From positions 2,356,001 through 2,420,000 of the forward strand of contig NC_014962.1 in NCBI RefSeq assembly GCF_000186345.1: a stretch of DNA of 64,000 nt. Direction: 5' to 3'. Position 1 is the stretch's first letter, and every line of letters starts with the position of its first letter. Positions 1-64,000 of this stretch are shown piece by piece. This DNA is from Isosphaera pallida ATCC 43644 (GTDB lineage Bacteria; Planctomycetota; Planctomycetia; Isosphaerales; Isosphaeraceae). Made by a program: the position numbers and the translations under genes. The notes below the pieces were generated by a model. That model saw nothing but the letters and a program-made list of their open reading frames with translations, was not told where the DNA came from and searched no databases.

Positions 1-309
1 ATTCCTCCGTTTTTGGATGGTTTCGCGTCGGCTTCGATTGCTTCTCTCGGTCAGTCGGCGAAACACACGAACGTCATCAAGATCGTTCCGATCAACTCCG
101 CCGACCGGACGGTTCCGGTATGGCTTGGGTCGCCCACCACGGCCGTTCTGGACCCGAGCGGTCATCGGGTGGAAAGCGATCCAAAACGATCGGGTGTACG
201 CTTGGGCGAGGTTGAAGTCCCCTCCATCAGACCAACCACGCCCATCGATACGATCATGGTGACTTCGCCCCTCCCGATCCGTGGATGGATTGGGTGGCGT
301 CGTGGGTGA
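1..309 (+). other. Open frame at the window edge, possible 3' end of an upstream gene
   Basis: Frame 1 is open from the first base to a TGA at 307-309, so it could be the last ~100 residues of a gene that starts outside the window. The peptide has no motif I recognise, and its third-position GC is lower than in the neighbouring genes. No convincing gene is seen on the other strand. It may simply be intergenic DNA before the TolC-like gene. Confidence 0.2.
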
Positions 310-336
310 TTCAGGAATCGGCAGGAGGCCGGAACG

Positions 337-2937
337 ATGTGCGGACAGGGACGTTGGCCGCGCGGCCTGACCGCGTTGGGGCTGCTCGTCAGTCTCGGCG
401 GCTGTACGATGACGGCGACCGAATCCAGAATCGCCTCCTACTCGCATCCAGCGCTCGATCGAGTTGCCGCGCCGGCGGTGGATCGAACATCGAAGGATTC
501 CTCCCCGAACGCGCCCGTGACACACGGCATCATTCCGACCCGACTCGACTCAATCACCCTCCGCGCGCAGTCGCCGACCGCGACCCACAGCGCAGCATCG
601 CGGTCGGGTTCGCTTCGCCCCCGTGCCGACGAGCCCGCCGCGGAGTCTTCTTCCGTTTCCACCGCCGTCACCGATCCCGGTCCGGCGGCTCGGTCAGCCA
701 ACCTCGCCCTCGCGCCGGAGGTCAAGCGAACGCCTCCAAGCTCCCCACCGGTTCGTTCGGGCGGAGTCGCTACCGTGCGTTCGGCTCAAGACGGGCGGGA
801 GGTTTGGGAGGCTCCATCCCCCCAAACCATTCACACCCACCTTCCCGCTGCCCTGGACTCCTCGTTGGTCGGCGGTGCCGAACCGTCCCGAAAAGCCGAC
901 GAGGCCGATTCGGACCGGGAGGCCTGGACTCTCGATCAGTTGATCGAGCGCGCGAAGACGGAAAATCGGGAATTGGCCGCCGCAAGGGCTCGGGTTCAGG
1001 CGTTGGGAGGAATGGAGGCCGGCGTGCGGTATCGGCAAACCGGCCAATTCCTAGGCATCCCGATCGTGGAGTCGGTTCCATACGTGGCCGACTCGACCGA
1101 ATTGCAACGTCGCCTCTGCGAGATGGCTCGCCGCGAGCAAGCAGTGGTGGCCGCGGTCAAAGCGGCAGTGGCAGAACTCCTCTACGCTCAACGGGGTCTG
1201 GCCGAGTTGAAACTCAGTCACGACGAGGCGAAACGGGTGGTCGAAGACGCCCGCCGACGCCTGCCCAACGGCTCCGACGCCTCCTCCGACCTACTTCGCG
1301 CTGAGGTCGCTCTAACCGAGTTGGATCACGAACGTGCCGAACTGGAGCGCGTCCAGCGTCACGCCCGCGCTCGTCTGGCAGCTCTGCTGCACTGGGACGA
1401 CCCGGACCACCTTCGTCTGGCCGATCACGACCCCGGGTTGATCACCCGCGACGCAACCGATCCCCAGGCGTTGTGTCAGGAGATCGAGCGGTTGGTCGCC
1501 CAGGTGGCCGACACCAACCCCGGCCTCCAGGCCGCCGCCTGGATCGCCCACAGCCCCGCCACCGCCGCCGGCGGTGCCGCGGCCCTGATCGCCGCCACCC
1601 TCGATTACGAGTCGGCCCGCGACGGTTCGATCATGGCCATCCGCGCTTTGGGAGCCGAAGCCCTCGCGCTGGCTCACCGTCTGGAATCCACTCGTCAACG
1701 GATCCTCCCCCGCGTCGCCCAAGCCTGGACCTTGGCTCGGGAGGACTACCTCAACGGCTCGATTGAATATCAGACCCTACGCGATACCCAAAACGAGTGG
1801 CATCGCGCGCGGTTGAACCACCATCGGCTCGACGCCGATCTGAGCATCGCCCTGGCTCGTTTGGAGCAAGCCGTGGGCCGCGAACTCGACACCCGCGCCT
1901 TGGGGCTCCGTCTGCTGAACGACGCCTCCTCCCCCGACACCGAAGCCCAGCGCGACCTCGGGCGGAAATCGTCCACAACCGATTCCAGCAGCTCCAGCGG
2001 TATGGCGTCCGAACCTCAACCGTTGCCTTTGCCAACCCTGCCACGGGATTCCGACTCGCCGCCGGCCCCCACTCCGAGCGCCCCCTCCACGCCCGACTTG
2101 GGACCCATCGACCCTGAAACCACCGCGCCCAGTCCCCGGACGCCACCCGCGTTCCAGCCCCTGGGTGAGGGTGACTTCGACCCGCCCCCCCTCCGCCGAT
2201 TTGCCCCGGCGGTAGTCGAGGACGATCCCGCCCCCAACCAGACCCTTCCCGACTGGGATCAAGCGCCCGTCGCGCCCCAGACGCCCTCCTGGCCCTCCGA
2301 GGCCCCCCCAACCGGCAACCAGAACACGTCCGATCGTCCCGAAACCACAAGAGAGACCCCAACACAGCCCAACTCCTCCGCCTCGCCCCTGATTCCTCCG
2401 GCCACGCCGGCCCGCGTCGGCCCCCCCCGCGGCCGCGTGGTGTCTGACCCCCCCCCTGCGCGACCCTCCCGAACCGAACCGCTGCCAAACTCCAACACCG
2501 CCGCGACCGACCCCGGCTTGGACTTCGTTCGGGAGAATCCTCCCGCCGCAACGTACTCCACTCCCACTGCCGCGCCCCTCGCCGAAGGTCTGGAACTCCC
2601 CGAACCCAACGACGTTCTCCTGAGGCTGCCCCCTCCCAACGGTGACCCGCCGCTGCCCCGACCCGCCGACGAGGTCGATTCCCAGACGCTGCCGCCCTCG
2701 GTCACCCCCCCTCAGCCGTCCCAATCACGGCCCCCCGTCACACGCTCCGTCCGCCTCGACTCGGTTCCCCGCCCACTCGAGCCCGTCACGCCCGGCACGC
2801 TCCCCATCCCCCACGAACTCCGCCCCTGGAATCGAGCCCTCGACCAGGTGGTGCGACCCGCCTCCATCCTCACCCCGACCAATCGTCCCGCGGCTCCGAA
2901 GGTCATCCTTGGAGCACCTCAGATCATGCCGCGTTGA
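337..2937 (+). CDS. TolC-like outer membrane efflux lipoprotein with long Pro-rich tail
   Basis: The 866-residue product begins with a short basic n-region, a hydrophobic stretch and a lipobox-like LLVSLGGC around residues 17-24, so it is probably a lipoprotein. Residues ~195-530 resemble the outer-membrane efflux protein (OEP/TolC) family: WTLDQLIERAKTENRELAAA is the usual start of an OEP repeat, followed by long heptad-rich helices (AELLYAQRGLAELKLSHDEA and RLESTRQRILPRVAQAWTLA). Residues ~535-866 are very rich in Pro, Ser and Thr and look disordered, which is not usual for TolC. The predicted role is the outer-membrane duct of a tripartite exporter, perhaps with the MMPL transporter that follows. 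No periplasmic adaptor gene is adjacent. The family call rests on the helical pattern, so a diverged OEP protein with a shortened barrel is possible. Confidence 0.72.
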   Translation: MCGQGRWPRGLTALGLLVSLGGCTMTATESRIASYSHPALDRVAAPAVDRTSKDSSPNAPVTHGIIPTRLDSITLRAQSPTATHSAASRSGSLRPRADEPAAESSSVSTAVTDPGPAARSANLALAPEVKRTPPSSPPVRSGGVATVRSAQDGREVWEAPSPQTIHTHLPAALDSSLVGGAEPSRKADEADSDREAWTLDQLIERAKTENRELAAARARVQALGGMEAGVRYRQTGQFLGIPIVESVPYVADSTELQRRLCEMARREQAVVAAVKAAVAELLYAQRGLAELKLSHDEAKRVVEDARRRLPNGSDASSDLLRAEVALTELDHERAELERVQRHARARLAALLHWDDPDHLRLADHDPGLITRDATDPQALCQEIERLVAQVADTNPGLQAAAWIAHSPATAAGGAAALIAATLDYESARDGSIMAIRALGAEALALAHRLESTRQRILPRVAQAWTLAREDYLNGSIEYQTLRDTQNEWHRARLNHHRLDADLSIALARLEQAVGRELDTRALGLRLLNDASSPDTEAQRDLGRKSSTTDSSSSSGMASEPQPLPLPTLPRDSDSPPAPTPSAPSTPDLGPIDPETTAPSPRTPPAFQPLGEGDFDPPPLRRFAPAVVEDDPAPNQTLPDWDQAPVAPQTPSWPSEAPPTGNQNTSDRPETTRETPTQPNSSASPLIPPATPARVGPPRGRVVSDPPPARPSRTEPLPNSNTAATDPGLDFVRENPPAATYSTPTAAPLAEGLELPEPNDVLLRLPPPNGDPPLPRPADEVDSQTLPPSVTPPQPSQSRPPVTRSVRLDSVPRPLEPVTPGTLPIPHELRPWNRALDQVVRPASILTPTNRPAAPKVILGAPQIMPR

Positions 2938-3035
2938 TTCGAGCGGGGGACGAGGGCAGACTAATCCGGGCGGTCGAACCGTCAATCCCCACCGGAGGTG
3001 CCCTTGTCCCCTCTTGGAAGCGAATCGGTGCCGCT

Positions 3036-3064
3036 TTGACATTCGCCAATCAAGCCACTAATCT
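3036..3064 (+). promoter_or_regulatory. Candidate sigma70 promoter for the MMPL gene
   Basis: TTGACA at 3036-3041 is followed by a 17-base spacer and TAATCT at 3059-3064. The -35 is perfect. The -10 keeps the first two bases and the last T. It lies in the 345-base gap between the TolC-like gene and the MMPL gene and would give a leader of about 210 bases. Nothing else stands out in this gap. Confidence 0.45.
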
Positions 3065-3282
3065 GCCTGAAACGGAGTGGCGTTCATGCCAAGGCCATCC
3101 CGTTGCGGCCTCCGGGTTGAAACGGCAGGCGGAACGCGACATGATCGCCTCCAGACCGACCGGGTTGAGAAACAATTCCTCCCGTCAAGTCTCGGCTCAC
3201 CCGGCGACGAGTCCTACCCTCCCCTTGGCCCAGTCCCGTCCAACGCCTTCCGTTCCCGTTCGTTTCGAGTGGATGTGTGTTC

Positions 3283-5814
3283 ATGTTCGAGCCGTTGGTG
3301 GCACTGTTGCGCCGCGCCCCGGGGCTAGTCGTAGTGGTGTGGGTGGCGTTCGTCGTCCCCCTGGTGCTGATCGCTCCCTCCTGGGAGTCGATCAGCCGCG
3401 ATGACGACGTGCGTTACTTTCCGCCCGACTCGCTGAGCGTGCGCGGTCAGGACCTTCTGGAAGCCGGCTTCCCCGACGACGCGGCCTCCTCGCAGGTCAT
3501 CGTAGTGCTGAACCGACCCTTCGCGCCTCTCACGTCCCATGATTTGGAGTTCGCCCTGGAAACGGCGAGGCGATTCGTCGCCTTGCGTGAGGCGGAGCCG
3601 AACCTAGGCATCCGCACGATCCTCCACCACGAATCGCCGGTGATCGGGCAACGGCTCATTGGCACCGACAAGGAGTATGGTGGCCAGGCGACCTTGGTGA
3701 TCGTGTCGCTGGAATGGACCTACTTGGCCAAGCGGGCCCGTCAGGCGGTCGATCGCTTCGAACTGCTGTTCGACGAATTGCAGCGCGACGCGCCTCAGGG
3801 GTTGCGGCTCCACCTGACAGGCTCGGCGGTGGTCGGTCACGACCAAAACGTGGCCGCAGTGGCCAGCATCCAAAACACCACCTACGCCACAATCACCCTG
3901 GTGGTGGTCATTTTGCTGTTTGTCTACCGCTCGCCCATCCTGGCGCTCATCCCCCTGACCACCATCGCCATCTCGGTGTTCGCCTCGATGAAGGCCATCG
4001 CCGCCTTGACGCTGATCCCCGGCCTGAATTTCCAGGTCATCAACATCACCGAGATTTTCGTCGTGGTGGTCTTGTTCGGGGCCGGCACCGACTATTGCCT
4101 GTTCCTGATCTCCCGCTACCGCGAGGAGCGGGCCAAAGGTCTCGACCCCCGCGGGGCGCTAGAGGAGGCGATTCGGCGGGTCGCCGGCGCGCTGGTGGCC
4201 AGCGCCGGAACGGTCATCTGCGGGTTGGGTCTGCTCTACTTCTCGACCTTCCAAAAAATCTCCAACACCGGACCGGCCATCGCTCTGGCGTTGATGATCG
4301 CCCTGGCCGCCTCGCTGACCATCGCCCCCCTGTTGTTGATCTGGCTCAAGCCGATCCTGTTCTGGCCGTTCAAGGCTCCCCAACCCAACCCCCCCGCTTA
4401 CGCCGACCCCAATCCCGCCAACGGGTCGGCTCCCACCACGCCACACCACCCCGACGAAGCCGGATTCTGGGCGTGGGTGGCCTCCGTGGTGGTGAATCGT
4501 CCCCGGCTGGTCCTCGCTGCTAGCTACGTGATCTTGTTGCCATTCGTGATCGTCGGCGCGCAAACCACCCCCAACTACAGCCAACTCGCTGACCTCAAGT
4601 CCGAGGCGCTCAGTGTCAAGGGATCGGCAGTGATCCAGCGTTACTTCGCGGTTGGCGAACTGTCGCCCACGACCCTGCTGTTCCAACATCCCACCCTCGA
4701 CCTGCGCGAAGAGGAAGGGCAAAAGGCGATCGCCCGATTGATCCGCCGCCTGGAGGCAATTCCCGGCGTCGTCGAGGTCCGTGGCCCCACTCAACCCTTG
4801 GGCAAACCGTTGACCGTCCCCGAAGGCCTGACCTTCCGCCAGATGTTGGCGGCCCGCTCCGAAAACGCTCGCATCCGCTCGCTGACCGAACCACGCTATC
4901 TCAACCCTCTGGCCGAAGGCGGCGCGATTGCCCGTCTCGAACTCACCTTCGACCGCGACCCCTTCGGCCCCGAAGCGTTGGTTCTGATCCGGGCCGTCGC
5001 CGACGAAACCGCCCGCGCCCTGCAAACCGACCCCGCCCTCTCCCAAGTGGAACGCTGGGGATTCACTGGAGCCACCGCCGCCGTCGAGGATCTCCGCGCC
5101 GTCATTACCTACGACGAACGTCAAATGTATTGGATGGTCACCTTAGGGGTCTATCTGATCCTCGTGGCTTTGATCCGTCGGCCCGGCGTGTGCCTCTACT
5201 TGATCGTCACCGTGGTCCTGGGCTACCTGGCGGCGCTAGGGATCACCGAACTGGTCTTCGCCTGGTGGATCGCCGCCGACCCAATCCAAACTTGGTCGGG
5301 TCTGGATTGGAAAGTCAGCTTCTTCCTGTTCGTGATCTTGATCGCCGTGGGTGAGGACTACAACATCTTCCTGATGTCGCGGGTCATTGAAGAACAACGC
5401 CTTCACGGCGTTCTGGAAGGAACCCGTCGCGCGGTGCGGACCACTGGAGGCATCATCTCCTCGTGCGGCCTGATCATGGCCGGTACCTTCGGCTCGATGA
5501 TCACCGGCGAACTCATGGCGCTAAAGGAGCTCGGCTTCGCCCTGGCGCTGGGGGTGCTGCTAGACACGTTCGTGGTGCGTCCGATTTTGGTGCCTGCCTG
5601 GCTGGTGCTAAGACATCGGGACCTGTCGCAATCGGCCTCGGCGCTGGCTTCGATCAACAGTTTCAGCCCCGCTGAGTCCGACGCCGCTTCCCCGGCCATT
5701 GCGGACTCCCTGGGTTGGACCAACGGCTGGCATGGCGCGTCGGCCTCATCCGCGCCCCGGCCTGGTCACCTCCCCGACCCCGCCCCGACCGGCTCCTCGA
5801 CGACCCGACCGTGA
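3283..5814 (+). CDS. MMPL/RND-superfamily transporter
   Basis: This is an 843-residue integral membrane protein of the MMPL branch of the RND superfamily. These are proton-driven inner-membrane exporters, often of lipids or hydrophobic compounds. It has two repeated halves, each with a first membrane helix, a large periplasmic domain and a five-helix bundle. The diagnostic TM4 motifs are GAGTDYCLFLISRYREER in the first half and VGEDYNIFLMSRVIEEQ in the second; the Asp-Tyr pairs correspond to the proton-relay position. ATG 3283 is chosen over GTG 3277 because GAGTGGA lies nine bases upstream of the ATG. The C-terminal ~60 residues are a low-complexity cytoplasmic tail. The TolC-like gene just upstream suggests a joint export function, but the substrate cannot be inferred. 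Confidence 0.9.
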   Translation: MFEPLVALLRRAPGLVVVVWVAFVVPLVLIAPSWESISRDDDVRYFPPDSLSVRGQDLLEAGFPDDAASSQVIVVLNRPFAPLTSHDLEFALETARRFVALREAEPNLGIRTILHHESPVIGQRLIGTDKEYGGQATLVIVSLEWTYLAKRARQAVDRFELLFDELQRDAPQGLRLHLTGSAVVGHDQNVAAVASIQNTTYATITLVVVILLFVYRSPILALIPLTTIAISVFASMKAIAALTLIPGLNFQVINITEIFVVVVLFGAGTDYCLFLISRYREERAKGLDPRGALEEAIRRVAGALVASAGTVICGLGLLYFSTFQKISNTGPAIALALMIALAASLTIAPLLLIWLKPILFWPFKAPQPNPPAYADPNPANGSAPTTPHHPDEAGFWAWVASVVVNRPRLVLAASYVILLPFVIVGAQTTPNYSQLADLKSEALSVKGSAVIQRYFAVGELSPTTLLFQHPTLDLREEEGQKAIARLIRRLEAIPGVVEVRGPTQPLGKPLTVPEGLTFRQMLAARSENARIRSLTEPRYLNPLAEGGAIARLELTFDRDPFGPEALVLIRAVADETARALQTDPALSQVERWGFTGATAAVEDLRAVITYDERQMYWMVTLGVYLILVALIRRPGVCLYLIVTVVLGYLAALGITELVFAWWIAADPIQTWSGLDWKVSFFLFVILIAVGEDYNIFLMSRVIEEQRLHGVLEGTRRAVRTTGGIISSCGLIMAGTFGSMITGELMALKELGFALALGVLLDTFVVRPILVPAWLVLRHRDLSQSASALASINSFSPAESDAASPAIADSLGWTNGWHGASASSAPRPGHLPDPAPTGSSTTRP

Positions 5815-6004
5815 AGCTGGTATGAGCCCGCCCGACCGCGACGAGGCGGAGGCAGTCCTCCCGACCCGCGTCGGACTAGCGAAGCCATGCCCGACCGCCT
5901 ACAGTGGCCCCATCTAATCTCACCCGCCCGATCTTAGCCTCGCGCGAGCTTGTCAACCTCGTCCACGTTGATGGGATTGACCCGCCTTTGGGACCCTCTT
6001 GACT

Positions 6005-7201
6005 ATGTCATCCACCGCCGCCTCCACCACCCCGCCTTTCGTCAAGTCGGAACGGCTGCGCCGTTTGCCTCCTTACCTGTTTGCCGAAATCGACCGCAAA
6101 AAGAAAGCGGCCCTCGCCGAAGGTCGGGACATCATTAACCTCGGCGTGGGCGACCCCGATCGCCCGACCCCCAAGGTGATCGTCGAAAGCCTGCAACGCC
6201 ATGTGGAAAATCCGGCGTTCCATCAGTACGCGCTGGATCAGGGCGCGCCCGAGCTGCGCCAGACGATCGCCGCCTTCTTCGAGCGGCGCTACGGCGTCGC
6301 CCTGGACCCCAACCGCGAAATTCTGCCGCTGATCGGCTCCAAGGAAGGGTTGGCCCACTTCCCTCTAGCAGTCCTCAACCCCGGCGAAATCGCTTTGGTG
6401 CCCGACCCGTGCTACCCGGTCTACCGCTCGGCCAGCCAGTTCGCCGGGGCCGACGTGTACACCATGCCGCTTTGGCCCTCCAACGGCTTCCTGCCCGACC
6501 TGGACGCAATCCCCGCCGACGTGTACCACCGCGCCCGCCTGATGTTCCTCAACTATCCCAACAACCCCACCGCCGCTCTTGCCGACCTTGGCTTTTACGA
6601 GAAGGTCGTCGCCCGGGCGCGTCAATACGGCTTCGTGGTCGCCGGCGACGCCGCCTACAATGAAGTGTGGTTCGACCAACCCGCCCCCAGCCTGCTGCAA
6701 GTCCCCGGGGCCCGCGAGGTCGCCGTGGAGTTCCATAGCCTCTCGAAAACCTTCAACATGACCGGCTGGCGAGTCGGTTTTGCCGTGGGCCACCCCGACA
6801 TGATCGCGGCGCTGGCCCAGGTCAAAGCCAACACCGATTCGGGGATCTTCACCGCCATTCAGTTCGCCGCCATCACCGCGCTGGAACAGTTCGACGACCT
6901 GGTGCCCCCCATCCGAGCGCTCTACAAGGATCGCCGCGACCAGTTCCTCGCCCGTCTGGCCAGCTACGGTCTAACGGTCTCGACGCCACAAGCCACCTTT
7001 TATGTTTGGATTCCCTGCCCTGAAGGCCAAGACTCGACCAGCTTCTGTGGCCAATTGCTGGACCAGGCCAACGTGGTGACCACGCCGGGCGTCGGCTTCG
7101 GCAAGGCGGGCGAAGGATATGTTCGGGCCGCGTTGACCGTGGAGACTTCCCGGTTGCTCGAAGCCGCCGATCGGATCGGCCAGCTGCTGCGGAGCCAATG
7201 A
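6005..7201 (+). CDS. dapL: LL-diaminopimelate aminotransferase
   Basis: This is a 398-residue fold-type I PLP aminotransferase. It matches the DapL group, which converts tetrahydrodipicolinate directly to LL-2,6-diaminopimelate for lysine and peptidoglycan synthesis. Visible landmarks are the N-terminal GVGDPDRPTP, YALDQGAPELR, the substrate and cofactor segment LNYPNNPTAA, the aspartate in AGDAAYNEVW, and the PLP lysine in HSLSKTFNMTGWRVGF. Length is normal for the family. ATG 6005 is preferred; an in-frame TTG lies two codons upstream at 5999. The 190-base gap before it shows no strong promoter. A general aspartate/methionine aminotransferase is the alternative, but the GVGDPD and NMTGWRVG context favours DapL. 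Confidence 0.85.
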   Translation: MSSTAASTTPPFVKSERLRRLPPYLFAEIDRKKKAALAEGRDIINLGVGDPDRPTPKVIVESLQRHVENPAFHQYALDQGAPELRQTIAAFFERRYGVALDPNREILPLIGSKEGLAHFPLAVLNPGEIALVPDPCYPVYRSASQFAGADVYTMPLWPSNGFLPDLDAIPADVYHRARLMFLNYPNNPTAALADLGFYEKVVARARQYGFVVAGDAAYNEVWFDQPAPSLLQVPGAREVAVEFHSLSKTFNMTGWRVGFAVGHPDMIAALAQVKANTDSGIFTAIQFAAITALEQFDDLVPPIRALYKDRRDQFLARLASYGLTVSTPQATFYVWIPCPEGQDSTSFCGQLLDQANVVTTPGVGFGKAGEGYVRAALTVETSRLLEAADRIGQLLRSQ

Positions 7202-7315
7202 CTCCCCGGCCCACGCCCAACCTCACCGATCACATGGCGTGGCGCTAGCTCGTTTGAGTCGAGTCAAATCAAGTGGACAAGACGTGTCCATCAATCCAGA
7301 GCGGGAGTCGGCGCA

Positions 7316-8197
7316 ATGCGCATCTGGATCGGGATGGGCAGCAACATGGGTGACCGTTGGGAACACCTAACGGCCGCCCGCGCCGCTTTGGCGGCGCTCC
7401 CGGGAGTTCAGCTCGAAGCCTTCAGCCGCTTTTGGTCCAATCCACCAATCGGCGGTCCCCAGGGCCAGGGCACCTTCCTCAACGCCGCCGCCCAACTTCG
7501 ACTCGACGACGAGGCCAACCCTAAGCTGTCCTGGCTCGAACGCGCTGAGTGGCTGCTGGACCAACTTCAGGCGATCGAACGCCAACGCGGCACCGCCAAA
7601 ACCACCCGCTGGGACCAACGCCCACTCGACCTCGACCTCCTTTTGGTTGGTCCCGAGCAGGTCGGCTCCAGCGCGCGTCTTCGCATTCCCCACCCCCGCA
7701 TGACCCATCGCCGGTTCGTCCTGGTTCCACTCCACGAGATCGCCCCCCACGTCGCAATCCCCCCCCTCAACCGAACCGTCGCCGACTTGCTGACCCACCT
7801 GGATCGACAGCCCCGAATCGCCACGATCGTCGGTCCCGACGCCCCTCGCTTCGCTCAACGCCTGCTCGACCACCTGGCCCATCCAATTCCCCCCCCCAAC
7901 TGGATCATCCGCCCGCTCATCAACGATCCCAACCCTCCGGTTCCCCCCTCCCAAATCACCCTGATCATCCACTCCCAGGTGGTTCCCCCGCTCCGCGGCC
8001 ACAATCACGATCACTCCCTTCCAGAGGGTTGGGAAACCATCCCTCAAGTCCGCCCCGAATTCGACCCCCTGGCCGAAGCCCTCGCCGCGCTCGCGTCGCT
8101 CGACGCAGCCGTCATCCCCGCGTCCGAACAATCCCATTCCCCAATCGCCGACTCTCTCCCACCCTCGTTCCCCGCGCAGGAACCCGGTGCAGGATGA
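7316..8197 (+). CDS. folK: 6-hydroxymethyl-7,8-dihydropterin pyrophosphokinase (HPPK) with C-terminal extension
   Basis: FolK transfers pyrophosphate from ATP to 6-hydroxymethyl-7,8-dihydropterin in folate synthesis. Residues 1-~165 carry the family pattern: GMGSNMGDR at the N-terminus, SRFWSNPPIGGPQG, FLNAAAQL, the metal-binding RPLDLDLLLV (two catalytic Asp), and PHPRMTHRRFVLVPL. Family members usually have about 160-180 residues, whereas this one has 293. The last ~125 residues are Pro-rich and match no fold I recognise. GGGAG nine bases upstream supports ATG 7316. The 114-base gap after dapL contains two small inverted repeats, including TGGACA/TGTCCA at 7274-7290. Confidence 0.88.
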   Translation: MRIWIGMGSNMGDRWEHLTAARAALAALPGVQLEAFSRFWSNPPIGGPQGQGTFLNAAAQLRLDDEANPKLSWLERAEWLLDQLQAIERQRGTAKTTRWDQRPLDLDLLLVGPEQVGSSARLRIPHPRMTHRRFVLVPLHEIAPHVAIPPLNRTVADLLTHLDRQPRIATIVGPDAPRFAQRLLDHLAHPIPPPNWIIRPLINDPNPPVPPSQITLIIHSQVVPPLRGHNHDHSLPEGWETIPQVRPEFDPLAEALAALASLDAAVIPASEQSHSPIADSLPPSFPAQEPGAG

Positions 8198-8224
8198 GAA
8201 CGACATGCGCACGAAATGAACGTT

Positions 8225-8253
8225 TCGTCAAAATCGTTCAAAACCAGTCAAGG
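8225..8253 (+). promoter_or_regulatory. Tandem ~10-bp direct repeats, candidate DeoR operator
   Basis: TCGTCAAAA (8225-8233), TCGTTCAAAA (8234-8243) and CCAGTCAAGG (8244-8253) form three adjacent imperfect repeats at helical pitch. They sit immediately upstream of the candidate promoter of the DeoR-family gene. DeoR-family repressors commonly bind short direct or inverted repeats of this size and control their own operon. Binding is inferred only. Confidence 0.35.
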
Positions 8254-8256
8254 CTC

Positions 8257-8285
8257 TTGACGGCGGGATTTCCCTCTGTCAGACT
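8257..8285 (+). promoter_or_regulatory. Candidate promoter of the BMC operon
   Basis: TTGACG at 8257-8262, a 17-base spacer and CAGACT at 8280-8285. The -35 matches five of six bases, while the -10 matches only positions 2, 4 and 6. It directly follows the tandem repeats and would start RNA near 8292, upstream of all candidate start codons of the DeoR gene. Confidence 0.4.
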
Positions 8286-8322
8286 TCAAACGAGTTGAGA
8301 TTGTTCCACCGGGTCGGCGATT

Positions 8323-9228
8323 GTGAACCGTCCTCATCACGGCCTGAGTGGTTTTGCTCGCTTGCGAATGAATTGTGTCGTCATGTTGGCCGAAGGCCGT
8401 CGTCACGCCATTTTGGAGCGGATCGCATCGCGGGGGTTTGTGACCCTTGCCGAGTTGGTTGAGACTTTGGGCATTTCCGAATCGACCGCCCGACGCGACC
8501 TGGAGATGCTGGAACGTCAAGGCGAAGTACGGCGGACTCACGGGGGGGCGGTGGCCGCCGACGCCGAGCGGTCGCTGCCAGCCTTCGACGACCGCACCGC
8601 CACCTTGGCGCGGGAGAAGCGCGCCATTGGCCGGGCGGCTGCCGACTTGATCGAGGATGGGGAAAGCGTCCTGATCGACGGAGGGACCACCACCTACGAG
8701 GTGGCCCGCGCCCTGGCGGGACGCCCGGTCCAGATTTTGACCAACAGCCTGCCGATCGCCCAACTCATCACCGCCGCTCCGGGACGCGCTTCGGATCTCA
8801 TCTTGATCGGCGGCTTCGTTTATCCCCGCACCGGCGTGGCGCTGGGGCCTCAGGCGATTGCTCAGATGAACGCCCTCAAGGTCGATCGCGCGGTGCTGGG
8901 GGCGGGAGGGGTCACGTCCGAAGGGGTGTACAACTCGAATCTCCTGCTGGTCGAGACCGAACGGGCGATGATGGCCTGCGCCGCCGAGGTGGTGATCGTG
9001 GCCGATCATTCAAAGCTGAACAAAACCGCGCTTTCTTGGCTGTGCGGTTTGGATCGAATCAGCCAGCTTGTGACCGACAGTGGCGCGTCGGAGTCGGCCC
9101 GCGCGTTTCTGGAGGCGGCAGGAACGCGGGTCATCATCGCCCCGGCCTCGTCTCACACCAACCCCACTGAACCTGGCCCTAACGGTCGAAGGCGTCTCGA
9201 TCCCCTCTCGCGGAGCGTTGCTCCATGA
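8323..9228 (+). CDS. DeoR-family transcriptional regulator of the BMC locus
   Basis: This 301-residue protein has the DeoR architecture. The N-terminal winged helix-turn-helix includes LGISESTARRDLEMLERQGE followed by RTHGGAV. The C-terminal DeoR sensor domain belongs to the ribose-5-phosphate isomerase-like fold and has DGGTTTYEVARAL, LTNSLPIA and a C-terminal VVIVADHSKL. The sensor domain typically binds a phosphorylated sugar, which fits control of a fucose/rhamnose pathway by a sugar phosphate. The start is uncertain: GTG 8323 is given, but ATG 8368 or 8383 leaves the HTH intact. Its last bases overlap the pduL start (ATGA), so it is cotranscribed with the BMC genes. It probably represses its own operon through the repeats at 8225-8253. 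Confidence 0.88.
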   Translation: MNRPHHGLSGFARLRMNCVVMLAEGRRHAILERIASRGFVTLAELVETLGISESTARRDLEMLERQGEVRRTHGGAVAADAERSLPAFDDRTATLAREKRAIGRAAADLIEDGESVLIDGGTTTYEVARALAGRPVQILTNSLPIAQLITAAPGRASDLILIGGFVYPRTGVALGPQAIAQMNALKVDRAVLGAGGVTSEGVYNSNLLLVETERAMMACAAEVVIVADHSKLNKTALSWLCGLDRISQLVTDSGASESARAFLEAAGTRVIIAPASSHTNPTEPGPNGRRRLDPLSRSVAP

Positions 9229-9947
9229 CCATGCTTGCTCCCTCCCAGACCGGCCCCAACGGCCGCCTCGCCCGTGATCAAATCGAGGCGGTGGTCCGAG
9301 CGGTCCTGGCTCGTCGTCTCGCGGGCGAGTCGTCGGCTGGCCTTCAACGTAGTGTCACCCCTGGACCGACCAAACCCAATCTCGTCGTCAACATCTCAGC
9401 GCGTCACTGTCACTTGACTCAAAAAACAGTCGATCGGCTGTTTGGTCCCGGATATCAACTGACCAAGATGCGCTCGCTCTACCAGGAAACTGACTTCGCC
9501 GCCAACGAAACGGTGGCGATCGTCGGCCCACGGCGTCGGGTGATTCCCGACCTACGGATTTTGGGACCCTGCCGCGACTTCGACCAAGTGGAACTGGCCT
9601 TGACCGACGCGATCAGCCTGGGCTTGGAGATCCCAGTTCGGCTCTCGGGCGACATCGAGGGAACTCCCGGCGCGTTGTTGGTTGGTCCCAAAGGGTCGGT
9701 GGAATTGGAGAAAGGGGTGATTCGAGCCGAGCGACATGTCCATATGAACCCCGACCACGCTGCGTATTACGGAGTCAAGCCCTTGGATCGGATGAATCTG
9801 AGGGTTTATGGCCGGTGTCCGACCACCTTGGAAGGGGTTTTGGTGCGGGTCAACCCGGCCTGGAAGCTGGAGGTCCACATCGACACCGACGAAGCCAACG
9901 CCTGCGACCTGACCCGAGCCGACAAGGTGGAACTGGTCAAGCCCTAA
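9225..9947 (+). CDS. pduL: PduL-type phosphotransacylase (BMC lumen enzyme)
   Basis: PduL exchanges CoA and phosphate on acyl groups. Here it is expected to turn lactyl-CoA into lactyl-phosphate and free CoA inside the compartment. The 240-residue protein has the conserved zinc-binding histidines: ISARHCHLT near residue 60, and RAERHVHMNPDHA near 170. The repeated beta-barrel segments GPCRDFDQVELALTDA and YGRCPTTLEGVLVRV are also present. Residues ~15-40 (RDQIEAVVRAVLARRLAG) form a predicted amphipathic helix followed by a linker, the expected form of an encapsulation peptide. The ATG overlaps the DeoR stop by four bases, and a second ATG lies at 9231. A 117-base gap follows before the first shell gene. 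Confidence 0.93.
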   Translation: MTMLAPSQTGPNGRLARDQIEAVVRAVLARRLAGESSAGLQRSVTPGPTKPNLVVNISARHCHLTQKTVDRLFGPGYQLTKMRSLYQETDFAANETVAIVGPRRRVIPDLRILGPCRDFDQVELALTDAISLGLEIPVRLSGDIEGTPGALLVGPKGSVELEKGVIRAERHVHMNPDHAAYYGVKPLDRMNLRVYGRCPTTLEGVLVRVNPAWKLEVHIDTDEANACDLTRADKVELVKP

Positions 9948-10064
9948 GCGTCGGCGAACCCGCTAAGTTACATATCGCAGAGAACACATGGATCGGTTGG
10001 GATCGAAGGATTCTCAACGAGGCTGATGCAGAACTCTTGACTTGAATGGGGGAGTGCCCAAACG

Positions 10065-10361
10065 ATGGCCTCAGCGAGCAACGAAGCGCTCGGGATGATC
10101 GAGACCAGGGGGTTTGTGGCCCTGGTCGAAGCGACCGACGCGATGCTAAAGGCGGCCAATGTGCGGTTGGCCGGTTGGGACAAGGTGGGTAGCGGTTTGG
10201 TGACCGCCTTCGTGGTGGGCGATGTCGCGGCCGTTAAAGCGGCGATCGACGCGGGATCAGCCGCGGCGGGCCGCATCGGCGAAGTCGTGAGCGTTCAGGT
10301 GATTCCCCGTCCTCACGAAGACCTAGGTGGCGTGCTGAAACTCGGCCAAAAGGGAGGCTGA
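10065..10361 (+). CDS. BMC-H hexameric shell protein 1
   Basis: This 98-residue protein is a single BMC domain, the hexamer-forming building block of the microcompartment facets. It starts with the typical [20 protein letters not shown], and the core continues with [10 protein letters not shown]. The pore-loop motif is KVGSG, and the domain ends with VIPRP plus a short Lys/Gly-rich tail. The strong Shine-Dalgarno GGGGGAG lies ten bases upstream. The next shell gene starts three bases after the stop, so the two are translated as a pair. It differs from the other two BMC-H proteins mainly at the pore and the tail. Confidence 0.95.
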
Positions 10362-10364
10362 ACC

Positions 10365-10703
10365 ATGTCCAACGGTGGCGCTGCGCAATCCCCCGCGTCG
10401 GCCAGTCCCGCTCCTGCTCCCGCGGCCCGCGGCGGCAACGACGCGCTGGGTCTGGTCGAGACCAAGGGTCTAGTCGGCCTGATCGAAGGAACCGACGCGA
10501 TGCTCAAAGCGGCCAACGTGACCCTGGCCGGGCGGGTCCAAGTCGGCGGTGGCTTCGTGACCACGATGGTCCGCGGCGACGTCGGCTCGGTCCGCGCGGC
10601 GGTCGAAGCCGGAGCCGAGGCCGCGGGCCGTGTGGGCGAACTTGTCTCGGCCCACGTCATCCCCCGGCCCGATCCCTCCCTCCTCAAGGTCTTTCTGGCC
10701 TGA
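10365..10703 (+). CDS. BMC-H hexameric shell protein 2 with N-terminal extension
   Basis: This 112-residue BMC-domain protein has the core ALGLVETKGLVGLIEGTDAM and LKAANVTLAG, and a long EAGAEAAGRVGELVSAHVI helix and strand. The pore motif is QVGGG, different from KVGSG in the first shell protein. About 26 extra residues rich in Ala, Pro and Ser precede the domain. Such a tail is not needed for hexamer assembly and may project from one face of the facet. GGGAGG ten bases upstream supports ATG 10365. Confidence 0.95.
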   Translation: MSNGGAAQSPASASPAPAPAARGGNDALGLVETKGLVGLIEGTDAMLKAANVTLAGRVQVGGGFVTTMVRGDVGSVRAAVEAGAEAAGRVGELVSAHVIPRPDPSLLKVFLA

Positions 10704-10816
10704 AGCCCCAAGTCCAAGTCCGTTGCGTCGCACGGGTTCCTTTCGGTTTGATCCCTTCCCCGCGGCGCTACGAACGACATCTCTCTCTCCCCTGGTGAAG
10801 CAAAGCGAGGCGCACG

Positions 10817-11095
10817 ATGGCGAGCGGTTCGGCGTTGGGGTTGATCGAGACGGAGGGTCTGGTGGGTCTGATCGACGCCCTGGACGCCATGCTCAAAGCG
10901 GCCGACGTCAAGCCGGTCGGGCCGATCATCCGGCTGGACGGCGGCTTGGTCAGCCTGATGGTGAGTGGCGACGTCTCCAGCGTCCGCGCGGCGGTCGAGG
11001 CCGGGGCCGAGGCGGCCGCGCGGGTCGGTATCCTCAAGGGAGCCCATGTGATCCCCCGTCCCGACCCGGCGTTGATCGAAGCATTCACCCGCTGA
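10817..11095 (+). CDS. BMC-H hexameric shell protein 3
   Basis: This is a compact 92-residue BMC domain: ALGLIETEGLVGLIDALDAM, LKAADVKPVG, then a pore segment IIRLDGGL (motif RLDGG) and VIPRPDPALIEAF. It is close to BMC-H 2 over the C-terminal half (VRAAVEAGAEAA, HVIPRPDP), which suggests a local duplication. The Arg and Asp at the pore would give a more charged opening than in the other two. GAGG seven bases upstream supports the start. It is the last shell gene before the hairpin at 11169-11192. Confidence 0.94.
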   Translation: MASGSALGLIETEGLVGLIDALDAMLKAADVKPVGPIIRLDGGLVSLMVSGDVSSVRAAVEAGAEAAARVGILKGAHVIPRPDPALIEAFTR

Positions 11096-11140
11096 TCTGA
11101 TCGCTTGATCGAAGTTCGTTCCACAGTTGGTAAGACCAAT

Positions 11141-11161
11141 TTCATTGATTTTCAATTGATT
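11141..11161 (+). promoter_or_regulatory. Direct repeat TTCA(A)TTGATT between shell and kinase genes
   Basis: TTCATTGATT (11141-11150) is followed directly by TTCAATTGATT (11151-11161). The second copy contains the 8-bp palindrome TCAATTGA. The pair resembles, in pitch and TCAA content, the repeats upstream of the DeoR gene, so it could be a second internal operator. The stretch is AT-rich compared with its surroundings. No good promoter is seen next to it. Confidence 0.3.
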
Positions 11162-11168
11162 CAAGTTC

Positions 11169-11192
11169 AACCCGATTTGTTTCGGTCGGGTT
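11169..11192 (+). terminator. Hairpin with T-rich tail, possible attenuator inside the BMC operon
   Basis: AACCCGA (11169-11175) pairs perfectly with TCGGGTT (11186-11192) across a 10-base loop, followed by TGATTTGATT. It looks like a weak intrinsic terminator lying between the three BMC-H genes and the acyl kinase. Partial read-through would make more shell hexamer mRNA than downstream enzyme mRNA. A 3' stabilising structure is the alternative. Confidence 0.4.
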
Positions 11193-11218
11193 TGATTTGA
11201 TTCCGTGGGATGCTGCTG

Positions 11219-12430
11219 ATGAAAATTCTGGTCGCCAACCTGGGCAGCACAAGTTTCAAGTACCGGGTCTACGACCTGGGCGATCCCTCTGAACCTCTGT
11301 TGGCCCGCGGCGCGGTCGAACGGATTGGTTCGGAGATCGCCACGGTGCGGATTCCTGCCGCTGCTGATGGTTCCGCGCCCGCTTGGGAGGAAACCCGGCC
11401 AATCAAGGACCACGCCGAGGCACTGGCGATTTGTCTGAACCACCTGAGCCACCCGGACCACGGCGTGATCGAGTCGGAAGCGGATCTCGCCGCCATTGGC
11501 TTCAAGGCGGTTCATGCGCGGGGCATCAGCGGCGTTCAGCGGATCGATCACACGGTACTGGAGGCGATGGAGGCATTCAACGCGGTCGCCCCCGCGCACA
11601 ATCCGCCTTATGTCCGAGCGATGCGCGACCTGGCGGCGCGGTTTCCCTCGCTGCCGCTGGTGGCGGCGTTCGAGACCGATTTCCACCGCGACATCCCTGA
11701 GTTTCGTCAAGTGTACGCGATTCCCTCCGATTTCCGTGCGCTTGGCGTGAGGCGCTACGGATTCCACGGAGCCAGCCACCGTTATATCGCCGGTCGGATC
11801 GCGCAGCTGTTAGGCCGAACCGACCTCAAGGTGATTTCCTGTCACCTTGGGGGCAGTTCGTCGGTCTGCGCGATCGAGGCGGGACAATCCCGGGCGGCCA
11901 GCATGGGGATGAGTCCCCAATCGGGCCTGCCCCAAAACAACCGGGTAGGCGACTTCGACCCGTTTGCCCTGCCTTATCTGATCCAGGAGACTGGCAAGAC
12001 GCTCGACGAGATTTTGCAAATCCTCGCCTCTCGCTCTGGCCTGGCAGCCTTGAGCGAAGGCAGCGGCGACCTGCGGGACATCGAAGCGGACGCCGCTCGG
12101 GGCGTGTTGGGAGCCCGCCTGGCGCTCGATCATTATATCGACGGCATTCGGCAACTTTTGGGTTCCTATTTCGTGATCCTTGGAGGAGCCGATGTGATTG
12201 TGTTCACCGGGGGCATCGGCGAGAACTCGCAGGTGGTGCGGGCCGGCGTATGCGGCGGTCTGGACTGGTTTGGCATTCAGGCCGACGAGCAACGCAACCG
12301 CGAGGCGCGGGGCGAGGCGTCGTTCCACGCCGCGAATTCACGGGTGCAGCTTTGGACCGTCCCGACCAACGAGGAACTCGTGGTAGCGCGACAAACCCGC
12401 GACCTGTTGATTCAGGCCACCTCATGCTGA
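11219..12430 (+). CDS. Acetate kinase-family acyl kinase of the BMC pathway
   Basis: This 403-residue member of the acetate/propionate kinase family is expected to convert lactyl-phosphate and ADP to lactate and ATP. It has the ASKHA-fold signatures in diverged form: NLGSTSFKYR in place of the usual NAGSSSLKF, RYGFHGASHRYI, HLGGSSSVCAI (Gly where acetate kinase usually has Asn), NNRVGDFDP with the catalytic Arg and Asp, and FTGGIGENS. The start is set at ATG 11219 because MKILVANLG is the usual beginning, although ATG 11210 is also in frame. No encapsulation-like helix is seen, so it probably acts outside the shell, as acyl kinases of other BMCs do. A BMC-P gene follows after 37 bases. Confidence 0.92.
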   Translation: MKILVANLGSTSFKYRVYDLGDPSEPLLARGAVERIGSEIATVRIPAAADGSAPAWEETRPIKDHAEALAICLNHLSHPDHGVIESEADLAAIGFKAVHARGISGVQRIDHTVLEAMEAFNAVAPAHNPPYVRAMRDLAARFPSLPLVAAFETDFHRDIPEFRQVYAIPSDFRALGVRRYGFHGASHRYIAGRIAQLLGRTDLKVISCHLGGSSSVCAIEAGQSRAASMGMSPQSGLPQNNRVGDFDPFALPYLIQETGKTLDEILQILASRSGLAALSEGSGDLRDIEADAARGVLGARLALDHYIDGIRQLLGSYFVILGGADVIVFTGGIGENSQVVRAGVCGGLDWFGIQADEQRNREARGEASFHAANSRVQLWTVPTNEELVVARQTRDLLIQATSC

Positions 12431-12467
12431 CTATCGGAATGGCCGCCACGGCCAAAGGAAACGCCGC

Positions 12468-12773
12468 ATGTTCCTCGCTAAGGTGACCGGCAATGTGGTG
12501 GCCACTCAAAAGGTGGCGAGCATGACCGGCCATAAACTGTTGACCGTCGAGCCCTACCGAGTGGACGAGACCCGCCGCGATCGCCTGGTGCCTACCGGGC
12601 GGACCTTCGTGGTGGTGGACACCCTGGGGGCCGGAGTGGATGATTTTGTATTGATTTGTCAAGGTTCCTCGGCCCGGCTCACCCCCGAAACCGCCAAGCT
12701 ACCGATCGACGCGGTGGTCATTGGTCTGGTGGACACGGTCGATGTGGGCGGGTCGGTGGTTTACCAACGTTGA
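12468..12773 (+). CDS. BMC-P (EutN/CcmL) pentameric vertex protein 1
   Basis: This 101-residue EutN/CcmL family protein forms pentamers that cap the vertices of the polyhedral shell. The start FLAKVTGNVVATQKVASM and the centre VVVDTLGAGVDDFVLICQG (the GAG-x-GD/DxV motif) are typical, and so is the end AVVIGLVDTVDVGG. AAGGAAA upstream supports ATG 12468. It is one of three BMC-P genes here, the number usual for PV-type loci. Confidence 0.95.
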   Translation: MFLAKVTGNVVATQKVASMTGHKLLTVEPYRVDETRRDRLVPTGRTFVVVDTLGAGVDDFVLICQGSSARLTPETAKLPIDAVVIGLVDTVDVGGSVVYQR

Positions 12774-12937
12774 GCCAACCCGCCGGGCTGGCCGTGGCGG
12801 GGTCCGCGTCGTCGGGTTGCGGACCTCGGTGCCAAGCCAAAAGCTTGAGTCGCGGGCGGTCCTATGGCTGGATCGCAATCGGATTGACGGCGGATTCAGG
12901 AATCGGCTTCATCCTCCCCTCTGAGGTTCCCAAGGCG

Positions 12938-14362
12938 ATGCAACCATCCCAGACCGAGGAATTGATTCGCAGTGTGGTTCAACAGGTGTTGAGCCAAATG
13001 GGCACCGTGTTTCCCGGCGGGTTGCCTGGGGTTGGGTCGGGACGATTGGGGGTGTTTCCCACGGTGGACGCCGCCGCCCACGCGGCCCGTGACGCCTTCC
13101 AACGCTTCCGCGGCCGCCCGCTGGCCGATCGTCGCCGGGCGATCGACGTGATTCGCAAAGTGGTGATTGAGGGTGCCGAAGAACTCGGGTCGATGGAGCT
13201 GGCCGAAACCAAGATCGGCCGGCGCGATCATAAGATTGAGAAACTCGTCAGTGCTGGTCAAAAGATTCCCGGCGTTGAATATCTACGAACCGACAACGTC
13301 TCAGGGGATCTTGGCATCACTCTCACCGATTACGCTCCGTTTGGGGTCGTCGGCGCGGTCACGCCGGTGACCCACTCGCTGCCGACCCTGGCGGGCAACG
13401 CGATTAACATCCTGGCGGCGGGCAACACCGTTGTCTTCCACCCGCATCCTTCGGGGGTTGGGGTGGCTTTGGAGGGAGTCCGGCGGTTCAACCAGGGCAT
13501 CCGCGAGGCGATCGGGCTGGAGAACCTCATCACCATTGTCGAGAGCCCCACCCTCGAATCAGCCCAACAGCTTTTCGACCATCGCGAGGTCGATCTGCTG
13601 CTGGTTACGGGCGGTCCCGCCGTGGCCCGCGCGGCGCTGAGCTCCCGCAAGCGGGCGATCGTGGCCGGGCCGGGCAACCCGCCGGTGGTGGTGGACGCCA
13701 CCGCCTGCCTGGACAACGCCGCCCGCTCGATCGTCACCGGGGCGGCCTATGACAACAATTTGTTGTGCATCGGCGAGAAACAGGTCTTTGCGCCCTCGAA
13801 CGTGCTGGACCGTCTGATGGATCGCATGGCGCGTTACGGCGGCCATCGTCTCGACGCGCGGCAAATCGAGGCACTGACCGCCGCGGCCTTCAAAACGGGG
13901 GAGGGGGGCCAGCCGACGCTCAACAAGGAGCTGGTAGGTCAGGATCCCGCCGTGCTGGCAGCTCACGCCGGTCTGTCGATTCCCTCGGGGGTTCAACTTC
14001 TCTTTGGAGAAACGCCCGCCGATCACCCGTTCGTGCAACTTGAACAGATGATGCCATTTGTGCCGTTCGTGCGAACCGCCGACCTCGATCAGGCGATCGA
14101 ACAGGCCCATCGCAGCGAACACGGCTACGGCCACACCGCGGTTCTGCACTCGCGCGACACCGCCACGATGACGCGGATGGGTCGGTTGATGAACTGCACG
14201 ATCTTCGTCATCAACGGTCCCTGCACCGCCGGTTTAGGCGGGGGCGGCGAGGGCGTGTTGTCCTACTCAATCGCCGGACCGACCGGCGAGGGGGTCACCA
14301 CCCCATTGACTTTCTGCCGTCAACAACGCACCGCGGTGGTGGGCGCGATGCGTTTTCTCTGA
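12938..14362 (+). CDS. CoA-acylating aldehyde dehydrogenase (PduP/EutE-like), BMC lumen
   Basis: It oxidises an aldehyde, here probably L-lactaldehyde, to its acyl-CoA with NAD+. The 474-residue protein has the PduP-type active site DNNLLCIGEKQV with catalytic Cys277, VTPVTHSLPTLAGNAINI, the nucleotide-binding LVTGGPAV, and the C-terminal GPCTAGLGGGGEG. ATG 12938 is chosen because residues 2-20 (QTEELIRSVVQQVLSQM) form an amphipathic helix followed by a Gly-rich linker, the usual N-terminal encapsulation peptide of this enzyme. The frame is open back to 12656, but that stretch overlaps the BMC-P gene and reads as noise. The 164-base gap upstream holds no clear feature. Confidence 0.94.
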   Translation: MQPSQTEELIRSVVQQVLSQMGTVFPGGLPGVGSGRLGVFPTVDAAAHAARDAFQRFRGRPLADRRRAIDVIRKVVIEGAEELGSMELAETKIGRRDHKIEKLVSAGQKIPGVEYLRTDNVSGDLGITLTDYAPFGVVGAVTPVTHSLPTLAGNAINILAAGNTVVFHPHPSGVGVALEGVRRFNQGIREAIGLENLITIVESPTLESAQQLFDHREVDLLLVTGGPAVARAALSSRKRAIVAGPGNPPVVVDATACLDNAARSIVTGAAYDNNLLCIGEKQVFAPSNVLDRLMDRMARYGGHRLDARQIEALTAAAFKTGEGGQPTLNKELVGQDPAVLAAHAGLSIPSGVQLLFGETPADHPFVQLEQMMPFVPFVRTADLDQAIEQAHRSEHGYGHTAVLHSRDTATMTRMGRLMNCTIFVINGPCTAGLGGGGEGVLSYSIAGPTGEGVTTPLTFCRQQRTAVVGAMRFL

Positions 14363-14379
14363 ATTCAACCCGCGCCCAA

Positions 14380-14394
14380 CCCGCTCGCAGCGGG
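14380..14394 (+). other. GC hairpin upstream of BMC-P 2
   Basis: CCCGCT, a three-base loop CGC, and AGCGGG form a perfect short hairpin 25 bases before the BMC-P 2 start codon. There is no T-tract, so termination is unlikely. mRNA processing or stability is possible. Confidence 0.3.
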
Positions 14395-14419
14395 CAACCT
14401 GGGCGAAGGAGCCGCGGCC

Positions 14420-14725
14420 ATGCAAGTGGGCCAGGTGGTAGGACGAGCGACCTCCACGATCAAGCATCCCACGTTGAAAGGCGAACGGCTGCTGGTCGTT
14501 CAACTGCTCGACGCCCAAGGCAACCCCGAAGGCGAGCCGATCCTGGTGTTTGACCGCCTCGGCGCGGGGATCGGCGACCACGTGGTGGCCACCAACGACG
14601 GCCTGGAAATGCAAACCCTACTGGGTAAGACCACACCCGCCCGCTGGAGCGTTCTGGCCTTGCCCGACCCTATCGGCTCGGACCAATCCCGCCCTGCTCC
14701 AGCTCCAGGCCAGTCGCATCGTTGA
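14420..14725 (+). CDS. BMC-P (EutN/CcmL) pentameric vertex protein 2
   Basis: This 101-residue EutN/CcmL protein starts MQVGQVVGRATSTIKHPTLK and has the central RLGAGIGDHVVATND (GAG-IGD motif). The C-terminal ~20 residues are Pro/Ser-rich and lie beyond the usual fold. AAGGAG nine bases upstream supports ATG 14420. The third vertex gene follows after 26 bases. Confidence 0.94.
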   Translation: MQVGQVVGRATSTIKHPTLKGERLLVVQLLDAQGNPEGEPILVFDRLGAGIGDHVVATNDGLEMQTLLGKTTPARWSVLALPDPIGSDQSRPAPAPGQSHR

Positions 14726-14751
14726 CGCAACGAGACAAGGGAATCGCACGC

Positions 14752-15054
14752 ATGAGAATTGGTCAAGTGATTGGACGAGTCACCCTCAACCGCGCGGTTC
14801 ACGGTTTCGTCGGTGCGCGGTTGCCGATTTTGGAGCCGTTGCCTTTCGAGGCGCTGGCCAACCCGGCCGCGCCGCGAGCGCGTCGTTCCGAGGAGGTGGT
14901 GGCCTACGACGACCTGGGAGCCGGCACGGGTCTTTTGGTTGGCTTCAGCGAGGGCCGCGAGGCAGCCAACCCCTTTGGCGAGAACCCCATCGCGGTGGAC
15001 GCCTATGTCGCCTGCCTGCTCGATCAGGTTGACATCGTTTTGCCCCGCCGCTGA
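14752..15054 (+). CDS. BMC-P (EutN/CcmL) pentameric vertex protein 3
   Basis: This is a 100-residue EutN/CcmL protein. ATG 14752 (MRIGQVIGRVTLNRAVHGF) is chosen over the longer TTG 14722 frame because it matches the family start and has AAGGGA upstream. Features are LEPLPFEAL, the central YDDLGAGTGLLVGFSEG, and a C-terminal AVDAYVACLLDQVDI strand. The usual Asp of the GxGD loop is replaced by Thr-Gly, so this vertex protein is more diverged than the other two. Three distinct pentamers may allow hetero-vertices or vertex-specific contacts. Confidence 0.93.
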   Translation: MRIGQVIGRVTLNRAVHGFVGARLPILEPLPFEALANPAAPRARRSEEVVAYDDLGAGTGLLVGFSEGREAANPFGENPIAVDAYVACLLDQVDIVLPRR

Positions 15055-15134
15055 GCTTCCTGCGTCGGCCCGGTTGATCCAACGCTTGAGTCGTGTCCAC
15101 GTTATGTTATTTCGTCCCGAGGAATCAGGAACTG

Positions 15135-16127
15135 ATGAGCGACTATCCGGCGGTCAACGAGTGGAAGACGCGGCAGTTCATGTGCGAGGTGGGCCGGCGG
15201 ATTTACGCCAAAGGGTTCGCCGCGGCCAACGACGGCAACATCTCGTTCCGTTTGAGCGAGGATCGGGTGCTGTGTTCGCCCACTCGGGTTTCCAAAGGGT
15301 TCATGAAGCCAGACGACCTGTGCATCGTCGATCTGGACGGCGTTCAGATTTCGGGCAAGCGCAAGCGTTCCAGCGAGATTCTGCTGCACTTGACGATCAT
15401 GAAAACCCGTCCCGACGTTCGCGCGGTGGTCCACTGCCACCCGCCCCACGCGACCGCCTTCGCCGTCGCCCACGAACCAATCCCCAAATGCACCATGCCG
15501 GAGTTCGAGGTCTTCCTGGGCGAAGTGGCGATCAGCCCCTACGAGACCCCCGGCGGCCAGAGCTTCGCGGATACGGTCATCCCCTACGTGAAGGACACCG
15601 ACACGATCCTCTTGGCCAACCACGGCACCGTCACCTGTGGGACTGACCTGGAGGACGCCTACTTCAAAACGGAAATCATTGACGCCTATTGCCGTATTCT
15701 GATCCTGGCCAGACAACTGGGACGAGTGCAATACTACCCAGACGAGAAAGCCGCCGAACTGATCCGGCTCAAGCCCAACCTGGGCATCCGCGACGTGCGG
15801 TTGGAACTGGGTCTGGAAAACTGCGACCTGTGCGGCAACAGCCTGTTCCGCGAGGGTTACTCTGACTTCAAACCCGAACCCTACGCCTTCCGCCATCCCC
15901 GACTCGGCGGCGACGCCACCGGTATTGGACCTGTCGCAGGACCCCACTCCACCAACGCGAACGCTAACGTCAACGCCAACGCCTCCCCCCCAATCCAGGT
16001 CCAACCCGGGTCTCCCGAATTTGAACAGATGGTGCAAATGATCACCGACGAAATCATGGGACATTTAGCCGGCCGGTCCACGTCGGTCTCAGCGTCGGCC
16101 GCAGCGTCCAATCCGGGAGGATGTTGA
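15135..16127 (+). CDS. Class II sugar-phosphate aldolase (fuculose/rhamnulose-1-P type) with C-terminal encapsulation peptide
   Basis: The class II aldolase/adducin fold is expected to cleave L-fuculose-1-P or L-rhamnulose-1-P to DHAP and L-lactaldehyde, the entry step of the BMC. By comparison with FucA, the zinc ligands are His100 and His102 (HCHPPHA) and His163 (ANHGT), and the catalytic Glu is Glu81 in SSEILLH. ANDGNISFRL is the phosphate-binding start. The protein has 330 residues against ~215 in FucA. The extra part contains a CDLCG Cys pair, an Asn/Ala repeat linker (coded by a near-hexameric AACGCN repeat at ~15955-15990), and PEFEQMVQMITDEIMGHL, an amphipathic helix typical of an encapsulation peptide. 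ATG 15135 is favoured over GTG 15093. The next gene starts at once after the stop. Confidence 0.93.
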   Translation: MSDYPAVNEWKTRQFMCEVGRRIYAKGFAAANDGNISFRLSEDRVLCSPTRVSKGFMKPDDLCIVDLDGVQISGKRKRSSEILLHLTIMKTRPDVRAVVHCHPPHATAFAVAHEPIPKCTMPEFEVFLGEVAISPYETPGGQSFADTVIPYVKDTDTILLANHGTVTCGTDLEDAYFKTEIIDAYCRILILARQLGRVQYYPDEKAAELIRLKPNLGIRDVRLELGLENCDLCGNSLFREGYSDFKPEPYAFRHPRLGGDATGIGPVAGPHSTNANANVNANASPPIQVQPGSPEFEQMVQMITDEIMGHLAGRSTSVSASAAASNPGGC

Positions 16128-16128
16128 A

Positions 16129-17178
16129 ATGCGCGTGGCGATCATCGGCGGCGGCGGACTGGTGGGCAGTTGCGCTGGCTTCGCGTTGCAGTGCGGCGGA
16201 ATCGTCTCAGAACTCGACCTTATCGACGTCAACGGCGATCTGGTCAAGGGGCACACGTTGGATCTGCTTCACGGCGCGTCGTTGGCAGCCGATCAACGCA
16301 TCCGCAACTCCGGCTACGAGGTGATTCCCCACTGCGACCTGGTGATCATCACCGCAGGTCTGCGACGCAAGCCAGACGAGTCGCGTCTGGATTTGATCAA
16401 CCGCAACACGCAGCTGTTCTTGACGATTTTGGATCAGGTCAAGGCGGCCGGTCTGTCTCAGGAGGCGGTGGTTCTGGTGGTCTCCAATCCGGTAGACATC
16501 TTGACCTATGTGGCGGCTCATAAGCTTGGGTTGTCCTGGTCGCGGGTGATGGGATTGGGGACGGTGCTGGACACTGCGCGGTTTCGCTCGCTGATCGCGG
16601 AGGCGATGAGCCTGCCGGCGACCCAGGTCTCCGCGACGATTCTGGGCGAACATGGCGACAGCATGGTGCCGATTTGGTCGCACGCCCAAATCGCGGGGAT
16701 GCCCCTGAGCCATTACCCCGGTTGGTCCACCCAGCTGGGCGATCAACTGTTCCAACGAACCCGGGGCGGCGGGGCCGAAGCGATCAAGCTCAAGGGCGGG
16801 GCGGGCTTCGCAGTCGGGCTGTCGATCCGCGAGGTGGTCCACGCCGTGGCCCTCGACTCGAAGCGGATCCTGCCAGTCTCCTCGGTCATTCAAGGCGCTT
16901 ACGGCATCCGCGACGTGGCCCTGTCGGTGCCAACGATTGTGGGACGCTCGGGGGTCGTGGCCCAACTGCAGCTGGAACTCAGCCCCCGCGAGACCTCCGC
17001 GCTGCAAAGCTCAGCGCGGGTGCTGCGCGAGACCATCAACCAGGTGATCGCCGCCAACCCCGACGCCGCGGCCGCGACGGCCAGCCGTCCCGCCTCCCCA
17101 AGTCCCGCTGCCTCCAAGGCGGTCTCCACCAGCGGACGCGGAATGGTTCGGGTGACTATGGGCGGCTCAGGTCGCTGA
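16129..17178 (+). CDS. LDH/MDH-family 2-hydroxyacid dehydrogenase of the BMC locus
   Basis: This 349-residue protein has an N-terminal Rossmann fold (IIGGGGLVGS) and the LDH/MDH catalytic set: flexible-loop Arg86 in KPDESR, Asn in VSNPVDILTY, Asp and Arg in GTVLDTARF, and His175 in GEHGDSMVPIW. At the substrate-specificity position (residue 102 in LDH numbering, Gln in lactate and Arg in malate dehydrogenases) it has Arg80, within AGLRRKPDESR. Family knowledge therefore points to a dicarboxylate or atypical substrate. PV-locus relatives are usually named lactate/malate dehydrogenase, and its job is probably NAD+/NADH balance for the aldehyde dehydrogenase. Residues ~315-349 are a low-complexity tail. 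GGGAGG within the end of the aldolase gene acts as its ribosome site. Confidence 0.88.
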   Translation: MRVAIIGGGGLVGSCAGFALQCGGIVSELDLIDVNGDLVKGHTLDLLHGASLAADQRIRNSGYEVIPHCDLVIITAGLRRKPDESRLDLINRNTQLFLTILDQVKAAGLSQEAVVLVVSNPVDILTYVAAHKLGLSWSRVMGLGTVLDTARFRSLIAEAMSLPATQVSATILGEHGDSMVPIWSHAQIAGMPLSHYPGWSTQLGDQLFQRTRGGGAEAIKLKGGAGFAVGLSIREVVHAVALDSKRILPVSSVIQGAYGIRDVALSVPTIVGRSGVVAQLQLELSPRETSALQSSARVLRETINQVIAANPDAAAATASRPASPSPAASKAVSTSGRGMVRVTMGGSGR

Positions 17179-17297
17179 CCCCGTCGGCCATCCCCGCGAC
17201 CATCGAACTGGTTTGGAATCGCATCAAAACGGATTTGGGACGGAACCTTGGATCTCACTGAACTGAATCATCAATGATGAATGAGGGGACCAAGACG

Positions 17298-18632
17298 ATG
17301 AGGCCGCTGGTTGGGGCCGGACCGTCGGAGCGGGTCGAAAAAAGCCTGGATCGCAAACTGCGTGCGATCCACGCCGATCCCCACGGCTGCCGCGAGTTCA
17401 TACTGGCCGACGCCAAGGACGCCGACATGGCCTACGGCATCGGCGCTCCGGGACGCTCGCCCGAAGCCCACGCCAGCGAAGCCCGCTTCCGCACCCTGGC
17501 CGAGTATCGCGACTTGATGCGTCAGGTCACCCGCCAGGGGATCGTGGATATCATGCTGATGTCGGTTTCCAGCAACCACCTTCTGACGATCGAGGAGCGG
17601 TTGTTCGACGATTCGCCGGTCACTCCGGCGATCCGGGCCAATGACTCCACCGACGTTCACCTGGCGCGAGGGGGCCGTCACGCCCTCACTCCAGCGTTGC
17701 CGTTCCGCTCGGCCAGTCTGGATCACGCGATGTGCGGCAAACTCGATTGCCAGCCGCACGAGCGTGGGTTGGGGTGCGACCTTGGGTTGTACAGCGTGAC
17801 CTTCACCAACGATGCGGCGCGGGACAAAGAAACGCTGGAACGGTTCCACGAATTCCGCGAAGAGGCCGAGCGGAAAGGCTTCCGCTATTTCCTGGAGGTG
17901 TTCGACCCAAACGTGCCGGGCTTGGTAGAGCCGGAGCAATTGCCTTTTTTCCAAAATGATATGATCGCGCGCATGCTGGCCGGAGTCGGCCCAGCGGGTC
18001 GCCCCTTGTTCCTCAAAACCGTCTGGCACGGTCCCCGCGCCATGGAGGAACTGGTGGCCTACGACCCCCACCTAGTGGTCGGGATCATGGGAGGAGGAGC
18101 CGGCACCACCCGCGACGCCTTTCAACTGTTGTACGACGCTCAAAAAGCCGGAGCCAAAGCAGCGCTTTACGGTCGCAAGATCAATCAGGCAGAAAATCAA
18201 CTGGCATTCATCCACCTGTTGCGGTTGATCGTCGAAGGAGTGATCGGTCCGGTTGAAGCGGTGCGGGCTTATCACGCGGTGTTAGAACGCCTGGGAATCC
18301 GTCCCCGCCTCAGCTTGGAGGAGGATCTGAAGTCCACCGTCACGGCCACCAACTACGCAGGAACAACGACCGTGGCAGTGCCCTCGCCGGTTGAGGCCAA
18401 GACCGCCCCGGCTCCCTCCCCCGCCCAACCGCCCGCGTCGTCCCATGCAGGAGGCTGCCGCTGCTCCCATCCAACCACCTCCCAACCCGCCGCCTCTGTC
18501 ACAATCCCTTCCCCAACAGTTTGCCGGAACTCCGACGCCTTCCCAAAACTCGACAATGGACTCCCTAACTTCGCTAACATGACCTCGAGTCAACGCTTGG
18601 CCTACCATCGCCGTCGCCTCGGTTTTGGGTGA
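17298..18632 (+). CDS. Conserved BMC-locus protein, probable TIM-barrel aldolase-like enzyme
   Basis: I do not recognise a characterised family. ATG 17298 is chosen because GAGGGG lies nine bases upstream; ATG 17274 is also in frame. The 444-residue product has a pattern like class I aldolases of the DeoC/LacD type: alternating strands and helices, a strand YFLEVFDPNV, a candidate Schiff-base lysine in LFLKTVWHG, a glycine-rich phosphate-type loop VGIMGGGAGTTRDAF, and AALYGRKINQAENQL near the end of the barrel. After about residue 355 comes a Pro/Ala/Ser tail with CRC, and the protein ends in a basic peptide NMTSSQRLAYHRRRLGFG that could be a targeting sequence. It is the last gene of the BMC operon, so a role with the sugar phosphate or with DHAP/lactaldehyde is likely but unproven. 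Confidence 0.7.
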   Translation: MRPLVGAGPSERVEKSLDRKLRAIHADPHGCREFILADAKDADMAYGIGAPGRSPEAHASEARFRTLAEYRDLMRQVTRQGIVDIMLMSVSSNHLLTIEERLFDDSPVTPAIRANDSTDVHLARGGRHALTPALPFRSASLDHAMCGKLDCQPHERGLGCDLGLYSVTFTNDAARDKETLERFHEFREEAERKGFRYFLEVFDPNVPGLVEPEQLPFFQNDMIARMLAGVGPAGRPLFLKTVWHGPRAMEELVAYDPHLVVGIMGGGAGTTRDAFQLLYDAQKAGAKAALYGRKINQAENQLAFIHLLRLIVEGVIGPVEAVRAYHAVLERLGIRPRLSLEEDLKSTVTATNYAGTTTVAVPSPVEAKTAPAPSPAQPPASSHAGGCRCSHPTTSQPAASVTIPSPTVCRNSDAFPKLDNGLPNFANMTSSQRLAYHRRRLGFG

Positions 18633-18672
18633 CCTCGGAACGGTGAAGGAAGAATCGGCGGAGCGATGACTC

Positions 18673-18688
18673 GCCCCCCCTTGGGGGC
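18673..18688 (+). terminator. GC hairpin after the BMC operon
   Basis: GCCCCC pairs with GGGGGC around a CCTT loop, 40 bases after the last BMC gene. It is not followed by a T-tract, so it may terminate weakly or protect the 3' end. Confidence 0.35.
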
Positions 18689-18692
18689 AAGC

Positions 18693-18698
18693 TATAAT
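18693..18698 (+). promoter_or_regulatory. Perfect -10 box TATAAT upstream of the TerB-like gene
   Basis: TATAAT at 18693-18698 stands alone in a GC-rich stretch just after the hairpin. No good -35 is found at 16-18 bases upstream. If used, it would separate transcription of the TerB-like and kinase genes from the BMC operon. Confidence 0.35.
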
Positions 18699-18878
18699 GA
18701 AACCGACGGCCGTGACCGGCTGGGAGGGTGATCGGTTGGCAGGGGTGGCCGCAAGGATGCATCACCACTATGGAACCAGCCGATGCCAAGCCGGTTTCTC
18801 GCCTCTCATTGTCAAGTCTACCAACCCGTTGGTTCCTCAACGCGACTTCCGCCAGGCCGCGGGGGCGGAGCTTTGATC

Positions 18879-19307
18879 ATGTCGCTCGACTTGATCCGCA
18901 GACGGTTCTTACAGGAGATCAAGCTCCGCGCGTATGATGATGGATATATTACGCGTGAGGAGGAGCGAGAGATCCTCAAGGCGGCCGTAGAGTTGAACGT
19001 GACCTTGGAAAGCGCGCGGGAGGCGCTTCGTCAGGTTTGCCGGCATCAAGATTATGTGCTGGAATCGGCCTTGCGGGAGCGGATCGTAGAGGTGCTGGAT
19101 CAATCGGCTAGCGACGACGGGCGAATTGACGAACGTGAGTTTCACCATGCGGTGGAGATGATCGGTGAATTGAGCCGCGGCCGTCTCACGCCCAACGCGA
19201 TCAAGCGCATGGTGCTTGAGGAAATGGAACGGGACGCCGCCCGGGTGAAAACCGGCCTGTTTACCAACTGGCACACCCGACTTCGCAAGGAATTGGGTCT
19301 CACTTGA
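18879..19307 (+). CDS. Small TerB-like all-helical protein
   Basis: ATG 18879 has GGCGGAG eight bases upstream; longer in-frame starts lack a ribosome site. The 142-residue protein is mostly helical and has two copies of a DDGxIxxxE pattern: YDDGYITREEEREIL near residue 20 and SDDGRIDEREFHHAV near residue 85. This is typical of TerB-like and EF-hand-like helical domains, which may bind metal. No signal peptide or membrane segment is seen. The function is unknown. It lies between the BMC operon and two Ser/Thr kinases, so it could belong to a signalling group with them. Confidence 0.65.
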   Translation: MSLDLIRRRFLQEIKLRAYDDGYITREEEREILKAAVELNVTLESAREALRQVCRHQDYVLESALRERIVEVLDQSASDDGRIDEREFHHAVEMIGELSRGRLTPNAIKRMVLEEMERDAARVKTGLFTNWHTRLRKELGLT

Positions 19308-19567
19308 GAACGGCGGAAGGAGACTGCCTCGATCTTGCCGGAGGAGGACGGAAAAAAGTGACGCGAGGGCGGGGAACCCTGGCGCGACGTCGGGAAAGAT
19401 GGAGTAGGATCACGAATCAGGTTTTCCTATCGAACCACGCGACGCTCAACGACGGGTTTTCACCCTGGCCGATTGCCGGACCCGTCCCCAAACCGAAACG
19501 AGCGTCCAATTGACCAACGGCCAAGCCGTCCCCTTCACTCGTTTTCGACTCGATCAGGCACCACGCC

Positions 19568-22258
19568 ATGTCCGACGAACGGCGCCCGCGAGCGGATGAT
19601 CAAGAGTCTCCACCCGAACCTTCCCGGGCGGCCGTTCCGCCCCCGCGCGACGACCTTCAACCAGTCCCACCGTCCCCGCCAACCTCCAACCTGGGACTCG
19701 GTTTTCCCTCCACCGCCGCGCCCCGGATCGGTGACTCGTCCCCCTCGTCCTTTCCTGGTTCGGGGGCTGATCCCAAGCGGTCCTCGATGCCATTGTCCAG
19801 CATCGGAGATTCCGATGTGGCGCGGCGGGGCGCGCCGTTGGAATCGCCCTCGATGGCGGAGTTTCTCATCAACGCGCCCCTCCATCTGTCATTCATCGAG
19901 CCCGGCCAGATCATCTTCGGCAAGTACGAAGTGATCCGGAAACTGGGCGAAGGAGGGATGGGGTCGGTTTGGCTGGTGCGGCACCTGGAACTCGACTGTG
20001 AGCGAGCGCTCAAGACCATTGCCTCGAACATCGCCGCCAAAGACGAAGCACGACAGCGCTTCCGCCGCGAGGCCAAGGCGATGGCCTCGTTCTCGCATCC
20101 TAACGCCGTGACGATCCATGACTTCCGGCTCGCACACGACCTGGCCTACATCGACATGGAGTATGTCCGGGGGGAGAGCCTGGAGACGCTGCTGCAACCT
20201 GGCGTCCCCATGCCGTTGCCTTGGATTCGGCGCATCATCGAACAACTCTGCGACGTACTCCAGGAAGCGCACGACAAACGGATTGTCCACCGCGACCTCA
20301 AGCCGTCCAACCTGATGCTGGTCTCGGGCCGGGCTCCCGGTCGGGAACTGCTCAAGGTGCTGGACTTCGGCATCGCCAAGATCATGGAAGAAGCCGAGCT
20401 GTCGCTCACCAACAATGTGTTCCTCGGAACGGCCGCCTACGCCAGCCCGGAGCAAGCCAACGGCGACCCGGTGGACGACCGTAGCGACCTGTACTCGATG
20501 GGCGTGCTGCTCTACCAGTTTTTGACAGGGTATCGGCCCTTCACCGGCCCAGTGGTCAAGCAGGTATACGACCTAGTCAACACCCCGCCGCCCCCATTCG
20601 CCATCCGCAATCCGGACGTGAAGTATCCGCCCGCGGTGGAGGCGGTGGTTCTCAAATGCTTGGCCAAAACCCCCGACGCCCGGCCCGCCTCGGCCCGCGC
20701 CTTGGCCGAGGAGTTCCTCGCGGCGTTGGACGAGGTCAAAACCCCCTCTTCGGTCTCGGTAGCGATCCCGGCGTCCGATCCGCCGTCATCGAGCGGAGGC
20801 GACAAGAAGGCAGGTCCCTCTGGGCGTCCCTCGCTGCTGGGAGGTCATTTCGTGCCCTCGGGAGCCAGTGGTGAGCATCAGGCGTTGCCCTCCTGGGCGT
20901 CGGGGACGCATCCGGCGATTCAACCAGGTCCCGGCTCGGGTTCGGGGTCAGTCAACCCAATGGGCGGCCCAGTGGCTCACCAGCCCATGCCGGGCACCCA
21001 AGCGCCTCGGGATCGCTACCCCCAACCCGTACCGATCTCGGACGAGTTCGTGAGCCGCCCAGGGCAGGGGGGCAAAATGATTTTCGGAGGAACTGAAGTC
21101 ACGGTCGGCTCCGGTCCGCCTCCCCGACCCGGCACTGGAGTGGTCCCCGGTCTTGGTCTCACCGCCGGCCAACTTGGCGGAATCAACGCCCAGGCAGCGG
21201 CCTTTGCCAAAACCCACCCCGCAGCGGTCGCCGCGATGGCACCTCACGAAGCGGCGCGATTCCTCACTGAGTCGCTGGTGTTGACGCTCCGCTTCCTTCC
21301 CAACACGTCCCACGCCCTAGCCGGTTGCCGGGATGGCTCGATCCGCATTTTCGACCTTTCGACCCAACGCCAACTCCACGACTTCAATTGTCCCGGACCA
21401 TTCTCGGCGATGACGATCTCCCCCGACGGACGGCGGTTGTTGGGGGCCTGCCGCAGTCAGGTCCGCGTATTCAACATCGAATCCGGGATGGAATTGACCC
21501 GCTACGAACAGCACCGCGACGGAGTTGCAACGGTGGCAGTGTCCTCCGATGGTCTACGGGCGATCTCGGGAGGCGACGACCAAATCGTGCGGATCTGGGA
21601 GGTGATCACAGGTCGTACCACTCAGCTGCTGAGAGGTCACATTTCGGCGGTGGGGGCCGCCACGTTTTTGGATGGAGGCGCGTTGGCGGTCTCCGGCGGC
21701 GAAGACCTGGTGCTTCGGGTCTGGAACCCGACCAACGGCGACGAGGTGGCCACCCTGGAAGGCCACCGCGATTGGATCACGACCCTGGCCCCCGTCCCAC
21801 GTACCTATCGGGTGGTTTCCGGAGGCGGTGACGATTCGATCCTGGTTTGGGATCTGCATCGGATGGCCCGCATCGCCGCGCTCGCGGGTCACGCCCAAGG
21901 GATCACCGCGTTGGCACCCTCGCCCGACGGCTCCTGGCTGCTGTCGGGCTCTAAAGACCACTCCATCCGCCTCTGGTCGCTTTCCACCTTCCATGAGGCA
22001 TTCCGTTTCGACGGCCACGAAGATTGGGTCACCTCGTTGAGTTGGGCTCCGGATCAACGCCATTTCCTCAGCGGTGGCCGCGACAACACCGTGAGGCTCT
22101 GGAAAATGCCCGAGACCTTGGTTTCGGCCATCCGCCCCAACCGTTTCGGTGCCGGAACCCCCCCCCTTCCAGTCCCCCCCGCCAGTGGGGCCGCCGCCAC
22201 CACCGGCGATCCCAGTCGCAAGTCATTCCTGAGCCGCTTTTTCGGAAAACAGCCCTGA
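19568..22258 (+). CDS. Ser/Thr protein kinase with C-terminal WD40 propeller (1)
   Basis: This 896-residue Hanks-type kinase is fused to WD40 repeats. A Pro-rich N-terminus (~110 residues) precedes the kinase domain at ~117-395: P-loop LGEGGMGSVWLV, catalytic Lys in RALKTI, HRDLKPSNLM, LDFGIAKIM and ASPEQANGDP, all active-site residues intact. A Gly/Pro-rich linker (~400-570) leads to about seven WD40 repeats, with repeated SGGDDQIVRIWE, SGGEDLVLRVWN and SGSKDHSIRLWS ends. No clear transmembrane helix is visible, so it is probably cytoplasmic, with the propeller as substrate or partner platform. A second, similar gene follows 227 bases later, pointing to tandem duplication. Confidence 0.92.
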   Translation: MSDERRPRADDQESPPEPSRAAVPPPRDDLQPVPPSPPTSNLGLGFPSTAAPRIGDSSPSSFPGSGADPKRSSMPLSSIGDSDVARRGAPLESPSMAEFLINAPLHLSFIEPGQIIFGKYEVIRKLGEGGMGSVWLVRHLELDCERALKTIASNIAAKDEARQRFRREAKAMASFSHPNAVTIHDFRLAHDLAYIDMEYVRGESLETLLQPGVPMPLPWIRRIIEQLCDVLQEAHDKRIVHRDLKPSNLMLVSGRAPGRELLKVLDFGIAKIMEEAELSLTNNVFLGTAAYASPEQANGDPVDDRSDLYSMGVLLYQFLTGYRPFTGPVVKQVYDLVNTPPPPFAIRNPDVKYPPAVEAVVLKCLAKTPDARPASARALAEEFLAALDEVKTPSSVSVAIPASDPPSSSGGDKKAGPSGRPSLLGGHFVPSGASGEHQALPSWASGTHPAIQPGPGSGSGSVNPMGGPVAHQPMPGTQAPRDRYPQPVPISDEFVSRPGQGGKMIFGGTEVTVGSGPPPRPGTGVVPGLGLTAGQLGGINAQAAAFAKTHPAAVAAMAPHEAARFLTESLVLTLRFLPNTSHALAGCRDGSIRIFDLSTQRQLHDFNCPGPFSAMTISPDGRRLLGACRSQVRVFNIESGMELTRYEQHRDGVATVAVSSDGLRAISGGDDQIVRIWEVITGRTTQLLRGHISAVGAATFLDGGALAVSGGEDLVLRVWNPTNGDEVATLEGHRDWITTLAPVPRTYRVVSGGGDDSILVWDLHRMARIAALAGHAQGITALAPSPDGSWLLSGSKDHSIRLWSLSTFHEAFRFDGHEDWVTSLSWAPDQRHFLSGGRDNTVRLWKMPETLVSAIRPNRFGAGTPPLPVPPASGAAATTGDPSRKSFLSRFFGKQP

Positions 22259-22485
22259 GTCCTATGCTCCCCTTTGATCGCGTATCCACCGCGGCGGTGC
22301 GGTCGGGAACCCCCTCCCCTTTCTCACCGAACGCGTATTCTCCGTTCTGAACCTGTTGCTAATCCTCCGCCTCATTCCCGACGAATCTCCGACCCGCTCC
22401 TCGGCTCGGCCCCGAGTCGTCGCCCCGCCGGCTCCGCTCCAGCGGAGACGCCCGTGGCGATTACGGGCTCTTCCTCCTTCGGACG

Positions 22486-24966
22486 GTGTTCGACCTCATG
22501 TTGCCCACGGCGTCCCCCCACGGCATGGACCATGACGATCGGCTTGAACCCGGCCCAGCCTCCCCTCGCCACGGTTCCGGGGAATGGACCGCCTCGGCCG
22601 TGAAGGACGAATTCGACCGCGCCGCAGCCGGCCTGATCGAGTCCAATCATCCTATCGACCCGGGGCGAGTGGTGATCGGCCAGGTTCTCTTTGAGAAATA
22701 TTTGATTGTTCGAAAGCTGGGCCAGGGCGGGATGGGTCTGGTCTGGATGGTCAAACACCTGGAACTGGACACCTTCCGCGCGCTCAAAATGATCCTGGAC
22801 GGCATCGCCACCGACCAGGAGATGCGACACCGGTTTCGCCGCGAAGCCAAGGTGATGGCCGCCTTCAGCCATCCCCACTCAGTCACCGTGCATGATGCGG
22901 GTCTCGGTCCCAACTACGGCTATCTTGAGATGGAATACGTCCGTGGGACCAGCATCGATCGTCTATTGGCCCCCGGCGTGCCCATGCCGATGGTCTGGAT
23001 CGCCAAGGTGATCGAACAACTTTGCGACGTGTTAAGCGCCGCGCATCGGATGAGGATCATCCACCGCGACCTCAAACCAGCCAACCTTATGCTGCTGGCC
23101 GATCGCCCGGTCGGTTCCGAATTCCTCAAAGTGCTGGATTTCGGCTTGGCCAAAATCTTGGCCGACGCCGAGCTCGACCTGACCCGCAACGGCTTCGTCG
23201 GCACCGTCTCCTACGCCAGCCCAGAGCAAGCCATGGGCGACGCGGTGGACGAGCGAACCGATTTGTACTCCACCGGCGTGCTGCTTTACGAGTTCCTCTG
23301 CGGCCATCGACCCTTTGAGGGATCAACGATCCAGCAGTTCGAGGATGTGCTGCGGAACATGCCACCGCCGCCCTCGGTACGCAACCCCAACGCGGGGATC
23401 GCTCCCTGCTGGGACGCCTTCACGCTGCGTTGCCTTTCCAAAGATCCTGCGCGGCGACCTCGCACTGCGGCCGAGTTCTGGGAAGAGTTCAAAGAGACAC
23501 GCAACCTCGCCGAGTCGGGACGGCGCTACAAGCCTCTCCCCGCCGCGATCCGAAACGCCCACGCGGGAGACTCCGCCCTGGACTCCCCAAAAGGTTCACC
23601 CTCCCCGGCACCCAGCAACCCGGCACCGCCCCCCCAACCTCCCCCGGCGGCCTCGGTCCCCAATCCGCTCCCACCAACACCGGCCCCTCACGCCCCTCCG
23701 CCGGTTGCCTCGCCGCCGCTGACTCCGGCAGCTGGGAAGACCAACCGCGTGTCCGCAGCGGATCGCGTTCCGACTCAAAGCCTGTTGATGAAGGGCAAGA
23801 CCAGTCCCGCGATCAAGCCGATGGAGACGCTGAATCTCTCGGCCAACCCCGGCCCAGGCGTGGTGGCGCGACGGGCCGCCTGCGAGTGGCTGGAGGCCGA
23901 CGCCCAGGAAGCCCATCTGCCGGCCAATTGCCAACACAATCTGGCGATCCGAGGCGGCCTAGCCTGGGCCAGTTGGACCCCTCATCTGGACCACCTGCTG
24001 TTCTTGACCCACGCCGGCGACCTCGTCACCTTGCGAATCGCCGAGCGACGTACCCTCCACCGCCTCAAACTCGAAGGACCGCTCGACCTCAAGCGGCCCG
24101 GCCTGGCGATCTCCGCCGACGGCCGCCGCCTGTTCCGAGGCGTGGACAACGCCGTGATCGGCATCGACCTGTCCTCCGGCGTCGAAATCGTCCGGCTCGA
24201 AACCCCCGGCCAACGTCCCCGCTTGATCGTGTTGGACGAACCATCAAATCGCCTCATGGCGGCCGGTCATCTGTTGTGGTGTTGGGATTTGACAAGTCTA
24301 CGACCGATCATTACCGGCGGATCCCTCGGCGGCGAGGTCCGCTCTCTGGCGTTTCACGACGACCATCGCGCGGCGGTCAGCTTGTCGGCGGAAGGAGCCA
24401 CCCAGCTTTGGGACCTTCAAGGCGGTTGGCCCATCGAGACCGCTGAAATCTCGGGCGCGACGACTCTCAGCCCGTTGAAAACGGTGGGCTGGGCAGCGGT
24501 GGGCAGTTTCCAGGGTCAAATCCAAATGTGGGATTTGATTGGACGTTGTCCCGTCCCGCAACCCCTGGGAGATCATCTCAGCTGGATCTCCGCATTAGCC
24601 ACTTCGCCCGATGGCCGCTTCGTGGCCGCCGGGTCGCGCACCGGAAGCCTAGCGATCTGGGATGTCGCCCGACCCGGCACCGCTGTGCATCACCGCGAGG
24701 CCCACACCGGCGAGGTGCGCGCAATTGAGTGGACCAACGACCAAAGCCGCCTTTTGACCGTTGGCGGTGACGATCGGATTCGAATCTGGACCTTGCCTCC
24801 GGCTCTGGGTCGGCACAACCCGGCCCCCGTTGTGGGATCATCCCCCTATGTCGGCGGATCGCCCCGACCTCTCACCCAACCGCACCCCCCCCCCAATCCC
24901 CTCGACGCGCTGAAGCGATCGACCAAACGCATGACACTTTGGAATCGGTTGTTCAACCGTTCCTGA
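22486..24966 (+). CDS. Ser/Thr protein kinase with degenerate WD40 propeller (2)
   Basis: This 826-residue paralogue of the preceding kinase has the kinase domain at ~69-335: LGQGGMGLVWMV, Lys in RALKMI, IHRDLKPANLM, LDFGLAKIL and ASPEQAMGDAV. The linker (~360-430) is almost pure Pro/Ala/Ser. The C-terminal ~370 residues form a propeller with weaker repeats than in the first kinase; only AVSLSAEGATQLWDLQG, AAGSRTGSLAIWD and TVGGDDRIRIWT are clear. The start is uncertain: GTG 22486, ATG 22498 and ATG 22525 all precede the kinase domain and none has a clear ribosome site. The degenerate propeller suggests different binding partners after duplication. Confidence 0.9.
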   Translation: MFDLMLPTASPHGMDHDDRLEPGPASPRHGSGEWTASAVKDEFDRAAAGLIESNHPIDPGRVVIGQVLFEKYLIVRKLGQGGMGLVWMVKHLELDTFRALKMILDGIATDQEMRHRFRREAKVMAAFSHPHSVTVHDAGLGPNYGYLEMEYVRGTSIDRLLAPGVPMPMVWIAKVIEQLCDVLSAAHRMRIIHRDLKPANLMLLADRPVGSEFLKVLDFGLAKILADAELDLTRNGFVGTVSYASPEQAMGDAVDERTDLYSTGVLLYEFLCGHRPFEGSTIQQFEDVLRNMPPPPSVRNPNAGIAPCWDAFTLRCLSKDPARRPRTAAEFWEEFKETRNLAESGRRYKPLPAAIRNAHAGDSALDSPKGSPSPAPSNPAPPPQPPPAASVPNPLPPTPAPHAPPPVASPPLTPAAGKTNRVSAADRVPTQSLLMKGKTSPAIKPMETLNLSANPGPGVVARRAACEWLEADAQEAHLPANCQHNLAIRGGLAWASWTPHLDHLLFLTHAGDLVTLRIAERRTLHRLKLEGPLDLKRPGLAISADGRRLFRGVDNAVIGIDLSSGVEIVRLETPGQRPRLIVLDEPSNRLMAAGHLLWCWDLTSLRPIITGGSLGGEVRSLAFHDDHRAAVSLSAEGATQLWDLQGGWPIETAEISGATTLSPLKTVGWAAVGSFQGQIQMWDLIGRCPVPQPLGDHLSWISALATSPDGRFVAAGSRTGSLAIWDVARPGTAVHHREAHTGEVRAIEWTNDQSRLLTVGGDDRIRIWTLPPALGRHNPAPVVGSSPYVGGSPRPLTQPHPPPNPLDALKRSTKRMTLWNRLFNRS

Positions 24967-25521
24967 TTCTGCTCGGACCAGATCGCCAAGTTGCGAGAGA
25001 TCAAGGCCAAGGCTCAACCCGGCTGACCTGGTTTGAGATTCGCTTCGTTTCGAGATGGAACAACCAGCTTGTTCGGAATCGGCCGCTGGTCGCCGGTCGC
25101 CAATCCTTGAGCGACTTCAAGCCGGGAAATCGAACGGACGATGGAAAGATTGGCCTTCACCGCCCCGTTGAATCGGCTACGTTGTGAACCCCACGCTTCA
25201 CTTCGATCCGCGACGAACAGCCTTGTCCCTGTCGAACTGGTCCAGAACGACCCGCCCCGGTGACTTTGCGAGCCTCGACCGCGAGACGCGCTGTCGCTGG
25301 TTGACGCATGATCGACTTGGCGTTGCGGAATCGTATCGGAGATATGTGTTCCAACCCGGCTTGGCTGTTTGGATGCACCGTCCCATCGGGATTCCACGGA
25401 TCTTTACCGTCTCCGATCTTGAAGCGTGTTCGGCCGTCCCGTTTCTCCGCGGAACTCCGTGGACATCGCGTCCCGCCGCCGAAACGGTGCCCGCCCCTGG
25501 CGTCCAAGGAGGGACCGCCCC
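24967..25521 (+). other. Intergenic region, 555 bases
   Basis: No convincing gene is found. Open frames here are short or antisense to the DegT gene. One perfect inverted repeat, GAACAA/TTGTTC with a five-base loop, lies at 25058-25074. No strong promoter was found. Confidence 0.4.
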
Positions 25522-26850
25522 ATGAAGCCTACGGCGACCCACGATCGCTCCCCGTCCCAGTCCCTTCCTCTTCTCTCCCATCCTCCCACCGACTTCCCGC
25601 CCCAGTCGGTCCCGGCGCTGGATCTCAAAGCCCAGTATCAATCCATCAAGGACGAGATCGAGCAGGTCGTCCGCGAGGTCATTGAGTCCCAACTCTTTGT
25701 CATGGGTCCGCAGGTCTCGGCCCTGGAATCCGAACTTGCCGCATTCTGTGGCGTGGCGCACGCGATTGGTTGCGCGTCCGGCACCGATGCGCTGCTGCTG
25801 CCCCTGATGGCCTGGGGAATCGGTCCTGGCGACGAAGTGATCACCACACCCTACTCGTTTTTCGCCACAGCGGGTTCGATCTGGCGTCTGGGCGCGCGTC
25901 CGGTGTTCGTGGACATCGACCCAGTCACCTACAACCTGCGTCCCGAGGCGATCGAAGCGGCGATCACTCCGCGCACCAAGGTGATTCTGCCGGTCCACCT
26001 CTATGGTCAAGCGGCCGATATGGACCCGATCATGGATCTAGCCCGCCGTCACAACCTTCTGGTGCTGGAGGACGCCGCCCAAGCAATCGCCGCCGAATAT
26101 AAGGACCGCAAGGTCGGCACCCTGGGCCACGTGGCCGCGTTTAGCTTCTATCCCTCGAAAAACCTGGGTGGCTTCGGCGACGGTGGCATCATGACCACCA
26201 ACGACCCCGACTTGGCCCGACGGCTGGCCCGCCTGCGGGTCCACGGTATGGAACCGCGCTACCACCACCACGAGGTCGGCATCAACTCCCGGCTCGACGC
26301 TCTTCAAGCCGCGGTTCTGCGAGTCAAACTGCGTTACCTCAATCACTGGACCTTGGCCCGCCGACGAGTCGCGGCCCGCTACCACGAGTTGTTCCACGCT
26401 GCCAAACTGACCCAAGCGGTGGGGGTGCCTCTCGAAGTCGAGGGAATGCATCATGTCTACAACCAGTATGTGATCCGGGTCTCGGCTTCGATTCGGGACG
26501 ATCTGCGCGCCTTCCTGACCGAACGAAAGATCGGCACCGAGATTTATTATCCCATTCCGCTTCATTTGCAAAAATGTTTCGCCACGCTAGGCCATCAAGT
26601 CGGTGAGTTCCCCGAGGCGGAAGCCGCCGCGCGTCAGACCCTGGCGTTGCCGATGTACCCAGAATTGACCGAACAGGCCCAATGCTACGTCGTCGAGTCG
26701 ATCGCCGAATTCCTCCGCTCCTGTCCCTCGGCCAACCTTCAGGTTCACCCCGGCCACACCGGAACCAGCGGACCGCATCGGCCTCAAGGCCAGGGGGTTG
26801 CCGCTCCAGTGACGCTGAGGATCCGCACCAACCCCGTCGCGTCCTCATGA
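25522..26850 (+). CDS. DegT/DnrJ/EryC1/StrS-family PLP aminotransferase
   Basis: This 442-residue sugar aminotransferase-family protein usually aminates a nucleotide-linked keto-sugar for surface polysaccharide synthesis. Landmarks are the N-terminal LDLKAQYQSIKDEI, GCASGTDALLLPLMA, PYSFFATAGSI, the Asp in VLEDAAQAIAAEY, and the PLP lysine in FYPSKNLGGFGDGG. The substrate-loop region has HGMEPRYHHHEVG. The in-frame start at 25426 is rejected because AAGGAGGG lies just upstream of ATG 25522. The last ~40 residues are low complexity. No glycosyltransferase or nucleotide-sugar gene lies next to it, so the sugar is unknown. Confidence 0.9.
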   Translation: MKPTATHDRSPSQSLPLLSHPPTDFPPQSVPALDLKAQYQSIKDEIEQVVREVIESQLFVMGPQVSALESELAAFCGVAHAIGCASGTDALLLPLMAWGIGPGDEVITTPYSFFATAGSIWRLGARPVFVDIDPVTYNLRPEAIEAAITPRTKVILPVHLYGQAADMDPIMDLARRHNLLVLEDAAQAIAAEYKDRKVGTLGHVAAFSFYPSKNLGGFGDGGIMTTNDPDLARRLARLRVHGMEPRYHHHEVGINSRLDALQAAVLRVKLRYLNHWTLARRRVAARYHELFHAAKLTQAVGVPLEVEGMHHVYNQYVIRVSASIRDDLRAFLTERKIGTEIYYPIPLHLQKCFATLGHQVGEFPEAEAAARQTLALPMYPELTEQAQCYVVESIAEFLRSCPSANLQVHPGHTGTSGPHRPQGQGVAAPVTLRIRTNPVASS

Positions 26851-27041
26851 CCAATCCCACCTCTGATCCACAACGCTCTCTGGCTCCCCCACGTCAAGAC
26901 GCGATTCGATCCGGCATGGCCCGCCCACGATGATTCGTTCCCGACTTCGTTTCCTTTCCACTCGGGTTGGAAATGTCGAGACGGATTAAGCCGACCATGT
27001 GAAGGTTCACCTCGTTGCGACGCAGCGCGTCTTGAGTAACG

Positions 27042-27047
27042 TAAAAT
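27042..27047 (+). promoter_or_regulatory. Candidate -10 box for mutY
   Basis: TAAAAT at 27042-27047 lies 61 bases before the favoured mutY start. The matching -35 region is poor (TTGCGA is 21 bases away). Confidence 0.25.
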
Positions 27048-27107
27048 GATGCCGTGGTTCTATCGACCGGCCTTGGGATGGAGCGGTCTTCTGAGGAGTC
27101 CGACCCT

Positions 27108-28508
27108 GTGGCCCGACGCAAAGACGGTTCCGCCACCACGCCCGACGATCCCGCCGCTGCCCCCGACCTCGATCCATCCTGGGTCGAGGCGGTGCGGCGA
27201 CGCCTGATCGCCTGGTACGATCATCACCATCGTCCACTCCCCTGGCGCGAGACCCGCGACCCCTACCGCATCCTCGTCTCCGAGACCATGCTGGTCCAAA
27301 CCACCGTCGCGGCGGCGATTCCGTTTTACCACCGGTTTCTGGAACGGTTTCCGACCATCGACGCCCTGGCCGCCGCCTCCGAGGCCGACGTCCTCAAAGT
27401 TTGGGAAGGGCTGGGCTACTACCGCCGCGCCCGTTTGCTTCATCAAGCCGCTCGGGTCGTGGTCGAACGTCACGGCGGAACGGTTCCAAGCGATCCCCAC
27501 ACCCTAGCCGAATTGCCTGGCGTGGGCCGCTACATCGCCGGAGCCGTGCGTTCCTTCGCCTTCGACCAACCCGCTCCGATCGTCGAAGCCAACACCCAAC
27601 GCCTGCTGGCGCGGTGGTTGGCGATTCAGACCAACCTCAAGACCAAACCCACCCAAGACCGCCTCTGGAGGGCCGCCGAACGTTTGGTGCCACCCGACCA
27701 ACCGGGACGATTCAATCAGGCGTTCATGGAACTCGGTGCCCTGATCTGCAAACCGACCCAACCCGACTGCCCGCTTTGCCCTGTGACCGAACTCTGCCAG
27801 GCCCGAACGCTTGGCCTGGAAGAGCGTTTGCCAATCCTCTCGGCGAAACCGACCCTGCTGGAAGGTCGGGAATTGGCGGTGATCGTCACGCTCACCCACG
27901 GCGGCGACGCGAACGCCCCGCCCCAGCCCCAATCCATCCTGCTCGTTCAACGCGGCTCCCAGGGTCTCTGGGCCGGCTTTTGGGAACCCCCCATCCTCCA
28001 CCTCGACGGAGCCAACCCCGCCGAACGCCCCACAGTCGGTCCCCAACCCACGTCCGACGATCTCGCCAAGGCTCTCAACGCGCTGGTTGGCCTCCCGTTG
28101 GTTTTCTCCGAAATCTCCCCCTCAGCGCGCGTTTCCTCCTCATCTCCGCTTGTAACCCCTTCGGCCTGGGAGGATCGCAACGACGCCCCGTTTCAGCTTC
28201 AGGCCAACTCACCACCTTCTCGGGAACCCCGGCCACGACGAACCCGCCGAAGCCCGGCGGATCGCTCTTCCATTCGATATGTGGTCACCAAACACCGAAT
28301 GACCTTGGAAGCCCGTCAAGCTCGGGTTGCATCTCCTACAGCGAGCCCCCCCGCCGCTAACGTCTCGACCGCCACGCCCGAACCCCGCGTCGCTCGTTCA
28401 GGAAATCTGGTCGAGGCGCGGTTCGTGACGCGGGATCACCTCGCCGCGTTGGCGCTGACTGGTCCCGCGCGGTCGATTTTGTCGCCTTGGCTCGCCGCGG
28501 TGCGCTGA
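27108..28508 (+). CDS. mutY: A/G-specific adenine glycosylase MutY
   Basis: MutY removes adenine mispaired with 8-oxoguanine. GTG 27108 has GAGGAG nine bases upstream; GTG 27054 and ATG 27078 are in-frame alternatives. The HhH-GPD domain has LPWRETRDPYRILVSETMLV with catalytic Glu59, GLGYYRRARLLH, and the helix-hairpin-helix LPGVGRYIAGAV. The [4Fe-4S] cluster ligands CKPTQPDCPLCPVTELC (spacing 6-2-5) are intact. At the position of the catalytic Asp (usually LDGNVxR) the sequence is VEANTQR, so Glu160 replaces Asp. The C-terminal NUDIX-like domain that reads 8-oxoG is recognisable (LLVQRGSQGLWAGFWEPP) but interrupted by a low-complexity insertion of about 100 residues. Confidence 0.88.
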   Translation: MARRKDGSATTPDDPAAAPDLDPSWVEAVRRRLIAWYDHHHRPLPWRETRDPYRILVSETMLVQTTVAAAIPFYHRFLERFPTIDALAAASEADVLKVWEGLGYYRRARLLHQAARVVVERHGGTVPSDPHTLAELPGVGRYIAGAVRSFAFDQPAPIVEANTQRLLARWLAIQTNLKTKPTQDRLWRAAERLVPPDQPGRFNQAFMELGALICKPTQPDCPLCPVTELCQARTLGLEERLPILSAKPTLLEGRELAVIVTLTHGGDANAPPQPQSILLVQRGSQGLWAGFWEPPILHLDGANPAERPTVGPQPTSDDLAKALNALVGLPLVFSEISPSARVSSSSPLVTPSAWEDRNDAPFQLQANSPPSREPRPRRTRRSPADRSSIRYVVTKHRMTLEARQARVASPTASPPAANVSTATPEPRVARSGNLVEARFVTRDHLAALALTGPARSILSPWLAAVR

Positions 28509-28518
28509 TGCCGGATGA

Positions 28519-28547
28519 TTGACGACGCGCGGGGGATCGATCACACT
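28519..28547 (+). promoter_or_regulatory. Candidate promoter for ndk
   Basis: TTGACG (28519-28524), a 17-base spacer and CACACT (28542-28547). It has the same quality and form as the candidate BMC operon promoter (TTGACG, 17 bases, CAGACT), which may reflect a local consensus. Confidence 0.4.
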
Positions 28548-28706
28548 CTCGCAAGATCGCTCGCGGCGTCTTGTGCTCCCTACGCGCTGATGGTCCCAAC
28601 CAGATCAGGCGAATCCTGGGACGACGCCGGGGCTTCCCGCGGCGTGACCAATGGGTTCCCAAACCGTCCTCCGAGATTTGCCACCTGACCCCGTTGGGGA
28701 TTCATC

Positions 28707-29162
28707 ATGCAACGAACTCTGTTCATCTGCAAGCCGGATTGTGTACAACGACGATTGGTTGGCGAGGTGATCCGCCGTTTCGAGTCCAAGGGGCTGCGTT
28801 TGGTGGCTTTGAAACTCATGACGGTGTCCCGCGCATTGGCCGAGAAGCACTACGCCGAACACGCCGGCAAACCGTTCTTCGAGGGTCTGATCCAATTCAT
28901 CACCGCAACCCCAGTGGTCGTGGGCGTGCTAGAGGGCAACGAGGCGATCAGCGTGTTGCGCGGGCTGATGGGCCCAACCAACGGCGCGGCCGCGCCTCCC
29001 GGTACCATCCGGGGCGACTTCGGCCTGTCCCGCCAAAACAACCTGATCCACGGTTCCGACTCCGCCGAATCCGCCGCCCGCGAAATCGCGCTTTGGTTCA
29101 CCCCCACCGAACTGCTCGATTACCAACTCGCCGACGAGCATTACGTCTCCGGCGGTGAGTGA
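28707..29162 (+). CDS. ndk: Nucleoside diphosphate kinase
   Basis: Ndk moves the terminal phosphate between nucleoside triphosphates and diphosphates through a phospho-histidine. The 151-residue protein is full length. It has RTLFICKPDCVQR, YAEHAGKPFFEGL, RGLMGPTNGA, GTIRGDFGLS, and NLIHGSDS with catalytic His115. ATG 28707 is the natural family start. Two small changes from the common pattern are CKPDCVQR (usually KPDAVQR) and QNNLIHGSD (usually xNxVHGSD). Confidence 0.96.
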   Translation: MQRTLFICKPDCVQRRLVGEVIRRFESKGLRLVALKLMTVSRALAEKHYAEHAGKPFFEGLIQFITATPVVVGVLEGNEAISVLRGLMGPTNGAAAPPGTIRGDFGLSRQNNLIHGSDSAESAAREIALWFTPTELLDYQLADEHYVSGGE

Positions 29163-29374
29163 CCCGCTCACTTCACTCGTTCTTCAAAGTAAAGTCAAGT
29201 TCACGCCCACTCCACGCGATTGACTGGGGATGAATCAGGTGGATGACCGACCCAAGGCGAGGTCTCCGCGGCAAGGTGAGGTGGAACACCCCGCTTCAAG
29301 ACGCGCAAGGCTGCGCTCGCGTGGAGGTGGTTTACGCTTAAAGTGGCGTTCGGCAAACGGTTTATTTAAGTGAT

Positions 29375-29447
29375 TGGAGACGACGGGAGTCGAACCCGCA
29401 ACCTTCGGCTTGCAAAGCCGACGCTCGGCCAGTTGAGCTACGTCCCC
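29375..29447 (-). tRNA. tRNA-Ala (anticodon UGC)
   Basis: Read on the minus strand, 73 bases fold as a complete cloverleaf: acceptor GGGGACG/CGTCTCC, D arm GCTC/GAGC, anticodon stem TCGGC/GCCGA with loop TTTGCAA (anticodon TGC), five-base variable loop and T loop TTCGACT. The acceptor contains the G3-U70 wobble pair that identifies alanine tRNAs. The discriminator base is A and CCA is not encoded. Confidence 0.95.
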
Positions 29448-29553
29448 GCAGGGTAGGACGCACGGAGCTTTAGCGCGTCTCAGGGCGATTTTATCCAACG
29501 ACGGGTTGGAAGCAAGAGCGTACGGTTTGGTTACGGAGCAGATGAGGCGTCCC

Positions 29554-31047
29554 TTATTGCCCCAACATCATGCGATCCAGCGCAAAGGTGGCCTCGCGGC
29601 GGCTGGCCCAGCGGGTGATGCGGTAGCTCACCTGGCCGCCGAAGGCCAGGCTGACCTCGGCGATCCGTTGGCGGATCATCGAGGGGGATTGGGTGATCAA
29701 GCCGGCGCGGCGAATCCGGCCGCCGGGCAGAGGATGTTCAATCGAGACGGCGAAAAACGGAATCGGGTCGTACTTCTGACGTGCTAAGTGGAGGTACACT
29801 TCTTTGACCAGGCGAGCGGGTTCGGGCCGGGGCTTGAGGAAATGGCGGGTGAAGTCGGCCCAATGGTCGTCGGGCGTTTTAGTCGTCAGCGGCTCGAATT
29901 GGGCGAGTTCCCTAAGGTAGGCAACGAAGTCAGCCCGCTTGCGGGTGACTAACGCGTGGGTCAGCGCCCAAGCGAGGGCGTATTCGGTCGGGTTGAGTTC
30001 GGTCTTACGGACGATGTTCTCGATCCAGGTCAGGTTGGGGTCGTGATCCAGGCTTTTGAGCCGAAGGTCCACGTTGCGAACTTGAAAATTGGCGGGGTCG
30101 TTGAGTTCAGCGATGGTCGCCATATGGAATGGGTTGACCTTGCCTAGACCGGCCCACTCGGAGTTCCTCTTGGTGCCGGTAGGGGCGCAAAACTCGGCCA
30201 TTCCCTCGATCATCCAGATCGGCCACGGAGCCAAACGGGGCTGGACCCCTAGATTTTGAAGAATCTGATGCGCTCCCTCGTGCGCCACGGTTTGAGCCTG
30301 ACGCATCGCGTAGATCTCAGGGTTGGACGCCTGATTGACCGAGGTTTCGTAAAACACGATGTGGTTGGAGAGGATTTCGTAATACGCCTGCACCTCAGGA
30401 GCGACATCGCGGCGGGCGCGGAAGTCCTCCTCACGGGCGTGAATGATCGCCACCAGGGGGAATTCTGCCTCGTGGACCTCCAGACCCCAATCGCGGAAGG
30501 TCTTCAACAGCCCAGCGTACAATGATTCCAATAACCGTCCGCTCTGCTCAGCAAACCGTTCGGAACCATCGTAGATCAGCACATAATGGTCGGTGATTTT
30601 GGACTTGAACCGGGCGTACTCAGGACGGGCCAGCAGGCTGTTGCGAACTTTCTCTTTGGAGTCGGGTTCGAAGGGTTGCTCGGTGGTGGTCAGTCCGTCC
30701 ACGAAGCCGATCCGTCCATCGGGCAACACAACGGCGATTTCATTGTCACGGCGGCCGTGGAGCCTTGAGACCACGAGTTCGCCGTTGGGCAAGCGAATCT
30801 GGATCCGTTGGGGTTCCGGTTTGACCGCGACAACCGGCGCGGGTTTGACGAGCGCCTGAGCGTGGACGCGCGGGGTAGGGCCGTGGGACGAGGCAACCGC
30901 CAGGAAGGCAACCATCAGGAAGACCAGGATCAACCCGCGAGTCAAGCCAGAGACCACAAGACGAAGGCCACGCGGCGAATCCGCACATTTGGGAAACCCG
31001 GCGGGCTGGAGTGGGCGTCGAGGCGAGCCGAACCGAGCGGTCGTCAT
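29554..31047 (-). CDS. DUF1570-type secreted putative metallopeptidase
   Basis: ATG at 31047 is chosen because GGAG lies nine bases upstream; the frame extends to 31071. The 497-residue protein has a signal peptide or anchor (GLILVFLMVAFLAVASS), then a small SHD1-like region (RIQIRLPNGELVVSRLHG). The main domain resembles the DUF1570 proteins common in planctomycetes. HEGAH in TVAHEGAHQIL, followed by EGMAEFCAP about 27 residues later, fits a gluzincin-type HExxH...E zinc site. Peptidase activity has not been shown for the family as far as I know. It is probably secreted or periplasmic. A rhodanese gene lies upstream on the same strand, 158 bases away. Confidence 0.75.
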   Translation of the reverse strand: MTTARFGSPRRPLQPAGFPKCADSPRGLRLVVSGLTRGLILVFLMVAFLAVASSHGPTPRVHAQALVKPAPVVAVKPEPQRIQIRLPNGELVVSRLHGRRDNEIAVVLPDGRIGFVDGLTTTEQPFEPDSKEKVRNSLLARPEYARFKSKITDHYVLIYDGSERFAEQSGRLLESLYAGLLKTFRDWGLEVHEAEFPLVAIIHAREEDFRARRDVAPEVQAYYEILSNHIVFYETSVNQASNPEIYAMRQAQTVAHEGAHQILQNLGVQPRLAPWPIWMIEGMAEFCAPTGTKRNSEWAGLGKVNPFHMATIAELNDPANFQVRNVDLRLKSLDHDPNLTWIENIVRKTELNPTEYALAWALTHALVTRKRADFVAYLRELAQFEPLTTKTPDDHWADFTRHFLKPRPEPARLVKEVYLHLARQKYDPIPFFAVSIEHPLPGGRIRRAGLITQSPSMIRQRIAEVSLAFGGQVSYRITRWASRREATFALDRMMLGQ

Positions 31048-31205
31048 AGACGGGAGCTCCCGAACGGTCATCGTATCAACAGGGTGAAGCGTCGTCGTTT
31101 TGGATTGAGGGCGGCGGAGCGAACCAGGTGGTCTGGCGCGTGACGCCGACCCGTTCGGAGTCGGTTACGGCGGGGTGAGCCAAGTGGAGGAACCTCGGTT
31201 GAGTA

Positions 31206-31580
31206 TCAGTAGCGGGTGACGGTCGGGTCCACTTCGACGGCCCAGGCGTCGATTCCTCCCTGAAGGTTATACACTGGAGCCAGACCGTTCGCCCCTAGAA
31301 ACTCCGCCACGCGCTGGGATCGGACACCGTGGTGACAATAGACCACGATTGGCCGCCCTTGGTGGTCGGGCTGGGTGAGACGTTCGCGCAACGCATTCCA
31401 ACCTTCGGCGAAGGCGGTCAAAGGCAGGTGTTGATCCATGTGAGGGGGCGGGGGATTCAACTTGCACAGCGCCCGTTCGGAGTGTTCGCGCACATCCAAC
31501 ACAATCAGGGGGACGGAACCGTCCAACCGCCGTTTCAACTCGATGGGAGTCAGGGTCCGAAACGGGAGGTCGGCGCTCAT
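31206..31580 (-). CDS. Rhodanese-like domain protein
   Basis: This is a single rhodanese domain of 124 residues. Landmarks are LIVLDVREHSER, the active-site loop YCHHGVRS with Cys82, and the C-terminal VYNLQGGIDAW. The six-residue loop after Cys is typical of single-domain rhodaneses that carry persulfide sulfur; the sulfur acceptor is unknown. No signal peptide is seen, so it is cytoplasmic. GGAG eleven bases upstream supports the start. Confidence 0.92.
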   Translation of the reverse strand: MSADLPFRTLTPIELKRRLDGSVPLIVLDVREHSERALCKLNPPPPHMDQHLPLTAFAEGWNALRERLTQPDHQGRPIVVYCHHGVRSQRVAEFLGANGLAPVYNLQGGIDAWAVEVDPTVTRY

Positions 31581-32324
31581 GCGGGGGGATCTCCAGAACC
31601 GGGTGAGGGGGGACGAAGACGAAGAGGTTGACGGGGGCAGGAACCACCACAGCGGCAGCGTCTCAAATCATTTTGATTTTTCTGATTTCGTTGGATGCCG
31701 GATCCAGACCGTGGAGTTTGGGCGGTTGAGATGAAGGCGGATGGGGTTGGTTGCGGGCGCGGTCGGGTTGCTCCAAACCTTCCCACCATGCGGAGTGCGG
31801 TCGTGGTTGCCTGATCTCGAACCTTGCCATTCCCTGTTCCTCGTTATGATTTTCGGAGGGAGTGGTGGGATGGTCGAGTCAGCGCCGCTTGATCTCCGGA
31901 GACGGATCAGGGAGTTCCCGCCAGTGTTGTTATTGGTCTTAAGTAAGTCTTAAGTGGAGTAATCCGCGCATCGAGCGCCGCCGGGTTCAAGCGAACAGGA
32001 AGGATTGAGAGGAGAGGAAGGTCGATCGACCGGTTCAAGAGGAAGAGTGGAACGCAGTGGTCATGGTCCGACGGACGAAACCGCCGCCGTGTCCACAAGT
32101 GATTGTGTGGGCTCCGGCAGCGGCTTGACAAGAGAAAAAATGAAAGGGGAACGAACAACGGCAAACCTGAGCCCTAAGCCTGTCGCAAAGATAGCGAATG
32201 TTGCGGAAGGAACGGCGTGGTTTGCGCCAAGGGGAATGAGCGGGATCGGCGAAGGCCACGAGCGGAGGGACGTCTTCATCGAGTCAAGAACTTCGTCAAC
32301 CTCTTGACTCGGTGGGATGTCTTC
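31581..32324 (+). other. Intergenic region, 744 bases, with tandem GTCTTAAGT repeat
   Basis: No convincing gene is found on either strand. The stretch contains the exact direct repeat GTCTTAAGT at 31936-31944 and 31947-31955 (11-base pitch), and the 12-bp palindrome GGTCGATCGACC at 32020-32031. TTGACA occurs at 32125-32130, but no suitable -10 follows on the + strand. Confidence 0.4.
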
Positions 32325-35300
32325 TCACAGTTCGATGAGACCGCCTTGCGAGGCGTTGGCGTCCTCCTCCTCTTCCTCCTCTTGGAACATGCCTTCTTCG
32401 AACGACTGGAACTCCTCCTGCTGAGTGACGACGCCAAGCTCGGCGAACGCCTCGGAGACAGGAATCGAGGGGTCGGGCAAAACGCGAACTCCGGTGGTCA
32501 GTTCCGCCCCATCGACATTGAGGACAACTTTGTAGATGCCCTCGCCAGCGGGCACACGGGGTCCAAACGCGGGAGCGCCTCGGCCCCGCCCAGCGGTTTG
32601 GCTAGTGGAGACCGCGCCCGAACGCGGGGGGGGGTTGCGGGTCAGATCCCAGGGAATCCGGTGCAAGCCTGGCTCACGGCGCGTGGGCAGACTGCGGACC
32701 AGTTTGCCTTCGTAGTCGAAGATTTGCAGACTGACCTTGTTGGCCCGTTCAGTCAACGCATAGGTGATCGCGGTGCCGGAGGGGGGATTCTGGGCGACGA
32801 AGCGGCGGTTGGTATCACCCCGCGAGGGAGCCGACCGCCAGCGAATCCCCGCGATCGGCTCGAACAAGGTCGCCTTGGCCTTGAGAGTTTCCGGCTTGAT
32901 CTGCCGGATCGCCGCGATCTCGCATGCCCAAATCGAACGACCGTGGGTCGCGGCGATCAACTCTCCGGAGGTGGGATGTTGCGCCAGTTCATGCACTGCG
33001 ACCGTCGGCAGATCGTTGTTGATCTGGGTCCAGGAGCTGCCGCGGGTCACACTGGCCCAGACTCCAAACTCGGTCCCCAGGTACAGCACATTGGGGTTGA
33101 CAAGGTCCTCGCGCAACACCCGGGTCGAACCGAAGGCGGGCAGGTTGGCGTTGAGGCAGGTCCAGGATTGGCCGTAATCTTCGCTCACATAAATGTACGG
33201 CCGATCGTCGTTGGAGCGGTGGGCGTCGAAGCAGGCGTAGACCCGTCCGGCCTCGGCGCGGCTGGCCTCCAGCGAGGCCACCCAGTAGGGACCGGGCAGG
33301 TGGACGTTTTTGGAAACTTCGCTCCAGTTCACTCCGCCGTCGCGGGTCACCCAGAGGTAGCCGTCGTCGGTGCCGACGTACAACACGTTAGGGTCGCGTG
33401 GGCTTTCGGCGAGCGCTGTGGCGGAGCCGCGGTTGGTGCGGGTGATTTCCGGCGAGATGATCCGCAGGTCGCGGCCCTGGTTGATGGAGCGGAAGACGTA
33501 GTTGCCCGCCGCGTAGAAGATCCGCGGGTTTTGGTTGGAGAGCAGGAACGGCGTGTTCCAGTTGAAACGGAACCGCTGACCACGCTGGTTGGGTATGGGA
33601 CGGATCGAGCTACCTTCACCAGTGCGGAGGTTGCGGCGGCCCATCGCGCCGTTTTGACTGGTGTAATAGATCAGGTCGGGATCGGTCGGGTCGATGGCGA
33701 TGCGGAAGCCGTCGCCGCCGCCGACGCGGAACCAATCCGAGTTGATCGAGCCGGAGTCGCCGGGCACCCGCATTGGGCCGCCCCAGGAGCCGTTGTCCTG
33801 AAGACCGCCGTATACCTTGTAGTCGCGTCGGGGATCGACCGCGACGTGGTAGAACTGGCCGATCGCTTTGGTGTTCAAGTGGTCCCAGTTGGCCGCACGG
33901 TCATAGGTCTGATAGATGCCGCCATCGTTGCCCAGCAGGATGTGCCGGGGGTCGCGGGGGTCGATCCACATGGCGTGGTGGTCGGCGTGGGTGCCGCGCC
34001 CGGCGTCGGCCCGAAAGGTCTTGCCGCCGTCGGTGGAGCGGTACAGGCCTACTCCCAACACGTACAACACCGACTCGTCCACCGGGTCGATCCGCACTTG
34101 GCTGAAATACATCGGCCGCGGGTTGATCGAGTTGATCCGGGTCCAAGTCTCGCCGCCGTCGGTGGATTTGTACACCCCGCCGGTCTCGGGGCCGATCGGA
34201 CCTTGACGATCTTGCACGTTCTCGATCTGGCCGTTGAGCATCGCTTCGTAAGGACGAGACGGGTCGTTGTTGAACATCCCCGAATCGTTGGTTTCACGGG
34301 GGCGTTCGGCCAGGGTCAACTCGGTTTCCAGGGTTTTGCCGTCGCGTTCGTAAACGATTTTGACTTTGTCGCCCGGCTTGCGGGTCCGAAGCAGGGACAC
34401 CAGCGCGTTGTAGCTTTCCAGTTCGGCGTCGCCGAACTTGACGATGACGTCGCCCGCCTGGAGACCAGCGGCCGCGGCCGGTCCTCCTTCGATCACCGCG
34501 TCCAGGACGGCGGGACCGAGGTTGGACCCCTGAATCCCCATGTACACCCCCGAAACGGCTCGGCCCCCTTGGGGAGGATCCCCCATCCCGTTTTTCTCCG
34601 ACTCGACGATCGCCACCACGATGTTAGGGTTGGCGCGAAAATAGTCGATGCCGATGCGTCCGAGCTTGCAGCTGGGGAGGCCCTTGGTCAGACGGGTCCA
34701 GGTCGCGCCGGCGTCGGTGGACTTGTAGATGCCGGCCTTCTCGCCGTAGCGCACCGCCGGTTCGTTGCCGTCGAACTCGTCGCGTTGCCGTTGGTAGGCA
34801 GCCGCCAGAATGATGTCGGGGTTGGCGGGATTCAGTTCGATGTCGATGATCCCGGTGTGGTCGTCCAGGAACAACACCCGCTCCCAGGTTTTGCCACCGT
34901 CGGTGGTCTTGTACAGGCCGCGGGTCTCGTTGGGTCCGTACAGCCGCCCGAGGGCTCCGACGTAAACAATGTCCGGGTTGGTGGGATGAATCCGAATCGA
35001 GCCAATCTGGAACGAGTCGCGTAAGCCCATGCACGTCCAGGTTTTGCCGCCGTCGGTGGACTTGTACACGCCATCGCCGTAGGAAACCGAGTTGCGAGGA
35101 TTGTGTTCGCCGGTCCCTACCCAAACGATGTCGCGGTGAGAGGGGGCCACGCACACGTCGCCGATCGAGACAGTTGATTCCCGGTCGAACTGATGTTCAA
35201 AGGTAATGCCGTTGTTGGTCGTTTTGAGCAAACCGCCGGAGGCGGTGGCAGCCCAGAAGGTCGAAGGGTCGGCCTCGTAGACTGACAGCGCCACGATTCG

Positions 35301-35720
35301 CCCGCCCATCACCGCCGGACCCAGCGAGCGCCAAGTGATCCCTTTAGCCCACTCCTGTGGCATCGCCGGGGGCGACTCGGGAGTGGCCTCATCCTTGGGT
35401 TTGGCCTGCTCCGCCGGCTTGTCCTGGTCGGGCTTGGCCTCCTGGATTGGGGTTTTTGGTTCGTCCGCCGGCTTGTCCTGGTTGGGTTTGGAGGTCTCAG
35501 TCTGGGGGGGCTCGGGTTGGTTGGCGGGTGGTTGTTCCGCCGGGGTCTTTGGAGCGTGAGCCGGATCGGGCTTGGCGGCGTCAGCGGGAGGTGGAGCGAC
35601 GGGGGCAGGAGTGGGTGGATCGGTGGAAGCAGGTTCCTGGGCGACGACGAACGTTGAAGCAAACATCGCCAACCAGGCCAGGCTCGCGGTCGTCACCGCG
35701 AAACGCGCAAAGGTTCGCAC
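32325..35720 (-). CDS. Secreted sortilin/BNR-type propeller with inserted PDZ domain
   Basis: GTG at 35720 is chosen because AGAGAGG lies upstream and a signal peptide follows directly (RTFARFAVTTASLAWLAMF); the frame is open to 36017. The 1,131-residue protein has a Lys/Pro/Asp/Gln-rich repeat region (~30-120). A large beta-propeller of the VPS10/sortilin or BNR type follows, with at least five Asp-box repeats: GVYKSTDGGKTWTC, GLYKTTDGGKTWER, GIYKSTDAGATWTR, GVYKSTDGGETWTR and GLYRSTDGGKTFRA. A PDZ domain (~395-473; AAGLQAGDVIVKFGDAEL) sits between Asp-box blades. The C-terminal part has an FN3- or FlgD-like tail with RREPGLHRIPWDL. It is probably periplasmic or cell-surface. Similar proteins are often misnamed glycosyl hydrolases, but no catalytic site is evident. 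Confidence 0.8.
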   Translation of the reverse strand: MRTFARFAVTTASLAWLAMFASTFVVAQEPASTDPPTPAPVAPPPADAAKPDPAHAPKTPAEQPPANQPEPPQTETSKPNQDKPADEPKTPIQEAKPDQDKPAEQAKPKDEATPESPPAMPQEWAKGITWRSLGPAVMGGRIVALSVYEADPSTFWAATASGGLLKTTNNGITFEHQFDRESTVSIGDVCVAPSHRDIVWVGTGEHNPRNSVSYGDGVYKSTDGGKTWTCMGLRDSFQIGSIRIHPTNPDIVYVGALGRLYGPNETRGLYKTTDGGKTWERVLFLDDHTGIIDIELNPANPDIILAAAYQRQRDEFDGNEPAVRYGEKAGIYKSTDAGATWTRLTKGLPSCKLGRIGIDYFRANPNIVVAIVESEKNGMGDPPQGGRAVSGVYMGIQGSNLGPAVLDAVIEGGPAAAAGLQAGDVIVKFGDAELESYNALVSLLRTRKPGDKVKIVYERDGKTLETELTLAERPRETNDSGMFNNDPSRPYEAMLNGQIENVQDRQGPIGPETGGVYKSTDGGETWTRINSINPRPMYFSQVRIDPVDESVLYVLGVGLYRSTDGGKTFRADAGRGTHADHHAMWIDPRDPRHILLGNDGGIYQTYDRAANWDHLNTKAIGQFYHVAVDPRRDYKVYGGLQDNGSWGGPMRVPGDSGSINSDWFRVGGGDGFRIAIDPTDPDLIYYTSQNGAMGRRNLRTGEGSSIRPIPNQRGQRFRFNWNTPFLLSNQNPRIFYAAGNYVFRSINQGRDLRIISPEITRTNRGSATALAESPRDPNVLYVGTDDGYLWVTRDGGVNWSEVSKNVHLPGPYWVASLEASRAEAGRVYACFDAHRSNDDRPYIYVSEDYGQSWTCLNANLPAFGSTRVLREDLVNPNVLYLGTEFGVWASVTRGSSWTQINNDLPTVAVHELAQHPTSGELIAATHGRSIWACEIAAIRQIKPETLKAKATLFEPIAGIRWRSAPSRGDTNRRFVAQNPPSGTAITYALTERANKVSLQIFDYEGKLVRSLPTRREPGLHRIPWDLTRNPPPRSGAVSTSQTAGRGRGAPAFGPRVPAGEGIYKVVLNVDGAELTTGVRVLPDPSIPVSEAFAELGVVTQQEEFQSFEEGMFQEEEEEEDANASQGGLIEL

Positions 35721-36124
35721 GGAAGCCTCTCTCTCAAACAAGCAAGCAATCAGGCAGGGCGTCGAAAGTGTCAGGGGACAGCTGTGGATCAGGCCGACCG
35801 GCAGGGAGTTGCAAGCTGGGACTGATGTTGTCGAATGGGACGGTGGACATGGACTCTTGGTCCAAGCGGATGAAAGGAACCAACGTCTGCCCAATTGAAA
35901 TGCGGGCCACGCCGAGACCGTTCCATTGGGGCTGACCTGGTGCCGAAACCGAGTCGCCGGCCGGGTCAGGGGCAACGACGCGTTGGGCGCGTCGTGACCA
36001 TCTCCATCTTGGAACAAGCGACATCAGTTCGCCAGTTGTCCCATGAGCGTGGACAAAGCAGGGGCCGAACGACCTTGAAATCTCAACCGTGGTGAACCTG
36101 GCGGGAGCGGGCGGGGGATTTGGC
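35721..36124 (+). other. Intergenic region, 404 bases
   Basis: It separates EF-G from the sortilin-like gene (both minus strand). The long frame of the sortilin-like gene continues through it, but the encoded peptide has no family character and lies before the signal peptide. It should hold the promoter of that gene, though no clear pair of boxes was found. Confidence 0.35.
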
Positions 36125-38245
36125 TCAGCGGCCGCTGAGGATTGCCAACAATCCTTCAGGAGCGGGGGCGTATTCCAGCGGCTCCATAGCGAAGGAGGCC
36201 CGGCCCTGGGAAACCGACCGCACGGCGTTGGAGTAACCGAACATCTTTTCAAGGGGCGCTTTAGCGTCGATCACCTGAAGTTTGCCCCGAGGGTGGATCG
36301 CGGTGATTTCGGCCCGGCGGCTGTTGAGGTCAGCGATGACGTCTCCCAGATACTCCTCGGGGGTGACGACCTCCAATTTCATGATCGGCTCCAGCAACAC
36401 TGCGCCCGCCTGTTCTTGGGCTTGCTTGAGCGCGTCTTCGGCGGCGAAGCGAAAGGCGAGTTCGTTGGAATCGGTTTCGTGGGCTTGACCGTCCACCAGG
36501 GTGACCTTGAGATCGACCAACGGCGAGCCGGTCTCGCCTCCCGACTTGGCTGCCTCGCGGATCGCGTTTTCGATCGCGGGGATGAACTCCTGAGGAATCA
36601 CTCCGCCCTTGAGACGGTTGACGAAGGCGATTGGCGGCGCGCCTTTGGGCTGGGGGGCGGGCTCCACGTCGATCCAGACCCTAGCGAACATCCCTGGACC
36701 GCCGGTTTGGCGGATGAACGAGCCTTCGACCCGATGGACCGCGGTTTTGAAGGTCTCCCGATAACTCACCCGGGGACGGCCCACCCGGGCTTTGAGGTTG
36801 TAGTCCCGGATCATCCGGTTCTTAATGATCTCCAGGTGCAGCTCCCCCATCCCGGAGATGATCGTCTCGCCGGTCTCCTCGTTGACCTTGTAGTTGAAGG
36901 TGGGGTCCTCGCGAGCCAACGCGGCGAGGGTGTCGGCCAGCTTACCCTTGTCGGCCGAACTCATCGGCTCGATCGACATGCTGATGACCGTCTCGGGAAA
37001 CTCGATCCGTTCCAACAGGATCGGGTGCGCCGCGTCGCAAAGGGTGTCGCCGGTGAACGAGTCCTTTAAACCCACCACCCCCACGATATCCCCCGCCTGA
37101 GCCACGTCGATGGCCTCCTTGTCGTCGGCCATGATGTGATACATCCGCGAGCAGATTTCCTTGCGATCCTTGCCGGGGTTGTACACCCGCGTTCCGGCCT
37201 TGAGACGCCCAGAGTAGATGCGAATGAATGACAAGTCGCCATGTTGGCTATTGGTGATCTTGAACACCAGGGCCGCCAGCGGCTCGTCGGGGTCGGGCTT
37301 GCGGGTCAGTTCGGTCCCTTTCTTGGGGTGGTGGCCGACGATGGGCGGTTTGTCCAGAGGGCTAGGGAGGTAGGCTAAAACCGCGTCCAGCAGCCGCTGG
37401 ACTCCCACATACTTGAAACTCGCCCCGCATAAGACCGGCTGCGCCACGCCGGCCAGGGTCACCCGCCTCAAGGCCGCCTCAATCGCCTCTGTGGTCAATT
37501 CTGCCCCTTCGAGGTGGGCCATGTAAGCCTCAGCGAAGGCCTCGTCCAGGTCAGAGAGTTGGTTGAGCAGATTCTCCCGCCAAAGTTCGGCGTCGGCTCG
37601 GCAACGTTCGGGAATCGCCTCGTATCGAATCGTCTGTCCCTTGTCTTCGAGTTCGCTGTAAAACGCTTGCATGGTGACCAGATCGATCAAACCCTCGAAC
37701 TGGCCCATCGACCCTTCGGGACCGGCCCCAATCGGAATCACGACCGGCAACGGCCGCGCTTCGAGACGCTCCTCGATCTCCTGAACGACTCGATCGAACT
37801 CCGCGCCGATACGATCCATCTTGTTGATGAAGCAGATTCGGGGAACCTTATATTTGGTCGCTTGACGCCAAACCGTCTCGCTTTGCGCTTCGACCCCTTC
37901 GACGGCCGAGAAGATCACGACGGCTCCATCAAGGACCCGCAACGACCGCTCCACCTCGGCAGTGAAGTCGACGTGGCCGGGGGTGTCAATAATATTGATC
38001 ACATGATCTTTCCAACGGCAGGTGATGGCTGCCGAAAAGATCGTGATACCCCGTTCCTGCTCTTCGGCGTAGAAGTCGGTGGTGGTGGTGCCGTCGTCTA
38101 CGTCTCCCATCTTGTGGATGGTGCCGGTGTAGTACAAGATCCGCTCGGTGGTGGTGGTTTTACCCGCGTCGATGTGCGCGACGATGCCAATGTTGCGAAA
38201 CCGCGTCAAATCCGCCGTTTCGGCGGCCTGGCGACCCGAATCCAT
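36125..38245 (-). CDS. fusA: Translation elongation factor G
   Basis: This translocation GTPase of 706 residues starts at ATG 38245 with AGGGG nine bases upstream (GTG 38248 is directly before). The GTPase motifs are [33 protein letters not shown] and NKMDR. Domain II starts near PLAALVFKI, domain IV has [10 protein letters not shown], and domain V has the Gly-Arg-Ala-type loop SVSQGRASF. It is not in a str operon: no rpsL, rpsG or tuf is adjacent. It may therefore be one of several EF-G paralogues, but nothing in the sequence suggests it is inactive. The alternative is an EF-G2-type factor specialised for ribosome recycling. Confidence 0.93.
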
Positions 38246-38351
38246 CACAAACCACCCCTCGCGCTGGCGAACTCAACCACCACCCGGACGCTCATCGAAC
38301 TCGAGCGGAACGCCCGCGCTGATCATCGCGGAAACCATCCACCAAACCAAC

Positions 38352-38402
38352 CCCGCAGGGCCATTGCGGGATTCGGCCTGGTTGATCCCCTACCCCATTT
38401 TA
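38352..38402 (-). promoter_or_regulatory. Candidate -10 box and leader hairpin of the EF-G gene
   Basis: Read on the minus strand, TAAAAT (38402-38397) lies about 150 bases before the EF-G start, with no good -35. The hairpin CCCGCA/TGCGGG (38352-38370, seven-base loop) falls in the predicted leader RNA. A role in leader regulation is only a possibility. Confidence 0.3.
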
Positions 38403-38488
38403 GCGAATCGACGAGCGTCTCGACAGCGATTACCCAACCCAATTGGTTTGTGATGAAACGCGCTACGCGCTGTTAGGGGTTGGGAACG

Positions 38489-39349
38489 TTAGGCGGGAAT
38501 CGCCGCGGCGCTCAGTTCGGACAACTTGCGCACCGCCTCCTCGTAAGCGCATCGCACTTGCTCGCCGTCCCAGTCCACGATCCGGTCGGGGAACTCATGG
38601 TGACGGCCCCAAGCTGAGAGATGCCGGATGAGGTCGATCTTGGAGCGTTGGTCGATTTCCCGCGCCCAACTAAACAACGCGCGGCCCGTGCGGGGTGGTA
38701 CAAATCCCTCCCGAGTTCCACTTTCGTCGTCGCGTTGCGACCGTGCTGCGGTGGCGGCCACGGTCTCGACGCCTGAAATCTCCGGCGACTCTCTCACGGA
38801 ACCAGGAACCGAGCGCGCTGTCGGGTCCTCGCTCTGGACACTTCGCGCGGCAGCGGGACCGCGACGTTCCCGACGTAGAGGTTCCGCCGCGGCCGTCGGT
38901 TCCGAACCAGCTCCGGGGGCGACGGCGGCTTGGGCGGTCCCACGAGCTTCTTCAGATCGCGCGCTGCGGGAAGCGCGTTGGAAGTTCGGAATCCCGTCGC
39001 CGTAAAGGTGACGCCCCACCCCGAACTTGGCCGCGGCCCGCTTGAAGGCATCCGAGTAGGCCGATTTTTCGTCGTCGCCCGAGTCGGCCATCCCCGCGTA
39101 GCCTCCAGCATCGCACTTGGTCACGGTCGTGCCGTCGGGCAGCCGCACGGTCAGGCGGCACACCACCGACTCCTCATTGTGTTCATAGTCGTCCCACCAG
39201 TTTTCCGGGCCCACCACCTCGTCCAAACGGTTCATCACCGTGCGGGCCGTGATGTAGGAGAACCGCTGGTTGCCTTGAACACGGGTCTTGATTTCCCGTG
39301 CGTCGAACGGCGCGGCGAGGTCCGCGAACAGGTCAGGAAAGCGTGTCAT
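38489..39349 (-). CDS. Rad52/Rad22-family single-strand annealing protein
   Basis: This 286-residue protein has an N-terminal ~115-residue Rad52-type domain: ITARTVMNRLDEVVGPENWW, then SDAFKRAAAKFGVGRHLYG, the typical hallmark. The family anneals complementary single strands in recombination and repair and is often phage-borne. The centre (~125-215) is Arg/Ala/Pro/Ser-rich and probably disordered, and residues ~225-280 form a helical tail. No phage genes are nearby, so it appears to be a resident chromosomal gene. It has its own promoter (39591-39618). EF-G lies downstream on the same strand, but the 240-base gap argues against an operon. Confidence 0.85.
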   Translation of the reverse strand: MTRFPDLFADLAAPFDAREIKTRVQGNQRFSYITARTVMNRLDEVVGPENWWDDYEHNEESVVCRLTVRLPDGTTVTKCDAGGYAGMADSGDDEKSAYSDAFKRAAAKFGVGRHLYGDGIPNFQRASRSARSEEARGTAQAAVAPGAGSEPTAAAEPLRRERRGPAAARSVQSEDPTARSVPGSVRESPEISGVETVAATAARSQRDDESGTREGFVPPRTGRALFSWAREIDQRSKIDLIRHLSAWGRHHEFPDRIVDWDGEQVRCAYEEAVRKLSELSAAAIPA

Positions 39350-39590
39350 GAGTCCCGCCCCCCGGAGGCGTGCTCGACGAAATCCAGTGGCTACGGTCCG
39401 TCAAGGTCGTCCCCTCGACCCCGTCGCCACCCGTCGAAGCCCCTCGGTTCCAATCCACCGGGTGCCGACCGCCCGCCGGACTCATTCCCCTTCCCAAGGA
39501 ACACGTCCCGACGCGACGGCCCATCCACTGGCTCAGGTTCCGCCCTCACCCCCGTTTTGGTGAAGGCCATGCCACCAGTGAACAAAGGCT

Positions 39591-39618
39591 ATCTTAGTCC
39601 GGGTTGCCACTCTGTCAA
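39591..39618 (-). promoter_or_regulatory. Strong candidate promoter for the Rad52-like gene
   Basis: On the minus strand, TTGACA (39618-39613), a 16-base spacer and TAAGAT (39596-39591). The -35 is perfect and the -10 matches four of six bases. It lies just after the opcA stop codon and predicts a leader of about 235 bases. Confidence 0.55.
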
Positions 39619-39629
39619 GAGGTTCAGCT

Positions 39630-40874
39630 TCAAGATTGCCGGGTTGGTTCGGTTGGGGGAGCTGGTCGGGATGGGGTTGAGGGTGTGTCAGGGGGGCCGA
39701 GGAGTTGGCGGGCCTGATTCCAGGCAGCCTGGAAGGGGGGGTCGTTCCGTGAGGCTTGCAGCGCGTTGAGAAGGCGTCGGGTAGGGTCGAGTTCCGGGAT
39801 CGTCGCGGAGCCGGGGAGGTTGCAAAGGTTGTTGGAGGTGACGTAGAGCCGGGCCAGGTCGTGGCCGGGTCGGACCCGTTCAATGCGATAACAACCCGGA
39901 ACCACCGCCTCGGGTTCCTCCCACTCCAACTCGACCGCGTCGATTTGGGCGGGTTGAGCTTGTGGGTCAAGTTCGAAGCACAGGGTGAGGTGAATTACGC
40001 GGCGCCCGGCGCGATCGCGGTAACGAGCGTCGATGGTCGAGGCCGGGTGGCGAACGTGGGTCTCGGCGGCGGGACGTTGGAGACGCTGTTCCAAGGTCCA
40101 TCCAAGTTGGCCGGCGAACCAACCAGCAAGCAGACCGGAGATGCGGGGCGGATTGACCAGGGGATCGCCGGCGGTTCGCGTCCGAATCGTGAGGCTAGTG
40201 AGACGTTCGAGATGACGATGATTGGGCGGCTCGAACCGCTGGGCGATCAGGTCGCGCCAGGGGGTCAAACCGAACCAGGCCAGGTCGTGGACATAACGGA
40301 GCCGATGGGCTTCGATGAACCGGGCCAGGTGCTCGAGGGTGCAATCAGAAGCGGGGTCGGGGAGGTCCAACAGCACTCGGGAGGCGTCGTTGGCGAGTTG
40401 GGCCAACAGCTCGCTTCGTTCCGAGTCGTCCGGCGGTTGGGACCACCAGACGACCACCGGCAGGTCGGCCTCCAGCAAGCCCCGCACTGCCGAAGGCAAC
40501 AACCGCTGAGCCTCCGGTGCGGCGAACAGGGCGATCTTTTCCGAACACACCTGAGGGCGTCCCGGCGCGGGCAGATGACACGTCGCGGCCACCTCGGCCT
40601 CGACCTTCTGGCCGCGTCCTTCCTCCAAACCCAGCAAGATCGCGCGACAGGGGTGGGCGACTTGCACCTCATCGAGGCGTTCGGGACGCCCCAGCACCAC
40701 CAGGTTGCACAACACGACGCGCGTCACCGAGGGCCGGCTCACCTCCGATCCACCGGCCTCCTGAGCCGACTCACCCCACAACCGGGTCAACTCGCGCTCG
40801 ATGTGAGGCAACTCGACCGGCACGCCGATCCCACGTAAAAACGCCTCATGGGTCGGGTTGTTGACATTTATCAT
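39630..40874 (-). CDS. OpcA-like glucose-6-phosphate dehydrogenase assembly protein
   Basis: This 414-residue protein resembles OpcA, which supports assembly or activity of glucose-6-phosphate dehydrogenase in cyanobacteria and actinobacteria. Conserved-looking stretches are TRVVLCNLVVLG, AHPCRAILLGL, SAVRGLLEADLPVVVWW and DLAWFGLTPWRDLIAQRF. ATG 40874 is chosen because AAGGA lies ten bases upstream; ATG 40895 is in frame. The start region is unusually AT-rich for this genome. The usual partner gene zwf is not in the window. It sits close behind the toroid protein gene on the same strand and is probably cotranscribed with it. The last ~25 residues are Pro/Thr-rich. Confidence 0.8.
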   Translation of the reverse strand: MINVNNPTHEAFLRGIGVPVELPHIERELTRLWGESAQEAGGSEVSRPSVTRVVLCNLVVLGRPERLDEVQVAHPCRAILLGLEEGRGQKVEAEVAATCHLPAPGRPQVCSEKIALFAAPEAQRLLPSAVRGLLEADLPVVVWWSQPPDDSERSELLAQLANDASRVLLDLPDPASDCTLEHLARFIEAHRLRYVHDLAWFGLTPWRDLIAQRFEPPNHRHLERLTSLTIRTRTAGDPLVNPPRISGLLAGWFAGQLGWTLEQRLQRPAAETHVRHPASTIDARYRDRAGRRVIHLTLCFELDPQAQPAQIDAVELEWEEPEAVVPGCYRIERVRPGHDLARLYVTSNNLCNLPGSATIPELDPTRRLLNALQASRNDPPFQAAWNQARQLLGPPDTPSTPSRPAPPTEPTRQS

Positions 40875-40907
40875 ATCATTATATTCCTTTTTCATCTCGC
40901 GTCGCCC

Positions 40908-42899
40908 TCACTCCGCCTGAAACCGCAGGTAGCGGGAATAGACTTCCAGGGTCATGGCGGCGAGGGCGGTCATGTAGAGGCGTCCGCCGTATTGGCCGTA
41001 CACCGTGTCGTCGGGGTCCCAACTCCCGGCGAAGGGGCCGTCAAGCCGCTGACGGCGGGGCAGCTCGACCTTGAGGCGGTCGTTCCAAGCGGTCCAGGCC
41101 GGTCCCCCTTGTTGGAACAGGGCGAGGGTGGCGTAATACCAGGCATAGAGGTTGTATTCGCCGCGCCCGGGGGCTTCGCGGAGCAACAACTCGGTGGCCT
41201 CAACGACCGCCTCGGCGGGGATCGCGGTTTGGCCGAGGAACTGGCGGCAGACCCAGGCTTCGGCCGTCATAGCGACGCTGGGAGGGCGTCCTGGCTGATA
41301 GCGGGCCAAGCCGCCCCGGGTGCCGGCCCGCACCCGATCCAGCCAACGCTCGGCGGAGGTCCAGGCGTCGGCGGGCACGGCCACGCCGCCCTCGCGGGCC
41401 GATTTGAGGGCCAACACCACCCAACCCAAAACCGACGTGTCCCCCAACGGGTCCCCCGGTTTGTAACGCCAGCCAATCCCGTCGGCCGCCCGCGACCGCG
41501 TCAGAAATCCAATCGCCTTCTCCACTGGGGCGCGCAACCGGGCATCTCCGGTCAAGGCATGCGCTTCGCTCAGCGCCAGGGTGGCGATCGCGTGGCAATA
41601 CAAACCCACCGCTAGGCTAGGACCCCGTAGGTCGCCGTCAGGCTTCTGCTCGCGGATCAAAAACGCCAGACCCTTGGCGATCGCGCCGCGATAGGGACCG
41701 GCTTGGTGAGTGTGGCCCGCTCCCATGAACGCCAACAGCGCCAAGCCGGTCATCGCGGTGTCGGCCTCCCAATAAACGCTCTCGGCGGTGTCAGTGACCC
41801 CGGAAGGGTCGTGCTGGGTATAGGAGGTCTCGCCGGGAAGGATCCGGCCGTCGTCGTCGCGGCGCCGACCGCCATTCCAACGCCCGTCGGCGTCCTGATG
41901 ACGCTCTAACCATTGAAGCGCCAACGCCACGGCGCGTTCGGTCCGCTCGGTCGCGCCGGCCTCACGGGCTAGACGTTGCCGATCGGGAGCGAAGCGGGGT
42001 TGGAACACCTTGGGCACCTCGTCCAACGGCCTAGGGGCCGGCGGCGGGGCCAGCCGGGCCGGGTTCAACATCTCGAGAGGATTGGGGTTGGAGGGGTCCG
42101 ACTCGAGAGCGTCCAGACGTTCGGTCAGATCGACCTGGGGACGAGCCGAGTCGCGTGGTGTCAACGGATCGGGACGCAAGCCGCGTCGGACCGCGTCCCG
42201 GGCGGCCCGATCAAGCGCAACCTGGTCGGGGTCGGCCTTTGGCTCTTTGGACTCGCCCCCAACCACCTGCGAATCTGAACCTGGGCGGACCACGGGCAGA
42301 ATCATCGAGGCATCGAGGGGAGCGGGACCATCTAGTTCAGGGCGGGGGTCAGAACTCAACGCCGGATCGGGTGGATTGGCCCTAAGCCGCTCGACCGGGT
42401 TTAGATCAAGCGCAGCGGGCGCGTCTCGTTCCGGCGGGATCAGGGGAACCGGATCGGGACGTTCCTCGAAGGCCGGGGGGCGGCCGGCGGCCACGGCCGG
42501 ACCCAAGGCGTCCGCTTTGAGAGATTGCCGAAGATCGAAGACCTCCGCCGCCTCAATCGCCTCGACGGGTCGATCGAGCCGCGGAAGACCGACGCGGGAC
42601 GTTTCCGCAAACGGCTCGCCCGCCGCTCCCCCCAGACGGATCGCAACCAAACGCTCGCCGTTGTCTTGGTCCAAACGATCAAAGAAGGCGCGGCGGACCA
42701 CCGGCGATTGCCCGCCAACAATCAGGACCACCAGATGAATCGCGACCGAAACCGCGAGGAACCGACCAATCGGGTTGCGTGTTCCCCAAACCCAACGAAC
42801 CCAAATCGTCGCGGCGGCCAGCAGTCCCGAGCCGACCAGCGCGGCGCGTCCGTCCCAGCAGGTCAGTTCAATCACCCAATCCAGCGGTGGCGCGTCCAT
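40908..42899 (-). CDS. Membrane-anchored alpha/alpha-toroid (prenyltransferase/squalene cyclase repeat) protein
   Basis: ATG 42899 is chosen since GAGG lies nine bases upstream; TTG 42914 and ATG 42908 are in frame. The 663-residue protein starts with two hydrophobic segments (AALVGSGLLAAATIW; FLAVSVAIHLVVLIVGG). A Pro/Asp/Arg-rich linker (~90-270) leads to a C-terminal domain of helical repeats like those of terpenoid cyclases and prenyltransferase beta subunits: ALQWLERHQDADGRW, GLALLAFMGAGHT, AIGFLTRSRAADGIGW, DTSVLGWVVLALKSA. The catalytic DXDD motif of squalene cyclases is not seen, so a binding or scaffold role is more likely than cyclase activity. It is probably the first gene of an operon with opcA. 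Confidence 0.75.
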   Translation of the reverse strand: MDAPPLDWVIELTCWDGRAALVGSGLLAAATIWVRWVWGTRNPIGRFLAVSVAIHLVVLIVGGQSPVVRRAFFDRLDQDNGERLVAIRLGGAAGEPFAETSRVGLPRLDRPVEAIEAAEVFDLRQSLKADALGPAVAAGRPPAFEERPDPVPLIPPERDAPAALDLNPVERLRANPPDPALSSDPRPELDGPAPLDASMILPVVRPGSDSQVVGGESKEPKADPDQVALDRAARDAVRRGLRPDPLTPRDSARPQVDLTERLDALESDPSNPNPLEMLNPARLAPPPAPRPLDEVPKVFQPRFAPDRQRLAREAGATERTERAVALALQWLERHQDADGRWNGGRRRDDDGRILPGETSYTQHDPSGVTDTAESVYWEADTAMTGLALLAFMGAGHTHQAGPYRGAIAKGLAFLIREQKPDGDLRGPSLAVGLYCHAIATLALSEAHALTGDARLRAPVEKAIGFLTRSRAADGIGWRYKPGDPLGDTSVLGWVVLALKSAREGGVAVPADAWTSAERWLDRVRAGTRGGLARYQPGRPPSVAMTAEAWVCRQFLGQTAIPAEAVVEATELLLREAPGRGEYNLYAWYYATLALFQQGGPAWTAWNDRLKVELPRRQRLDGPFAGSWDPDDTVYGQYGGRLYMTALAAMTLEVYSRYLRFQAE

Positions 42900-42950
42900 C
42901 CTCGGCATCCTCAACGCGGGCCTCTCGTGCGGCGATAACGGCTCGCGGCC

Positions 42951-42977
42951 ATTCTATCGACCCGCCCATCCAGTCAG
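42951..42977 (-). promoter_or_regulatory. Candidate promoter of the toroid-opcA operon
   Basis: On the minus strand, CTGACT (42977-42972), a 15-base spacer and TAGAAT (42956-42951). The -10 is good (five of six), but the spacer is short. It lies about 50 bases before the chosen start. Confidence 0.35.
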
Positions 42978-43162
42978 CGAGCCGTACCACGCGATCACGC
43001 GACACTCATGGTAGCAATCCCATCTCCAGCCCCCTCCCTCCGCCGCGTCCAAGGATGGATTCAATCCGATCCTCTCGTCGCCGTCGCACGACCTCAAACG
43101 ACATCAGCAACACGCAAGCAGTACGGAGGGAGAGCACCACGGTCGGTGGGCGATCCATGTCG

Positions 43163-43191
43163 TTGAAAAACGCGGAACGGAGCGGTATGAT
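43163..43191 (+). promoter_or_regulatory. Promoter of the dciA-like/gyrB genes
   Basis: TTGAAA (43163-43168), a 17-base spacer and TATGAT (43186-43191), both matching five of six consensus bases. It lies in the 480-base divergent gap between the toroid gene and the dciA-like gene. The rest of this gap has only short open frames without family character. Confidence 0.6.
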
Positions 43192-43379
43192 AGCATTGTG
43201 TTCAGCAATTCGACCGGAATTCGACCGGGCGAGGCTTATGATGCCGCAGCCCGTTCCACCCAGGTCCTCTTTGGGCCCGTTTCGACGTGATCGCCCTGAT
43301 CCCACCCCGCGGCGAACGTGTTTCAACCCGGAGGGTTGATGCCTAGGTCGTTTTCCGAAACGTCCACGGAACCTTGGTT

Positions 43380-43817
43380 GTGGATTCGGTGAACCACTCC
43401 CATCCTAGTGCCGCTCGTCGCCCGCTCTCACCGTTCCTGAGAAGGACGCCCGAGCTGGACACGTTGAGCTTTAGTCGTCCGGTTCAAGTCGGCCGCGTGA
43501 TCGCCGATCTCTTCGCTGCGCGGGGCTTGGCGCGCCGCGAGGCGAGTCTGGATCTCGAACGTGCCTGGAACGCCGTGATCAGCGAACCGCTCCGACGACG
43601 AACTCGGGTGGGTGTTTTGAGGCGCGGGGTTCTGGCCGTGCTGGTGGACCACCCGATCCTGTTGGAGGAGTTGGCCGCCTATCGCAAACCTCAGCTGCTC
43701 GAAGCGCTTCGGCGGGAACTGCCTGGCGCAGTGCTGCGTGATCTCCGGTTTCGTCTGGGCGCGATCGAACCCCAACCCCCACCTCCCACGTCGCCGCCTC
43801 CAGGCTGCTCCTCCTAA
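43380..43817 (+). CDS. DciA-like (DUF721) protein
   Basis: This 145-residue protein fits the DUF721 family: VGRVIADLFAARGLARREA, a conserved Trp in LERAWNAVISEPL, and the central GVLRRGVLAVLVDHPILLEEL followed by LRRELPGAVLRDLRFRLG. DciA members load or operate the replicative helicase DnaB in bacteria without DnaC. Placement just upstream of gyrB is common for the family. GTG 43380 is chosen because GGA lies nine bases upstream; TTG 43374 is the alternative. The C-terminal ~20 residues are Pro-rich. Confidence 0.8.
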   Translation: MDSVNHSHPSAARRPLSPFLRRTPELDTLSFSRPVQVGRVIADLFAARGLARREASLDLERAWNAVISEPLRRRTRVGVLRRGVLAVLVDHPILLEELAAYRKPQLLEALRRELPGAVLRDLRFRLGAIEPQPPPPTSPPPGCSS

Positions 43818-46870
<3,053 letters not shown>

Positions 46871-46893
46871 CCGGTCCACGCCCGCAAGTCCGG

Positions 46894-46939
46894 GTCAATC
46901 CCACGAATCCCTCCCCGAATCGAGCAAATTGGGATTGAC
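46894..46939 (+). terminator. Inverted repeat after gyrB
   Basis: GTCAATCCCA (46894-46903) and TGGGATTGAC (46930-46939) are perfect 10-base complements around a 26-base loop, starting 24 bases after the gyrB stop. There is no T-tract. It is a possible transcript end or 3' stabiliser. Confidence 0.35.
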
Positions 46940-47972
46940 TCGGCGCGGCTGTCGGACCACCATGTTGGCGGGTGAGGTGGAGGTGGTGAATCACCCCCCC
47001 CTCCATCCTCCATGATGGTCCACAAAATCGGGGACGAACACGAGCGCGAGATTCCTCGTGATCCCGTTCCCGGTGGTGGAAAGGTTCGTCGAGTCGCCAC
47101 GAACCCGAACAACTCCGTTTCCGATCCAACGACTCGACTTCCTCCCTGGACCCACCCGCCTCCACTCGACGTTACGTTGGTACCCAGAGCGTCGCCAAAA
47201 CAACGCTACCTTGGCTGGTCGGATTAGACTAAAGGGAATCGGTCCACGTCGGCGTGACTCGAACCCCCCGACCCTTCGGTAGGGTGCCCCAAGCCACATG
47301 GCTCGGGTTTGTCTCGTCGCGTAGGATAGCGTGGGATGCCAGGCAACGTCGTCCACCGCAGGGCACCGCCCTCGTTACTCCAGGACCATCTCCTCCCAAA
47401 CCACTCTCCTCGGCGTTAGCGCGTTTCCGATTCCGGCGCGGGTCCTGCCGGACGGCTGACCCAACCAAGCGCTGAACCTGGTCTCACGAGGGATGATTCC
47501 AGTCCATTCCCGCGCCTGCGTCCCCACACCATCGTACGATTCGGTCCCAGGACGCGACGCGACGCCGCGAACGACCCCATCCCGCCGGTTCAGCCGAACT
47601 CACTGGATTTGTTTCGCCGTTTGCTTGAAACTTCTTATGACGTGCCAACCCGCTCATACCCTCGTTTTTGCATGTTCACACGGTTTCCCCTCCGTGTTCG
47701 CGTCGTGGTGGGCGGCACGGATCCCACGTTGGGTTAGGGTTCGTATGACTCCTAGGTGCATGGCGGAGTCGTTTTGATTTGTTGGATTCGCTTTGGACGG
47801 TTGGTCACGCGATGACGATCCGATCCCACCGGGTTCCGGAAGACGAACTGGCACATTGGCGGGCATGATCCCGTCGGGGTCAGTTGGCCAAGTCCCTTTG
47901 TTGACCCTCCGTCACGCTTTCCGCTTCCTCCTCTCCCCCGACCCGATCCTTCGGAGCTTCGGCGGCTACGGT
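46940..47972 (+). other. Intergenic region of about 1 kb before the SNF2 gene
   Basis: No protein gene with family character is seen. A T-loop-like string (GGGTTCGAGTC on the minus strand, near 47255-47270) is present, but no cloverleaf can be built around it. A weak promoter-like pair, TTTCGC (47612-47617) and TATGAC (47636-47641) with an 18-base spacer, points toward the SNF2 gene. The size of the gap leaves room for an unrecognised non-coding RNA. Confidence 0.35.
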
Positions 47973-53603
<5,631 letters not shown>

Positions 53604-53641
53604 TTGGTTTGGCTTGCTCTCCCTGAACCCACCAACACAAG

Positions 53642-53686
53642 AGGCCGTTCTAGGGAAACTGATTCATCGTTTCCCTAGAACGGCCT
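53642..53686 (+). terminator. Perfect 18-bp hairpin between convergent genes (bidirectional terminator)
   Basis: AGGCCGTTCTAGGGAAAC (53642-53659) is followed by a nine-base loop and its exact complement (53669-53686). Flanking CCACCA and TGGTGG can extend the stem. It lies between the stops of the SNF2 gene (+) and the secreted hypothetical gene (-), 38 and 57 bases away. There is no T-tract, but position and stability make a two-way terminator likely. Confidence 0.7.
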
Positions 53687-53743
53687 GCTGGTGGGGCTGG
53701 GAGGGAGGGGCGAGTGTTGTTGGACAAACGCGTCGCGTCAGGA

Positions 53744-55102
53744 TCAAAGGCCGCTGAGGCGAATCCGTTCAGGAGTCAGATTCGCCTCGGCGGCGATCGG
53801 CACTACTGTGAACCGCTTGGGACCGACCCCCAGAGGTTCCAGGACATGCGGGAACGCCCCCGGGATCGACTCCTCGGCCACAGTCAACTCGGCGATGGAA
53901 AACGGCAATCGATTCTCAATCCGGTACCGCGTGTGATCGCGCTGTTGAGCCATTTTCTTGATGGACACGAATCCCCGAGCCAAAGCGGTTTCCACTGCCG
54001 TCCGCGCCGCCTCGGCGTCACCTGGGGTCGTCAAGGAGGCGGTGGTCGAACCCAGCGAACGCCAGCCGGTTCCCAGTCCCGGTTGAACCGCGAAGACCTC
54101 CACTTTCAGGGTCAGGGGTTGGTCATGGGGGTGCGTGTCGGGCCAGGCCGCTTTGATCCAGAGGGCCGTATGATGAGGCGCGAGGGGACGCTCGGAAGCG
54201 GCGATGAGCGTGGCGGGCAACCCCAACAATCCCCCGTGCGTGATCGCCTGGGACAACGCCTCGGCGGAGCTGGTGTGGGTTCCGTATCCTTGTACCGTCA
54301 CCATCAGGCGTTCACGCTTCAACTCGTCGGGGTTGGCGGGCCGTTGCTCACGGCTCAACGCGAGATCGGTCAGTTCGACCAGCCGCGCGGCCAGGGCGAC
54401 TTCATGCGGATTGATCTCCTTGCGTCCCAACTTGACCAACTGGGACCAACTCAGGTGGTTGCGCAGGTGCCAGGCAGCCGCTTGCGCCACCCCGCGGGCG
54501 CAGCTGGTGCGCGCCAAACGGCCCATCACCGCCGCCAGCCGGACATCGCCCGAGGCCGACTCGATCGTCTCCAGCACGAAGCGATGTGAAGGCGTGGGAG
54601 TGGGCTTGCCGTAATCCAAACAGACGCCCGGCAAGGCGATTTTGAGGGTTCGACCAGCAGGCAGATCGATCACGTCCCCTGGGTCGTCGTCGGGCCGATC
54701 TCGGCCAAACGCCCCCTCAGGCAAGCCGAAGCCACCCAGCCCCATGTTTTGCTGCTGTCCCGTGGCCGCCACCGCCACCAGACCCGGCGGCAGAACAATC
54801 GCCAAGCGGCGGGGGGTTTTGTTAGTCAATGCCACCCGCACCCGGGTCTCGCCGTCCCCCGTGACCAACGTCTCCACCAAACCCTGCCGAGTCGCGTTCA
54901 GAATCGACACGCGATCACCCACTTGACCGCGATCAGGCGCGGGCGAACCACTTCGCGCGAGGTGATCGGCGACCGGCGCGACAGCTTGACTCCAAACTGG
55001 TTCCCCTCCAAGCCCGCTCGACCACGTGACCAACGCGAGGATGAGGGCCGCCCGCCCGGGTCGCCACGTCGCGGTGCCTCTCCCTTGCCTTGCCATCCGC
55101 AT
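53744..55102 (-). CDS. Secreted hypothetical protein
   Basis: I do not recognise the family. The 452-residue protein has a basic start and signal peptide (GRAALILALVTWSSGLGG) and is probably exported. Residues ~65-170 resemble a beta-sandwich region (RVALTNKTPRRLAIVLPPGL). The centre is helical (ARGVAQAAAWHLRNHLSWSQL), and the end is another strand-rich part (YRIENRLPFSIAELTVAEES). The start is well supported by AAGGAGG five bases upstream of ATG 55102. A TATAAG box on the minus strand (55170-55165) may be its -10. It converges on the SNF2 gene and shares the hairpin terminator. Confidence 0.7.
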   Translation of the reverse strand: MRMARQGRGTATWRPGRAALILALVTWSSGLGGEPVWSQAVAPVADHLARSGSPAPDRGQVGDRVSILNATRQGLVETLVTGDGETRVRVALTNKTPRRLAIVLPPGLVAVAATGQQQNMGLGGFGLPEGAFGRDRPDDDPGDVIDLPAGRTLKIALPGVCLDYGKPTPTPSHRFVLETIESASGDVRLAAVMGRLARTSCARGVAQAAAWHLRNHLSWSQLVKLGRKEINPHEVALAARLVELTDLALSREQRPANPDELKRERLMVTVQGYGTHTSSAEALSQAITHGGLLGLPATLIAASERPLAPHHTALWIKAAWPDTHPHDQPLTLKVEVFAVQPGLGTGWRSLGSTTASLTTPGDAEAARTAVETALARGFVSIKKMAQQRDHTRYRIENRLPFSIAELTVAEESIPGAFPHVLEPLGVGPKRFTVVPIAAEANLTPERIRLSGL

Positions 55103-55395
55103 GAGGTCCTCCTTCAGTCAGATTGCCTTCAAGCGCGAACCGACTTCCAACACCGATACTCGCCCTTATAACTTGGTGGACGCCATCTTGGGGTAAGCCA
55201 TTCGATCGTCATGTTGGTTTTTGTTGGTTTTTCCGCTCTCCTCGGCTCATTTCGGGTTGACATCGACGAATGACAAGCGGCACCATCGCCGCGCTGGATG
55301 GTTTGATTGGGTTGGGAGTCGGTGTTCTACCCTCATTTTCAATTTCAATCACACCGACGCGGAGTCCCGTTTTCTTCCCGTGGAGACGCTTCGTC

Positions 55396-56394
55396 ATGAT
55401 CACGACACCCTACGACCCACCGCCATCTTCTCGATCTCCATCGCCGTCGATTGGTGAAAAACATTCCGGCAAGGGGGTCAACCGAGGCGTGCCAGCCGTG
55501 CTCAACTGCAATCGGATCAAGCGCCGACGGTTTCTCAAACACTCCGTCGCCGCTCTAGGCGCGGGTCTAGCGGGCTGTCTGGGTTGGACCTTTTGGATTG
55601 AACCGTTTTGGGTGGAGATTGTCGAGCGGCCCCTACCCCTCCGCAACCTGCCCGACCACTGGGTGGGCAAGACGGTGGTTCAAATCAGCGACCTTCACGT
55701 CTGCAATCTGCTCGACCTGGATTTCATGCGCCGTTCCTTGGCTTCGATCGCCGAACTCGATCCCGAACTGGTGGTCATCACCGGCGATTTCATGACCTGC
55801 GAGCGGGACGAATGGATCGACACCACAGCGCGGGTGATGGAGTCGTTGCGTCCAGGGCGGGCTGGCATTCTGGCGGTCCCGGGCAATCATGACTATGGAG
55901 CCGCCTGGGACCGTCCCGAGGTGGCCGAATGTTTGGGGCAACGCCTAGGCGACCTGGGGATTCGTCTGCTGCGCAACCAGGTGGTCAACGTCAACGACCT
56001 ACAAATCATCGGGTTGGACGACCTTTGGTCCGGATGTCTCGACGCGGCCAAAGTTTGGCCGCGGGTCGATCCCAACCGGGCCTCCTTGGTCCTTTGTCAC
56101 AACCCCGACGCGGCCGATCTGCCGATCTGGAGCGGCTACCAAGGCTGGATTCTGGCAGGCCACACCCACGGCGGCCAATGTAAACCCCCGTTTCTGCCTC
56201 CGCCCCTCCTGCCAGTTCGGAACCGCCGCTACACCTCTGGAGCTTTCGACCTTTACGACGGTCGTTGGCTCTATATCAATCGCGCGCTTGGTTATCTGAG
56301 GCAGGTTCGCTTCAACGTTCGTCCCGAGATCACCCGATTCATCCTGGTCCGCGACGCCACCCCCGCCAAGCCGTCGCGAAGACCGCTTGGCTGA
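55396..56394 (+). CDS. Calcineurin-like metallophosphoesterase with Tat-type leader
   Basis: ATG 55396 is chosen because GGAG lies nine bases upstream; the frame opens at 55270. The 332-residue protein has a twin-arginine leader (KRRRFLKHSVAALGAGLAG), which suggests export in folded form with metal already bound. The dinuclear metal site is complete: SDLHVCN, GDFMTC, GNHDYG, CHNPDAAD and AGHTHGGQ. The arrangement resembles YkuE-type phosphoesterases, some of which act on lipids or UDP-sugar lipids. The true substrate cannot be told from sequence. Confidence 0.88.
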   Translation: MITTPYDPPPSSRSPSPSIGEKHSGKGVNRGVPAVLNCNRIKRRRFLKHSVAALGAGLAGCLGWTFWIEPFWVEIVERPLPLRNLPDHWVGKTVVQISDLHVCNLLDLDFMRRSLASIAELDPELVVITGDFMTCERDEWIDTTARVMESLRPGRAGILAVPGNHDYGAAWDRPEVAECLGQRLGDLGIRLLRNQVVNVNDLQIIGLDDLWSGCLDAAKVWPRVDPNRASLVLCHNPDAADLPIWSGYQGWILAGHTHGGQCKPPFLPPPLLPVRNRRYTSGAFDLYDGRWLYINRALGYLRQVRFNVRPEITRFILVRDATPAKPSRRPLG

Positions 56395-56556
56395 GGGTTC
56401 GTCCACGTCGTGTCATTTCATTGCGATCTTATCTTCAGGGACAAGGGCGGCACGCCTTTCCCACGTCTCAAGGAGAACCGAACGGTTCGCCAAGGTTCCG
56501 CAGGGGCGCTTCATCGCCTTCGCATCATGGGTCGATCCGCCAACTCGATCGTTCGA

Positions 56557-59500
56557 TCAACGGTCGGCTTGGTCCTCGGCATCGGCGCGGGGACGAGGAT
56601 CACCCAACGCGCGTTTGAGGAAGTCACGCGACAGTTTAACCGCGTGAGCTCCAAATCCGCCATGTCCGGCGGTCGGATAAATCATGAACTCGAACTCCAG
56701 ATTGGCGCGCTGCAGCGCGTGCGCCAGTTTGAAGGCGTTTTGCACTGGCACGTTGAAATCCCGCCCACCGTGGACGATCAGCAGCTTCCCCTTGAGTTTG
56801 GTGGCAGCTTCGACCACCGAAGTCTCCTGATAACCCTTGGGATTCTCCTTGGGTGTGAGCATATACCGTTCAGTGTAAATGGTGTCGTAATCGCGCCAAT
56901 CGGTCACAGCGGCGTCGGCGACGCCGGCGGCGAACTTGTCGGAGTGGGTTAAGGCGAAGGCCGCCATGAAGCCGCCGTAGCTGGCTCCGACGATACCGAC
57001 GCGGGAGGTGTCGCAGTAAGGACGCTCGTTCTTGAGCCACTCCAGCGCCGTTTCGAGGTCGTGAAGTTCCGTCACTCCCAGACGCTTGTAAGCCAACCAG
57101 GCCGATTTGGCAGAGATGTCGGAGGCCGAGCGGGGATCGACCCGGAAAACGATGTACCCCTGCGCGTTCAGCGCCTGGTCGCGCACCCGTCCTCCCTTCC
57201 AGGAGTCAGAGACCGCGGGAAAACGCGGGCCGCCGTATACGGAGAGGTACACCGGATACACCATCGACTCATCCAGATCGGCAGGCGTGATAATCTCGGC
57301 ATAAATTGTGTCGCCATCCGCCGTGGGAATCGCCACCAATTCCACCTTGGAACCGCCGGGATTGGCGGAGTCAGAACTGGTACTCGTGTCGGTGTTGATG
57401 GTGCGAATCGCCAGGCCATCCTCGACCGACCGCAGGGTGATCGTGGTTGGGGTGGTATGGGTCGAGACTCGATCCAAAAACAGCGGACCCTCGGGCGCGA
57501 GGGAGACCAGGTGGACGCCGGGCCCGGGAGTGAGTCGTTTGAGGTTGGAGCCGTCCATCCGAGTGGAGTAAAGCGCCATGCCGACCGGTTCGTCCTTGCG
57601 GGACGTGAACAAAATCCGGTCGTTCTCCTCATCGACCCTGAGCAGGCGGTGAATCGCCCAATCGCCCCGGGTCACCTGTCCCAACAACGCGCCGTCGCGG
57701 GAGTAGCGGTAGAGATGGCGGTAGCCGTCCCGTTCGGAGAGGAACAGGAACGAGCCGTCCTTCAGGTGAATCGGAGCTTCCCAGGTTTCGACCCACGCGC
57801 CGGTGGTCTCGCGGAACAGCTTGCGGGCCTCGCCTTTGAGGTTGATCGCGTACACGTCGAGCCAGGTTTGATTCCGATCAAGAACATAGGCATAGACTTC
57901 CTGGCCGTCGGGACGCCAGTAGGCGCGAACGATGAGGTGGGAGCCGTCGGGGTTGTCGGGCGGGTCGAAGAAGACGGGGGACGCCTGTTGTCCGTCCTCC
58001 TGGTCGATCGCCACGATCCCGAGTTTCACCGGCGGGTTGGGTTCGCCGACGCGGGGATAGGCCGGGCGGGGCGAGGGGGTGAAGCTGATGGCGTCGAGTA
58101 CCGGCAGGGGCGGAACGGGGGTCTCGTCGAACCGGATGAAGGCCAAATGCCGCGAGTCGGGCGACCACCAGAACGCCTTACTGTCGCGGTCGAACACCTC
58201 CTCCCAGTACACGTAGCTGGCATCGCCGTTGCGAATCGGACCGCCGCCGTCATGGGTCAGTTGTCGGGTTTCCTTGGTTGTCGTGTGGGTGATTGTCAGG
58301 TTCAGGTTGCTGACCTGGACGCGCCATTGGCCGTCGGGCGAGACATAGCCGGGGACGGCGACGCCGCCAAGTTCGCCTCTTAGACGGTTGGCCACCGGCA
58401 ACTCGGGCAACGGGCCGTCCAGCGGGGTGATCTCGCCGGTGCGGGCGTGGACCTTGTTGCGACGATCGGGAGTCAGCCAGTGGTCAGCATCAAGCCAAGG
58501 GCCGGGGTCTGGCTCCCGACGAACGGCTTTGGGTGGGTCCTGCTCTTGAAGTGTCGAGACATTGGGGCCCGACCTAGGCGAGGCCAATTCCGCGGGTGGC
58601 GTGACGGCGATTGGTGTGATGGGCAGAGGACGGGTCGGCGCGGTGGCCAGTCGCGCTACGGGGTGGTCGCCACCGACTTCCAACAGGTCGTCGAAGGCGT
58701 TCCAGGCGGTCAAGCCGTCGTCGGAGCGGGGTTCCAGCAACAAAACGGCAAGGGTTCCCAGCGGCTGGGTGGCCGGAACGACCCGCCAACCAGCGGGAAC
58801 CACCCGGCTCAGTGTGCGCCGGGTGGTTCCGACGGTGAGCAGGCGATGGTTTTGGAAGGTGCGTTCAGAGTGTTCCAGAGCGTCGATCCGATCGACTTCG
58901 AGTTCCAGTTCGATCGGTTCACTCAGGGTCTGGACCGTGAGGCCGTGACGTTCGAGGGTCGCCACCGCTTGCGACGCCTCGGGGGGCAGCAGGTAGGCGA
59001 AGGGCCGGGGCACGGTCTCGTCGGCGACGATGTCATTCATCCAGGAGACCGTGTAATCTTTGGGCGCGTTTTGATCGGAATGCCGCTCATACCCTTGTAC
59101 GACCAGTGGTTGACTCACCGGTTTGATTCGTTCGCGGATAGCGATAGGGTCACCCACCTGTCCTTGGCTTTCTCGGCGGGCCTGTTGGCAAAGGGCGTGG
59201 ACCTGGTCGCGGTCGCGGGCCACGCGCTCCAAAATAGCGCGGACGTATTCACGGGTGGCGATCACGCGATCCTTGTAAGGTGCGTGGCTGTACGCTTCGG
59301 TAAGGACCGACACGCAGCCCCGCAGCCCTTGATAGTTGGTGCCGTAGCGGGCGTGACCGGGGTAGGACAACCAGCGCTCCCCAGCGCGGTCGAAGTAACC
59401 GTAGAAGGTCGAGGTGAAGCCAGTGGCGCGCTCCAGGTCGGCCCCGGCTCCCGGCAACAGGTCGTTACGGAGATAGTCCCGCAGAGCCGGCGAGGCGGCG

Positions 59501-60195
59501 GGGTGTTTGGAGCCGTCGTAGGTCATGGTGTGCCGAATCGCCGACCCGTTGGTGGTGTGGGTCTCAATCACCACATGGGGTTGACACCGATTCATCAGAT
59601 CGACCAAGCCGCGCAACTCGGGGGTTTCGAGCTTCATCCAGTCGCGGTTGAGGTCGAGCCGTTGGGCGTTTTCGCGGGTGCCGACGCGCGCGGGGCCGTG
59701 TTGGCCGGGGCGGTTTTGCTCGATTGGACCAAAGGCGTCGTTGCCGTCGGGGTTGAGGATCGGTGCCACGATGAACACCAGATCGTTCAACAGGGGCGAA
59801 TGGGTTTCAGCGAGGTCGCGGACCAGGGCAGGCAGCGCCTCCTTGCCACAGACTTCGCCCGCGTGGATCGCGCCGGTGGCCAATACCACGAGTTTGCCCG
59901 AATTGGCAACGGCTTCCGGGGTGTCGATGGGCGGCTGGGCCAAGATCAGGTGGGGCAGGGGGCGGCCCTGAAACGATCGGCCGTAGTCACCCAGACGAAT
60001 CACGTCGGGATGCCGTTGAGCCAGCTGCCGCAAATGATCGACGACCTGCTCATACGTAGCAGTCTCTTGATAGTTGGATCGTTCGGCAATGGTGGGAAGT
60101 GAGGCCGGCGCGTCGGCGGAGGCGGCGAACGGCCACCCGGCCAGCGAGAGGACAAACGTGAGGGCGATGAACTGCCACGCGCGGAGGGGAACCAT
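56557..60195 (-). CDS. Fused M14 zinc carboxypeptidase and S9 dipeptidyl peptidase IV, secreted
   Basis: ATG 60195 is chosen because a signal peptide follows directly (MVPLRAWQFIALTFVLSLAG); the frame extends to 60525. The 1,212-residue protein joins two peptidases. The first (~45-350) is an M14 carboxypeptidase: zinc ligands in GAIHAGEV (HxxE) and ETHTTNG (His), NPDGNDAF, LDLNRDW, and a likely catalytic Glu in LTEAYSH. The second (~565-1200) is an S9B DPP-IV type: beta-propeller with FWWSPDSRHLAFIRFDE, then an alpha/beta hydrolase with GASYGGFMAA (nucleophile Ser), GGRDFNVP (Asp) and AGHGGFG (His). Both active sites look intact, so one exported polypeptide could trim proteins or peptides from both ends. 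The two halves are normally separate proteins. Confidence 0.88.
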   Translation of the reverse strand: MVPLRAWQFIALTFVLSLAGWPFAASADAPASLPTIAERSNYQETATYEQVVDHLRQLAQRHPDVIRLGDYGRSFQGRPLPHLILAQPPIDTPEAVANSGKLVVLATGAIHAGEVCGKEALPALVRDLAETHSPLLNDLVFIVAPILNPDGNDAFGPIEQNRPGQHGPARVGTRENAQRLDLNRDWMKLETPELRGLVDLMNRCQPHVVIETHTTNGSAIRHTMTYDGSKHPAASPALRDYLRNDLLPGAGADLERATGFTSTFYGYFDRAGERWLSYPGHARYGTNYQGLRGCVSVLTEAYSHAPYKDRVIATREYVRAILERVARDRDQVHALCQQARRESQGQVGDPIAIRERIKPVSQPLVVQGYERHSDQNAPKDYTVSWMNDIVADETVPRPFAYLLPPEASQAVATLERHGLTVQTLSEPIELELEVDRIDALEHSERTFQNHRLLTVGTTRRTLSRVVPAGWRVVPATQPLGTLAVLLLEPRSDDGLTAWNAFDDLLEVGGDHPVARLATAPTRPLPITPIAVTPPAELASPRSGPNVSTLQEQDPPKAVRREPDPGPWLDADHWLTPDRRNKVHARTGEITPLDGPLPELPVANRLRGELGGVAVPGYVSPDGQWRVQVSNLNLTITHTTTKETRQLTHDGGGPIRNGDASYVYWEEVFDRDSKAFWWSPDSRHLAFIRFDETPVPPLPVLDAISFTPSPRPAYPRVGEPNPPVKLGIVAIDQEDGQQASPVFFDPPDNPDGSHLIVRAYWRPDGQEVYAYVLDRNQTWLDVYAINLKGEARKLFRETTGAWVETWEAPIHLKDGSFLFLSERDGYRHLYRYSRDGALLGQVTRGDWAIHRLLRVDEENDRILFTSRKDEPVGMALYSTRMDGSNLKRLTPGPGVHLVSLAPEGPLFLDRVSTHTTPTTITLRSVEDGLAIRTINTDTSTSSDSANPGGSKVELVAIPTADGDTIYAEIITPADLDESMVYPVYLSVYGGPRFPAVSDSWKGGRVRDQALNAQGYIVFRVDPRSASDISAKSAWLAYKRLGVTELHDLETALEWLKNERPYCDTSRVGIVGASYGGFMAAFALTHSDKFAAGVADAAVTDWRDYDTIYTERYMLTPKENPKGYQETSVVEAATKLKGKLLIVHGGRDFNVPVQNAFKLAHALQRANLEFEFMIYPTAGHGGFGAHAVKLSRDFLKRALGDPRPRADAEDQADR

Positions 60196-60445
60196 GGCGG
60201 AATAACTCACAGGCGAATCTCGCTGGGATCGAGCGACCAAGCGGGTCGGGCGGAACATCAACAAGAATGAACAGACGCAGACCACGGGCCAAGCGATGAT
60301 GTCGATGGCAAGAGTCGGAACCGGTGAGCCGAACCGTGCGTGGCCTGGGTGACGACCGAATTGGGTGCCTGGACGGAGGCTCGACGTTTCACCAATCATG
60401 GCCCATGTCTTCACGATACCTTCGGATCGAGTTCGACGCCAGCAT

Positions 60446-60492
60446 GAACCGGTTTGTACCATCGAGGTTAACCTGAAGGAACGAACCGGTTT
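60446..60492 (-). promoter_or_regulatory. Three regularly spaced palindromes upstream of the double peptidase gene
   Basis: AACCGGTT (60447-60454), AGGTTAACCT (60465-60474) and AACCGGTT (60484-60491) are perfect palindromes with centres 18-19 bases apart. They lie in the 393-base gap between secDF and the M14-S9 gene, about 250 bases before its start codon. The arrangement looks like an operator array for a dimeric regulator. No other feature stands out in this gap. Confidence 0.4.
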
Positions 60493-60588
60493 TCGGCGGC
60501 GGCGGTGGCGGTGGCAATGTCGCAAACCACGATGCCGTGGAGATCGAGAACTTCAACGTCTCCGACCGCATGATTGAGTCTGAATCCG

Positions 60589-63500
60589 TTAAGCGTTGGA
60601 GGCGGTTGGTTTGACCAGGGACGACTCGACCTTGGCCTTGCCGCCGGGGGAAGGCTTGGCGAGCAGAGCCGCCAACACCGTCGCGGAGATGGCGACGCTG
60701 GAGTAGGTACCAGTTACAATGCCGATCACCAAGCAGTAGGCGAAGCCATGAATTCCTTCACCTCCGAAGAAGTAAAGCAGCGTCACCACGAACCAGGTGG
60801 TCAACGAGGTTAGAATGGTGCGGCTCAGGGTGACGTTGATGGCGTCGTTGATGTTCTGAGTCGTCAGGAAGGGCGATTTGCCTCGGATTTCCCGGATGCG
60901 GTCGAAGATGACGATCTTGTCGTTGACCGAGTAGCCAATGAGGGTCAGGAAGGCGGCCACCATCGGCAGGTCGATCTTGAACGGTTCGATCATAAGGATT
61001 TGTGAGACGACTGGGACGACCGAGAGATAGTGGGCCATTGCGATGAAGCCCAGGGTGATCAGAACGTCGTGGACCAGGGCGACAATGGCGGCGATGCCCC
61101 AGGCCAAGCTTTTGAAGCGGAGCCACAGGTACGCGGCGATCGCAATCCACGAGGCGAGGACGGCGTAAATCGCCAACAGTTGAGTTTCGCCCGCCACCAC
61201 ACCGCCAAAATTGGTTAAACGCTCGAAGAGGAGGCTGGGGGTGTTGGGCACGTCGGTCACCAAACGTTCCAGTTTGGGACGGATCGTGTCGGGCGGCAGA
61301 TCGGTGCGCAACACGAGGCTGGTGGTCGGCGTATCTGGGCCGGCGTCGGCCTCGATCGTGGCGCGGACGATCTCGAATCGGCTTTCGGGGTTTTCGATCG
61401 CTGGGCCCGGGTCGTTGGAACCCAGGATGCGGGCGAAGAGGTCCGCGACCCGCGAGGGGGCCAACGGCACGCTGACGTTGAGCGGGAACGCGAACCCGCC
61501 CGCGAAGCGACTCGACGGGGACGACGACGGGTTGGACGAATCGGCGGGAGGAATCGCCTCAACCTGGCCAAAACGCATGGCGGGACGTTCCAAGACTGCG
61601 CCGAACGCTTCAATGATCCGCGCTTGAACCTCTTGAGGGTTCGTGTCGGTGGTGCGGATGTTGAAGCGATAGCCGCCACCGGTTCCGGGGGTCGTCGTCT
61701 CGGTGGACGGCGTGGTTGGGGTCTGGCCAGTCGCGGGATCCGCTTTGGCCTTGGTTTGATTCGAAGGCCGCTCGACGTTGAGGGTTTCCACCGTCACGTC
61801 GGGTAGGTTGCGGCTTTGCTCGCGCACCCAGGCGATCCGCTGACTGTCGTTGAGCTTTAAAAACTCTCGAACGCGATCCACCTCGGTCGCTGTTAGGTTC
61901 TCCAGACTGGAGGACTGATCCTTGAGACGAATCGTCACCAGGGTGCCCCCGGTGAAGTCAATGTTGAGCAGTCGGCCCCCCAGCGAAGTGACTGCCACGA
62001 GACCCACCACGATCAGCGTCAACGAAACCGCCTGGAACCAGTACCACAACCCCAAAAAGTCGATCGACGGCTTGGTCAACACCGAGGCGAATCGGAACTC
62101 TTTAATCCATCTCTTGTGCAGCAGGTATTCGAAGATCCAACGCGAATAGACCACGGCGGTCAGCATGTTCCAGATCAGACCCAGGATCAGGGTGATGGCG
62201 AACCCTTTGATTTCCTCGGTGCCCAGGTAGAGCAAAATCAAGCCCGCGAAAATCGTGGTCAGGTTGGCGTCCAGGATGGTGGACCACGCCCGGTCGAAGC
62301 CGCTGCGGACCTGCTGCGCCAAGCCGGCCCCCCGGTTCTTCTCTTCGCGGATGCGCTCGAAAATGAGAATGTTGGCATCCACCGCCATGCCGATGGTCAG
62401 CGCCAGACCGGCCAGACCCGGCAGGGTGAAGGTGGCCTGTCCCAGCGACATCGCCGCCAGCAGCAGCAGCATGTTGAGCGCCAGGGCGAAAACCGCGATC
62501 ACGCCCGCATAGCGACCGTAGTAGAAGATCATGAAGATCGGCACCAGCAGCATCGATACGAAGATCGCCCGCACCCCTTTGTTGATCGTATCCTCGCCCA
62601 AGGTGGGACCGATTGTTTCCTCGAAGAGCGGGTTGGGGTCGAGAGTCGCAGGGAGGCTGCCGGAGCGGAGGATGTCGATGAGGTATTTGATTTCGGCGTT
62701 GCTGAAGCCGTTTTGGCCACCGGAGATGATACCGCGGTCCTTGATGACGGCGTTGAGGAATGGGGCCGACATCACTACGTTGTCCAGCACGATGGCCAGC
62801 ATGTAGCGAAAACGCCCGTCCTCCTTGGGCTGATACTGGCGGGTTAATTCGCCGAACCGCCGCGCTCCAGCTGTGTTGAAGCTGAACCCGACCGCGTTCT
62901 TGAGTTGGTCGTCGATCTCTTGACGAACTGAACGCAGATATTCGCCGGTGACGTTGTAGCGATCCCGCTTAGCGAGGATGAAGAACTCCTCATGGCCGGG
63001 GCCCCGCTGCACGCGACGCACGTAGGGGCTTTGCGGGTCGGACGGGTCCGGCGTGGTGGACATTTCGCTGGGGATGTAGCGAAGTTCATAACTCGTCACC
63101 TTCTCGAACGGGATGGTTCCCTTGACGGTGAAGGTGTTGGAGGAGTTGCGCAGGATGGCGAATTCCTGAGTCTCGGCGCGGGTGGAGCCTGGTCGTGTGC
63201 CGGTGATGCGGAGTTTGGCCTTGCCGGCGTAGGCGTTGCGGACCAGGTTCTTGGAGAGGTCGGTGAGGGTCGTCGAGGTGTGGGAGACTCCTTCGCCCGA
63301 GCCGGTGAGTTGCTCGCCGAGCTTGACGAACAAGTAATTGCTGCGAAGGCGGGGTAGGACCGCTTCGTTGCGGTCGGCCTCAAGCGCTTCGATCTGGGAG
63401 CGGTCGTCGCGGCGGTTGGCTAGAATGCGGAACTCTAGCGAGCCCACGTCGGTCATTCGCCGTTTGATGTCCTCGACTTCCTCGGGGGTGGCGCGGGGCA

Positions 63501-63813
63501 GGAGGATTTCCAGACGGTTTTCGCCGGCCGAGCGGATCGTGATGTCCTTGAGGCCGTCGGGGTTGAGCCGTTGTTTGAGCGAAACAATCAGGTCGTCCAG
63601 ACTGCCGGGGGCCGCCGAGCCGCTGGGCGTGGCGTTGGGGTCGTCCGCGGCCGGGTCGAGGCTGCCGGAATCGACCGTTGCCTGGTAAACCAGGATCGTG
63701 CCGCCGGAGAGATCGATCCCCAGCTTGAGTCGTTCCTCGGGGGGATAAATCAACCAAGCGGCTAGCAGGGCCGACAGGGCGATGACGGTCAAACGCGATC
63801 CGTGGTGTTTCAT
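60589..63813 (-). CDS. secDF: Fused protein translocase subunit SecDF
   Basis: SecD and SecF use the proton gradient to help pull exported proteins out of the SecYEG channel. Here both are in one 1,074-residue protein. The SecD half has the N-terminal membrane helix, LKLGIDLSGGTILVYQ, the periplasmic P1 region, and the TM4 motif LTIGMAVDANILIFERIREE. After a junction near residue 600, the SecF half has LLNIDFTGGTLVTIRL and GYSVNDKIVIFDRIREIRG. A Pro/Thr-rich insertion (~705-735) lies in the SecF periplasmic part. No strong ribosome site is seen before ATG 63813. yajC, the usual upstream partner, would lie beyond the window edge. Confidence 0.95.
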   Translation of the reverse strand: MKHHGSRLTVIALSALLAAWLIYPPEERLKLGIDLSGGTILVYQATVDSGSLDPAADDPNATPSGSAAPGSLDDLIVSLKQRLNPDGLKDITIRSAGENRLEILLPRATPEEVEDIKRRMTDVGSLEFRILANRRDDRSQIEALEADRNEAVLPRLRSNYLFVKLGEQLTGSGEGVSHTSTTLTDLSKNLVRNAYAGKAKLRITGTRPGSTRAETQEFAILRNSSNTFTVKGTIPFEKVTSYELRYIPSEMSTTPDPSDPQSPYVRRVQRGPGHEEFFILAKRDRYNVTGEYLRSVRQEIDDQLKNAVGFSFNTAGARRFGELTRQYQPKEDGRFRYMLAIVLDNVVMSAPFLNAVIKDRGIISGGQNGFSNAEIKYLIDILRSGSLPATLDPNPLFEETIGPTLGEDTINKGVRAIFVSMLLVPIFMIFYYGRYAGVIAVFALALNMLLLLAAMSLGQATFTLPGLAGLALTIGMAVDANILIFERIREEKNRGAGLAQQVRSGFDRAWSTILDANLTTIFAGLILLYLGTEEIKGFAITLILGLIWNMLTAVVYSRWIFEYLLHKRWIKEFRFASVLTKPSIDFLGLWYWFQAVSLTLIVVGLVAVTSLGGRLLNIDFTGGTLVTIRLKDQSSSLENLTATEVDRVREFLKLNDSQRIAWVREQSRNLPDVTVETLNVERPSNQTKAKADPATGQTPTTPSTETTTPGTGGGYRFNIRTTDTNPQEVQARIIEAFGAVLERPAMRFGQVEAIPPADSSNPSSSPSSRFAGGFAFPLNVSVPLAPSRVADLFARILGSNDPGPAIENPESRFEIVRATIEADAGPDTPTTSLVLRTDLPPDTIRPKLERLVTDVPNTPSLLFERLTNFGGVVAGETQLLAIYAVLASWIAIAAYLWLRFKSLAWGIAAIVALVHDVLITLGFIAMAHYLSVVPVVSQILMIEPFKIDLPMVAAFLTLIGYSVNDKIVIFDRIREIRGKSPFLTTQNINDAINVTLSRTILTSLTTWFVVTLLYFFGGEGIHGFAYCLVIGIVTGTYSSVAISATVLAALLAKPSPGGKAKVESSLVKPTASNA

Positions 63814-64000
63814 GGCGGCAGCGAGGCGGTCCGGTTTGGGTCAATCCGTTGGGATGCGGTCCGGCGGGTGGCGGGGCGATCCCTCGTCGGAACAGAACAA
63901 AGAACAAGCAACGAGGAACTTGTCGGATGAAACGAAAAGACCAATCGCTCAATCGGTCGAGCTCATGGGCCGGTGCGTTCTCAGGAAAGGAGCCAATCCG

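Follow-up and report, generated by a model that had tools for sequence, protein, structure and literature searches.

An exported-type protein joining an M14 carboxypeptidase to a DPP IV-type S9 peptidase in Isosphaera pallida and other Planctomycetota

The window analyzed here, a 64,000-nucleotide stretch of contig NC_014962.1 of Isosphaera pallida ATCC 43644, contains a minus-strand reading frame that is open from a TTG at 60525 to a stop codon at 56557 and that, read from the ATG at 60195, specifies a protein with M14 carboxypeptidase, beta-rich middle (hereafter referred to as M14ct) and DPP IV-type S9 peptidase domains (Table 1). The gene is preceded on the same strand by a gene for a SecD-SecF protein and followed by a convergent gene for a calcineurin-like phosphoesterase. 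Judged by eye from the translation, the N-terminus resembles a Sec signal peptide with an AxA-type site, which together with the single frame agrees with the earlier note's description of one polypeptide with an export-type start. The Pfam search of the protein returned three domains above their curated cut-offs: Peptidase_M14 (PF00246; residues 53-189, E 2.7e-18, 67 bits against 21.6), DPPIV_N (residues 617-916, E 1.4e-64, 218.5 bits against 22) and Peptidase_S9 (residues 1007-1196, E 9.2e-44, 149.9 bits against 22.6), leaving residues 190-616 without a Pfam match; the equivalog cut-off of the NCBIfam Dpp5 family (NF053518) was missed by a wide margin (81.6 bits against 900). GC3 stayed between 0.62 and 0.84 in all 13 blocks of the gene, with no step at the M14/S9 junction. 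The I. pallida genome (5,529,304 bases in two contigs) holds five M14 matches in total and further S9 matches, yet both halves occur together in only one of ten matches to the fused protein, namely the protein itself. Isosphaera pallida IS1B is a hot-spring planctomycete (PMC3072084).

Table 1. Features of the M14-S9 gene of I. pallida, in window coordinates, with the basis of each assignment or its conservation among aligned relatives.
Feature	Coordinates	Strand	Basis or conservation
Whole CDS, M14 - M14ct - S9 (DPP IV-type), 1,212 aa from ATG 60195	56557..60195	-	Translation, Pfam
Signal-peptide-like N-terminus, residues 1-28	60112..60195	-	Boundary by eye
M14 carboxypeptidase catalytic domain, ~residues 34-330	59206..60096	-	Pfam, AF2, fold match
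H111, zinc ligand (by position in HxxE)	59863..59865	-	67/68 fused, 54/54 single rows
E114, zinc ligand	59854..59856	-	67/68 fused, 54/54 single rows
H213, third zinc ligand	59557..59559	-	67/68 fused, 54/54 single rows
E300, general base	59296..59298	-	68/68 fused, 54/54 single rows
M14ct beta-rich middle domain, core residues 398-516	58648..59004	-	Traces retained on S9 after M14 catalytic loss
DPP IV-type beta-propeller, ~residues 567-950, ends approximate	57346..58497	-	Pfam DPPIV_N, Foldseek
~49-residue shortfall at blade-1/2, residues 598-618	58342..58404	-	Comparison with relatives
E665-E666, double-Glu motif	58198..58203	-	68/68 fused rows; aligned with EE of 5yp1
S9 alpha/beta-hydrolase catalytic domain, ~residues 961-1203	56587..57315	-	Pfam Peptidase_S9
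S1072, nucleophile	56980..56982	-	68/68 fused, 39/39 labelled-single rows
D1146, triad	56758..56760	-	68/68 fused; 38/39 labelled single, one gap
H1178, triad	56662..56664	-	68/68 fused; 38/39 labelled single, one gap

Structure models agree with these assignments. An AF2 model of M14 plus M14ct (516 residues) reached a pLDDT of 93.4, and its first ~300 residues matched M14 carboxypeptidases A, B and T over ~250 residues (Z 26.9-29.1 among the 50 matches listed, mainly over model residues 1-301), including carboxypeptidase B 7eqx_C (Z 29.1, rmsd 2.4, 250 residues aligned). These enzymes share the fold, the HxxE...H motif, the Asn-Arg pair and the Glu base with the I. pallida domain, with which they are 16-22% identical, whereas the I. 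pallida protein adds the beta-rich C-terminal domain and the S9 half. The mature 1,183-residue protein was modeled with a pLDDT of 86.9 and a pTM of 0.76, and the top Foldseek rows for the whole model were bacterial DPP IV enzymes (best 2ecf, E 1.0e-55), to which the S9 half is 30-33% identical. The bacterial S9B peptidases PmDAP IV (5yp1, Pseudoxanthomonas mexicana) and 2ecf (Stenotrophomonas maltophilia) have the same propeller and alpha/beta-hydrolase domains, and their triad and double Glu align with those of I. pallida, but they lack an M14 part in the alignments compared. The M14 and S9 identities put forward in the earlier note are thus upheld by the Pfam domains, by the carboxypeptidase fold and by the DPP IV-type alignment with 5yp1.

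Active-site residues were assigned by aligning the protein to its relatives and to solved DPP IV structures, and in the M14 domain also by the carboxypeptidase A motif pattern (HxxE...H zinc ligands plus a Glu base). Conservation was counted on an M14 alignment of 68 fused and 54 single rows and on an S9 alignment of 68 fused and 39 labelled single rows, the latter including one row (L236) that is a shortened repeat of L179. The HEH..E set of M14 is whole in 67 of the 68 fused rows and the S9 set in all 68. Beyond the residues in Table 1, the M14 domain retains N183 (67/68 fused and 54/54 single rows) and R184 (68/68 and 54/54), the carboxypeptidase pair that grips the C-terminal carboxylate of the substrate, and the S9 half of I. 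pallida has N1148 and the oxyanion Tyr (Y987), the latter present in all 68 fused S9 rows. The double-Glu motif of DPP IV binds the substrate N-terminus (PMC5807507). Both catalytic sites are accordingly complete, as the earlier note had held, and the lost zinc ligand that it named as a possible refutation did not appear on alignment.

The distribution of the fusion was examined at three taxonomic depths. Within the Isosphaeraceae the sample comprised 45 genomes, from which 20 regions and then three more were retrieved for reading. All 19 regions picked for showing both halves in one long frame proved to be complete one-frame fusions, with 40.7-45.4% identity over their full length; a further region (G003) is truncated at a contig end, and those of G015, G020 and G022 cross the M14/S9 junction but are incomplete. 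Including I. pallida, the fusion is present in 24 of the 45 genomes, and the remaining 21 comprise three with a single M14 (G014, G043 and G044), two with S9 pieces at contig edges (G016 and G018) and 16 with no M14 match among the matches listed.

In the phylum-wide sample, 107 matching rows fell in 102 of 392 genomes. The 40 rows read (longest frames and best scores; frames in the other 65 rows are of at most 854 residues) comprised 10 fused proteins, 29 single ones and one locus (L209) with adjacent M14 and S9. With G000 and G021, the fusion occurs in 12 of the 392 genomes, one of which (G279, locus L183) has a dead M14 site. In the class sample, strong matches were found in 108 of 397 genomes and sorted by match coordinates, giving fusions in 71 genomes: 59 in a single match (starting at or before model position 40 and ending at or after 1080), four cut by contig ends and eight in pieces, of which G000 was already known and seven were confirmed by reading, among them locus L263 with a dead M14. 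The other 37 matching genomes carry M14ct traces and S9 without the M14 catalytic domain (six), an S9-M14ct-S9 arrangement (one), S9 alone (20, four of them read: L277-L279 and L282), M14 alone (seven) or S9 pieces at contig edges (three: G016, G018 and G709). When 486 relatives were ranked by similarity to the fused M14, the top 80 supplied the named loci, a set that for this reason tilts toward fusions; 54 of them are fused, including L109 with its broken frame, and 26 have M14 without S9 in the stretch examined. The earlier note had called such an enzyme unusual, a description that suits the phylum-wide frequency but fits poorly with the recurrence among the best 80 loci and in the class sample. 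The M14-S9 fusion is an old planctomycete architecture found in many planctomycetes, not an oddity.

Outside these samples, two loci labelled as Verrucomicrobia (L164 and L139) were each found as a fusion in one of 96 phylum-sample genomes, in each case the genome of the locus itself, the other 95 genomes being shared by both samples. Since L139 adjoins a Phycisphaerales row in the M14 tree, its genome is possibly wrongly binned. Matches occurred in 67 plasmid records, all of which covered less than 80% of the query; the 20 matches listed hit the S9 half only. Long frames that seemed to join M14 to other N-terminal partners (L180, L181, L182 and L184-L187) were set aside, as by eye their N-terminal parts look like non-coding run-on before a signal-like start.

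The history of the two halves was investigated with quick trees computed without bootstraps, after removal of identical rows (122 rows kept for M14; 107 rows, 105 of them different, for S9). In the M14 tree all 68 fused rows fall within a 91-row set (support 98), alongside 23 single rows, and 31 single rows lie outside it. The single M14 proteins of planctomycetes in the same clade share M14 and M14ct with the fusions but have no in-frame S9. A wider S9 tree of 70 rows contains a 62-row set (support 99) encompassing all 44 fused rows used together with the matching single S9 rows and the proteins whose M14 is dead or cut away; some of its deepest branches are fused rows (support 93). On the simplest reading, the fusion arose once, long ago, and was split or lost repeatedly thereafter. 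This reading is challenged by the single S9 rows L233-L235 and L237-L239, which fall outside the main fused S9 set although in the M14 tree the single proteins from those genomes sit among the fused rows, and several independent fusions could also have produced the pattern. A swap of the S9 domain in I. pallida was considered and rejected: the domain adjoined Gemmataceae in the quick tree (support 92), but the likelihood improved when it was constrained to the Isosphaeraceae (p-AU 0.955, 42 rows).

Loss of M14 with retention of S9 in relatives is an observation absent from the earlier note. Two fusions have dead M14 sites and a retained S9 set: L183 carries R/D/R at the zinc positions, and L263 carries H/D/A at the zinc positions, A-A in place of the Asn-Arg pair and V in place of the base. 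In six further proteins (L268-L273) the M14 catalytic domain is absent from every frame of the stretch examined, the S9 set is whole and M14ct matches range from weak to clear (20.5 to 122.9 bits for the best stretch); L268-L271 pass directly from a signal-like segment into M14ct at the equivalent of residue 398, and L272 and L273 have some extra residues ahead of the M14ct part. These six proteins need at least four changes on the S9 tree. A 3,678-base contig (L267), truncated at both ends, encodes S9-M14ct-S9 in one frame. Because M14 is dead in two fusions and missing from six proteins and the S9 site is present in all 68 fusions checked, S9 plus M14ct appears as the stable core: the S9 half is the core, and the M14 catalytic domain is an accessory lost in several lineages. 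M14ct tends to remain attached to S9 and might act as a brace for the propeller.

The I. pallida copy has a short blade-1/2 region, also absent from the earlier note. The interval from W567 to S619 comprises 52 residues, compared with 98-120 (median 101) in 52 other fusions, which makes it ~49 residues shorter. In P. mexicana DPP IV, Arg106 in the blade-1/2 loop binds the substrate P2 carbonyl and an R106A variant retains ~14% activity (PMC5807507). By sequence, no equivalent of Arg106 or of its human-type counterpart was identified, the alignment of relatives giving no settled match, and the dipeptidyl specificity of the I. pallida enzyme is less certain because the missing residues lie where a bacterial DPP IV has its substrate-binding Arg. 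The I. pallida protein also departs from its relatives at 16 of 174 near-invariant columns and has gaps at two more, the second most among 53 rows (median 3 departures); one such change is F1147, which replaces the relatives' Asp beside D1146. Its end branch is long in both trees (0.68 for M14; 0.93 for S9, the latter with a long-branch warning). The copy remains a full open frame with all the catalytic residues listed in Table 1.

Taken on its sequence, the protein is probably an exported bifunctional exopeptidase combining M14 and DPP IV-type S9 activities. The Sec pathway would carry it across the cytoplasmic membrane. The M14 domain, given its fold and complete site, would bind zinc and remove C-terminal residues from peptides; as in its family, the double Glu of the propeller would hold the free N-terminus and the S9 triad would release N-terminal dipeptides with Pro or Ala in second position. 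Together the two halves could trim peptides at both ends for uptake, a form of peptide scavenging, and both ends of one molecule might be processed in a single visit, a notion that is perhaps wrong. Several observations count against the bifunctional reading. The M14-S9 pair is not invariably retained: among 20 single-M14 genomes searched, a matching-clade S9 occurs as a separate protein in six, a fusion is additionally present in one (G230) and neither is seen in 13. Likewise, 16 of the 45 Isosphaeraceae genomes have no M14 match among those listed. In I. pallida itself, the blade-1/2 loss, the near-invariant departures and the long branch weigh in the same direction.

A more elaborate account, which we hold only tentatively, is that of an ancient two-ended planctomycete exopeptidase in which M14ct serves as a working part of the propeller, as a brace or cavity gate, leaving the M14 catalytic domain free to be inactivated, deleted or, as on the contig with a second S9, swapped while the M14ct-S9 core persists; I. 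pallida would then have exchanged the blade-1/2 substrate loop for a contact with the M14 arm. Somewhat less likely, the protein is in essence a DPP IV-type peptidase whose M14 part, now hardly catalytic itself, serves as an arm for structure or for capturing substrate. The intact S9 site of every fused row, the dead M14 of L183 and L263 and the six related proteins without the catalytic domain speak for such an arm, but pure structure would not need the zinc ligands and base that are whole in nearly all fused and in all single M14 rows.

That the S9 half of I. pallida has lost or altered its dipeptidyl function, leaving mainly a carboxypeptidase, seems unlikely. The ~49 residues missing at blade 1/2, in the region where a bacterial DPP IV has its substrate-binding Arg, and altered near-invariant positions such as F1147 favor this possibility, but the triad, the double Glu, Tyr987 and Asn1148 are retained, and the S9 site is lost in none of the 68 fused rows. 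M14 is a functionally mixed family and the protein seems exported, so that the target of M14 could lie outside ordinary peptides, for instance in amide bonds of the cell wall or of side chains, with the pair engaged in envelope turnover; the retained N183-R184 pair argues against this improbable alternative, as do the nearest folds, which are carboxypeptidases, although fold does not reveal substrate. Fusion of two genes by a sequencing frameshift or misassembly, the other refutation named in the earlier note, can be dismissed for practical purposes, given the one-frame fusions in many independent genomes, including the 19 further complete Isosphaeraceae proteins and the class genomes, and a GC3 that stays level throughout the gene.

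As a rule, carboxypeptidases and dipeptidyl peptidases occur as distinct proteins. No paper on the M14/S9 combination was found in the open-access literature searched, and the main text of a study comparing four Isosphaeraceae genomes (PMC5352709) contains none of the words peptidase, protease, proteolytic, dipeptidyl or carboxypeptidase. Fused, split, dead-site and cut-down forms within one phylum constitute a natural series that could test whether joining the two enzymes speeds peptide scavenging, and the same series could show what a non-catalytic domain contributes to DPP IV.

The M14 half of the M14-S9 fusion at L183, a locus from another genome, is predicted to be dead from the residues at its zinc positions, and the fusion at L263 is, by the same kind of reading, a second case of a putatively dead M14 half. 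The two loci were placed on different branches of the S9 tree. In-frame stops interrupt the fusion at another locus (L109:908-4972), whose source is a metagenome-assembled genome.

Features at loci from other genomes
Feature	Locus (genome)	M14 positions	S9 set
M14-S9 fusion	L183:4307-7840 (G279)	zinc R/D/R	complete
M14-S9 fusion	L263:1534-5562 (G791)	zinc H/D/A; N-R replaced by A-A; base E replaced by V	complete
S9-M14ct-S9, single frame, short contig	L267:1-3678 (G731)		
Adjacent M14 and S9 genes, same strand	L209:4313-8347 (G232)		

The M14 catalytic domain is absent from six proteins (L268-L273) that carry S9 together with traces of M14ct, the beta-rich middle domain, which in four of the six directly follows a signal-like start. 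At L267, the first S9 retains the triad with E-R instead of E-E, and the second is incomplete, ending with the contig.

Elsewhere in the window lies a 1,936-aa frame (47793-53603, + strand). Read by eye, it has a long, low-complexity N-terminal part, helicase motifs of the SNF2 type and a pattern resembling a SWIM zinc finger.

The L209 lineage, with its separate genes, falls outside the fused sets in both the M14 and S9 trees. An additional S9 gene lies directly upstream, on the same strand, at L119, L128, L157, L268 and L269; in Pfam scans, those at L119, L128, L157 and L268 show Peptidase_S9 without the DPPIV_N propeller domain. This adjoining same-strand S9 gene suggests that peptidase genes are paired in some relatives.
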